Below, piece after piece: positions 1-64,000 of a DNA stretch of 64,000 nucleotides. The stretch is from positions 312,501-376,500 of the forward strand of contig NEEC01000014.1 in NCBI GenBank assembly GCA_002189035.1. Direction: 5' to 3'. Positions within the stretch are counted from its first letter, which is position 1; the number at the start of each line of letters is the position of its first letter. The notes under the pieces are model-generated. The model searched no databases. It was not told where the DNA came from and saw only the letters and a program-made list of their open reading frames with translations. This DNA comes from Utricularia gibba (Eukaryota; Streptophyta; Magnoliopsida; Lamiales; Lentibulariaceae). Made by a program: the position numbers and the translations under genes.

Positions 1-657
1 TACTTGATAGAGCTATACACTTTTGTAATGTAAACATCCAAATGACTCTTGCTCCACCTAACAAAGCAATTAAACCAATCATAGATCTTCTTGTATCAAC
101 ATCCCCTGTCAAATCAAAATCCACATACACACATGGGGTTAGGAACTTGCTGCCATAACATAGGTAGAGCTCAGCTGTCCCCTTTAGATAACGCACCAGC
201 CATTTAGCAGCTTCCCAATGTTGGCGGCGTGGATTTGACATGTATCTACTGATGCAGCTAATTGCGTAAGCAATGTCAAGTCGAGTACTCAGCATTATGT
301 ACATGACCGAATCCACCAAGGAAGGAAATGGCACGTTGTTCATTTCATGCTGCTCACACTCCTCATTTGGACAAAATTTGGTGGATAATTTAACACCAGG
401 ATTCATGGGCATTGATAGTGACTGACTATCTCTCAACCCAAATTTTTCTACAACTTGGTTGATGTAGCGTGTTTGGTTGCTTAGAATCCCACGAGCTCCA
501 TCTCATTCAATATCAATACCCAAAATTCTCTTAGTTGCACCTAAGTCTTTCATATCAAATTCTGACCTCAACTGCTTCTTGAGAGCATGAATATGCCTTA
601 TATACTTACTGATGAGCGGCATATCATCGACATATAAAATCAAGATCACTACATCAT

Positions 658-1484
658 TGATAACACATATTTTTGAATAATGCACAGAAATTACTTATAT
701 TGTGCTACAAAAAATCATGTTTTATTGTCTAGTTTTATATTTTTACGTATAAGTACTGTAATTGTGTTATTTTAGTCTTATTTGGGACTAAAAATCATAG
801 ATTTAATCTCAACCTTCTAATAGTTTTATTAGAGCAATGCAGTACAAGTTGCAATACAAATCCCAAGGAGCCGAATATGAATAGTGTGGTGACAAAGGGT
901 GAGACAGAAGTCTGAAAAAGAGTACACACAAAATCCAAGAAAAAGTAAAAAGGGGGATTTTGGACAAAAAGGGAGAAAAAATGGAGAGATAAGGCAGATC
1001 TACCTCATTGGAGACTCACGACATTCTTTCTGGAAAAGGTTTTTTTGAGGAGGAAGAAGGAGGAAGACAAACAGGAACGAAGCTGAAGTTTCAACACTAT
1101 TTTCTATTTTCGAAGAATATTACTCTTAACTAAGAGTAGCTAGCGACGTTTCTAGTTTCTATTGACATTTCACATTACTTGCTTGTTTAGTAATAAACAT
1201 ACATCCCTTAGGAGTTCCAAAGCATTACCCATTTTCTATTAGAAATCACTGAGTTCCAAGCTTATTACTTTTCTTTACTGCATTCCACCCTTAGTGCTAG
1301 TTAAGACCAATTCTACCACGTGACACTGATTTCATGTATTAATAATTACATGACAAGAACCTGCTCTTTGTGTTCGACCCTAATAACCATGCTCATAATT
1401 GTATTATGCTTTAATGTGTATTAGGTTATAAATTTATTTGATAGGAAAATTGCAATTTAACGACGTTGAATTTTTTGTTTATCA
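658..1484 (+). mobile_element. Solo LTR B (TGATAA...TTATCA family), inserted in element A
   Basis: This segment begins TGATAACACA and ends GTTTATCA. Its flanks carry ATCAT at 653-657 and 1484-1488, with one base shared with the LTR end. It is homologous along its length to 27231-28424 and 16771-17941 in opposite orientation; all three contain a block near TGTTCGACC followed by TAAATTTATTTGATAGG. No primer site, polypurine tract or coding sequence adjoins it, so it is a solo LTR, probably Ty3-type by its look (inference). Excision restores the reading frame of element A. Confidence 0.75.
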
Positions 1485-1547
1485 TCATCTTCAAGTCTCT
1501 TTAAATATACGCACAAATCAGAAGCTGATTTATGGAAACCAAGCTGC

Positions 1548-1932
1548 TGTTGAAGGATGATGTGGTTGGCCAGAGTCATCACGCTGAGTCTCACGAAGGG
1601 GAAAGAATGTGGCTAGGGTTCGAGGAACAAGAAGGCCGCTGAAATGAGCTAAAACCATGGACCACCGCAACAAACAAGGCCCACCTAAGCTTTGGAAAGG
1701 CCACAGGGGGGGCTCAAACCAGCCCAGCCTAACTCGCAATACATGGGATCATGAGCAACCAACCTCCACCACTTGTGCAACGGTAACATTTATAGCCGTT
1801 GGGAAAAACTCTATAAGTACTGAATCACACCTGTAACGAATAGAATTCTTTTCAGCAAAACAGATACAATAATATCAGTTATAGTTCAGTGACTAGAAGA
1901 GGCTCCAAGTTAGAGAGCTACATATCCTTTCA
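1548..1932 (+). repeat. 5' LTR of copia element C
   Basis: This LTR starts TGTTGAAGG and ends CTTTCA, 385 bp, directly followed by the primer-binding site. A TATA-like CTATAAGTA lies near 1809. Confidence 0.93.
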
Positions 1933-2057
1933 TGGTAACAGCTGTGGGATAAAAGCAAGACTCTGCTCAAAGCACAGCAATCCCCTCCCAGGTTCCACGA
2001 CTAAACTACATTGTCTTACTACTAACCTTTCCTCTTAACAGGAAATTAGCTCTCCTC

Positions 2058-2872
2058 ATGGCACTATCAAACCCAAGCTTACTACCTCCCCTCACTTTTG
2101 ACGGAAAAGACTACTCTAGATGGGCAGCCAAGATGATCAATCATCTCAAAACTCTAAAATTGTGGGAAGTCTTTCTGGACCCGCCACTCCTCGCTAACTC
2201 TGATGCTGTCCTAGCTGCAAAATGGGAGGAAAAGCAACTCTTAGCTAGAAGTGTCTTGGATGCAGCAATTGATGGGGAAGCCTACGACCATATAATACAC
2301 TGCAAGACCCCAAAAGCAGTCTGGGATACACTAACCTCTGAGTTCTCCATTACAGAAGAGAAAAAGGAGAAAGAGATCATTGCCTTATGGCGACTTATAG
2401 ACGACCTAACATTGGCCCCTAGAAGCTCCATGGCATCATTTGCTGAAACACTCCTACCTGCCATAAAGAGACTCAAAGCCCTAGGCGAAAATGTTGATGA
2501 CAGAAGAGTTAAGGAAAAAATAGTTGGAGTACTCCCCAGATCCTATAGTGCTGCTGTCACTGCCATAGTCACTACCGGGGCTTGAAAAAATTGACTCCTG
2601 CACAACTGATTGAGGCTCTAGAAGATGCTGAAATTCGAGACAAAAAATACCAAAACCAGGAAATCAACGATGGAGCATTCAAAGCCTCTCACATAAACTC
2701 AAGCAACAGAATGGAAGGAAAGGAAAGAAAAGGCGATCACCCCCATGTCCTTACTGCAAACAGAGAAACCATGTGCCCCAAAACTGTTTCTACCACCCTG
2801 AGAAAGTCTGCAACTACTGCCAAGAAAAGGAACACATCCAAAGGGTTTGCAAAGTCCGAAAGGAGGATGAAC
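2058..2872 (+). pseudogene. gag of copia element C (broken)
   Basis: The first ATG after the primer site opens a gag reading frame with the usual copia capsid layout: an N-terminal region with a DYSRWAAKM stretch and a UBN2-like middle. It stops at 2583-2585 and continues in another frame. Around 2740-2850 two CX2CX4HX4C zinc knuckles follow each other, the nucleocapsid part. The frame break and stop mean that no full gag can be made. Confidence 0.8.
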
Positions 2873-5800
2873 TGAAAAGGCACAAAGACTCTGAATATGG
2901 AACAAAGAATCATAAAGCAATGTCCATTGTATCTTCCTCCTTATGCAATGAACTAGAAGTAATTGATCTTTACTCATGTTGCAAAGACAAAATCTGTGTT
3001 ATGACTTCAGAACTCAAAGAGGATCAAACCTGGCTTGTCAATAGCGGGTGTAGCAACCACATCTGTAATGACCCCTCAAGCTTCACAACCTACAGACCCC
3101 TACATGGAAAGACAATAGAAATCGCTGATGGGAATGTCATTAAAGTACATGGAATTGGGACTGTGAGATTGAAGATGGAGGACAAATGTATTGATATCCA
3201 AGACACCTATTTTGTCCCACAAGCATCACATAATCTTATAAGCGTAGGACAATTGATGACTTGAGGTCGATCTGTGAACTTCATCGATGATCAGTTTGAA
3301 ATTAGTGCACCCTCTGGAAAACTTAACCTAAAAGTCAGGATGTAGAACAAGGTGTTTCCCTTGAGGACCCAAGACTTCTCTCACGCCACCACCACAATGT
3401 GCCTCTCCGCCAAGGAATCTGCCAACCTCTGGCACAAGAGATGCGGCCACCATAACTTCACATCCCTAAACAGAGTATAGAAAAATCAGCTGGTAACAGG
3501 TCTACCAATGCTAACTGCAAGCCATGATCTGTGTGAAAGCTGCCAATATGGGAAACTTGCCAGAAAACCCTTCGGACAAAGTATGAGGATAGCTACCAGA
3601 AAATTAGAGCTCATGCACAGCGATGTATGTAGACCTATGAGCACATGTACACCGGTAGGAAACAGGTATTACCTTATTTTCGTTGATGACTACACTAAAT
3701 TCTGCTGGGTGTTCTTCTTGAAAAACAGGTCCGAAGTGCTAGACTACAAAAAATTCAGAGTGCAAGCTGAAAATCAGAGCGGAGAAAAACTAAAAAATCT
3801 GAGGACAGATAATGGAGGTGAGTATACACCTGTGGAACTTGCCGAAATCTGCAATCAAGAGGGCATCATCCACCAGTTTACTGCACCCTACACAGCCCAG
3901 CAAAATGGAGTGAGTGAACGCGGAAACAGAACCATAACAGAAATGGCTAGATGCCTTATGTTTGAAAAGGAAGTGCCAATAGCTTATTGGGCAGAAGTAG
4001 TGAACACCTCTGTATACTTACTAAACAGACTACCTACAAGTGGAATTGCTGACTACAAGACTCCATTTGAACTATGGTATGACCGGAAGCCAAGTGTTGA
4101 TCACCTCAGAGTGTTTGGATCTGTATGCTACTCATATATACCGAAAGAGAAAAGAAAAAGTTAGATAAAAAGGCATAGATTGGAATTTTTATGGGATATA
4201 GTGAGGTTACAAAAGGATACCGAGTTCTACACTTGAATACTAAGAAAATAAGTATTAGCAGGGATGTGACATTTGATGAGTCCAGGAAGTGGGTGTGGAA
4301 CTATGGCATATCAGAGCTACAACCGATGGGAAACAGCTACCACACTCAACTTCTCAACTGCCTACAAACTCTAGAACCCGTAGAAGGTAGTGAAGCGTGT
4401 ACAACGATGACAAACATTGGACCAGAAGAGCAAAGTCAAAATTCAGCAAGAATACCCGCTCCAACTGACCCCCCACAATCGTTGGACCACTCACTCGCAC
4501 CTGAAGTACCAGCCAACCAAGCCGCCATACCTTATGTTACAAGCGAAACTGAAATCGAGAATGAACTGCCGCTCCAAGCTGACATTAACACAAATGAAGA
4601 AGTATCAGACACGGTAACTGAGAACGTGGGAAATGCATCAAGTGAAAGTACAGGCCTGTCAGAACATGAAGGGAACAATAGAACAGGGGAACCTCAAATA
4701 TATGATTGCCCTGATGGCTCCGGGGCTGACTCCCACGAAGGAGACACAGATGCAGAAACACCTTGCGATGGAATCTTCAGTAGCCCTCAAGACAAACCTG
4801 AAACACAACGGTACAGAGACATACACAACGTATATGACATATGTATGTGTTAAAGGCACCCGAGTCTATTTCAGAGGCCCTACAACATCCAGGGTGGAAA
4901 CTAGCTATGGATACAGAAATGGAGACTATAATCAGGAACAACACGTGGACCCTAGTGGACAGACCAAAACACAAGAAAGTTATAAGAACGAAGTGGTTAT
5001 TCAAACAGAAGTTAAATCCCGATGGCACTGTAAACAAATTAAAAGGAAGGATAGTAGCAAAAGGGTACGCACAAAGAGAGGGCATTGACTACTCAGATAC
5101 CTTTGCTCCTGTTGCCAGATTAGACACCATCAAGTTAATATTAGCACTCTCGGCATGCTTCAGTTGAAAGGTCTACCACTTGGATGTGAAGTCAGCATTC
5201 CTGAATGGTATCTTAACAGAGGAAGTATATGTAGAACAACCTGTAGGCTATGTGAAATTAGGGGATGAAGATAAGGTTTATTTACTCCATAAAGCCCTAT
5301 ATGGACAAAAGCAGGCCCCTAGACAATGGTACAGCAAAATTGACACTTACTTTCAAAGCCAAGGCTTCATGAGAAGTGAGAATGACCCAACACTATATGT
5401 ACTAAGCTACAATGACAAGGACAAGGTAATCATCTCATTGTATGTGGACGGCATTCTTATTACCGGGAGCAAGGAAGAACTTGTGGAGGAACAAAAGAAG
5501 CAACTCATGAACCATTTCGAAATGACAGACCTGGGAATTATGAGCTATTTCTTGGGACTAGAGATCTCTCAGACAGAAGATACTATATACCTTAGCCAAA
5601 CTAAGTGCGTGCATGACTTAATCCATAGATACAAGCTAAGCAAGAGAAGACATGCTTCTGTACCTCTCTCCCCATATGCAAAACCAGTAGCCATAGAAGC
5701 TGACACAACAGGGACCATCAGCGATCCTGGAAACTTGGCAAACGAAAAAGGTTACAGGAGCATAATAGGCTCTCTAATGTACCTGTCAGCAACTAGACTA

Positions 5801-6430
5801 GACATTGCTTTTCCGGTTGGACTACTCTCCAGATTTATGGGAAACTCGCACCAGAACCACTATGAAGCTGCAAAGAAAGTACTTAATTATGTGAGATGCA
5901 CTGCAAACCTCAGGTTAGCTTACAAGAAAAATTCTAACCCACACATCAAGTGTTTTGTGGACAGTGATTTTGTAGGTGACAGTACCGACTACAAATCGAC
6001 ATCTGATTACATCTTCTTACTTGGGGGAACCGCCTTTGCTTGGAACAGCAAAAAACAAGAAGTGGTTGCCCAGTCATCGGTAGAAGCGGAATACATAGTG
6101 GTAGCAATGGCAGCAAACCACGTTGCTTGGCTACTGAAAATTCTCAAGGATTTACAGATGGATCTGGACTAAACCATACCGCTCAATATAGATAACAAGT
6201 CAACTATCAGCATGGCAAAGAATCTAGTGGACTTCGGTCGATGTAAACACATAGCGATCAAATATCATGCACTCCGCAACTATGTAAGGAGCAAGGTGAT
6301 TGAGGTGGAGTACATACCCTTGATTGAACAGGTAGCAGATCCGCTTACGAAGCAGATGTACCCAAAACAATTCTGCTATTTGAGGGAGAAGATGGGTCTG
6401 AAGAACAGCCGCTCCATATGTCAAAATGAA
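2773..6430 (+). pseudogene. pol of copia element C (protease, integrase, RT, RNase H; broken)
   Basis: The protease motif is at about 3031, where the catalytic triplet reads NSG instead of DSG. The pre-integrase zinc region and integrase core follow (3400-4160, with RTDNGGEY). Reverse transcriptase spans about 4841-5700, and its active-site box reads YVDG in place of YVDD near 5440. RNase H spans about 5750-6400. Stops interrupt it at about 3262, 3478, 4162, 5165 and 6170, and there is a frame change near 4850. Most lesions fit C-to-T or G-to-A decay. Confidence 0.85.
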
Positions 6431-6461
6431 GGCAACTTAGAGCCAAACCATCAAGGTGGAG

Positions 6462-6883
6462 TGTTGAAGGATGATGTGATTGGCCAGAGTCATCACGCTG
6501 AGTCTCATGAAGGGGAAAGAATGTGGCTAGGGTTCGAGGAACAAGAAGGCCGTTGAAATGAGCTAAAACCATGGACCACCGCAACAAACAAGGCCCACCT
6601 AAGCTTTGAAAAAGCCACAGGGGGGGCTCAAACCAGCCCAGCCTAACTCGCAATACATGGGATCATGAGCAACCAACCTCCATCACTTGTGCAACGGTAA
6701 CATTTATAGCTGTTGGGAAAATCTCTATAAGTACTGAATCACACCTGTACCGAATAGAATTCTTTTCAGCAAAACAGATACAATAATATCAGTTATAGTT
6801 CAGTGACTAGAAGAGGCTCCAAGTTAGAGAGCTACATATCTCCTCCAAAGAGGCTCCAAGTTAGAGAGCTACATATCCTTTCA
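6462..6883 (+). repeat. 3' LTR of copia element C
   Basis: This LTR is 422 bp. The extra 37 bp relative to the 5' LTR is a tandem duplication of the segment near its end (about 6811-6878) that contains AGGCTCCAAGTTAGAGAGC. It is preceded by a polypurine tract and followed by the GCTGC target duplicate. Confidence 0.93.
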
Positions 6884-9616
6884 GCTGCATCATGTATCCA
6901 TCAAAGTGTTTGTTTCACTTCATATGAGCTTGCTTCTGACCACAGAGGCTTCTTCGGAGTTTGTAGACCAGTTTCTCTCAATCCTTTGCTACAAAACCAG
7001 GTACTTGCTTCATGAAAATATCTTATTTTAACTCTCCATGCAAAAAGGCAGTTAATTATCCGGATGGTTGATAATTTTGCTATTGAAGAGAAGATTTCTT
7101 GATAGTCGACTCCCTCTTTTTGATGGAAACCCTTTACCACAATCCTTACTTTATACTTCCAAAGAGATTGCATCTCGTCCCTCAATGCTTCTAGCCATTT
7201 GTCTTTATCCAGTGATCACATCACATCCTCCACTGATTTTGGTTCACCTTCTTCTATGACAAGAATAAATTCATTAGTTGAATATCTTGTACTCGTAACC
7301 GATTTTATGCTAACCATCTTGACTATTCAAGCACAGGTGTAGTCCTCTTTGGAGCCTCATTTTGAGGTAAATCTCCTACTTGGCAGGAGCTGCCCACTTT
7401 TGGTTGAACCAAAGCAATGAGAGGCATATTTTCAACACAACTTTGCACTACCAAAGACTCTAAAATCAATCTCACTTCATCATCACCTTGGGACAGCTGA
7501 TCTGGGTGCTTTTGATCCTCCAAAAACTTCACATCTCTTGATCACACAACTCGTTTTTCAACAGGATCCCAGAATTGATAACCTATTTTAGGGTCTCCAT
7601 ACCCAGAAAAATACATGGTCTTGAGTGATCATCTCCCTTATTTTGTTGATCTGCTGGAACAAGAACAAAGGCTTTGCAACAAAATACTTCTAAATGGTCG
7701 AAATTCACCAATTTGCTCAGTCATTTTTCCTCTAAAATGCAGAACACAAGGGCCTTCTTGGGGCTCCTATTCGATAGATAACAAGCAGTTTTCAAAGCTT
7801 CCCCCCAAAACCTTGCAGCCTTGTATCTTTCAGCATGCATCACACCTTGTCAAACAAGGTTCTATTCAAACTCTCTACAATTGGGTAGTGTTGCTGTGTT
7901 CTAGGTTCTGTTGCCACTTTCGTGATACCCACCTCCAAGCAATACCATTTGAATTCATTACTGCAAAACTTGACTTCATTATCAGTCCAGAAGTACTTGA
8001 GTTTTGTTCTTGCTTCTCTTTCCACCATGCGATGAAATTGCTTGAAGTATTCAAACACATCAGATTTCTTTTTCACAAGACATATCTAGGTCTTTCTGGT
8101 GGCATCATCCACAAAGAGTAAGTAATGCCTCATCCCGCCAATAGTCGAGATATTTACAATTCCTTCAACATCTATGAAACCAACCTCTAACTTCCTTGCA
8201 TGCTTTCAAAAGTTAGATTGAAATGATACTCATTGCTATTTTCCATGGATACAACTCTAACAGCCACTTGTAGTCCCAAAGTATTCGATCTGACCGCTGC
8301 TCAATAATCATCGAACACCCATCTCAGATAAATGTCCCAACCTCCAATACCAAAGCTCATAGGATGTGGTTGAACCAGATATAGCATTCAGCTCAACCAT
8401 CTTGTGCTTGAGCTCTATTTTAACGTCCAGCCATGTGACCTTTCGCTATCATCAATGATTCTTTCAAAAGTTTCCATGCCCTGTCTCCCAAGCTATGTCT
8501 ATACCCTACGCATGCATCTAACTCTCGTGCAGACAGCAGATTCGCGCGTAGGGATGGCACATGTCGCACATCCTTGAGACGTAGTGATCTTCCCATATTT
8601 GTCGTTACCACTAAATTACCAACCTCTGCTACTTCTCAGGTAGAGTGATTCCCCATCTTCATGGTACTTGAGGTGCATCATCTATAATTTTCCAGCTCAG
8701 TTCTTCTAGAAGACGCATGAAAAGAGGCTTTCAAATCAACAAATCAGGATTTTTCTAAACACATCTCGCTGGCTTCCGCTAAGGAGTATGTTGTGGAATC
8801 TATTTTAGATGGTTCTTTGCCCTTCCACTCTTGTGATGCAGCTTGTTGAGACTATGGATAGCTTCGACAATCCTTTTGTAAGTGTTCCTTTTTCCCACAA
8901 TAGAAGCACAACCTTGTTTCTGTTTTCTTATTGTTCTTCCCATGTCTAGTATTGGACTTATCTCTCTTTCTGGAAGTATCTCTAGCACTACGGTTCTGGC
9001 AATCTTTTGACTGATTCTGGTGCTCTCCATCAGTGTAGCCAAGAGCGTTCTTAGCATCAAAACCTCTTTCCAGGCCAATATTGCATCTAGGAAACTTTTC
9101 TTGAAGCAATGCCATAGCCATCACATCATACTTCAGCCCACAAGTGGTAGAATTACTCAGTGTGATTACCAAAGTCTCCCAAGAATCAGGTAGCATGCCA
9201 TTTGCTGAATGGCTTGCATCTCTTCATCAAACTCATTTTCACAGACACCATCTGATCGACAATGTCTTTAAATCAACTTTGCTGCCTTGACATCGATTCT
9301 CCATCTTTGTACCGTAACCTAGACATCTGTTTGTATTGAGCTATCTTGTTGAGTGCATTGTGTGGACGAAACATCTCCTCCACATACAGTGCAATAAACT
9401 GTTGTCGATGCACAAATTCATTATCGCCACAACCTTCAAATGCAACAATTTCCAATCTGTATCCTCCATAGTGGAAGGTCTGCTTGCCCCTATCATGAAT
9501 GGCTCCCATAAGTCCTTGCATACTAGAATTGATTCAATCTTTGAATGCCATAACGAGTAGTTCGTGGTGTTCAGTGTTGGCACACCATGAACCTCACTCA
9601 TGGCTCTGACACCACT

Positions 9617-10062
9617 TGTAGACAAAGCCTTGATGTTTATCGATTTTGAGACCCTATAAACTCAGCTGAATGTGTGTAAGAATACGAAATGTTTCAGGTA
9701 AAAATCCAGCTCTTTGGCTGGTAAAACCTCCTATAATCTGGTTAATCATGCTAGATTTCAGAGTTTACTATAAACAAGAGGAAGCACACTTGATCACACA
9801 CAGAGAGCAACTACAACATACATCAATACAGGAAACACACTCCTTGTGATCACTTCTCTAGTAGCTACTATGATCATCCATCGTGCACCATATCCATATA
9901 CAACTCTCACTCCTCAGATCAGGTTCCACACCTTGCTTCTATACTCCACTTCCACGGTTTGTGAATGTAGTGGGAAGTAACTATCAGGTGTATCTCATAC
10001 CTCACTTCAAGCTTGTTATTGAGCAGCTCATTTGCACATTATGGGCTTACTTACCTCCTACA
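9617..10062 (-). repeat. 5' LTR of copia element A
   Basis: On the minus strand this 446-bp segment begins TGTAG and ends CTACA, a matched inverted terminus. It is followed after 2 bases by a tRNA-Met-like primer site (TGGTGTCAGAGCC, 9602-9614). The flank at 10063 is part of a duplicated sequence also seen at about 34237. Confidence 0.75.
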
Positions 10063-10185
10063 ATGAGAGCAGTATCCTAGAAGGCACGGCTGTGGCGAAG
10101 AGAATGGTTAGTGCTGCTAATATTGTTGAAGACACTGCTAATGTGTCTAGTAGGCTGGAAATTACACATGTGAAGGGTTGTTACT
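10063..10185 (+). pseudogene. Fragment of an unrecognised gene, paralogous to 34172-34378
   Basis: Directly beyond the outer edge of element A, an open stretch encodes ESSILEGTAVAKRMVSA, nearly the same as ESSIPEGKAVAKRMVSA at 34237. The two diverge abruptly after this block. Element A apparently inserted into this copy, so its 5' part would lie left of the window. I do not recognise the protein. Confidence 0.5.
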
Positions 10186-11132
10186 AATTAACAAAGGCTG
10201 CATCACTCTTATGAAGATGCTTGCGTGAAGTACTGAGAGCTCTACATTAATGAGTATGGTTGACAAGATGCAAAGGACATGTGGTTATAAAAGGCCATCT
10301 CCAGTACTTTTCACGAAGTGTGGTGTGAGCGTGGAGAAGAGTTAGTGAAATTTTGTCTAATTGCACGAAAGAGATGATTTACTACTACAAAGAAGCTCTA
10401 TTGGTAATTTTGTATTGTAGATCATTAATATGTTTAACACTTGAAGTGTTGTACTTCTACTAAAAACTCATACTAAATTTCATTGCTTGGAGTTTCCAAG
10501 CCCATGAGGTTTCCCAATTTATGGGTTTTACCTGGTAAATCTTGCTCTTATTTTTTTCTTTAATTTATTAACACTTCTTTGAGGGCATCATGTTGACCTT
10601 TTTGAGCATACGTTGGGCATTTAATCAAATTTGGAGTATTTCTTCATTTCCATATTTCCAACAAATCAGAAGCACTAACTCTTCGTCTTCGATCCTGACT
10701 CAACTATATATTTCATTTCAAAGAGTGTTTTTATTGTGAATTGAGTTTATAAATTTTATTTGTTGTGAAATTTGATTTTGAACAATGATATCAAAATTTT
10801 TATTTATTAGATACCAATGATTACGGGTACGAGAGATCCATATGTTAGATAATTTAAACTTATAAAATTCAACAACTTATCCATTTTACATTTTTGAATA
10901 ATTATATAATGCAAATTTCATTTAAATTTTATATTCAAAACTTGACACTCCTGTTTTTTGAAATGAATCTTCCCCTTCTCCACTAAGTCGATCCTCGGAC
11001 TGATGCACAGCCAAGACATCTTCATCTGGGAATTCTGATGACATGGGTTGACGACAAAAAGTAGGCCTACTCCGAATAAGCAAAAGGGTTATCTTTTACC
11101 ATCAAGAAAATAAAAATAAATATTGGATGATA
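10186..11132. other. Intergenic, AT-rich, no gene seen
   Basis: I see no convincing coding sequence here. The part from 10190 to 10500 resembles retrotransposon LTR or leader DNA in composition but has no matching partner in the window. Confidence 0.4.
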
Positions 11133-11765
11133 AAAAAATTCAAAAATTTCATTTCATTACCAATCACAAAACTTGTTTAGCGAGGACTGACTTGTGAAAA
11201 ATAGAACTATCCAACAAACTAACCAAAATTACTTCATTTATGGCATCATATTTCATGTACTACGTTCTCTTTGCTTCACACCCCGCTACATCATCTATCT
11301 TGTTGGTAAACTTATGTGTAAGTACTCGTACGTTAAACCTAAACTTGTAGTGAAATGCCGCTAATGGCCCTCCCTAACTCGAGGATTAAAATAAAAAAAT
11401 CAAGAATACTAAATAAAAAAAAAGTCGAAAACTTCATTTCATTCTAAATTATATAACTTAAATTTTAAACAAGCTACCAAACACTCGTAGGACTCGAACC
11501 GACCCACGAAAAATAGGAGTATCATACAAATTAACCAAAAGCTCTTCGTTTATGTCATCAGATTTTATGTAATCCACTATGTTAACTTTGCTTCAGACTT
11601 AGCTAACTTTCGCGAGGCCCTGCTACATCTAGCTTGTTGGTAAACCTATGTGTAAGCACTTGTACGTTAAACCTAACTTTAGAAAAGTCCTGGTAATAGC
11701 CCTCGTTTACTTGTGGATTAAAAATAAATAAAATTTAAGAATTCTTAAATACAAAAAGAAAAACA
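11133..11765. repeat. Two diverged tandem copies, about 280-345 bp each
   Basis: Unit 1 (11133-11415) and unit 2 (11421-11765) share, in order, blocks such as TTCATTTCATT, the GAAAAATAG region, GCTACATC, CTTGTTGGTAAAC, TATGTGTAAG and GTACGTTAAACCTAA. Unit 2 has a roughly 50-bp insertion. A weaker third unit may precede them at 11040-11130. Confidence 0.7.
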
Positions 11766-12095
11766 TAGATTCTCTTTCATTTTGATTCTCAAAAAATAAC
11801 TTTTCAAAAATTGATTCTAATAAAATAACAACTAGGTTTTTGAAGTTTCATGAAAATAATGAAGTAAAAGAATAAGCGTTTCAAAATAAGGTATAATTTG
11901 TTAAGATACATGTTGAAATTCATGATCGGTTTGGACGTAAAACCCAAACCAACAAGTGCAGTGAATTTCCTAAAAGTATAGGCCAGTACAATTAATATTC
12001 AATCATGATAATAATAGTAAAATATCCGCGGAATAAAAGCTTAAAAGGTGATGGCTTGATAAGGAAAAAAGTGTGAGCTTTTGACTTCGTTTGTA

Positions 12096-13694
12096 ATGAA
12101 AGAGGGAGGCCGTTTCCCGTTAGCCGTCGTGCTCGTATCGTTGGTGGCGATGATCGGTATCATATCTCTAAATCGGAACCCGATATCGTTGCTATCCAAG
12201 TTTTACAGTTCTGGTACGCAGTGGCGGGAGTACACGCTCCGGGAAGCCGCGGCGTATGTCGCGAAGAACAACACGGTGATAGTGTGCGCAGTGGGCGAGG
12301 CGTATCTGCAGATCCTAAGCAACTGGTTGATCAGCCTTGCGAGACTCAACCATGTGGAAAAAGTTGTGGTGTTCGCTGAGGATTATCCGACGCTATACAC
12401 AGTCAACGCGAGGTGGCCTGGCCACGCCGTAATGGCGTCTCCGCCGCTGGAATCTGCAGCTAACAATTTTGGTTCTATGGTAATCGTTTCGATGACGTTA
12501 TTAGGGTTCATTTCCCTCGCTTTTCAGTTTTTTTTTTGTGGTTACATTTATTATCGATACAAACCTGTACTTGGCTTTCTGTTCTCGCCTGGTAACTATT
12601 AGGGTTTTCTTCCTGATAAAGGGATTTTACAATCTTACATCCAGAAGGCCGACCCATCTTCTTGAGGTACGCACCCTTTCTCTGGATGTGTTCGAGTTAA
12701 CCTATGTTAAGAAAGGGAGAAGAAACGGTTGTTTCTTCTATTCACTCGTCTACTCATCTCTCTATTGCTTCTACCTCTGTTACAATATTCTGACACGGAG
12801 GGATGCGGAATGTCCAGATCTTGGAGCTGGGGTACAATGTTCTGTACAACGACGTTGATACGGTCTGGATGAAGGATCCCTTTCCTTACTTCGAAGGATC
12901 GCACGATGCGTACTATGCGTATGATGGGGAAGACGTAAGTTCTTATCACACCGCACACAACGCTATCAGAATTCAAAAGCAAGCAAATTGAAAGCAGGAG
13001 TGTGTTCAAGTGTCAATTGAGTTGTACTGTGACTTAAAACCAAAAAGATTCTAAGACAAACATAGTAAACGAGGGGTGGATGAGTATTCCCAGTAAGGGT
13101 TTAATCTGAGTCCATCTTCCTTCTACTAGACTAGGGCACCCATTGTCGCCTGAAATTAAAAGCAACGTTAATTATGTTTAACGAAGATACTTAGCTTCTG
13201 CTCCTGAGATTGTTTGATCCTAAGAATTGTAGCTGCTTGATTTATCTGAGACCCACTCCGGGGGCAAAACTACTGATGCGCTCGTGGGCCGATCATATGA
13301 GGTCCCAGCCGTGGAGTCCAGGAGTGAATGATCAACCCCCTTTCAATTGGGCAATCAGTCAGACTCGTGGGAAGGTACCATCCCTTCCATCTTTTGCTCT
13401 GCCATTCCTGGTTATGGGATGCTGAGGCAAAGATATTTCAAGCCACAGGTTGACGATTACCTTCTTCCGAAGGCGGCGTTCCCCTCGGGGGCTGTCTACT
13501 TCGGAAACAAAAGCTGGGCTAACGAAACCAAGGGACAAAATGCCATCGTCCACAACAACTACATCGTCGGCAGAGATAACAAAATCCGGCGGTTCAAGGA
13601 CCATGGATTGTGGCTGGTAGACGAGCACTCCGATGAGTCCCCGCTCGGCAGACTCTGCCCAGAAAACCATAACCATTCCCTACGCTGTTTCTGA
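12096..13694 (+). CDS. RG-II xylosyltransferase-like glycosyltransferase (GT77), 5 exons
   Basis: Exons 12096-12479, 12622-12666 (a 45-nt micro-exon), 12818-12934, 13195-13374 and 13449-13694 keep a single frame and give about 323 residues. A short cytosolic N-terminus and a hydrophobic segment (residues about 7-28) predict a type II Golgi membrane protein. Family marks are FTSRRP-like NLTSRRPTHLLE, LGYNVLYNDVDTVW with the DxD metal-binding motif at residues 155-157, NCSCLIYLRPT, and the end block HNNYIVG...RRF...GLWLVDEH. These match the plant GT77 group of UDP-xylose:fucose alpha-1,3-xylosyltransferases that build rhamnogalacturonan II. It is shorter than usual (about 360), mainly in the loop before CSCLIYLRPT, where the exon 4 start is the least certain junction. 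The ATG at 12096 was chosen because upstream codons lack an ATG. Confidence 0.8.
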
Positions 13695-14589
13695 AATTCA
13701 AACAAAACACTGTTGCTTACATTCATGCTTGTATTGAAGAGAAAGATGTTGTGAGGACTTATCTCATTTCGAAATAAAATCATATATTACAAAACATGAA
13801 CCGGGGTCTGTTTCGAAATTTGTGATTTTATATGCTTTTGATTTTAATAAATGAGCAAATTTTCAACCTAGAGTGGCATTTGACAACAGATTTTAAAAGT
13901 TTTTTAACATATAAAACACTAAAAACATAGTACATATGTCGATTATAGAGAATTGATTTTCGAGAGAATGGTGAGATTTGAATTGAATACAAACTATCAC
14001 AATTTTGTAAACGAATTTGTAAAAGTAAATAGCAGTAGAAACGTAAATGATAAAATTTGAATAAAAAAATTGTAATATAAACAACAGAAGTTATTTTAAA
14101 CAATGTATTTTAAATAAAAGAGTTATCACTGGAATAAATCCTACACAACTATGTTGTTGTATTTACTCTATTCTCTTATCTTATTGAATACTCGGTTATG
14201 GAAATAATTAATTGTTTACCTTCCTTTACATTTTCTTGTAAAGAGGCATAGGAATTGTAAGGATCTTTCACATTTATATGTGTTAAGATCAAAGTTTTAT
14301 GTGATGGTGTGTTTGGAAGTCTGATCAAAAAACAAGGTTAAGGGAGACATGCTGATTTTACGTGGAAACCCCAAACAGGAGAAAACCACGGGGCAATGAA
14401 GCCATCCACTAGTGTGAAGGAGGAGTCTGTAAGTTACAGTACACGGAGATAAGATGATCAAGAAGAAGAAGAAATTTAAACAGCATTAAGTTCTTGAAAA
14501 AGACGTCTCATCTTCCATGTGTGTCTTGTTATGTGAGATAGATTTTATGTCATTGTCGAGCTAAATTATGATAGCCCAAGTTGTAGCAA
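13695..14589. other. Intergenic, AT-rich
   Basis: 3' flank of the glycosyltransferase gene. Positions 14340-14400 contain a retroelement-like block (TTACGTGGAAACCCC...). No gene is seen. Confidence 0.4.
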
Positions 14590-15425
14590 ATTGAAGACAT
14601 AGACCCAACAGGAATTGCCAGATATAGCTTCCCCTTGGACGAATGAGAAGATAAGAAATTCTGCTATTGTTATTCTCATGGTCGAATTGTGCATGTGTAT
14701 CTAAGTATTATCAATGACCAAGTGGTTTAAATATGAGATCAGTATCTGTCCATTAACTTGAAATACGATCACAAACAAAACATTATGAATCTCGAACCAA
14801 AAGGATGTGAGTTAGTGCTTTCCAACTTACTCTTTTTCAAAACTCATACGCAATGATCCACTAATCATAAATCTTAAATAAAAGGTTGTTAAAAAAAGAT
14901 TGTAATGTATTCACATTAAAACATACGAAAATTAATCAAATTCAAAGAATAAATAGAAAGCAACTAATAAAAAGTAGAGGTGTGAGTCTCCCAACCTAGA
15001 AACAAAAGCTTTTAGCCGTGAATAGTCATACAAAACAAGAAACTGAAATCAAAATTGAAGTTAGAGCGAAGAAAGAGAAAAATCGTGATGAGATAAAAAA
15101 AAGTCTAAACTAAAACTTGAATGAAAATTCTGTGTCATTTGAACTTGGTGACCCTCTAATTCTACTATGATCTTGAGTGTTTTGAAAGGGAGCTGTTGTT
15201 TTGATATCGTGGTACTCATGTTTTATTCTGCCAGTCACTCTTATATTTCACATGTCAATGTTCATCATTAAGCGTCTGCATTTTTCCGAAAATCAAGAAG
15301 AATGCCACACGGGGAAAATCTAAATTATGGCTTTGTGCTCCCTCTTTTCTCATGTTTCTGCCACATGTTACCTCTTTGCTCCTCTTTCTGCCTCTAGCAA
15401 TACTTAAACAAAATTAAACTAAAAT
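14590..15425. repeat. Dispersed repeat R1, copy 1
   Basis: This is collinear with 35060-35840. Shared blocks include the region around ATGTGTA followed by TCAATGACC, the pair AAAGATTGTAAT, the CAGTCTCCCAACCTA-like block, and the final CTCTTTTCT...CCTCT...CA. Coding potential is absent; it could be LTR or other non-coding transposon sequence. Confidence 0.6.
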
Positions 15426-15619
15426 TATTTCAGTTTGTGAACGATTAGGGCTTTCAAAGAGTTGAGTAAAAATAGTTTCTTTTTACATATAATGTAAAAA
15501 AATATTTCATTATTTAAGTCAGTATTATGCCAAATGTATAATGAAGATAATATTTAGTTTTAACTAAAATATGCTCGAGGTACTCATCAACGTCTCCCAA
15601 CAAAGAGAAAAATCATGAA

Positions 15620-16640
15620 TCAGCCAAGTCTCCAAATGTGTGTTGTACCAATGATGGGAACTCTAATCCTTATTGAAATTTAGGATCCGATAGATCGGAC
15701 GAGCACACACGTAAACCCCAAATACATAAGAAACGTGGATCACATTATAAAAGATTAGGTACAACCGATTACTTGTAATGTGTAGTTTCTTATATACTTA
15801 GCTATTTTACTTTCATTTTCCGATTTGAGATTGTGTATTTTAACACCCGCTCTCAAGTCGAACTGGTCTTCAATCCAATTAAGACTTTTTTTTTGTTTTT
15901 TTTATGTGATTATAGGTAGTACTCGAGTTATAGTTCGATGTAATTTATATCGTCTAAGCCCAATACATCTCCTTATTTCTTTTCTTAACCAGACCTCAGA
16001 TTAATATGAAACCCATCTTGGCCACTCAAGTCGTGCCATGAGGCAAACGCTTTGATACCATATTAAAATTCAAGATCCGATGGATCAGGAGAGCATACAC
16101 GTAAAACCCAAATACATAAAAAATGTAGATTACATTAAAAAAAATTAAACCCGACCGATTATTTATGATGTGTAGCTTTTTATATACTTAATTATTCCAC
16201 TTTCATTTTTCAATGTGAGATTGTGTATTCTAACAATCCTGAAACTGCAATACCTTCTCTTGTCAACCAACCTGTAAGTCTTATTTGTCTTGCAGCCCCA
16301 CTGCTACCGGTACCACCAGAACCGTTGCCTTTACATTGGACGCTGGTGCTTTCATAATGTTGCTGGGTTTCCCCTTCCTGTAATACCTTGTCATCTCTCC
16401 ATTCAACTTCCAGCAACTGGCTGTTCAAACCTGATTGATGGGTATCCTTTTCTAAAAGCAAAACTAATCCTCAATTCCAATCCTGTTCCTCCATAAGGAC
16501 CACCAGCGACAGGTACTGTTATCAGTGTGATTGCACCGAATAGCAACGACGACAAGTGGGCGTTTATCTTCTACGAATTCCTGACAGATGATCCCTTGTC
16601 TTCTTCAATGTCATGCCAGACCAATTAATTATGCTTCCTA
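15620..16640 (+). pseudogene. Phylloplanin-like pseudogene, split by a TRIM element
   Basis: Segments 15620-15670 and 16236-16640 align in order with the intact gene at 46734-47276. Shared blocks include TGTGTTGTA, GGGAACT, CTTGTCAACCAACCTGTAAG, CCAGCAACTGGCTG and CTTTTCTAAAAGCAAAACTA, continuing into the 3' flank (GACAAGTGGGCGTTT). The signal-peptide part is missing, a proline-rich stretch is deleted, and stops are present. The TRIM at 15671-16235 interrupts the homology exactly at its ATCCT target duplication. Confidence 0.85.
15671..16235 (-). mobile_element. TRIM (terminal-repeat retrotransposon in miniature)
   Basis: Two 175-bp direct repeats (15671-15845 and 16061-16235) flank 215 bp of non-coding DNA. 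On the minus strand the LTRs start TGTTAGAATACACAATCTC / TGTTAAAATACACAATCTC. A primer site TGGTATCAAAGCG (16048-16060) directly abuts one LTR and a purine tract (15846-15858) abuts the other. The 5-bp target duplication is ATCCT (15666-15670 and 16236-16240). It has no coding capacity, as expected for a TRIM, and would depend on enzymes from another element. Confidence 0.92.
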
Positions 16641-16770
16641 GGTTTAAAGAACTAACTCAAGTTTTTGCGCATCCTTCCAATATAAATTAGAATGGTCTCA
16701 AGCAATAAGCATACTCCATCATATCAGCACTTTTAACACATTTGCTACATCATTAGAAAACTTGATGCAT

Positions 16771-17941
16771 TGATAAATGAAAAATTTGAAAGTGTCATAA
16801 AAATAAAAAATTCTTCTACCAAATAAATTTATAAACTTAATTCACAATCAATCATAAATAAATACGAATATAATGGATTAGAATCTAACACAATGAGTAT
16901 TGTGCTTATCGTATGAAGGTTGACATATTTTGTTTTGTCACGATCGAAGATTAAGTCTAAGTTTACATTAAAATAATTCGATGATAAGATGCAGTAAAGT
17001 AACAAACGGGTCAAATCAAATCTTTGTCTAAAATAAAACAATATGATGTTTTAAGGCTTTCAGGGATAATATGCTCATTACTATTTTTGTCCCATTTCAA
17101 TCAAAATCATTTCTAATCAAACAAAAGTTCAAGTTTATTCAAACTCTTTTCTTCTCCTAATCTTTGATCTATATTTAATTAAACTTGGTCTATAATGAAT
17201 ATACCACTAATTTCCCCTCTTGAATTTATCCGAGTTTGTTAAAAAACTAATGTGATTAAGTAGTTAATATAGTTTAAAGAACAATAAACATGTTTATTCT
17301 TTTTTATCCTAAGGAACCATTTGGTGCTTAGCTACTCATGTAGAAAAAAAAAAAACTAACACATAAAACATTATCATTTACATATTCATGTCACAACTCA
17401 ACAAAGAAGATAAAAGTAACTAAAATGTAGATAATCCATTGTAGAATGTTGAATATTTGCAGTCTACTCATGACTAGAAGTAGTGTTCATAAATAAAAGA
17501 AGTCTTCAAAAATAAACTCAGTTCTTGTATTAGTCCTCTTCATCCCTTCTTCTACGATTTTCTTCCCAAATCTCCTTCTCTCCCTTGTGTTGTGTGTTTT
17601 GCCAAAAGGGAGGCATTTTTCTCTCTCCCTCATCTTGTACAAAATCTTTCTTTTACCCCTCTTGGTATTTGATGTACTTCATTTCAGCTTTTATTCCTAT
17701 TTTCTATCATCTTCACTATTTACTTTCACCTCCTTAGGATTTACACTGCTGAAAACATTGCTCAAAAAAGTGATTAAAACAAATATTGGAGCTAAATCTA
17801 AGATGTACTCTCAATTTGGAATAAAATATCTACACAACACTACTAATCATGAAAATTCATAAATATTTAATAAAATCCTAATTTTATAATATAATATTAA
17901 TCATTTTCTAATCCTAAAATACTAAAAAATATGTATTATTA
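16771..17941 (-). mobile_element. Solo LTR, TGATAA...TTATCA family, copy 2
   Basis: This 1171-bp segment starts TGATAAATGA and ends ATTATTA (a degenerate TTATCA). It is flanked by TGCAT on both sides (16766-16770 and 17942-17946). It is homologous to 27231-28424 and, inverted, to 658-1484. No internal element sequence is attached. Confidence 0.8.
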
Positions 17942-17946
17942 TGCAT

Positions 17947-19603
17947 AAACTTGTGTAAGTGTGATCAATAGCATCAAACTCATTCAAAGCAATATCTTGT
18001 TTTTCCATGATTAGATTGGTTTGGTTCTCGGCTAGAAGTTTCCTTAATTTAGCTGCTTGTCTCACTTTATTTCGATTCCTCCCAATAACCCTCTCGATTT
18101 CTATGTTGAAATCAATATCTTCTGTCAAGAAGAATGCAAATGTATCAACTAGAAATTCACAACCATTTAGTGTAGCTCTCTACCAATAATGCCAATTTGA
18201 TAAATGAAGAATTCTAATTGCCAAATAATTAAATTCTTGAATCAAAATTATTTTTTAAATCTCGATTCTCAATCAAACTCAACTCAAATGAGACAAAGTG
18301 GAATCGGTGTCAAACACAAAGAGTCTACTACTTCATGTATGAAAGTTTTAGGTTCTCCATCAAACTCAACACAAATGAGACAGTAGAGTGAAATCAGTGT
18401 CAAACACAAAGACCCTACTGCTTGGTGTTTGAAAGTTCATGTATTTGGATGGGATAATCGATTTTAAATCTCAACAAAAACTAATAAAACTCGAATAACA
18501 ATCATTAACGCAAAAGTAATGAATAGGATAACTTAAATGTTAACTCCAATATATCAAAGGTAATGCCTCACTGTTTCAAGGGTAGTGTGCCAATAAAATG
18601 TTATACTAACCTTCATGAAAATCTAACTTCTCCACAATCCTTGATACCTGCTCAACGGATTGAATCTAATGGTTATGCACAATGAAGCACAGTGATATGC
18701 AATGGATACAATTCATGTGTATAAATAAAGACTCATTTGTAATATGGATTAAAAGAAAAACACCCTATACCATATCTTTCTTCCATATCCCTTATACAAA
18801 TCTATCAAAAATTTATAACACAACTCTTCCACACCACACTCATACTAAACTCACCGAAACTCTTCACTTTTTTCATCATTCGTAACATGCTCAATTGCAG
18901 TTTTTCAAGAGACTAAGGAATGTTGGCCGATTAACTCTGACTCCACGGCCCGTTTGGTGAGCAACACCATCCACATCCAAGCGCTCGATACTAATGTTTT
19001 TGCTGATGTCAAGGTAGGAATGGAGCAGTAATTAAAGCCCAAGGTAAAGGAAAGGTACATATCCAAACTCCACTTATCCTGTGAAGATGATTGATGAAAC
19101 CTGAACATGATGTACTCATCTACCGATTTTTTTCTATTTTGTTTTAATGAATCGAAATCATGCTTTCAATAAAATCTGTAAACAAGGTAAATGAAAGTAG
19201 TAATTCCACTTATTGAAATGAAGCCAACATCAACGATTTTCCACTTCCCTATGGTTTTCTTGTTTTAGATCTACCTCAAGATCGCGTACTAATCCTTGAT
19301 TTTATCCTCCAATGTGTGGTCACATATGAAAATAAAATGAACGTGTTTTTTCTTACTCTCCCCCGTTTGGCGTACCGAGTGAATTGCTCACTAAAATGTG
19401 ATGTAACATGGAGGAAAATTAACATCGATAATTTGTGTTCACGTAAAGGAAAACTTGAGCAGACATCAAAATCATGATTCAAATTGCAATAATGACGACT
19501 CGAACACAAACCTTATTTTTCTTCAACATCAAACGTCATGCAAAGAAAAGATTCACGCTCAGTATTAAAACTTTTTGCCTAGTGCCCCATTAACTACCTG
19601 GAA
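17947..19603. other. Intergenic, AT-rich, with a short tandem repeat
   Basis: Only the duplication at 18271-18445 stands out. No gene is recognised. Confidence 0.4.
18271..18445. repeat. Tandem duplication of about 87 bp
   Basis: Units 18271-18357 and 18359-18445 share ATCAAACTCAAC, CAAATGAGACA, GTGTCAAACACAAAGA and TGAAAGTT in the same order, with scattered substitutions. Confidence 0.75.
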
Positions 19604-20727
19604 TTAGTACATAATCCAATGTTCACCGTGGACGACAGCACGGAGTCCATGATTCTTAGCAAAAAGATTCACGGCTCTTTTCACACCGTACATGACAACA
19701 TCGTGGCCAAAGAGGATGCCTCCAGGACGCAGTATCTATTGGGAAAAAGAGAGTTCGAACAAGCTTTAGTTTATAACCATTGTAAAGCACAAAAGCTATT
19801 GTAACTGGTACCGTTGCACAATCGTTACCCATTCAATTTTTCTAACACCACCAAATCAAAAAATACCTAGAATAGATTGACAGGTTTAGTTTCTACGGCT
19901 CTCGCTCTCAAGCCGAGTATTAATAAGGAAATATGTGATGCTATACACAAATTATGATATTATTAATCTTTCTTTCATAAATTTAAAATCCTCCGTAGGG
20001 ATGATAGCGCATCCAGTTTGGTGAAGTACCTTGTAGGCGTTGTTGATGTCATCCCAGGCGGAATGGAAGTCATGGGCACCATCGATCTCGATTAGGTCAG
20101 CGTAAATACCCCAGCTACAGAGAGCATCGAGGGCACTGGTGGAAGAGAAGGGTAAGAATATGATGTTTTCAGTGGCATTGGCGAGGGCGACATTCAGCAT
20201 ATACTGGTGGAGCAGAATGCTGTCCCCGTTGAGCATCTTTATAGGGGGGCCATGGCCCCTATCACTGTACAACGGCCAACCGCGGAAGTGGTCAATGCAG
20301 ATGATTTGAGTGTCGAGACCGAGTTTCCGGGTGACGTCCGCCATGTGTGTTGCGGATCCCCGAGAAAGGACCCGATTTCTATTATGACCTTGGGCTTTAC
20401 CTTGTTTATCAGATGCTCGAACACGGGGTTGTTGGAGCCCCATATTACCTTCCAATCAGTCCGCAGGTGAGGCTTCAAGTGTGGGGGCGGGAAGTTGTGC
20501 CAAGGAGATTCGCCTTGGAAAACCTTTTCCATTATTTTTTGACGCTCGGTCCCGCTGGGGACGGCGCTGGCGCAGTCGATATACCCGAAATCCTCATGAT
20601 CCTCAATGAAAGCGACAGAGCTTTGAGGAGTGGTTTGGTAATGGGAGACGTATCCCAGTGCAAAGGCTGTGAGAACGAGGATGACCAATAAAGCCGGCCA
20701 TGCAACTGCCCTTGTTTCCTCTTTCAT
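19604..20727 (-). pseudogene. Membrane-anchored SAM-dependent methyltransferase-like gene, 2 exons, one frameshift
   Basis: Exon 1 (20727-20030) begins with an N-terminal anchor (residues about 8-28) and reaches the SAM-binding motif VIIEIGSFLG. There the frame breaks at about 20355-20365: one base is missing in the GGGG/GATCC stretch, and SATHMADV continues in the next frame. The rest (IICIDHFRGWP, DLIEIDGAHDF) is intact. A donor after NNAYK (GT at 20029-20028) pairs with an acceptor TAG before 19735. Exon 2 (19735-19604) gives ILRPGGILFGHD...HWIMY and stops. With the frame repaired the protein would be about 276 residues. TATAAATA at 20777-20770 lies about 45 bp before the ATG. The substrate is unknown. 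Either a young pseudogene or a base error; everything else looks functional. Confidence 0.7.
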
Positions 20728-20769
20728 TTCTCTTCTTCTTGTTGTTCCTTGAAATAAATGACAGGGATA

Positions 20770-20777
20770 TATTTATA
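20770..20777 (-). promoter_or_regulatory. TATA box of the methyltransferase-like gene
   Basis: TATAAATA on the minus strand, about 45 bp upstream of the ATG at 20727. Confidence 0.5.
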
Positions 20778-22191
20778 GTCAAAGTGTCCTAGCTGATCCG
20801 TCCCTCCACCATTGATTTAAGTAAGGTGTTAATTATCTAAATAGTCAACGAATGGGCTTCTTGCACTAGATATTTGCATGCACGATGAATTTCAACGATC
20901 TGGTAATAATTGTGCATTATTAGGTAAGTTAGTTGAGTGCATTGGATGCCCTAACATTCCTGGCCCAGTGTACTCTTTTTGGGATTTGTGATGTTAAGAG
21001 TCCTTTATTTTTGTGCGGTACGACTTCAGAAATATACCGTAGAAGCGCCGTTCAGAAGGGTATGGTACTATAGGAGTTGAGACTTTGAGAAATACAAGGA
21101 AAATAAGAAGTAAATTCAAAATAATGTTTAAATAGGAGGCAGAATGCAAATTATATGTATTTGCAAAACATTTGTTTTTTTTTTTGTGTAATTGGAAGTT
21201 GATTTTTTATTTTTTTATTTTTTTTATCAGTTAAAGTTGGTTCTATTATGTATCAAAATCAAGATCATCTTTTAAAATTAATTATTAAAATAATTGATGA
21301 CATATATTTTTTTATTAATATGGATTATAAAATTAACACTATTATCGACTAAATTGAATGGTGTGGAACATGAGGAAATTTACAATATGGGTTAAGTCAA
21401 ATATTCTTAGTCCACATTCAAAATTTACAAAAGTTGAATGACCGGATTATCTTCATTTTATATGCAAAAATGATGTGGAAAATGAGGAAAGGGGCACATA
21501 CAAGACAAGAAAAAAAGTTCATTCTTTTTCAAGAGTAAGAAAAATGTTGTTAAGACAAAAGAAAGAAAATCACATACTATAAAAAGGAATACAATAATAT
21601 CTTGGAGATAAGACAAGAGAAAAGGAAACAATCTCCAACACACTTCAAAGTAGCAAGGGGGAAGCAAAATTTTTAAACCAAAAAACCCAAAGGATTCATA
21701 GAGTAACAAAACAAGGAAGAAGAAGCTAGAAGTGAAGAGGCATACTAAGCCCTCTCTGTGACATTGTTCTAAGTTAGAGATGGTAACCACCGAACATAAT
21801 TGAAATTTAGTTTTTCATTTTGAAGTCTATCACTAATTGCCAGTGTTTTCTTTTTAACCTTGAACGTGATTATGAAAATGCTCATACTTACAGTTTATGA
21901 AGTGGAAATCATTGATTTTATATGGGTGGTTAGAGGTAAGTGGTATCTTAAGGCAAACCAATCTGATGCAGTAATTTTGGTTCCTATTTTTGTTGGTATT
22001 GGTTTTTTGGTTCTCACTTTACTATGTTTCCGGTAGACTTAATAGGTAGTCCAATTTGAAGGTAAACTAAAAAATTGAGATGAGTATATTACACTTGGCA
22101 ACGCTGGCATCTAACATATATAAGGGTCTAGTTGATTATACTCAGTTGAGTACTGATTCTAGATTTCACGAGCAGTTGAGCTGGTCAGTAC
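20778..22191. other. Intergenic, AT-rich, no gene seen
   Basis: It contains poly-T runs near 21175-21230 and no convincing coding region. Confidence 0.4.
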
Positions 22192-22874
22192 TCAAGGCGT
22201 AATGGATCTATCAAGACTTGAGAATGTCACCACTTTTGCAACTTCCTTTATTATAAGTAATTCTTCATGCCTTGCTTGTACAACAACTATATATGTTGCA
22301 GGTTCAAGCACAGGGGAGTCGCTTTCTACAACATCCCAAAGCTTCATAGCTCCTAGGTAGATGCATATATAAAATTCCCAGACGACGTAGTTTGCCCCCA
22401 TCAAATTTCCACACTGCGCTGGATGAGGTTGCATCCATAAATAAGAGTTGCAGTGGACAAAAATTGCAAATGCGTGCTCTGATACCACTTGTTTGAACTA
22501 CAAGTTAGTGTGAAGCACACATATTGATGGTTGAGAAGAATGCTCTGACGGATGCTGGATGGTGAAGAAGACAGGAGCTCACAAAATGGCAGGGATGATG
22601 CTTTTTGGGATTTTGCAAAGATAATGTAAACTGAATGCAAATAGAATAAAACAGTTGTTATTTCCCTGATACCTTGAGTGCATGGAAAACACGAATTCAT
22701 ACAGATTGCAAGACTAACCAAGCAAACGAAACTGAAGGCAACAAACTTGTGACTCCTTGATACTGCTAGCATGACAAACTATGTTGTCATTAATAAAACT
22801 GATGAAGTACTTGTTTCCACCAAGGGATTCTCGATTCATAGAACCAGCGAATTTAAACAGACACACGATAATTA
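22192..22874 (-). mobile_element. Copia fragments: gag start, primer site, and integrase piece
   Basis: The minus strand carries a gag N-terminus with FDG/GANY-like NYVVWEFYICIYLGAMKLWD at about 22420-22310. A primer site TGGTATCAGAGC lies at 22487-22476 and probable LTR sequence starts at 22490. Further upstream (22740-22870) an integrase piece, SMNRESLGGNKYFISFIND, lies where an LTR should be. This is therefore a rearranged composite of at least two copia pieces. Confidence 0.7.
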
Positions 22875-23039
22875 AGGAAGACACAAATGAGTTGAGTTCA
22901 TGACTTGATAATGGGATCATTCCAATTAACCATGTTTTGTTGTTGTCTTCACATCTGTTGTACATGTGGTTATTAAAATAAACAATGACATAAAAAAATC
23001 TAAGAAATTTGATCAAGATTATGAATCACTAATCTCCAA

Positions 23040-23107
23040 TTTTATTTTAATATAAATATTTAGTAAAAGCAATTTTTTATAAGTAGCATGTATGATTAGC
23101 GCTTACC
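23040..23107. repeat. Copy of the PC-esterase gene 3' flank, located upstream of gene copy 1
   Basis: The block containing GCAATTTTTTATAAGTAGC and ATGTATGATTAGCG matches the DNA downstream of both PC-esterase genes (about 25503-25565 and 44697-44765). Its position just before gene copy 1 suggests a former tandem neighbour upstream. Confidence 0.65.
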
Positions 23108-23577
23108 TAATATAAATGCATTTTTAAAGCTTCCTCAAAATTTGTTCATTTTTTTCTGGAAATTTACCTAAAGTTTACTTTTTGAATCAAATCTGAAATC
23201 CGAAATTTTCTGGAATGAAATGAATCTTAAAATGGTTCCGCCAGTCATTGACAATTCGCTACTCACTCTATTTCTATAATGCGGTCTAATTATTTTAGTG
23301 CAGGTAACCCCTTAAAGTCAACTGCATGCCGCTTAAATTATTGTCCTAAGGACCGCGATTCGTCCATTTTAATGACAAAAAGGAAAGCTAAGCAGACAAA
23401 GTGACAAAAAAGTACATAACTTGGTAGGCTCGCTAGCACATCTACCCAACACAAGCAGAGAGCATATGAATTAACAATGGAAGCTATAAAATAGCGATAC
23501 TACAAATCCAGTTGTCTTAATCCTGATCTCGATTAAGCTGCATTAGGAGCTCATACTTCGGAGCTATTTCTAAGGTG

Positions 23578-25361
23578 ATGGTGAGCCAACCCGAACTCTT
23601 TCAGGTACACACACAGACTTTGTTATCGGCTGTCAGTGTTTAGGTTCCACGATTTGGTGGGCTAATCTGTTAATGCGTTGCTTCGTTTTCATACATTGTA
23701 CAATGCAGGAGAAATTTGGGAAAAGTCGATGGGTTTCTATGGTGAATTCAAGCTTAAAGTATATGATTCTTGGATCATGTGCTGCGCTGCTCATTGGCTG
23801 CATCATCAGTATCATTTTTTCAAAAGATTTTGCTACCAGTAAATTGATCGATTCCGAGTTTTCGTCAAGAGTTATCCCTCTGGGTCCTACCCAATTTCGG
23901 TCAGGTACGACAAATGATAGCAATCTGGTGTCTTGGATCTCTGTCGACTACGGAGCCAACTACTCCTCATGGGTTGTTGATAGATGGCTTACTCAAGTGG
24001 ATGAACCTTGTAAGAATTCAACTACTGTGGGGGTTCAATTTCCTTATTTAGAAAACAATGCCAGTAGTATATTGTTATCTACTGGTGATATTCACGAGTT
24101 TGTTTTCCAAGCAGTAGATGAGTCAGGGAAGCTTCATTGTTTAGGGGGAGATTACTTTGAGACCGATCTTTCAGGGGAAAGATGGAAATCCAGGCCTGCA
24201 ATACAGGATCTAGGAAATGGATCTTACACACTTTTTCTTCAAGTTCATTCTGATTTTGCTAGAGATTACAATCTGACCATTACTCTCTTGTTCAAACACT
24301 ATGAAGGCCTCGAGCATTCCACTGAAAGATTCTTTGTCGGCAAGGTCGTCAGTATGATTCCGATTAAATTCTACACATCTTTGTCCCAGTTGCCTGAAAT
24401 AACCCAATGCAGAAGTAGCGATTACTCGAGAGATGTTTGGTCTGGACGATGGACTCGTCATGCAAGAAATGATAGTTGCACAATTAGTGATGATGGGAGA
24501 TACAGATGTCAGGAGCGAGACTTCCCCTGTGAAAAGCCATGGTGTGAGGGTCCATTAGGATCTATAGAGAGCAACGGGTGGGTGTATTCAGCTCATTGTT
24601 CATTTAGAATTTTTACCAAGTCTGAAGCTTGGACTTGCTTAAAAAATCGATGGATTTTTTGGTGGGGCGACTCGAATCACTTGGATACAATACGCAACCT
24701 ACTTAACTTCGTCTTGGATTTTAACTATGGTGACATTGATAGAAGATTTGAGAGCAACATCACCAATCCTGAGGATCAGTCGCAAGTAGTGAGAATCACC
24801 AACATCTTCAACGGCCATGCGCACCCATACGAGAACAATGAGGGCTTGAACTCAATGAACGATCCAGAATATAGAGCACTTTTGAAAAGCTACTTTTCGG
24901 GTGAGGTTATTCCGGACACGATCTTCATGAACTCAGGTCTCCATGATGGAAGGTTTTGGCCTAACATTAGCAGTTTCATTGGCGGAGCGGAGTATGCAGC
25001 ATCTTTCTGGAGAGAGGTGATGGATGAGGTACGACACAGAGGAGTAAGATCACCGGAGATTGTGTACCGTACAACAGTGGCAGCTGGGGGATATGCTCGA
25101 AAACAAAATCTTAATCCTCAGAAGATGGAGGCATACAATGGAGTGATGTTAGAGAAATTTTGGAAACATGGAGTTGTGGAGAAGGTGGTTGATGACTTCG
25201 ACATGACTTTTGCTTGGCACTTTGACAACATCTGCAGCGATGGTTATCACTACGGGCGCTTGCCTTCAAAGTCGCAGTGGGTGGATGGCAATATCGGGCA
25301 CCAGTACTTCCTTGATGTCATGCTGGTTCATGTCCTCTTGAATTCCATTTGCGTAAATTAA
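23578..25361 (+). CDS. NXPE-like PC-esterase domain protein, copy 1
   Basis: Two exons: 23578-23604 (9 codons, MVSQPELFQ) and 23709-25361, joined in phase by a GT-AG intron; about 559 residues. An ATG at 23673 also opens the long frame, but lies in the proposed intron. Layout: a short cytosolic tail, a membrane anchor (about residues 25-47), a luminal filamin/immunoglobulin-like region (about 110-230, with GNGSYTLFLQVHSDF), then a PC-esterase domain with WGDSNHLDTIRN (nucleophile Ser) and near the end CSDGYHYGRLP (Asp/His of the catalytic triad). Families with this fold (NXPE, TBL/DUF231) modify extracellular or cell-wall glycans in the secretory pathway; the substrate here is unknown. Many N-glycosylation sequons fit a luminal location. 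The paralogue is at 42781-44557. Confidence 0.8.
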
Positions 25362-27230
25362 TTCTACCTGTCGAAAGGGCTTCTTTTATTAAATAAAAAA
25401 AAAAGGTTCCACGAATATTTTGGTTATAAACACAATCGATTTCCATTCTTAAAAGCATCTAAATATAGAAACATTTCTTATTTTAATTAAAATACATATC
25501 CAATTATTTTTAATAAAAGTAATTTTTTACAACTACTATGTACGACTAGCGTTGACGTTTGGCAGGCTCATTAAATGAGCTTGGTCAAACAATTTCATAA
25601 ATTGCAAGAATTTCCGAAGCAAATTTAAAAACCTCTCATTTGCTAAATAATCCAACAAATTTATCTTTATAAAATGCAAGTACTGAAATATGATTAATCA
25701 TATTATGGATCATTTTTCGATTACTCAATTTTATGATAATAAAAATATTTTTATCATATAAAATGCTATAGAGTGATAGAATAATAGTTATTTAAAATTA
25801 TTTTACATACGATTAATGACTCTATTTATATGAGACTATTTTTTAAAGTATATTGCACAGGAAAACCTGTGGTAAGATATACCGCAAAACATGAAATTGG
25901 GTGCATTTCCATTATGGCTGTGATTTTCGTGGGTTGGGCCTCAATCCCCCACTGTATAGCCTGAGAGAATATATCACGATAACTTGCCTCTCATTTCAAA
26001 ACAGAATTTTTGGGTGTTGAATTTGAGTTTTATACTCTAGGAGAGTGGTGATGAACGTTAGAATGAAATGCTAAATGTTGTGGGTTTAGTATATTTAACA
26101 CATCAAAAGAACTTTATAAATCTAGTTTTTTACTATACAAATCACATGAATTAATGTAATGTAATAAGCAAAAGTTGAATCCATAGAAAATAATTGCAGT
26201 TTATTGAAGTCTTTTACATTTGCTGAAAACACGGGGTTTTATGGGGGTTTAACTCTCATGCACATAAAATACAAAATAATAGATATTAAAATAAACGAGT
26301 TGTAAGAGTAAAGAAGTATAGAAAATATAAATTGAAGTTGTTTTAGTTGTATTTTACATCAGGGTCTAATTCTTGTGTCACTCAAGAGAACTCATAGATT
26401 TAAACCCAATTTTAACATACTTAAAAACAAAGCAAAGAGTCGTGGAAACAGTAAATAACATGTTAAAGTTAAAAGCAAACATGAAGGGCTTAAATAAGTG
26501 ATGTGACCCTCTAATCTAAATAGAATTAACAATACACGAATAAGAGGTGATTTTGAAACTTAAAAAGGAACTCATTCTAAGTCTACTTTCTAGAGAATAA
26601 ATCTCTTGCAACTAGATTTTAGAAGAAAGAAAAATTAAGAACCACACTTTAAAAATAGAAGAAATTGGAAGTGATAATTTTAGTACACCACAAGCTCAAA
26701 GCTTGATAAGTTAAGAGTATTCAAATATTTAAAGAAGAGAAAAATCTTAATAAGATACATCAAATGAATTAAAGGATTTCAAATAGTACATCTCTAAAAT
26801 ATTTATATTCTTGAATTGAGTTCTAACATTACAAAACTCAAATTAAATAAAAAGAAAAGCTTAACAAGTCCAACAACACAAATGAAAGATAAAAAGATGT
26901 TTTGAATTCTAAGGTAGATTCAATCTCAATTAATTGAACTCCTTTGATGGTAACACTTCAATTCATAGTTGATACCAATAATGTTGAGTAAAGTTTTGAG
27001 TGTAGTTTTAACCATTTTGCTCTTACTCCTTGTCATTAGTCTTGATGAAGTGATCTTACTATCCGAAGTGTTTATTTATGCAACATCCTCTTCATTCTTT
27101 AAATACTCTCCTCTTCTTCCTAGGATTCATTAACAGGAACATGTTCATAAGTTGAAATAAGGTCTATAGGGGATTTCTCATTCACAACAAGGTAACAGAA
27201 TGTAACAGAAAGCACAAAAACGAAGGAAGT
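25362..27230. other. Flank of PC-esterase copy 1, AT-rich
   Basis: 25362 to about 25680 is shared with the flank of copy 2, and 25670-26050 with 36310-36650. The rest, to 27230, shows no gene. Confidence 0.5.
25670..26050. repeat. Segmental duplicate of 36310-36650
   Basis: Shared blocks include AAATGCTATAGAGTGATAGA, ATAATAGTTATT, AATGACTCTATTTATATGA, GGTGCATTTCCATT and GGCCTCAATCCCCCA, in the same order. Confidence 0.8.
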
Positions 27231-28424
27231 TGATAAACAAAAAATTTATACAACATCATTAAAATTGCAAATTTCTCCTATCAAATAAATTTATAATCTA
27301 ATACACATTCAATCATATGAAAAATATGAGCATAGTAGACTAAGGTCGAACACAAGGAGTTAAGTGCTTGCTATGTGAAAACCAATACATTCAGATTCTA
27401 TCATGTTTAAGAGATTTAGTCTAAACTAAGATTAAAGCAATGCGACAGTAATGTGCAAAAAGATAGTAATGGATAAAAGCAAATTTTATGAAAAATAAAA
27501 GAAGGTAATGCCTTGGGATACTCAGAGGTAACATGCTAATCACTACAATTATCTCACTCAAACCTAAAATCATTTATCTAATAAGCAAAGGCTCAAGTCT
27601 ACCCACATCTTTGTTTTTCCCTAATTTTTGGTCTACCTCTAATTAGGGTTGTTTATAATGAAAACCATTACCTCCCCCTCCTGAATCTAACCTAATTGTT
27701 AAGGAAGTAGAGTAATTAAGTGGTAGTGTGGTTTAGTGAACAATAATTAAGCTCATCCCCTTTTGTCCCAAGGTATCCCCAAGTGTCTAGCCACTCATAC
27801 TAAAAAAAAGGAAAACACTTTCATAACCTAAAAACCAGAACATGTTCATGTCGTTGTACAACAACAAGAAAGAAATATAAACAAAGATAAAAGATAATAA
27901 ACAGTTCACGCTAAAAGCTAAAGCTATTCCTAATTATGAATAGTATTCCTGATAAACAAAAAGTTCAAGTGTAGCTGAAATCCTCTTCTTCGTCTTCCAT
28001 GATTCTTCTGCAACTTCCCTTCCAGAAAAATTCCCCCAGAAAGCTATGTCGTGTGTCTTCAATGGGAGAGATCTTTTCTCTCTCCATCTTATCTCCATTT
28101 TTGTCCAAAATCCTCATTTTTCTCTTCTTTAGATTTTGTGTGTACTACATTTCATACTTTTGCCCCATCCTCTACCATTACACTATTCATATCCGGCTCC
28201 TAGAGATTTGTGTTGCCGATATGTGTTGCATTGCTTAAAAGAAACTATTAGAATTAAGATTGGGATTAAATCATCGATTTAGTCAATTTAGTGCCAACTA
28301 AGACTAAAATAACACAAATACGATACTATGCGCAAAAATATAGAACTAGACAGTAAAACTTAATTTTTATAACACAATATGAGTCATTTCTCTGTATTCT
28401 ATTACTCAAAAATATGTGTTATCA
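27231..28424 (-). mobile_element. Solo LTR, TGATAA...TTATCA family, copy 3
   Basis: This 1194-bp segment starts TGATAAACAA and ends GTGTTATCA. Flanks GAAGT (27226-27230) and AAAGT (28425-28429) fit a 5-bp target duplication with one change. It aligns throughout with 16771-17941 and, inverted, with 658-1484. Confidence 0.78.
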
Positions 28425-28429
28425 AAAGT

Positions 28430-29059
28430 AATACTAGTAAATTCAACAATAGTAAAAGTGCAAAAAAAAAAAACACAAATAAAAGTATCAGGCTACTTCT
28501 GTGAGCTATAGATTTGCTAAAAATCAAAGTTCTAGACATAAACATAGTCTGGAGACATAGATCTGAGGTTGGCCGAAGGTGTTCACTGGAGAACCAACAT
28601 TCTCCTCCGCTCTACTCCTTACTGTTTGACTTTTTTCTCTCTCTTCTTCTTCTTTCCTTTTCCTACTCAAAACAAAGTATCTTTGTCTTTTCCATGGTCT
28701 TCCAAAAGGAAGATCTCTACTCCAAATCTTATTTTTTCAAGATGGCGGCTGCTTTCGACAAAAATGACTTTTTTTTATGTCTCTTTTGACTTGTCAATGT
28801 AGAAAATACACTGCCACAGTATTAGCTCTTACCTTATTAAGACTTAAATACATACTAGAGGAAATATTAGAGTTTTCAACTTTAGAGGAAATATTAGAGT
28901 TTTCAATTCAATTATTACCAATTGAGCCTGTTTTCACAATAAACACATATCAACAAACTAAATACACAAAAGGAGACAATTTAACATATTAAACAACTTT
29001 TAACCTTACAAAATATACCTAAAAACACATATAAGAACACAATAAAAAAAGTATTATTA
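28430..29059. other. Intergenic, AT-rich
   Basis: 28856-28905 holds a tandem pair of about 24 bp (GAGGAAATATTAGAGTTTTC). No gene is seen. Confidence 0.4.
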
Positions 29060-29240
29060 AGTGGACAAACAAAATAGCAGACATGTATCATATTGTCATC
29101 TTTTGATTTTATGATCATATTATCCATGTATACTAGCATAAATTTTATAATGTAAGGCTGAAAGATCCTGTTTTACCATCCATTGATAGGTGATCTCAGC
29201 ATTTGTCTAAAGAGCATGATCAATAGCAATACACATGATA
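29060..29240 (-). mobile_element. Ty3/gypsy reverse transcriptase fragment 1
   Basis: The minus strand encodes, with frame breaks, an NAGATYQ-WM-like stretch followed by YMDNMIIKSK, the gypsy RT active-site region (YVDD in intact copies). It is homologous to 36640-36820. Confidence 0.6.
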
Positions 29241-30900
29241 AACTATATAGAAATAATGCCATTATTATACTTATCTCCTCCAAAATAAATTTAACTCAAT
29301 TTGCAAACTTACTGCCTTCACCCTAATATCAAGCGTGTTTGTTATTAGATATAGAAAGTAACAATTTTCTCAAAATATTTCAAAAACCTTTAGACTATAT
29401 CTTTAATATTATTGACTAACTCCATATCAAAATATTTTTCAGATATTGAAATTATGAAAACAAAGCAAGTAACACAAAAACATAATAGGATAATAAATAT
29501 CACTAATAATTTCGTATATTAATAAAAACAAAAAATAAATCAATTAAAACATGAAAGTTAGCATACACATTATCATCTATTTGAAAATTTAATTCTAACT
29601 TCTTTACATGAAAGAAAAGATTGAAGAATAAAAAAAATGGAGTTCATCTAGTCCTTTGAATTCTCTTCAAAGTTTTAAATGGAAAATTCCTTAATGCACA
29701 CAAACATTCAAAAGAAACCTTTTTTAGACTTAAAGTTTTACACTATGCTATAAATAAAGGGTAAAGCAACGTCAATGTCACTATTGTTTAATGAATCTTG
29801 AACAGATACATTCAAAATATGACAAATATATTTTCATATTAAGAAACGAGTATCTAAAATCAGATTCATAGAAGAGCTTACCATTGAGGTTGTAGTGTTA
29901 TTATTATACATATTATCCATATTAATGTTAAGGGTACAATCAATAATTGAATACTCAATGCATATAGCATAAATAAGTTCAGCAATTTGTGCATCAATGT
30001 GTGAAAAATCCAAATGACTAAACTCAAGGAACCCATTTTGCATATTTCATTTACAATAAATCCAAAGAGTGTTGAAACTAGATGTGTATTCTCATTTATA
30101 CCATGTCAATTATCACACATTAATCTAAATTTGAATTTCATAAATTAAAAAATAGAGACTAAACATGCATTTTTTCTTCAAATTATTTTATTGCAATTCT
30201 AATCAACTTTCTTCTGAACATTGGAGAAAATCAACACTAAAATCTAGATTGATGAAAATGCCATATAAACCGATTTTCTACTTTTAGAAAAATTTCTCAC
30301 TGGCAATTAATGCAAATACATAATTAACTTGAGTACTTTTAACATCAAATGAAAAAGTAGAAATATCTTCATGCATGAAATTCAAAGTAGACAGTCTTAA
30401 TATACAATGTCTTATCTTTATTTTTTTTCTAATGTGGCATATAAAATTTGAAGTAGAACCACCTTTATATTATGGATGAAACATTTCATTTTTTTTTGAA
30501 GTGAAAGATATATCTTCACCATCATCAGAAATATTATTTCACAAAAAAAATTTGTAGGCATCATACTTTGATATAGTTCTGTCATCATGGAGCTTCAAGT
30601 TCAGTCCAACCACACACTAATTCAAGAATAGCATTTCACAAGATGCATATCGAAGAGGTTAACATTTTCTATCAGAACGAAGGGCATCCATAAAATTATG
30701 GGAATTATAAGATGCCACAAATGGATCATTCGGATCTCTACTGGATCATCTCGGAACCTACCAGTTATCCCTCCCTACAAAAGGTTGTCACCACACCACC
30801 ATATTCCTTATAGATCATTGGATGTCCAAAATAATTTATTATTCCTCATTTATCAATCCATAGTTTAGAGGAAATGGTGAAATAGATGCGTGCCGAACAA
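29241..30900. other. Intergenic, very AT-rich, no gene seen
   Basis: No supported feature; coding potential is very low. Confidence 0.4.
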
Positions 30901-30921
30901 AAGTACATGTAAGGACAACTG

Positions 30922-31292
30922 ATGAGACACAAAAAGGATTACTGTCACAACCAGGGTAAAATCAAACATATCAATCCTATTTCATTGAAAAGCGAGGAGG
31001 ATTTACCTTATCCTTATACAGGGCACATGACTAAGGTTAACAGATCATATGAAAAAGAGCTAGAGATTGTGGACGACAAAGACGATGTCAATCAGGAGAT
31101 TATTTGAAAAATCAAAATGATTCTGTAGTTCAGAACACTGTCATTTTAAGGCCACCAGAAAATATTAAGAAGGAACCACAAGAAGTCTCTCAAATCAAGC
31201 CGGCAGTTCCCATGCATACCAAAATGTTGAAGGACCTACAGAACCCAAAACATCTTAGACATTATTTAAAGGAGTATGCTACGCAAGTATAA
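30922..31292 (+). other. Possible remnant coding sequence, unrecognised
   Basis: Two short open stretches meet at 31107/31104. They are lysine-rich and acidic (SLKSEEDLPYPYTGHM; ILRPPENIKKEPQEV) and less AT-rich than their surroundings. I cannot assign a family; a decayed retrotransposon gag is one possibility. Confidence 0.25.
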
Positions 31293-31306
31293 GGATCCTG
31301 ATATGT

Positions 31307-31465
31307 TTTCACCTCCGAATGCCGAATCTCCACCTCTTGGGATATCGCCATCTTTGTGGTTATTGAAGCAAAAAAATGTCTTTTTCTTAAGTGAATTCGT
31401 GTTTTCCTCCAAAAGATAAATATGTAGATTTGTTGATTATAGAGTTTCTGAAGCCATACTGAGTC
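31307..31465. repeat. Segmental duplicate of 47575-47870
   Basis: Shared blocks include CACCTCTTGGGATATC / CACCTCTTAGGATATC, GGTTATTGAA, ATTCGTGTTTT and CAAAAGATAAA. The 47.6-kb copy carries about 115 extra bases in the middle. Confidence 0.7.
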
Positions 31466-31703
31466 CCAGTTGCATGTATGTCACGGCACCTCTTATAGTA
31501 TAATTCTAGTGAGAGATGTCCCTTACTCTGTGTACTGCCGAGAAACCTAATTCTGTTATTTTGAAATAATGTATGTGAATAATACAACTGCCGAAGAGGG
31601 AGTCCATTAATTCCAAGTCAATTCCATGGGGGGTGATGCACATCCGTATTGTCATTACCATTGCCTTCGGGGCAAGTCGGTGTAAAGTTTACATTATATT
31701 ATC

Positions 31704-33791
31704 GGGCTTTTTACTTCAAATATATCTAAATTTTAGGTTAATTATATCAAATATAACTAAACTTTCATATTTACTTCAAATATATTTAAATATTCATTTT
31801 CCTAACATAAAATGTAATTTATCAGCGAGTGCATCTACTTCCCCTCAAACCATAAATTTTTACTTGGATTTTTACTATAAATATACCTAAACTTTAGATT
31901 ACTTATATCAAATATATTTGAATTTTTATATTTACACTAAATGTTTTTAAACAATTATTTTACTTATATAAAATGTGATTTATGGGCATGTGTACCTAAA
32001 TGCCCTCAAACTAGAAATTTTTGGTTGCTAAAATTTTCAGAACCCTAAATATATAACGATGATGATATTGTTGCATTCAACATCGACTTTGGACTTACAT
32101 TGAAGAAGAAAAAATAGAAATAAATTATATTGGTAACATTTTATAGACAATGATTAACTTGTTTTGCTTAATTATTGATATCTATATTTTGTTGATAATT
32201 TTTACAGCATTTGGTATTAATGGTAAAATATTTATATTTTTGGTTAATTTTTTTTAATGTATAAATAATATTGTTAAAGATATTCAATATTTTAAATTTA
32301 TTATTTTTATAATGAATTGATTTAATAAGAAATATATAAATGTATGCATAATTAGATCATATATCAAATTTAGAAATTATTACAATTTTATTTTCATTAC
32401 GAAATTTGAAATATATTTCAAATGTTTAGGTATATATGATTAAATATTAAAATTTATAATTATTCTATTTTTAATCATCTTTTCACGCACGCATAATAAG
32501 TGATTTTGTGTTGTTCCAAAACATATTCTTTCATTACTTTTGGATGTTGTTTTTACTTATCTTAGATTTCACTTTCTCATTATTGTCAATTGATTTTGCA
32601 TCTTTCACACTATTTTGATCTTTTTGGAGAGAAAGTATATTTTGTGAATTTTTAAGTCATTTTTGGATCAATTTGAGGAGAAATCAAGATCAATCAAATT
32701 ATGGACTTGATGGGCCATGAATCTCAGCCCAATACTCGGTCAAATGATGAAGATTTGGTTCAAGATTCATGGATAAGGTAAAGATATGAAGATGATCTTG
32801 GAAGATTAGGATATAAAATCTTATCCAAGCCCGTCAAACAAGACCAATATGACGACTTGGATCTGCTTTCCTATTAATACCCCACTCTCTCAATCATCAA
32901 AAACGTCCTTTGACCACTTTTCCTTTGTATCTTTCCTATTTTCGTGTCTATTTTCATGTTAGAGTCAATTCTGTGCATATAACCGCTTGCGGATGAGGAT
33001 CTGCGGTGAAACCTTACTTACACAAGTCCTACGCATGTGACTGTTTTACTATATTTTTCGACATTTAAATTGAGGTTTAATTCTGTTTTTTGCAACGTTT
33101 TTTTTACCAATGTGCTCTTTAGTATTACATAACCCGAAGGAAGTGTGAGAAAATCAAAAGTTGGCCTCAAGCATCTAAGGAGAAAGTCTCAATCAGACAT
33201 GTTGGTAAGACACATTCTATCTAATCTGTCTGCGAGGTGCGAGGTGTGAGGTGTAGGGGTTAGATTTGAGTGTGGGGAAAACATGGGTTATCACAAGAGG
33301 TGAAATGGTTCTGGTGGTGTGATTGATTCCATAATCTTACAAAATAAAGGATGGTGCTATAATGGTCAACGAGTAGCACTATTTTAAAATAACACCCCTA
33401 GAGCTTGCGCAAGTAGGTTAGTCTTCAAGGTTTGCACACACGCAAGGAACGAGTTTTGAGCAAGGTGGATTTTCGATCCAAGACCACTTTTCTTGTTATT
33501 TTTAAAACCAAATCTTTATTTTGTTTTCATTCTTTTTTTTAGTCTTTGTTTGAAAAGAAAATGCTAATAACAATTTTCTATGGATACAATCTTATTTTAT
33601 TACTTCGATGGTTTCTGTGCACTTGCAAAATTATCATCAACGCACATGTAATATACGTTCAAAAAAAATTTTAAAAATCACATTTTGTGTTAGTAAAATA
33701 AATGTTTAAATACATTTGTAGTAAATATGAAAGTTTGGATATATTTGATATAAATAAACTAAAATTTAGATATATTTGAAGTAAAAAGCCC
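31704..33791. mobile_element. MULE-like DNA transposon with long terminal inverted repeats, non-autonomous
   Basis: The left end (31704 to about 31850) and the inverted right end (33791 to about 33650) match over roughly 150 bp, both beginning GGGCTTTTTACTTCAAATAT. Flanks TATATTATC (31695-31703) and TATATTATT (33792-33800) fit a 9-bp target duplication, as made by Mutator-like elements. A degenerate second copy of the left repeat lies at about 31860-32000. The 2.1-kb element has no transposase. Its interior (about 32700-33300) is more complex and may contain captured or LTR DNA. Confidence 0.75.
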
Positions 33792-33800
33792 TATATTATT

Positions 33801-34117
33801 TTATTACAGAATGTCAAATATTTCATGATCCTCACAACTTCAACCCTTACATGATCCAAGTACAATAAGGTTACGTACACTTTAGTGAGCTGGTCCACCT
33901 AAGTACGATTGGCTTAGTTGTACATTTTTTGATTTTCTAAAGCATCATAAACCAATATTTGCTATTATTTTTTTATATTATCGTGATATTTTAGGTTTTA
34001 TTTCCCACGTGTGTGACGTAGTATCGTCATCAAAGTTTTAACAGTTTATCCCTTGTGCATGGAAATAGTATATTTTAAAACCCCTTAAAGAAACTACTTA
34101 CGGATCTTAACAAGCTC
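33801..34117. other. Upstream region of the 34.17-kb gene fragment
   Basis: AT-rich and without coding sequence; includes CCCACGTGTGTGACG near 34006, a G-box-like motif. Confidence 0.35.
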
Positions 34118-34125
34118 TATAAATA
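34118..34125 (+). promoter_or_regulatory. TATA box before the 34.17-kb reading frame
   Basis: TATAAATA, 47 bp before an ATG at 34165. Confidence 0.45.
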
Positions 34126-34164
34126 GCTCGTTTTCCTCACGACATTTGTATTTCCAAAAGCACA

Positions 34165-34378
34165 ATGGGAATTGGGAATGCAAGATGATTTCGATAAATC
34201 ATCGATACAATCTGATACTTCGGAGTTATTGTATAGTTATGAGAGCAGTATCCCTGAAGGTAAGGCTGTGGCGAAGAGGATGGTAAGCGCTCCTACTGTA
34301 CCAAATTTCTTGCCCACGCCTGTTCCTGTTCGGATGCTGCTCTCATATCCAGATGATAACTCAGGTCGTGCAACCTAG
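34165..34378 (+). pseudogene. Unrecognised gene or gene fragment, frame shifted after its ATG
   Basis: A promoter-like TATA box precedes ATG 34165, but that frame stops after 7 codons. The adjacent frame (34172-34378) stays open for 68 codons and includes SSIQSDTSELLYSYESSIPEG and KAVAKRMVSAPTVPNFLPTP. The block ESSIPEGKAVAKRM recurs at 10063 (ESSILEGTAVAKRM). The conserved reading frame between the copies suggests that it was once translated. No family is recognised. Confidence 0.4.
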
Positions 34379-35059
34379 CGGTAATTTACCGGGGTTTAGC
34401 CCGCTTAATCAGACCTGGACTCCATGTTCTTCAAGATTTCCCCTCCATCAGATCTGAATGTTTTCAGCCGTCCCAATTTGGCTTTTAGGTGTTTTCTTCT
34501 ACAGGCTTTTCAAATGAATTCATTTCTCAACGATGAATAATAATTCGACTGCCACTGCTAGAAACTCATCCCCAAGGCATAGGATAAAAACTCAACCAAC
34601 ATCCTGCCACTCAGACACCTTCGGTGCTTGTCAGAGAATCTCACCGGAATCTTTCATCATGCCGTGCTGGTTTTACAAACACCACCAGTAGTTAAGTTAT
34701 TTTAAATAAAAAACTCAGACTAATTCCTCCTATTTTTTCATTCTTTCTCATTTTTAACGGTTTATAACTAAACAAGTTTCATCCAATTCCCGATAGATTG
34801 TGTCAGTAACCTCTTGAATGGTGTTTGGCGTTCCATGGCCTGAACTTCAAGTTACCTTCACTCGCACGTAGGATGATGTCAATGGAGATGGATAATTTAT
34901 AATGAAGACATCATTGTACGAGATGAAATCGAGAGTTGAGCATACGCTATAATCAAATATACAACATGAATTAGAGGAAATGAATAGTCATATTTCATTT
35001 GACTATAGAAATAAAAAATTGTCTACTTTTCCTTAGACTCTCTTGTAAATAGACACAAA
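34379..35059. other. Intergenic, moderate complexity
   Basis: 34380-34690 is less AT-rich than its surroundings and could be 3' exon or UTR of the preceding gene. No frame is clear. Confidence 0.35.
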
Positions 35060-35840
35060 AATGACCTTATATTTCTTTCCTTTGGATGAACAGAAAGATA
35101 AGAGGTTCAACCTTCGTTATCCTCATTATCGAATTATGCATGTGTACCCATGTGTTGTCAATGACCCAATAAATCTATATATGATATCACTATTTATTCA
35201 CTGATCCTCAAGTACGACTATGGATAAAACATTGTCTTTCTTGAACAAAAAGGGTGTGAGTTGGTATTTTCTATCTTATTTCCTTTCAAAATTCATAGAT
35301 AATAATCAACTAACCATAAAGCTTGAATAAAGGATCTTTATAAAAAGATTGTAATATAATTGTGTGGAGACATACAAAACCCAATCAAATTCAAATAAAA
35401 AGTGGATATTAACTAATAAAACATAGAGGTAGCAGTCTCCCAACCTACAAATAAGAGTTTCTAACTGCAAATGTTCATCCAAAACAAATAAACAAAAACA
35501 AAGTTTTAGAGAGAAGATAAGGAAAATCTTCTAAAGAGATAAACAAAATCCAAAAACTGAAAACTTTCAATTAAAGTATGAATTGTCTGAATATTGTGTA
35601 CCTCTAACTATGTTGTGATCTTTAATTTGTAAGGGGCGTCCTGCTCTAACACTACCACATTAATGATTTCTTATGTCAGAAGTTTACGCATGTCAAAACT
35701 CATCATTAGACATCTGCATTAAGAAATTAAGGAAAATCCCGATTGAGAAGATCTGTTTTGTCACTCTATACTCCCTCTTTTCTTCTCTTTCTATCACATG
35801 TTTACCTCTAACAAGATTTAGATAAAAACTAAATTAAAAC
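35060..35840. repeat. Dispersed repeat R1, copy 2
   Basis: Collinear with 14590-15425; see that entry. The left copy has extra sequence before 14590 that is absent here. Confidence 0.6.
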
Positions 35841-36309
35841 ATTAGATAAAACACATTAATTAAGACAATTACTCTAATCTAAATAAAATCTAAAACTTAT
35901 ATTATAGACTCTTAACTAAACAATTTAATTACATTTAGATATATAAAATGACTGGAAAGATGGTACCAAAATGACACTTAGCACATGATTTTGTATACAC
36001 ATTAGTAAAAGTAAATAACAGTAAAAAAAAATGAATTATGAAACTTGAGTAACTGTTGCACGAAATTCTTGTCTTACTTCTGATTTTAGGGCCTTGTCAC
36101 AAGACTCAAAATCGATAAGAACATAGAGTGGGATTTAGCCCACAAGTACACAATCATATATATCCTTATTTTGGTAAAACACTTAAAAGTATATGATAAA
36201 CACTCAGAACAATTAAAAGTTTGCAAGTAATTTTATTATTCTAAGAATAGAAAAATTTGTGTGCTGTCAGTTAATATCAAAATATGTCACATTTTCCTCA
36301 AAAAAAAAA

Positions 36310-36650
36310 AGGTACTAAAATATGCTTAATCATATTATTGATCATTTTTTTATAACTGAATATAATGCTAATAAAAATATTTTTTATCATATTAAATGCT
36401 ATAGAGTGATAGAATAATAGTTATTGAAAATTATTTTACATATGACCAATGACTCTATTTATATGAAACTAGTTTTGGTAAACCATGCAACAAAACATGA
36501 ATTTAGGTGCATTTCCATTGTGGCTATGCTTTTTGGGGGATTGGCCTCAATCCCCCATTCTGATAATACATCACATGAAATTGCCGCTCATTATTCCAGA
36601 ACAGTATTTTTGGGGTTGAGTTTGAGTTTATACTATGAAAAAGTGGACAA
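36310..36650. repeat. Segmental duplicate of 25670-26050
   Basis: This is the region that lies downstream of PC-esterase copy 1, but here it has no PC-esterase gene before it. It suggests loss of an intermediate gene copy. Confidence 0.8.
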
Positions 36651-36820
36651 ACATTGAAAGAAACAGTAGACATGCATCATATCATTGTCAATTGTTTCAC
36701 GATCATATCGTCTACATATATCAGCATAAATTTTCTTATGTGAGGTTGAAAGATCTTTTCTTACCATCCGTTGATAGGTGGTCCCAGCATTTTTTTAATG
36801 AGAAGGGTATGATCACATAA
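36640..36820 (-). mobile_element. Ty3/gypsy reverse transcriptase fragment 2
   Basis: The minus strand shows AGTTYQRMV and then a frame-shifted YVDDMIVK, both hallmarks of gypsy RT. Homologous to 29060-29240. Confidence 0.65.
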
Positions 36821-36846
36821 TAATACACATGATCAATGGTATAAAA

Positions 36847-37338
36847 TGATGGGTCCCTTCATATGGGGCCCACACTAATATTAAAAAAAAACGTGCGAGT
36901 GTTGGGTTTAGGTGGCGTGCCAACCCTAAACCCTAAGTGTTGGCGTACCAACCCTTCAAGGTGGTATGCGCTCCCCTCTATTTATAGAGGGAGCTATCCC
37001 TCCCCCATAAGATACACACAAGAGAGCTCATATTATCTTACGTGTTTTGAGTGAGTTTTGGTTTTCGAGTGTAGAATATGGAAAGGAGAAAGATAATATT
37101 CTTTCCTATTCGTGTTTCTCGCCCAGTAGAGTTTTCGGGAAGAGGGTAGAAAAAGAAGGTAAAACCCGATAGTTTACCAGGGTAAATCTCTTTGTATTTA
37201 TTATAGTAAATAGTGAATTTTTCTCAGAGTTGAGTGTGGACGTAGTCCTTATTTTGGAGTGAACCACGTTAAATCTTGTTGTCTTTTTCTTGATTTTTGC
37301 GGTCAGTTTTATTGTCTGGTAATCAACTGCGCACATTA
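36847..37338 (+). repeat. 5' LTR of copia element D
   Basis: This 492-bp LTR begins TGATGGGTCCC and ends GCACATTA; the primer site follows after 2 bases. It holds an extra segment with two CCCTAAA-like units (about 36922-36935). Confidence 0.9.
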
Positions 37339-37470
37339 AGTGGTATCAGAGCTAGGGTTGTTTGTGTGATTGCTATCTTATCGTATGCTCTGTGGCCGCC
37401 ACTAAGTGGATCTCCCACATCAGAAAATAAGTTGGTATATTGCACATTCTCCTAGTCGGTATCAGGGAGC

Positions 37471-40400
37471 ATGGAGGTCAAGATCGGCAGTATGATCAAG
37501 TTGAATGAGACGAATTATCTCTTGTGGAAGTGCAAGATGAAGGATTTGCTTTTCGTGACGAAAATGCATCTACCGGTGTTTAGTGAGACTAAACTGAATG
37601 TGAAGACTGATGAAAAATGGGACTTCAAGCATCAGCAATCCAGCGGTTTTATCCGACAGTTTGTCGAAGAAAATGTGTATCAGCATGTTGCTGAAGAGAC
37701 ACATGCAAGGAGCGTGTGGTTCAAGCTACAGAATCTGTACACCTCCAAGACATGAAGAAACAGATTGTTTTATGTCACGAAGTTGATTACTCTGAAGTAT
37801 AGAGAAGGGACTTCTGAAGCGGATCATTTGAATGAAATTCAAGGGGTCGTGTCGCAGTTGGCGACAATGGGCATCTCGTTCAATGATGATCTCTTAGCAC
37901 TGTTGATGCTAGCTACTCTACTAGAATCTTGGGAGACTCTCATGATTACATTGATGAGTTCTCCAAATCTATCACTTGAGCAAGTCAAAAGTGTAGTTCT
38001 CAATGAGGAGAAAGATGCAAAATGCTTCAACCTATGGGCAACAAGATATCATGGTTGCAGAACCTAGGGGGAGAAGCAGGGCTCGTGGGTCTAACGTACA
38101 GAGTGAAAGAAGGGATGGCAAGAGTAGGGAAAGGAATAAGTATGCCAATGTGGAGTGTCATTTTCACAAAAAGAAGAGGCACAATAAGAAGAACTACTAG
38201 AGCTTTCAAAAGCAAAGCAGAAGTGAGAAAAAGACGAAGTCCAGAGATGATGACGACATGAATGTCATCAAGGAGTTCAACTTCGCAATTGATGAAAATA
38301 TCAATCAAATCTCTGAAGAGATGTGCTAGGTGGTTGACAATGGAGCCACTTTTCATGTGACATCAAGAAATGAGTTATTCTCATCTTATACAACAAGGGA
38401 TTTTGGCACCGTGAAGATGGGAAATGGACAATTGTCGAACGTTGTAGGTAAAGGAGATATTTGCCTACGGATGAATAAGGGCATGAAGTTGACCCTTAGA
38501 GATCTTAAGCATGTGCCAGACATGCGATTGAACCTTATCTCGGTTCACCATCTCGATTGTGAAGGTTATGCCATGAACTTCAATGATGGCCGGTGGAAGA
38601 TGACTAAGGGTTCATTGGTCTTTACCACTGGAGAGAAGTTGAATAAGCTGTATGTAACACAAGCTAGCAGTTGTGTTGGTGTTGCTAGTGTTGTTGAAAA
38701 AGGAGTTCCTGTTGATGTGTGGCATAGATGCCTTTGCCATATGGGTGAAAAAGGCATAGAGACTTTGACGAGAAAGAAGGTGTTGGCTGGGCTCCTCGAT
38801 CAAAATTCGAGGCCATGCAATGATTGCTTCATTGAGAAGCAAATGAGGGTGGTATTTAGAAGAAGACCCCCGAGTAGAGCCAAAGTGATCTTGGATCTGA
38901 TGCATACAAATGTTTGCACTCCGAAGATTATATCGCTTCGTGAAGCTCATTATTTTGTGACGTTCATTGATGATCACTCTTGCAAGACTTGGATCTATCT
39001 CATCAAGACAAAAGATTAAGTTTTGGAGAAATTCAAGCAGTTTGTTGCAATGGTAGAGCAAGAAACTAGTAAGAAGGTGAAGTGCATTCGCACTGATAAT
39101 AGGGGAGAGTATCTTGGGCCGTTTGATGGCTATTGCAAGAAGCTAGGAATCTAACATCAGTTTACTGCAGCAAAAAAAACCGCAATTGAATGGTTTGGTA
39201 GAAAGGATGAACCGAACTTTGATGGAAAGAGTAAGATGTCTTCTTTTGCACTCAAAGTTGCCTCAAATATTTTGGGGAGAAGCTATTCTAAGAGCAGCAT
39301 ATGTTCTGAATCTTTCGCCATGTGTGCCGTTAAGACGAAGTGCTAGAGAAGGTTTGGTTTGGAAAGGAGGTCTCTTATGATCATCTACGGGTGTTGGGTT
39401 GCAAGGCTTTGGTTCATATTCCAAAGCATGAACGATTAAAGTTGGATTCTAAGACACGTGAATGTGTGTTTATTAGTTATGTCCAAGATCAGTTTGGGTT
39501 TCGATTCTATGATCCTATCTCGAAGAAGCTCATTAGGAGTCGAGATGCTATCTTTGTTGAGTAAGAGAACATCAAAGACATTGGGAATGAAGGATGTTCG
39601 AGTGATACCTCCTGTGATGGTGCCTGAGAATGAAGGAGGTGAAGTTGAAGATCATGTTCCGGAAGTTTCCCATGATCATGAAGAACCAGAAGTTGCTAGT
39701 AATGGAGATGGTGTGGTTCAACAACCATCATGTTCCACTGGAAGTTCCCCTGTGCGCACAAGATCGAGAAGGATTGTGCGGCACCCTGCTAGATTTTTGT
39801 TAGATGAGTTTGTTATACCTACTGACGAGGGAGAACCTGAGAGCTTCTAGAAGGCTATGGAAAGCTGAGATAAAAAGTTTATGGATGAAAGCTGCTAAAG
39901 AGGAAATAAGGTCCTTGAATGACAACAAGATGTTTCAACTGGTGAAGTTTCTTGAAGGATAAAAGGCACTAAGGTGCAAGTGGGTTTGTAGAATAAATCA
40001 TTCTGAAAATAGCTCGAAGCCACGATACAAGGCTAGGCTGGTGATGAAGGGTTTCAACCAGCATAAGGGCATCGATTATGATGAGATATTTGCATCAGTT
40101 GTGAATATGACATCTATCTGGACAGTGCTAGGGTTGACAGCAAGTCTCAACTTGAAAGTTGAGCAAATGGATGTTAAGACAGCGTTCTTACATGGTGATC
40201 TAGAGGAAGAGATCTATATGGAACAGCCAGAAGGTTTTGTTGAAAAAGGAAAAGAGGGGTATGTCTGCAAGTTGCAGAAAATCCTATATGGGTTGAAACA
40301 GGCACCAAGGCAATGGTACAAAAAGTTTGACTCAGTCATGAAGAAGCACGGCTTCAAGAAGACAAGTGCTGACCACTGTGTGTTCTTCAAAAGATTCACG

Positions 40401-41390
40401 GATAATGACTTTGTGATTCTATTGCTCTATGTTGACGACATGCTGATTGTTGGGCAGATTACTTCAAGAATTGCAAACTTGAAGAAGGAGTTGAATAAGC
40501 CTTTCTCGATGAAAGACTTGGGGCGAGCAAAGCATATTCTTGACATGAAAATCATCAGGGATAGAGATGCCAAGAAGATATGGTTGTCTCAAGAACAGTA
40601 CATTGAGAAGATTCTTGAGAGATTTAACATGAAAGACATCAATGCGGTTAGCTGCCCTCTTGCTAATCATTTTCAATTGAGCAAGAAACAATGACCATCG
40701 ATCGAGAAAGAACGGAAAGCGATGATGAGTGTTCCCTATTCATTAGCTGTTGGGAGCTTGATGTATGCCATGGTATGTACCCGATCGGATATTGCTCATG
40801 CTATTGGAATTGTGAGCAAGTTTTTGTCTAATCCAAGGAAGGATCATTGGTATGCTGTGAAGTGGATTTTCAGATATCTACGGGGATCTTCAAGCATGTG
40901 TTTATGCTTTGGAAGTGAAGAGCCTGTGTTGAAAGGATACACAGATGCTGATTTAGCTGGTGATGTTGATGGTCGAAAATCAACATCGAGATATTTGATT
41001 ATATTCGTAGGGGGAGCTGTGTCTTGACAGTCAAGACAGCATAAGTGTGTTGCTCTATCTTCGACTGAAGTAGAATATATTGCAGTTATTGAGGCTTGTA
41101 AGGAATTGTTGTGGATGAAGAAGTTCTTGGGAGAACTTGGTGTGAAGCAAGGGAAGTATGATTTATTTTGTGACAATCAGAGTGCTATCCATCTAGCGAA
41201 GAATGCTTCTTTTCACTCAAGATCGAAGCATATTGATCAGCGCTATCACTAGATCAAGGATGTCTTAGAGGAAAAGCACCTGTGTCTAGAGAAGATTCAT
41301 ACTGAAAAAAATGGTTCAGATATGATGACGAAGATACTTTTGAAAGAAAGCTTCAAATTCTGTAGAAGAGTTGTTGGGTTGACCAGCTCA
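37471..41390 (+). pseudogene. gag-pol of copia element D (broken)
   Basis: Gag starts at ATG 37471 (IKLNETNYLLW), stops at 37753 and continues in shifted frames; its zinc knuckle near 38150 has lost cysteines. The protease keeps Asp in DNGAT (38334; normally DSGAT). Integrase spans about 38700-39560, RT about 40041-40690 with LLYVDDML intact at about 40430, and RNase H about 40722-41390. Stops or frame changes near 38200, 38327, 39017, 39153, 39560, 39850 and 40692 prevent expression. Confidence 0.85.
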
Positions 41391-41413
41391 CCCACTTGTC
41401 GAGAGGGGAGAAT

Positions 41414-41870
41414 TGATGGGCCCCTCCACATGGGGCCCACACTAATATGAAAAAAAAACGTGTAGGGGTTGTCACATCAACCCTTCAAGGGTGGCATGCA
41501 CTCTCCTCTATAAATAAAGGGGAGCTATCTCTCCCCCCTATAAGACACATACAAGAGAGCTCATATTATCTTATGTGTTTTGAGTGAGTTTTGGTTTTCA
41601 AGGGTAAAATATGGAAAAGAAAAAGATAGTATTTTTTCCTATTCATATTTCTCGCCTAGTAGAATTTTCAGGAAGAAGGTAGAAAGAGAGGGTAAAACCC
41701 AATAGTTTATCAGGGTAAATCTTTTTGTATTTACTATGATAAATAATGAATTTTTCTCGGAGTTAGATGTGAACGTAGCCCTTATTTTTGGGTGAACCAC
41801 GTTATTTTTCAGTGTATTTTTCTTGATTTTTGCAATCAATTTTAATGTCTGATATTAATTACGCACATCA
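41414..41870 (+). repeat. 3' LTR of copia element D
   Basis: This 457-bp LTR begins TGATGGGCCCC and ends GCACATCA, with a TATA box (CTATAAATAAAGG) near 41508. Confidence 0.9.
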
Positions 41871-41875
41871 TAAAA

Positions 41876-42349
41876 TATGGTATTGCTCTGGTTGTCGGGC
41901 TTAAGTGAGATCTAATGGTATCGTTGATTATCATCCACCAATACGTTCATGGAGGATAGCGGATATGGATCTCGTTAACAGGTTTTGTTCAGATATGTGA
42001 AATCAATACACATCCTCTACACCAAGGTTTGGTACGCCGATCAGGTTGATGGCCTGTACCTTTTGAAAAATATTTTTAAAAATATTTTTAATCGTATATT
42101 AAGATAAATAATTAAGATGAATATTTTTATTCATTAATTTTATTAATGAAGAGAATATTAATAACAACGCATTAGCAGATGAGAACAGTTTGTAATGAAG
42201 AGAGGAGGGCGAAGGGTTGTCTTTCTCATCTTCGGCATCATGAGGTACCCAAAAGAAAGTTTCTTTCCCCCTACTCCTCGCTCAACATATTTTGTCTGAA
42301 ACATTACTTTTGAAATATTTTTTAAAATTAAAATCTAGGTTGGGAACAC
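41876..42349. other. Spacer between element D and the PC-esterase copy 2 block
   Basis: No gene is seen. 42060-42170 is very AT-rich. Confidence 0.4.
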
Positions 42350-42780
42350 AGAATATAAATGTATTTTTAAAGCTCCCTCCAAATTTGGTCATTTTTTTCT
42401 AAAAATTTACCTGAAGTTTACTTTTTTAATCAAATCTGAAATCTGAAATTTGCTGGAATCAAATGAATCTTAAAATGCTTCCACCAGTCATTGACAATTG
42501 GCTACTCAATTTCCCCGCGAGGACTCTATTTCTATAACGAGATCTAATTATTTTAGTGCATGCAACCCTTAAAGTCAACTGCATGCCACTTAAATTATTG
42601 TCCTAAGGATCCTGATTCGTTCATTTTAACGACAAAAAGAAAAGCTAAGGAGACACATCTACCCTACACAAGCAGAGAGCATATGAATCACCAACGGGAA
42701 CTACAAAATAGCGATAGTCCAAATCTTGTTGCCTTAGTCCTGATCTCGTTTGCGCTGCATTAGGAGCTGTTTCTGAAATG

Positions 42781-44557
42781 ATGGTGAGCCAACCCGAACT
42801 CTTCCAGGTACACACATGTTGTTATTGGCTGTCAGTGTTTAGGTTCCAGATGGTGGGCTCATCTGTTAATGCGTTGTTTCGTTTTCATATATTGTACAAT
42901 GCAGGAGAAATTTGGGAAAATTCGATGGGTTTCTATGGTGAATTCAAGCTTAAAGTATATGATTCTTGGATCATGTGCTGCGCTGCTCATTGGCTGCATC
43001 ACCAGTATCATTTTTTCAAATGATTTTGCTACGAGTAAACTGATCGATTCGGAGTTTCGGTCAAGAGTTAACCCTCTGGGTCCTACCCAATTTCGATCAG
43101 GTACGACCAATGATAGCAATCTGGTGTCTTGGATCTCTGTCGACTACGGAACCAACTACTCCTCATGGATTGTGGATAGATGGCTAACTCAAGTGGATGA
43201 ACCTTGTAAGAATTCAACTACTGTGGGGATTCAATTTCCTTATTTAGAAAACAATGCCAGTAGTATATTGTTATCTACAGGTGATATTCACGAGTTTGTT
43301 TTCCAAGCAGTAGATGAATCAGGAAAGCTTCATTGTTTAGGAGGGGATTATTTTGAGACTGATCTTTCAGGGGAAAGATGGAAATCCAGACCTGCAATAC
43401 AGGATCTAGGAAATGGATCTTACACACTTTTTCTTCAAGTTCATTCTGATTTTGCTGGAGATTACAATCTGACCATTACTCTCTTGTTCAAACACTATGA
43501 AGGCCTCGAGCATTCCACTGAAAGATTCTTTGTCGGCAAGGTCGTCAGTATGATTCCGATTAAATTCTACACATCTTTGTCCCAGTTGCCTGAAATAACC
43601 CAATGCAGAAGTAGCGATTACTCGAGAGATGTTTGGTCTGGACGATGGACTCGTCATGCAAGAAATGATAGTTGCACAATTAGTGATGATGGGAGATACA
43701 GATGTCAGGAGCGAGACTTCCCCTGTGAAAAGCCATGGTGTGAGGGTCCATTAGGATCTATAGAGAGCAACGGGTGGGTGTATTCAGCTCATTGTTCATT
43801 TAGAATTTTTACCAAGTCTGAAGCTTGGACTTGCTTAAAAAATCGATGGATTTTTTGGTGGGGCGACTCGAATCACTTGGATACAATACGCAACCTACTT
43901 AACTTCGTCTTGGATTTTAACTATGGTGACATTGATAGAAGATTTGAGAGCAACATCACCAATCCTGAGGATCAGTCGCAAGTAGTGAGAATCACCAACA
44001 TCTTCAACGGCCATGCGCACCCATACGAGAACAATGAGGGCTTGAACTCAATGAACGATCCAGAATATAGAGCACTTTTGAAAAGCTACTTTTCGGGTGA
44101 GGTTATTCCGGACACGATCTTCATGAACTCAGGTCTCCATGATGGAAGGTTTTGGCCTAACATTAGCAGTTTCATTGGCGGAGCGGAGTATGCAGCATCT
44201 TTCTGGAGAGAGGTGATGGATGAGGTACGACACAGAGGAGTAAGATCACCGGAGATTGTGTACCGTACAACGGTGGCAGCTGGGGGACTTGCTCGGAAAC
44301 AAAATCTTAATCCCCAGAAAATGGAGGCATACAATGGAGTGATGTTAGAGAAACTTTGGAAACACGGAGTTTTGCAGAAGGTGGTTGATGACTTCGACAT
44401 GACTTTTCCTTGGCATTTTGACAACATCTGCAGCGATGGTTATCACTACGGGCGCTTGCCTTCAAAGTCGCAGTGGGTGGATGGCAATATCGGGCACCAG
44501 TACTTCCTTGATGTCATGCTGGTTCACGTCCTCTTGAATACGATTTACGTAAATTAA
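42781..44557 (+). CDS. NXPE-like PC-esterase domain protein, copy 2
   Basis: Same structure as the gene at 23578-25361: exon 1 42781-42807 (an extra in-frame ATG sits at 42778), exon 2 42905-44557, about 559 residues. Anchor, filamin-like region, GDS nucleophile motif and DGYHY motif are all kept. Differences from copy 1 are confined to the N-terminal third and the last roughly 100 residues (for example LEKLWKHGVLQ for LEKFWKHGVVE). The middle is identical at DNA level. Intact frames in both copies imply that selection or recent conversion has kept them functional. Expression timing cannot be read from the sequence. Confidence 0.8.
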
Positions 44558-46677
44558 AGCTCTGTTTCGAAGGGATTCTTTCATTAGAAAAAAAACGTTG
44601 CACGAATATTTTGGTTATAAACACAATCGATTTCCGTTCTTAAAAGCATCTAAATATAGAAACATTTCTTATTTTAATTAAAATACATATCTAATTTTTG
44701 TTTTAATAGAAACATTTAGTGAAAGTAATTTTTTATGAGTAGCATGTATGATTAGCGTTACCTTTGGCATGCTCATTAAATGCCAATTCAATAAGCCAGG
44801 TCAAACAATTTATTTTCAGTTTTCTAAAAATTGCACATGAAATTTCAACATCTCTTATTTGGTAAATAATCTAAAAATTTTATTTTTCTATAAATAATGT
44901 TGAGTGTCATTTTCTTTCTACGTATTAGTTCATTTTCTATATTTAAACGTAATTAGAATTCTCAAATTGTAAATTTATAATATAAATTTTAAGTTTTATC
45001 TAGATTTGATTAATTATCTTAATTTATCTGTTTTATCTAATATTTTTATCTATTTTTTGTTTAAGTTTTATTATGGACAAACACATGGCATGAGGTGTGA
45101 GAAAGGAAGTATTATGTGATGATAAAATAAATATCCCGAATTGATATGAGCTTTGATGTACAGTATATGAAAACCTTTTACATATGAAATAATTAGTGTA
45201 TCAGTATTAAAGCAGGAGTTTTTTTTTACAAGTCACTCCAATTTACACAAAGATTAGAGTAACACAAAAACTTATACAAAAGTAGTTTAATTTCAGTTCA
45301 AATTTTAATGTAATTTTTAAATTTTAGACTTTTGTTTATTTATGTAAAAGATTTTCCTTTAACAAATAATATTATCTCTTTACTTGAAAAAAAAATTACT
45401 CTAAGTTAAAGGTATAATGAAAAATTATCTTTTTTCTTTAAACTTTGAACTACGGGTATTTTGATAATATTCTAAATAATATTGTCTATAATCAATTTCC
45501 TATATAACATTTTAATAATATTTTATATAAAATTCAATCATAAAATTTTCTACCAAACACATGAAAATTAATCATTCCTTAAATAGCATACCCTACAAAA
45601 CACACCAACTGTTTTTCAAATCTCTCATCCAATGACATTGAGTCATGGGCGTAGGCGAGACATTTAGATTTCAGGGTTTATGAATGTAGACATAATTATG
45701 TCTTTCTGGATTCAGAGGGGCCCCTAAAAGTATAATTCTAAAAGCACCTAACAAATCATCTTGAAATGTGAATGAATGCAAGGGAATTAATTAAGTACAG
45801 AAGTGCGATTTCAAGGGTTTATAGCTTAATTGGCCAATCTACCATTTTTAGGGTTTGGGGTGTATTTCGTGTAGCTAGGCATGCAATAAAACATCGTTAT
45901 TGCCCTCACTCATTTTAGGATTTAGGGATTTAATAGTAGCTCCCCAATTAAACCTCGTCAGTTGTTCTCGTTTACATTTGCAGTAATTCAAGATCCCATT
46001 CCTCATCTGCTGTACATGCGTCATGCTTCTGGATCAATCCCACCTGAACTTGGCAATGAAAACTGTTTTTTTTTTTTTGGAAAAAAAATAAGCTGTTCGT
46101 TGGACTCAAAACCCTTGGATCGTAAAAACCATCTTTTGAAACTTTGAAGTATCAAAATCAATGCAAAAGAGCCGTTCATCTACGACCCTCACACCATTAT
46201 TTTATGATTTGTATTGAGAGTAAGTATTGCAGAGTACAAAATACTATTTCTTAGAGTGGCTTGGCCGCAAAATTAGCGTATGCCTACGTATCCCAGAGTT
46301 GAATGCCAATACAGAACTTTCGCAGAGAGAAGAACAGTTGCTTTTCATGTGCAGCAAAAAACCCATATTCAAGATGCATAATCATTAGCACTTGTTTCAC
46401 TTTTCTTACTGAAGTTTCTTTAACATTTTATTAAGAGTTGGTACGAAGAGATGGTGTAATTGGAGGAAAAGAATACCTCCACGTGGGGTTTGACTTGAAT
46501 TGGCGAATGGGCACTGACTATTTGCTAATAATTAATCTCTAATCAACCTCACCCCGGTTATGGATTTGAACATTAAATCAACAGGTATGTAATACAATCG
46601 ACCGGTTAATTGCTCTATTTGTGTAGGCATTTAATTGCTTTGGTAAAGTCTCCGGTGCCAACAAGTTCGAAGCCGCT
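44558..46677. other. 3' flank of PC-esterase copy 2 and upstream of the phylloplanin-like gene
   Basis: Up to about 44900 it is shared with the flank of copy 1. 44900-45900 is AT-rich with no gene. 45962-46147 has a short open stretch with no supported identity. Confidence 0.4.
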
Positions 46678-46685
46678 TATAAATA
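46678..46685 (+). promoter_or_regulatory. TATA box of the phylloplanin-like gene
   Basis: TATAAATA, 56 bp before the ATG at 46734. Confidence 0.55.
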
Positions 46686-46733
46686 GTGGTTATTTCTCAC
46701 CCCCCATCATTCACTGCCTAACGTGCAAAAGAG

Positions 46734-47276
46734 ATGGCTCATACAAACCTTGTTCTGTCCACTCCATTGTCCCTCTGGATGGTCATTCTGTTTGTCACGG
46801 CCATGGCGCCGGCATCCGCCAACGCCCCATCGGGGTTCTTCGGATTGAGCGTAACCACCAACGTGTGTTGTAACAGTAACGGGAACTGTAATCCCGGTAC
46901 TACAACCCCTCCTCTTGTCAACCAACCTGTAAGCCTTATTTGTAAGGCAGCAATACCACTCCCAACGTTTCCGCCACCGACAACACCACCGCCAACGACC
47001 GTTGTGGTGGCCACAGGGTCAACCGGTACCACCGGAACCGCTACCTTCACATTGACCCCAAATTTTTTCACCAATGCTGCTGGGTTTCTCATTCCAGTGA
47101 TACCTTGTTGGCTGTCCATCCAACTTCCAGCAGCTGGCTGTCCAAACCTGATTAGTGTGTTTCCTTTTCTAAAAGCAAAACTAGTTCTCATTCCGAATCT
47201 TGTTCCTCCACCAGCACTACCAGCGGCAGGTACTGTTCTCAATGCGAACGCATCGAATTGGGAATTCTCACCATAA
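46734..47276 (+). CDS. Secreted phylloplanin-like / Ole e 1-like protein
   Basis: A single-exon 180-residue protein. Residues 1 to about 30 form a clear signal peptide ending near ASANA. The mature part has a CC motif (TNVCCNSNGNCN), a VSLICKA strand, a proline/threonine-rich insert (about residues 79-92), and a C-terminal region with CWLSIQLPAAGCPNL and a leucine/valine-rich strand. The pattern of spaced cysteines, an N-terminal strand, a PF/PP insert and a C-terminal CNASLP-like section resembles phylloplanins, apoplastic surface proteins, but overall similarity is modest. The pseudogene at 15620-16640 is a paralogue. A proline-rich extracellular protein is the alternative. Confidence 0.55.
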   Translation: MAHTNLVLSTPLSLWMVILFVTAMAPASANAPSGFFGLSVTTNVCCNSNGNCNPGTTTPPLVNQPVSLICKAAIPLPTFPPPTTPPPTTVVVATGSTGTTGTATFTLTPNFFTNAAGFLIPVIPCWLSIQLPAAGCPNLISVFPFLKAKLVLIPNLVPPPALPAAGTVLNANASNWEFSP

Positions 47277-49123
47277 ATAACAATGACGACAAATGGGCGT
47301 TTGTCTTCTACGAATCCCCCGACACATGCTCAAGTATCTTCTCCTATGTTATGTAATCCACAATAAACAGTCCTCAAGTGTAATAAGGTGCTGTCACTTA
47401 ACCCAGTTGTGCTCATGCAATAATCCCTTGGACTGCATATGAGTGTCTTTTCCTCCGTTTATGTAAGAGTTGAATGAATGAAGTCTATGCAAAAATTACA
47501 CTGCTGTTCTTATTCTGCATGTTCAGTTTGGGCAATTTTGCACGTACAAATATCCACATATGCGACATCGAATGCAACCACCCCGAACGCCAATCCCCAC
47601 CTCTTAGGATATCACCAACTTTAGGGTTATTGAAATAAAAAATAAAGCTATTAAAATGCTATGCATAGAATAATAAGCCCCTATTTTTAGCTTCAGGACA
47701 TACTGGAGTTGTGTAAGGATTAGTTTTCTTACAAACTGGTTTTATTGCATAAAGAAGCTGACTCAACCAAACTCAAAACAATGTCTTTTTTATAACTATA
47801 AATTCGTGTTTTTCGTTCAAAAGATAAAATATTTAGAAGTGGTGGTTATGGAGATTCTGATTTAAATTAAAGAAGAAGAAGAAGAAATGCATCTCTTGGT
47901 GGGCATCAGATAAAATTGGAACAATATACAAAAGATTAGCCTGGCCCGAATGTAATGCTGATGCCCATAATGAAGCCAATTGTTTTTAAGAGAAGGGCAT
48001 CTCTTGATTTATTTTGTTTGGCTTTGTGCGATAAAAACCCAAAACACCCAAGGATCATAATTTGAGGGATTAAAACCATTTTTTGTGAGTGATAAGTGTT
48101 GCAAGAAAATCTTTTAATGCACAAAGCGGAAGAGAATGTGTTCTCTTATTTCACACACTAATAGCAGAGTATGGGAGTGTTTATATAGATACGCTAAACA
48201 TCAAGTCTTGTCCAGACTGAAACTATCAAATAACCACAAATAACTATCTAAAATCGCACCCCCCCCCCCATCCTATTACAGGTTCTTCAGAGGCATCATG
48301 AACCTACGTTGGATGTTGGTTGGCTTGAGGTGTGGGTTCCAACAATAAATTGGAACCCACATGATTCTCACATGATTCACATGAAGTGAGTGCATCTCTC
48401 TTTGGAAGTGTATTCGTATCGGGAATGTGAAGGTCTTTCGATATCAATTTATGACCTCTATTGCTTAATTTTCTTTATTATATATTTTAAACATATTTAT
48501 ATTTTTTGGGAAATCATTTTATGTATATATGTGTATTATAAAAATAATTAAAAAAAATCATGAAAGGCAGTCCCCCCATTAATTTAGGTAAATGTTCAAC
48601 TCTATCCAAGAATTAAGGTAAAATAATAATATATAATCAATCAGGGTAATAAGAAAGTAAAAAAAAAAACGGCGGTGGGCATCGAAGAGCTTGCTTGATC
48701 ATAGCACGGCAAGGGCACAACCGCAGTAGCAGATGAGGACGGGGGATGCTGCCGTGAACATGTGTGTTCAGGTAGTACGGAAGGAAGAGAAGAGAATACC
48801 TGAATTTTCATTGTAAGAGAAAGAGTGTAAGAACGGGTACAATTATTACAATCCTGTAGTACAGTTATCTCGATGCATGAGGAAGCAGCATGATGAATGT
48901 AGAATCCTAATTACCTGCTAAGCCCCATGGTTTCAGAAGATTATCTCTGCGCAACCGTATCACTACGGCAATAACCTCACCTAACAGTACGGTTAATGGT
49001 TGTGACAGCTTTTCAAATTCCAGGAACGATGCACGTCTCCTTCTATAGAATAGTGGGTGTGGCAAATGACGAAAGGAAACTGCAAGTTGGGATATCAACG
49101 AGTTCCTAATCTTCCGTTAAACC
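47277..49123. other. Intergenic region with one segmental duplicate
   Basis: 47575-47870 matches 31307-31465. 48240-48275 contains a run of cytosines. 48700-49100 is less AT-rich and may hold the promoter of the STIG1-like gene. No gene is seen. Confidence 0.4.
47575..47870. repeat. Segmental duplicate of 31307-31465
   Basis: See the partner entry. This copy lies about 300 bp downstream of the phylloplanin-like gene. Confidence 0.7.
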
Positions 49124-49946
49124 ATGAAGTGTCCACTGATGATGATGGCGGTGGTGATCATGGCGGTTACGGCGGCTCTCTCCATTAACGTTGCTGCAAG
49201 GATCGAGCGCCAACGAATCATATCAGGTGCGTTTTTTGTTTTTGGGGCAAGTTCGCAGGGGTGATGAGAAACCCACCACGTCTTTAATAAGTGGAAAAGA
49301 GTGTATGCTAACTTCTAAGAACTTTAAGCCGCCAAAGCCTGATTCATCAAATCTAAATGGTAAGAAAATACGTCTTCAATTTAAAGAAGAATCTCTTTTA
49401 GAAAAAAACATTGAAAACAAACAAGATAGAAATGTAGAGTGAAGTCGTGAACGATTCAGTGTCACGTTCCAAAGAATGGTTGGATGCAGCAATATGTAGG
49501 GGAAATCTTGTGAACTTGAGCTCCGATATATTCAACTGTGGGAGATGCAACAATAGGTGCGCGATCGGGAGCTTCTGTTGTGGCGGAGAGTGTGTGAATC
49601 CCGGAACTCCACAAATCACTGCCGCCCAGGGAGTGGCAGGTGCTCCAAGACGTGCCCCGTCGGGACCATCTGTCGCAACGGGTGGTGCGTCAGTCTGCTG
49701 ACCTCGCAGTCCAAATCGGGTCGCTGCCTTAACTCCTGTCCCAGCGGGAGCATTTGCTGTAGTGGGTTCTGTGTGGACGCCAGTTTCTCGCGACGCAACT
49801 GCGGCAGATGCGGCAATGTGTGCCGCTACGGCTCCATCTGTTGTAATGGAACCTGCGTCAATATGATGAACGATCCAAACCACTGCGGGCAGTGCAATCT
49901 GGTCTGTTCGACAGCATGCGTCCTTGGAACGTGCGACTACGCCTGA
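49124..49946 (+). pseudogene. STIG1-like cysteine-rich secreted protein, frame disrupted
   Basis: ATG 49124 opens a signal peptide (MMMAVVIMAVTAALSINVAA), but the frame stops at about 49263. A second frame runs to 49442, and the cysteine-rich domain starts after about 49485. Module 1 (CGRCNNRCAIGSFCCGGECVN) is in one frame, and modules 2-4 (GRCSKTCPVGTIC; RCLNSCPSGSICC; NCGRCGNVCRYGSICC...NHCGQCN) in the next. The shift lies at about 49597-49610. Four CxxxCxxGxxCCxGxCV modules and the CxYA end match stigma-specific STIG1-like proteins, secreted peptides of flowers. Either two or more disabling indels, or an intron plus base errors; STIG1 genes usually lack introns. Confidence 0.6.
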
Positions 49947-50480
49947 TGGATGGAGGAGGTCAAGGCTTCTCCGGCAAGACCGCAATATGAAATTTTTGTT
50001 AACGGAGAATAGGAAATGTCAGATGCAATTCATTAATTAGCAAAGATGGGTGTTGATGATAATTTGTTTCAAAGAGTTAATAATGTATTACTAATTATGT
50101 TTTTTTTTTTTGAATTCTCATCTGAAAGCGACTCACCATATTCAAAAGCTTTTTATGAATATGAAGTAAAATGATGTGCCCGGAGACACTTGGGGAAGTA
50201 TCTTCGACAGGATCTCCGGGGACGAAGGTGGCCTGAGGGAGGAGGGGTGAACATCATATCATAATCATGGCTGCTTTATGTGATATCACGCTCAGAGAAC
50301 AAAATGAGAAACAGGACCCCGGCGGTGTTCGTCAATTCAAGGAATATCTCGAATGGTGCAACGTTGGGAGGGGGATTCATCGACAATCTCGTGAACAGAA
50401 ACACCCTGAGATAAGAGAAGAGGACTGACCTGAGGATATCTCTTCAGACTCTTCTTCACAACTGTTTTGCTGCTGATCAG
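49947..50480. other. Convergent 3' region between the STIG1-like gene and UBP14
   Basis: No coding sequence is seen; it would hold both 3' UTRs. Confidence 0.4.
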
Positions 50481-53400
50481 TCAATCCTTCATCTGGGAAG
50501 CGTCTGAACAGCCCACTCTCTCGAAGAAGTAGAGGTACCCCATGTCCAAGGGTGGCTTCTTCGAAACCCCGACTTTGTCATCATTGAAAATCGACCACTT
50601 GCCATTTTTGTAGATATGTGCTACGTAGTGGCCGCAGTGAGTTGACGTCCCGATGTGGCTCACGAATCCGAGGAGCCTGTACTCTGAATGCGCCATCAAC
50701 ATAGACTTTGTCAGACGGAGGAACACCAAGAAGAGAGTAGTGACTGACAAGGGGATGGAGAGCAATTACTTCCAGGTCCATCGGGTAGAGGGGCATCAGC
50801 TTCATTGCCGCTATTGCCGGAAGATGTTTGCACATTTGACACGCCAGAACCAGGATTAAAAATCCATTCAGTAGCTCTTTCAATGTCACCACCCTGTAAC
50901 CATGTAGCATGCGCACAGCTTTAGCCAGACTCTGCTAAGTGAATTACGAGCTTTCCCTTGGAGGAAAAAAGAGAACCATTACCGATGCCAGGAGAGCATT
51001 ACGTGCGATTTCTTCATCAAAACCGAATTGCATCAACGTTTCTACTTTTGAAGGATCGACATTTTGAGTGCCCGCTTGAGCCTTCTGGATGGGTTCATCG
51101 ATATCTGGGAAAAGAATAATGGTGAAAAGGTTGGAAGTTGCTACTGAGGTTAATTATACCAAACCGAATCATTGAGTAGATCACCTGGATCATTCATATG
51201 GCTGAGCAGCCAATTCATTGCATCTTCCACTCCAGCATTAGAAGTGTTAATAGCTGCTTTCTGACAGTGAAGATACGGAAAGCCCATGGACGAAAGTTGG
51301 TTAACAATAGTTTCGTCAACAGTAACTCCATGATCTACAACAGATGCTGCATTGCAAGTAAAATTCCTGAATTGTTTTAAAACGAAAAACAGAAAAAAAA
51401 GAGAATAAAAGCATAGTTAGTGATGCAGAATGACGATGTCTGCCGCAAATCCCTTTATTCCCAGGCTACGTAAAAAAGGAGGGTGGAACATTTATCGTAC
51501 AACATTACAAGGATGAAGCATATTGGGATAGATTATTACCATCCGAACCATAGTCAGGGAGCAATTCTTCACCCGGCTGTAGACTTTTGCTGCGTATATG
51601 ACTAATGTCCAAGCATTCGGGAACATCTATGTAGACATCTACATTACCAAAGCAGAATAAACATATAAACAACCCTAAATGTTAAACAGATAGAAACTCT
51701 CAGCACAAGAAAAGCTGGAGATCAAACCAAGCTTTTTTGGGACCCAGCCTTCCTCCAGAACGAACTTTCTCATATGCAACACCAGGTAGTCAGGAAAGGA
51801 AGTCAAACCGGCATTTCTGGGAACAATTTTTTTTCAAAAAATATCAGCAATGATGGTTTGCAACATGCCGAGCCTCGAATGCATGACATTAGTTTTCTAC
51901 AAAAAGGATTGGGCAGGGAGGAGGAAATGGAACACTTTTCAAAGTTCATAAGCAAAAACCAAGATTACAGACTTGATTGCAGTAGTCCTGGCATTTAATT
52001 CACTGCTGTAGAAGTCATGCACCTCTTCAGGAGCAGCAAAGCAATTCAAACAGTCCATCAATGGCACCCTTGGCCGAATAATTTCATCAGATGCCCTGAT
52101 GCATAAGAGTAGTTCACGAAGATAAAAGATCATAACGCATCCAACAAGATGATGCAGAAAATTATAGTTATAAGGACTAACAGTTCTTCCCCACTTGCAT
52201 CCTTTTCAGCTTTTAACTTTTTAAACTTCTCCCACTCATCTGCAATACAAAGAAAATATCTTTCAGGTAAAAGGAGGGTATATCCAAGGCATGAGCGACA
52301 TATATTCAGCTTCTGGATTATAGTATGTTCTCACTTTTGTTTGTAGCTTTTTCAAGTGGAATATTCAGAGAAAGAATGTAGTCGAATCGTCTATTGTATG
52401 CAACCTTCCCTGATGGACACTGCAATCGTTCTTCAATGCCAAACTTGAAGCTTTTTGTAGGATCGTTTTGGTTCCCTATGTTGATCCTCTCAACTTGATC
52501 AATAAGATGCAGGAAGAACTCTAGAGCATCCTGAGTGAGCAGCATTCCAGTAAATCACAAGGCATTTAAAAAATAAGTTGCAAAACAAAAAAAAGAACAG
52601 AGTGAAGAAATTATGTGATTGAAAAAACAAGATACTAAATTATCCAGTTTTGAGGTATTTGATATGGTTTATCATTTTGAACCGTAAAATGGATCTAAAC
52701 TATGTTTCGCAATCATGATAATGCTGTACATTCATAACCAAAATATATTAAAAAATGTATTCCAGCTCTTCTGAAATAAAATCACAAAATATACCAAGGT
52801 TACGGGAAGGCCACAAAGACGGTTTCCATATAAAATAATGAACAAGTGAAAAGGACAGCATTACATCTATGATTTCTATGCGCCAGAGCAGATTCATTAA
52901 TCAACAATACTCATGCCTAGCTGCTACCTGCTGCCTCATGGTTGAGAATTCTGGATGGTTTGCAGCAATAACGGACTTAAACATTCGAGGAGAAATGCCT
53001 TGTTGCTTCTAAGGTGGAGAAGAACATAAGTTAGCAAAATGAAATGTCACTTAAAGCAATGACTTTTTTACATTTTAATAAGCCGTTTAAAGTGAAAAGT
53101 TTTGTTGAAGATGCTACAATGAATATATGCTTACAATAGCATCTGATAGCTTTACGTCATCATCATCATTCTGTACAGAAAACATAAGCTTTACATCATT
53201 TAAAAGTAGGAAACGTACTGAGCGCGGAGAACTGAAAATACCTGGCTGGCTGGAAGTGAATATTTTCCAGAAAGCATTCCATGAGCTAACTTGGTCCTGC
53301 AATGAATCAGTAGAACATTCAGCAGAAATTGCAGGCAGTTGAACCAAAAGTCTGAAGGTCAAAAAATAAGAAAATATTATGTGCTCAGTTGTTTAGAGCA

Positions 53401-55763
53401 AAGACAGATGCCATGAGAATATAGAAACCAATGAAAAACTTTCATATTGACACACTTACAAAAGGGATTAATCAATGAATACATTTTTTTGGTATTGTGG
53501 ATGATGTTGAAAGGGCCAGAGTTACTCACAGTTGCATGTTTAAGTCAACAGTAGGATCAGAAGGAGCTTCATCAAAAGCCGCCTTCAAACTATGATCTAC
53601 GAAATATCTAAGGAGAAAATATATATAAGACATTGAGATGTCCGTCTACTACAGCTTATGCCATGTAAAAATGAATCACCGTGTGAAAGATCAAGAATGC
53701 AGCAAACCTTGAATAAAAGCCATTTGTCGAGAGCACCACTTGCATAGTAGCTGCTAGGTAACAACTACAATTCACAAACAAATGTAAGATGGCAAATAAT
53801 ATAAGATCAAATACAATTTACACACAAAAAACACCTGTTTCCAAGATTTAGAAGTCCTGTGTAACCAGGCCCATGAAGAGGCTCAACATCTTCTCCACTC
53901 TCTTGTATACGGTTCCAATCAAAATTCGTGTTGATGTCTAGTTCTCTCTCAGCAGTAGTCATCTCAGTCTATACAATGTTTGATATAAAAATCACTATTC
54001 AAAACTCTCCAACAAGGTGCAGGGAGACTAATATGACATTGTTCAAGGACGCACACATTGTAGTGATGACAACATTGGAATATAATAAACGTCAATAGGA
54101 CAACTAAAAGGTTATAGCTTCACTCAATTGCAATCAGGGAGAAGAAGGACGATCAAAAGAAATATCATCTGTTCACAGGCTCATCAACACTGCAATTTGA
54201 AACACTTCGCCTCCAACATACCTTTTTCAAGGATGAAAAATCAATTCCAAAATGCTGCAGATGCTGTGCCAGAAGCGGGTCAGTGACACTTGCATCCTCG
54301 TCATAAGAGAAAACATCTGAGCTGCCAAGATTTGGACACAGTTATTATACAAAAACCACATCCTCTGATAATGAATTCACAGAATAAAAATTCACTAGCA
54401 ATACTAGGTTATATAAAATGGACAGGATCTGTGCTTGAACCAAGCATGATTTGCATGGTCAAGAAAGATCAAATTACCTGCATTACTTAAATCAACATTT
54501 ACGGTTCCAAGCTTCACTGCTAGAGGATATTTAGTCTCTGTGTAATGATTTACAGCATGGTCGTTGCCCCCAGACCCATCCCAGTTTTTTCTGCCACAGA
54601 GGATAGATCCATCTGTTAAATTTAACCACAGATTGTCTGTCTTATCACACTTTTCACACTTCCAACCAGAAGGGGGGATGATGACCCCATTTTCCAGTTG
54701 TTTTAATTCCATTGCATGTTTACTAATGAATTTGGACTCAGCTGTCCACGCAGCAACTTTTTCTTTTTTTTCGGCACCAACATCTGTAATCACAGCATCA
54801 ACTGCCATCGTAACCTGCAAAATAAATATGCATGAAGCCCTGGTAATCGCCGAAAGAAATGTTTGTTGCATTCAAGTACACGAGAGATAGCTCATACCTT
54901 TTCTGGTAACTCAAAAGATGGAAAAGGAAGTAAGACAAAATCAGGTAAGATAACCAGCTGATAGCTATGTTCATACACTGGCTCATTGTTATCAAACCCT
55001 CCATCAACACCTGCAACAGATAAATATATGCTATCAGCTGTTAGAACGTGAGGCCTAAAGTTCTGATGCCCGTGGTGGAAGCCAAAGTTAACACCACAGG
55101 AAACATAGCTGTTAGAGTGTAACATACGCGATGTCAATTGTTTTCACGCAAGGACAAAAGAAATTTGGATCAGTACCTACTGCCAAGCGAGTTGGCTTTT
55201 TTGATGGCCTATCTTCAGATGACAGCACTTGGGTCTCCTTAATGTGCAGATAAACCGGATTCCCTGTCTTGACATAGTTCCAACTAACGAAATCCTTTCC
55301 AAATGCGAGAAAAGTATTCATATCCACGAATATGCCACCCTCTGATCTCTGAAACGCAGACCAAGACCATGGATGAGGAATTTTTTTTTAACGGCATTCA
55401 TTGTTTCAAATTTCAAGCCAGGGAAAAAAATAGCAACAATCTTGATGAAGACATTAACGAGAAAAACAATGTTCCGTTCTTGCACACGAAGAGAAACTAG
55501 AACAGGAAAAATCCTCAATATCTAAACCCAAGAAACTGCCCACATTTTAATCGCATGAGCTTAACGACGAATCTTGTGAACTTTTTCGACATCGAATGGT
55601 TCAAGGATAATTAGCACACATTCACATCAAGATCCAGGGGATGTTTAACAAAGAAGCTATAAAATACCGGAGTATCAAATGAAACGCAGCATTCTTCCTT
55701 GTAGACACGACTGGTGGGCTCGGGAATCCTAACTCGAGAAAGATGCGACCGGAGCAGCTCCAT
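50481..55763 (-). CDS. UBP14: Ubiquitin carboxyl-terminal hydrolase 14 (UBP14), 20 exons
   Basis: Coding exons (minus, high to low): 55763-55668, 55348-55177, 55010-54898, 54814-54478, 54316-54222, 53968-53835, 53764-53708, 53607-53530, 53296-53242, 53170-53135, 53008-52928, 52530-52335, 52239-52182, 52095-51973, 51816-51728, 51638-51540, 51346-51185, 51104-50983, 50893-50770, 50683-50481. All junctions are GT-AG and the phases add to 2430 nt, 809 residues, close to the 797 of Arabidopsis UBP14. The protein disassembles free polyubiquitin chains. Order: a UBP-type zinc finger (GWKCEKCDKTDNLWLNL...GGNDHAVNH, about 170-230), Cys box GLLNLGNS-CYLAATMQ with catalytic Cys317 split over exons 6/7, two UBA domains (exons 17 and 18), and His box SHIGTSTHCGHYVAH in exon 20. 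The start MELLRSHLSRVRIPEP was chosen over an in-frame upstream ATG (55805) by family similarity. Confidence 0.95.
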
Positions 55764-56313
55764 TAAAGATTTTCCAGGTAACCTGTAAACGATTAACTCC
55801 CGCACTCTCCGCCTTCAACGACAATCACGACGCCTCTCAAATACGATGCAATAGTTCTACAGAAACACTGAAGGCGCCGGACACTTGAGTATTCGGGAGG
55901 TAGCAGGCCCTTAAAAGGTGAAACAGAGACACCCGCCCAGGCCCCAAATGGCGAAATCCACGATTAGGTTTTCACAGTTACCCAAACACACCCAATTGCT
56001 CATATATTGACGATTAAATACAAATTGTATTTTCGAATTTTCCGTCTAAATAATAATATTTTTAAAAAAAAGTGAAGAAAATGAGTCATCAGACGCGCCG
56101 ATTCAGGCTCAGGCAGCCTCTCTACCAAGAAAAGCAATTGACGATAAAAGCAGTATAAAAACTCGCGGGAAAACCGGCCACCCTTCTCTTGTCTTTTTCC
56201 TTTACAATTGAATTCGCGCGTGATCTCTGCCGGCGATCGGAGACTTGATTCCTCCCAATGCTACATTTCCTCATTCCGTTTGCTGAGTTTTGAGGCTGAT
56301 TCGATATCCGACG
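55764..56313. promoter_or_regulatory. Shared divergent promoter region, UBP14 / small membrane protein gene
   Basis: 550 bp separate the two start codons, which point away from each other. No TATA box is obvious for either. GC-rich stretches flank an AT-rich centre (55980-56080). Confidence 0.45.
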
Positions 56314-57082
56314 ATGGAGGTGGCCAAGAAGAGGAGTTGGAAGACGAGGCTTCTTCCTTGCTTTCGACCGGCGGCGGCCCCCGACGACGAAATGGACTTC
56401 GATTGGCGGTCCCAATGGTGTTCCGAGGGTAGACGCCGGAAGAAAATATCGGCTGCCCTGAAGTGTATTTTGTCTCGGGGGAAAACGTTGCCCGTGAGGA
56501 ACCTGACTCTTGCAGTTATTGATATTCTTCTCCCTTCCAGTTTCAAATCACTGTTTGATATGAAACCTTTCCTTGTGTTGTTACTACGAACAGAAAAGGC
56601 CTGGAAAACCAGTTAACGCCTCCAAATCTCCACCATTGAAGCCCTACATGGAGAGGCCACGGGAGCTTTCCAGAACAAACTCCGACCGCTCGTCTCTTCT
56701 TTCATCCAACTCATCGCGACCGCCGACGTTTTATTCCGCCGCCACCGTATCGAATTCGCGGCCAGGATCCGAGAGGAGACGAAGAGCAATGGATGCGAAA
56801 CAGGAGAAGCCCATTACGAAAAGGGATAGCTTTTGCAGCGGCAGATATCCGAACAGGAGTCCCACTGCTGAGATGCTGATCCTGTTGGTTTGTTTGATGG
56901 CAATGGCTTTTGGTGGGAAGGCTTTAGCGATTGTGTGCTGCATTTCTACGTGCTTCTTATTCCGGCACGGCGGCGGGGGCGGCCTCCAAGGAGCGAACTT
57001 GTTGAATGAATTGCAGAAGGGAAAGGGCATCATGTTGCAAGGGTTGGTTGAGAAGCATCACAAGAATGCTTACAAAGGATGA
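56314..57082 (+). CDS. Small plant membrane protein of unknown function, 2 exons
   Basis: Exon 1 56314-56493 and exon 2 56594-57082 (donor CCC|GTGAGG, acceptor AACAG|AAAAGG) give about 222 residues. The N-terminus is basic (MEVAKKRSWKTRLLPCFRP), the middle is rich in Ser, Pro and Arg, and near the C-terminus SPTAEMLILLVCLMAMAFGGK starts a hydrophobic stretch of about 30 residues, a probable single or hairpin membrane anchor, followed by a glycine run. The layout resembles plant proteins annotated only as uncharacterised transmembrane proteins; I cannot assign a role. Confidence 0.65.
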
Positions 57083-58623
<1,541 letters not shown>

Positions 58624-58926
58624 AATTGATGATATTCAAGGTTCAAGATTCCAGTTTTCAAAGTAACACCCATGCCCATTTGTCAGATCTTGCTTATGAT
58701 GCACTCAGTGTTTTGTTTGATACGCGTTCCAGTTACTGAATTTTGTCCATTCGAATCGAACGTTGCGTTCAATAGCTTTTAGATCCTTCGGGCTTGGATG
58801 ATATGATGAATAAGATGTTCCAAAAATGGGGCTTTTCAGAGAACAATCATTCACTACATTCAAGAATCAATGAATCATTGAATAATATTCTTTTTCGTCA
58901 TCGTCAACCATCAATTCTCATGATTT
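58624..58926. other. Convergent 3' region between RPL8 and the carrier gene
   Basis: About 300 bp, presumably both 3' UTRs. No other feature is seen. Confidence 0.4.
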
Positions 58927-59865
58927 TCAGAAATCCTTGAGCATTTTGCGGACCTTCTCCAGCGTAACAAACAGGATGACCGTGAATGGTCCCTGCCGAG
59001 TGACCGTGGGTAAAAATCCTCTGTAAAGAGCCATCGGACCCTCAGCCTTGATCGTCTTCAATGCGCAATCGAGAGCTCCGGCGTAGGGCGGCGGCATTCC
59101 GGGAGCCACCTTCATGTTCATGACCCGTGTCTTGATAACATCGATGGGGTTCGAAACGACCGCCGCCACGAACCCGGCGGCGAAACTAGCCGTTGTGTGA
59201 GTTCCCAGCCCATCTTTCATCAAATCCCTGTCCAAAATCATCTCTTTGAACTGATCATAGGATGCAAGCTGCGACGCCGTGACGAGCATCGCGCGGTTGA
59301 CGGTGAGGGAGGAGCCACGCCAGAGACCGGAGACTCCCTCGCTTTTCACCATTTGATGAATAGCATCCACCACGCCCTTGTAATTCCGGCGCTGTGCCTC
59401 CGGTAGTCGTCCATCGGCTTGCATCCGGATCATGGCTACATCAGCAGGGTTCCCAACCGCGGCGCCGATCCCACCGGCGACGAGACCCGCGACTATCTTC
59501 TTCTCCAGAGGCATGGCGCGGGTATCAGGACACGTCCATTTCTCCTTCAAAACCTCGTAGATTCCCATTCGTGTGGTGGAGTACAAGGCTTGACGAAGAA
59601 TAGTGGCAGAGACGCCAGAAAACAGAGCAGCCGCCCCATCCTGCTGAACGATTCGTAGACCCATGGAAACAAAACCCACACGAGGCGCAGAAAAGTGGAC
59701 ATGAAGAACCGACGAATTCGGGAAAGCAAGAGCAGGACGGAGTGTCTGAACCGCCGGTGCCTCCCCCTGTAATTGCATCCTAACTTTGACCAAATCAAGA
59801 GGGTGCGTTGAACACCCGGCGACAATCGAAGCAATGCCCCCTTCGACAAATCCCTTGAACCCCAT
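58927..59865 (-). CDS. Mitochondrial dicarboxylate carrier / plant uncoupling protein (DIC, UCP4-6 type)
   Basis: An intronless 312-residue carrier of the inner mitochondrial membrane. Three repeats each carry the PX[DE]XX[KR]X[KR] signature: PLDLVKVR (22-29), PADVAMIR and PIDVIKTR. The insert after the first helix (QTLRPALAFPNSS) and KVAPGMPPPYAGALDC are typical of plant dicarboxylate carriers (DIC1-3, also called UCP4-6), which exchange malate, oxaloacetate, succinate, phosphate and sulfate. The start MGFKGFVEGGIASIVAG is conserved. A TATA box (59998-59992) lies about 130 bp upstream. It is divergent from the SUVH gene and tail-to-tail with RPL8. Confidence 0.92.
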   Translation of the reverse strand: MGFKGFVEGGIASIVAGCSTHPLDLVKVRMQLQGEAPAVQTLRPALAFPNSSVLHVHFSAPRVGFVSMGLRIVQQDGAAALFSGVSATILRQALYSTTRMGIYEVLKEKWTCPDTRAMPLEKKIVAGLVAGGIGAAVGNPADVAMIRMQADGRLPEAQRRNYKGVVDAIHQMVKSEGVSGLWRGSSLTVNRAMLVTASQLASYDQFKEMILDRDLMKDGLGTHTTASFAAGFVAAVVSNPIDVIKTRVMNMKVAPGMPPPYAGALDCALKTIKAEGPMALYRGFLPTVTRQGPFTVILFVTLEKVRKMLKDF

Positions 59866-60929
59866 CTCCCGCGAAACAGGAATGAATCAAAACTGTCACG
59901 AATCCTCCGGAGAAGACGCGATCACTCAAGTGGAATCCAAGAAATCTGTTAGTGAATTGGAGAAGACCGAGGGGGATGGCCATTTATAGTTGCCCTGCGT
60001 CGGTAACCAAGAAGGAGACGAGAAAGCGCTGGGGCGGGCGTGGACGTGGACTACCTCCCCCCTTCGTCATCTTCCTCGTTTGAATGGTCACACTATTGGG
60101 CTCGGTCGACTCCATGTCACAATTTGCCGCGTCATGTTCATACCCCTCACCCTTGACCAACCACCTGAACCCAACACAAAAAAATCTCACAACCAATTCA
60201 TGCATTGACTTTCCTTTAATTTTTTCAAGGCCGTTTTCCGTGTCCTAATTACGGTAAACGAAATGCTATTCCGCCAATATGTTGAAAAATGATAATTATT
60301 ATGTATATTTTTAATAAATAAAAATGAGAATTAAGCACCTCATAATAGAACGTAAACGTACACTAGTTGCTGTGGGTTATCAGTAACCTTTTTTTTTTTT
60401 TTTTCTTGTATCAAGGAGTTGGATTGATGGCTTCAACATCAAGAATGGAGACCGGGATGGCGGTGTGAGTAATTGAGGGGAGAGAGCATGGCGAAAAATA
60501 GGCTTGAATTTTCTGGAAGAATTATTGATCGGAGATTCTAGTGGGAGGCAGAGATTTGGCCGGAGGATCTGGTTTCTGGATTTTGCGCAGGGGAGGTGGT
60601 CGGAGAATCTGGTCGCCTGCGACAGAGTGAAGAAAAAAAGCCCTAATTCTGTATGTAAAATGGGCGCTTATTGATCGCTTCCTCCAGATTCGCGCTTCCG
60701 ACCGTATCGGAGCGGGAGCGATGCCTCCTCACGCTTGCTGGCATCATAAACTGGGGGGTGCTTTCGTCATCCGCTGTCCGGTTTCTCACTCCTGAACTTT
60801 TGCCCCAAATTGGAAATCCTGCCTGCTCAATGTTCTCACGGCGGTTGGTGTGGTTTGACTATTCACTGCGGCTGATCAATTTCCTTGGATAGGAGAAGGG
60901 TTTTGGAGTAGAACAGACAGTAGTTGGAA
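59866..60929. promoter_or_regulatory. Divergent promoter region, dicarboxylate carrier / SUVH
   Basis: A 1064-bp interval. TATAAAT on the minus strand (59998-59992) serves the carrier. A poly-T run is at 60390-60404. The GC-richer 60560-60929 is a probable SUVH leader. No third gene is seen. Confidence 0.5.
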
Positions 60930-62876
60930 ATGGGATCGAATTCTCCGATCAGATTTCAGGACCTAAACCTGTTTCCGCAACATCCCACGGCGTTGAGAAC
61001 CGTGATTCAGCCAAAGGTCGAACCCTTAGATGAGCTTCCTCCTCCTCTTCCGCCACCGCCTGGGTTCGATGTTGTGGAACCCCCCTCTGCGGAATTGATC
61101 CCGAGACTTCCTTCATCAGACGCCGAGGTATACTCTGATTTTTGTCGCATTTCAGAGCTCTTCCACGCCGCTTTCTCTCAGAGGCTTCAGATGTCCGGTG
61201 ACGTTGGCGCGTTTTCTGATCCCGACCCTAATTCACGTGCAATAGTCCCGGTTCCCAATTCGGTTGCATCCGTTTCCCGCGAAGTCTGTTCGTCTCGAGT
61301 CTACAAGAAATATCAAGCACGCTCATCGGAGCTGGTTCGAGTAACAGATCTGAATCCTGATGACCAACTCTACTTCCGGGATTCAATCCGAAAGACACGA
61401 ATGCTTTTTGACTCGTTGCGCGTGTTTTCCTCGGCAGAAGACGAAAAGATTAAGGATGATAGCATGCACCATCGTAGAAGCAGGGGCGATTTGAAGGCTG
61501 CTGCTTTGATGAGACATTGTGGGTTGTGGTTGAATAGAGATAAGAGAATCGTCGGAGATATTCCTGGAATTCTAATTGGAGATGTGTTTTTATCTCGAAT
61601 GGAATTATGTGTAGTTGGATTGCATGGTCAGCCACAGGCCGGAATAGATTATGTTCCGGCTAGCCAGAGCTCAAATGGAGAGCCTATTGCTACTAGTGTT
61701 ATTGTCTCCGGAGGTTATGAAGATGATGAAGACGGAGGAGATGTCATTTTGTACACTGGGCATGGTGGACAGGATACAAAGGGCAAGCAGGTGATGCATC
61801 AGAAGCTGGAATGCGGAAATTTAGCATTGGAGAGGAGTATGAGCTATGGGGTTGAGGTAAGAGTGATTCGTGGATTCAGGTATGGTAATGGCAAAGTCTA
61901 TGTGTATGATGGTTTGTACAGGATAATTGATACGTGGTTCGATATTGGTAAATCGGGGTTTGGAGTTTTCAAGTTTAAGCTTGTTAGGATTGAGAGTCAA
62001 GGAGAAATGGGAAGTGTAATCTTGAAACTTGCTGAGCGTTTAAAGTGTGCTCCATTGGAAATTCGGCCAAAGGGTTATATTTCCCTCGATTTGTCTGGAC
62101 GAAAGGAGAGTCTCCCTATTTTATTCTACAATGATATTGATGAAGACCATGACCCTGTTTCCTATGATTATGCTGTTTCAACTATTTTCCCTCCCTTCGT
62201 TACTCACGGTGGAAGTGGAACAGGGTGTGAATGTCTAGCAACTTGTTCCGATAATTGCTTTTGTGCTATGAAAAACGGAGGTGAATTTGCATATGACATG
62301 AATGGAGTTCTTGTGAGGGGAAAACCATTGATTTTTGAATGTGGACCTCGTTGCCGTTGCCCGCCAACTTGTCGGAATCGTGTGACGCAGAGGGGAGTTA
62401 GACATCATTTCGAAGTTTTCAGATCAAGGGAAACTGGTTGGGGAGTGAGGTCACTGGACTTGATTACAGCAGGCTCCTTTCTGTGTGAATACTCAGGAGT
62501 AGCTCTCACTCGTGAGCAAGCTCTAGTTTTCTCTATGAACGGAGACAGCTTGATTCATCCTGGCCGGTTTGCTCAACGATGGAAAGAATGGGGCGAGATA
62601 TCACCAATCTTTTCTGACTACGTTTCTCCAACCCATCCATCAGTTCCTCCATTGGATTTCGCGATTGATGTGTCCAAAATGAGGAATGTCGCTTGCTACA
62701 TCGGCCATAGTTCAATTCCAAACGTACTGGTGCAGTTTGTATTGAACGACCACAGCAATGTATCTTTCCCGCGTCTAATGCTGTTTGCCATGGAAAACAT
62801 TCCGCCCATGAGGGAACTCTGTCTGGACTACGGTGTGGCCGATGAACTGACCGAAAAACTTGCCATATGCAACTAA
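60930..62876 (+). CDS. SUVH2/SUVH9-like SET- and SRA-domain protein (RNA-directed DNA methylation)
   Basis: An intronless 648-residue protein from ATG 60930; the codons just upstream contain no ATG. The N-terminus is variable and proline-rich. The SRA/YDG domain (about 215-365) has NRDKRIVGDIPGILIGD, TSVIVSGGYEDD and YVYDGLYRI; it binds methylated DNA. Pre-SET has CECLATCSDNCFC...CRCPPTC. SET starts at ETGWGVRSLDLI and ends MRELCLDYGVADELTEKLAICN. The canonical SET motif NHSCxPN reads GHSSIPN, and there is no post-SET cysteine cluster. These are the marks of the catalytically inactive SUVH2/SUVH9 branch, which recruits Pol V to methylated DNA; length and lack of introns also fit. Confidence 0.93.
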   Translation: MGSNSPIRFQDLNLFPQHPTALRTVIQPKVEPLDELPPPLPPPPGFDVVEPPSAELIPRLPSSDAEVYSDFCRISELFHAAFSQRLQMSGDVGAFSDPDPNSRAIVPVPNSVASVSREVCSSRVYKKYQARSSELVRVTDLNPDDQLYFRDSIRKTRMLFDSLRVFSSAEDEKIKDDSMHHRRSRGDLKAAALMRHCGLWLNRDKRIVGDIPGILIGDVFLSRMELCVVGLHGQPQAGIDYVPASQSSNGEPIATSVIVSGGYEDDEDGGDVILYTGHGGQDTKGKQVMHQKLECGNLALERSMSYGVEVRVIRGFRYGNGKVYVYDGLYRIIDTWFDIGKSGFGVFKFKLVRIESQGEMGSVILKLAERLKCAPLEIRPKGYISLDLSGRKESLPILFYNDIDEDHDPVSYDYAVSTIFPPFVTHGGSGTGCECLATCSDNCFCAMKNGGEFAYDMNGVLVRGKPLIFECGPRCRCPPTCRNRVTQRGVRHHFEVFRSRETGWGVRSLDLITAGSFLCEYSGVALTREQALVFSMNGDSLIHPGRFAQRWKEWGEISPIFSDYVSPTHPSVPPLDFAIDVSKMRNVACYIGHSSIPNVLVQFVLNDHSNVSFPRLMLFAMENIPPMRELCLDYGVADELTEKLAICN

Positions 62877-63492
62877 ACCACTTTGTTCAGCTGCTGCTCT
62901 CAACATGATCCATGTTGCATTGTGATCCTCGTATACGCAGGTACTTTCACAACTCTCTCCATTCATCATCATTTCTTTCACTGGTGCAAATGAAGCTCAA
63001 GCAGCCTGTTAATGTGCCCATTTTTGAATGGAAGCCCCCCTTGTTTCATTCTCCTTACCACAGTAACTTCTTTCCCAGAAATGAGAAAGTTTATCCGCTT
63101 TGCAGATCTGCATTGCTGCTCACTAACTGCGGTGCCTGCCTGATCATTCAAGGCCAGGATTGAACTCATCTTTGTAGTTGCTCATTATGTACATAGCGTA
63201 TACAGAAACATCTGAACAGTTGAAATCCGTTTAGCCGATGATGATGCTGCTGCAGTGAGCTATTATGCTTTTTGCCGAGATTTTATGGCTTCTTTTGGGG
63301 ATGATGTTTTATTACAGTTCCTTGTTGATGTTGAAGTTATTTGTCCGAATAGCTGTGAACTGAAAAGAATGTTCAGGGTGGGCCAGCGTAGGTGGGTGCC
63401 CAACAAATAAAAGCCCATCCATTGTTCTGGTGAGCAGGAAAGCGGATTGAGTGATTCGATTATCGGTGAATCGAAGGGCAGACTTTGCTGGG
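62877..63492. other. SUVH 3' UTR and SMAP1 upstream region
   Basis: The short open stretches here lack conservation signals. 63390-63492 is the probable SMAP1 leader. Confidence 0.4.
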
Positions 63493-63678
63493 ATGGACTA
63501 CTTTGGAGACGGGGAGGAGCACAGCGGGGGCGGGGTGACGGTGGCGATGGATGTGGACGACGGCGATTCGTCGCTAGATCTCTTTGGCGAAGGCCCTGTG
63601 ATCGACTTCAATCGTCTTTCTGATTCCGATTTCTTCAACTCCTTCCCAGATGATTTCGATGACGAAGACATCAACTGA
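63493..63678 (+). CDS. SMAP1: SMALL ACIDIC PROTEIN 1 (SMAP1) homologue
   Basis: A 61-residue, very acidic protein from ATG 63493 (an upstream in-frame ATG at 63451 is less likely). The C-terminal part SDSDFFNSFPDDFDDEDIN matches the F/D-rich end that defines plant SMAP1, and the middle AMDVDDGDSSLDLFGEG fits as well. In Arabidopsis SMAP1 acts in the response to the synthetic auxin 2,4-D, linked to the AXR1/RUB pathway and COP9 signalosome. It is easily missed because of its size. Confidence 0.8.
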   Translation: MDYFGDGEEHSGGGVTVAMDVDDGDSSLDLFGEGPVIDFNRLSDSDFFNSFPDDFDDEDIN

Positions 63679-63840
63679 TGATGGAGGTAGGCAATCCATC
63701 GCCTTACCGGAAAATAGATTTGAATTTTAGTTCGTTTTGTATCCGCTGGATGTGTAACTCTGGTTTTCGGTTTCAAATGGTTTCTTACGTCTTCCGTTAG
63801 TTCACACATTCGAAGCCCTAGGTAGGGAAAAACACCTGTT

Positions 63841-63966
63841 ATGGCGGTGCGATTAGGAATCCCGAAAATCCGTTCCTTTGTTCTTCTCCGCCCACCACGA
63901 AACGGGAACACAGACCAAAGCGATGCCCCGGTAAAACCTTCCTCGAATTCCGGCGACTCGATGCAG
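63841..63966 (+). CDS. First exon of a gene that leaves the window
   Basis: ATG 63841 opens 42 codons (MAVRLGIPKIRSFVLLRPPR...), then a good donor at ATGCAG|GTGGAT (63967). The start is rich in Arg, Ser and Leu with no early acidic residue, which resembles an organelle targeting peptide (inference). The frame stops soon after the donor if unspliced. The family is unknown. Confidence 0.4.
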
Positions 63967-64000
63967 GTGGATCTCCAACTTATTCAAAGTCGGTGACGTC

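Follow-up and report, generated by a model that had tools for sequence, protein, structure and literature searches.

Recent gene conversion as the probable origin of an 814-bp identical tract in two diverged NXPE/PC-esterase-like genes of a plant

Why do two otherwise diverged gene copies, about 19 kb apart, share a long stretch in which not one base differs? In the window (the whole 64-kb stretch of DNA analysed here), self-BLAST identified two duplicated blocks of about 2.6 kb, in direct orientation on the forward strand, at 23109-25674 and 42352-44893, with 90.2% identity over 2610 columns and no similarity beyond their ends. Each block carries an intronless frame of 552 codons that opens at an ATG common to both, copy A at 23703-25361 and copy B at 42899-44557 (both on the + strand), and the two proteins are 97% identical. 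The preliminary description of this DNA had placed an identical tract at 24263-25074 and 43459-44270. Exact matching confirmed the tract and extended it by one base at either end, giving an 814-bp stretch, 24262-25075, in which every base of the assembly sequence is the same as in 43458-44271 (both + strand). The bordering differences are at 24261 (A/G) and 25076 (A/G), followed downstream by those at 25092-25093, and the 260 bp preceding the tract contain 10 differences (3.9%), in agreement with the earlier statements that about 4% of these sites differ and that differences resume directly after the tract. The further statement that flanks and introns differ more is correct for the noncoding flanks, which are 10.5% different upstream (plus indels) and 15% downstream, but not for introns in the coding part, as the 552-codon frame at 23703-25361 is uninterrupted.

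All 41 differences in the 1659 sites of the A/B coding alignment fall outside the tract, 25 of 559 sites (4.5%) to its left and 16 of 286 (5.6%) to its right. By Nei-Gojobori-style estimates, Ks is 0.132 to the left of the tract, 0.136 to its right and 0 over the 163 silent sites within it; about 20 silent changes would be expected within the tract, and observing none has a probability of about 2e-9. When the columns of the coding alignment were permuted 100,000 times, the longest difference-free run was 506, compared with the 814 observed (p<=1e-5). The same permutation gave p<=1e-5 for third positions only and 1.1e-4 for first plus second positions. A GENECONV-style permutation test, proposed earlier as a check, was applied to eight copies of the family and picked out this pair and this tract: A and B agree at 338 consecutive polymorphic sites (24264-25073), with pairwise and global p both 2e-4, the smallest value attainable with 5000 permutations, and no other pair reached that global level. 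A chance origin of the 814-bp run is thus excluded.

The eight copies comprise A, B, five further copies in a tandem array on contig C4 (C4_1 to C4_5; L009 3440-8021 and L010, G000:C4:350000-365000) and a single copy on contig C413 (L011). They allow us to ask whether the segment is simply slow to change. A strong purifying selection, or a recent duplication, could in principle keep the middle of the gene identical; the region of the likely catalytic serine lies in the tract, where Ka against the other copies is lower than in the flanks. However, the six other copies differ from A and B in the tract by 12-20% overall and by 22-34% at third positions, approximately as in the flanks, yet A and B differ from each other at none. 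The comparison of A with C4_3 gives the same picture, with Ks of 0.37 on the left, 0.50 in the tract and 0.45 on the right. Since its silent sites diverge normally from the other paralogues, the segment is not unusually constrained. The preliminary description had argued that purifying selection would not keep silent sites identical and that a recent duplication would leave the flanks identical too. Both arguments hold, as the sequence flanking the tract is old by its Ks, and we regard selection or recent duplication as an extremely improbable source of the identity. We also observed that 23040-23108, just upstream of copy A, resembles 44696-44763, just downstream of copy B (90%), a likeness that an origin of the block in a tandem array would predict.

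An error of assembly or polishing, in which reads or sequence from one copy replaced the consensus of the other, deserves more weight. Three of the eight copies as assembled (C4_2, C4_5 and the C413 copy) contain frameshifts, one of them in a short C run where a base may be missing, so that some consensus errors are possible. Nevertheless, such homogenisation is not expected to end sharply within a 2.6-kb duplicated block, and the difference of about 5% elsewhere between the copies would probably be enough to separate their reads. Identical runs in all other pairs of copies are at most 96 bp long, which argues against a general merging of the family. Furthermore, the copies have different flanks and are part of a single contig, which is 3.1 Mb long (in an assembly of 100.1 Mb and 516 contigs), and the window contains no N, suggesting long reads. 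We therefore consider an artefact improbable. Somewhat less probable again is that A and B went through two successive unequal crossovers, or a double crossover, instead of a non-reciprocal transfer. Two successive unequal crossovers would produce the same pattern as conversion, and the direct orientation of the copies at 19 kb, together with the tandem arrays of the family on contig C4, is favourable to them. Such a history needs two events with breakpoints in the same gene that restore the original copy number and the intervening 17 kb, whereas a single conversion event is simpler.

Recent interlocus gene conversion between A and B best accounts for the tract, with a probability of about 0.88 in our estimation. 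This agrees with the preliminary reading and is supported by a Ks of about 0.13 on both sides compared with 0 inside, by the normal silent rate of the segment in other comparisons and by the permutation tests. The tract is sharp-edged, its flanks are equally diverged and the site is not slow-evolving. The equal Ks on the left and right would be expected from a single old duplication after which the middle was overwritten once, recently. A chromosome break in one gene copy can be repaired with another copy as template. A and B would then be old paralogues, with a silent divergence of about 0.13, in direct orientation about 19 kb apart; a recent break in one of them was probably repaired from the other without crossing over, and this repair would have overwritten at least 814 bp in the middle of the gene in a single, non-reciprocal event. 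By our own arithmetic, 0 changes in 163 silent sites set a 95% upper bound of about 0.018 on the silent divergence of the tract, which is at most about 14% of the flank divergence and, with the same 95% bound, places the transfer within about the most recent 14% of the history that separates the flanks. With coding frames that lack introns, conversion mediated by cDNA would look the same as this route. We also polarised the flank differences with C4_3 in search of the donor. The split is even (15 derived in A, 18 in B) and, as the copies do not differ inside the tract, does not inform on its origin.

The event resembles known cases of interlocus conversion between nearby paralogues (PMC3924818), including plant NLR families such as RPP8 (PMC6771003), in its sharp identity tract between diverged paralogues, in the mosaic trees within the family and in the intrachromosomal position of the copies close together. 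In published experiments, such conversion occurs mainly above 80% identity, and most estimated mean tract lengths are between 50 and several hundred bp (PMC3924818). A and B are above 80% identity and hence similar enough to convert. With at least 814 bp, their tract is long for its kind and exceeds most of these estimated means, which is a caveat to the conversion reading. In contrast to RPP8, the family of A and B does not encode immune receptors.

Trees built by region suggest that this core had also been converted earlier. In the tree for the part left of the tract, C4_4 and C4_5 cluster with C4_2; the tract tree instead joins them to A, B and C4_3 with 100% support and pairs C4_1 with C4_2. 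Each of these topologies was rejected by AU tests on the other region, the left one on the tract at 2e-7 and the tract one on the left part at 7e-4; the part right of the tract is not long enough for a decision. According to the informative sites, the segment in which C4_4 and C4_5 switch, going with A, B and C4_3 and not with C4_2, is 24131-25112 in copy A coordinates (+ strand). Inside it 45 sites favour the switch and 11 oppose it; outside, the counts are 3 and 45 (permutation p 5e-5). As placed, this segment is 982 bp long and contains the young 814-bp tract. Because C4_4 and C4_5 belong with C4_1 and C4_2 on the left, the recipient was probably the ancestor of C4_4 and C4_5, and the source a gene like A, B and C4_3. 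At least two exchanges, nested and of different age, have thus affected the core while the ends of the gene diverged, and the older one, of nearly the same segment, shows that this family does convert, which supports the conversion reading of the A/B tract. The lowest divergence among all copies is at 24403-24602, inside the core, where strand pairing would be easiest; this may be linked to the exchange. It is possible, although we hold it to be doubtful, that conversion is non-random along the gene, with the core around the catalytic serine repeatedly homogenised and the N-terminal anchor region and C-terminal end remaining copy-specific. In that case, either the core alone would be similar enough to start repair, or selection would favour shared cores with diverged ends.

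The gene itself appears to be under constraint, as Ka is well below Ks (Ka/Ks well below 1) for copy A against both B and C4_3. Its protein is distantly related, as far as sequence comparison suggests, to the NXPE/FAM55 PC-esterases: the only Pfam match is to NXPE4_C (E 8e-4), whose 19.5 bits lie below the curated cut-off of 27 for formal membership, and all five intact copies match this model weakly. PC-esterases are defined by GDS and DxxH motifs, and some have filamin-like Ig domains (PMC2824669). Correspondingly, WWGDSN and SDGxHY are invariant in 5/5 intact copies, the GDS motif lying inside the young tract and DxxH outside it, downstream of 25075. The intact copies have an apparent single N-terminal membrane anchor, read by eye from the sequence, and the filamin repeat of gelation factor is matched weakly (E 0.003). 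Human NXPE1, which carries GDS and DxxH, acetylates sialic acid and requires the motif residues, including the serine, for activity (PMC12216134). An apparent N-terminal anchor, GDS and DxxH in a C-terminal domain and, to judge by the weak match, possibly a filamin-like region are shared with the NXPE/FAM55 proteins (PMC12216134; PMC2824669), so that copy A resembles an animal protein type in a plant genome. The Pfam NXPE4_C score below the cut-off and a genome with a plastome set A and B apart from that family. The 172-kb contig C516, with its intact rbcL, appears to be the plastome, and broken rbcL pieces on C2 (G000:C2:3012594-3013507) resemble nuclear insertions of plastid DNA.

GDS, DxxH and a likely single anchor are also common to the plant TBL/PMR5 O-acetyltransferases, for example XOAT1 (PDB 6cci). 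Unlike the motifs, sequence similarity to these enzymes was not detected, and Pfam gave no match to the PMR5/PC-esterase models. As to an SGNH-like alpha/beta fold, an AlphaFold model made from five sequences is of low confidence (mean pLDDT 41), and a PDB fold search with it returned mostly unrelated proteins; XOAT1 and acetylxylan esterases are among them, XOAT1 as a weak structural match among many chance ones. Relatives were not found in the bacterial, archaeal and viral collections. Taken together, motifs and anchor suggest that the protein is probably a membrane-anchored glycan O-acyl-transferase or esterase.

Gene conversion of this kind is a textbook phenomenon and ordinary in kind; the case is clear and well supported, and the nested older exchange is the added result. 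It illustrates recent conversion cleanly in a plant gene family that has received little study. Because parts of one gene have different histories, whole-gene trees and duplication dates for this family will be wrong. With its older, nested event, the family is also a small system in which a preference of conversion for the conserved core could be examined. Two Copia-type elements lie in the same window. An LTR retrotransposon at 1548-6883 has 379-bp LTRs that are 97.6% identical, suggesting a fairly young insertion, and its gag, integrase and reverse transcriptase frames are interrupted by stops. An older element at 36949-41868, with terminal repeats 84.7% identical, lies between A and B and ends about 0.5 kb before the copy B block.
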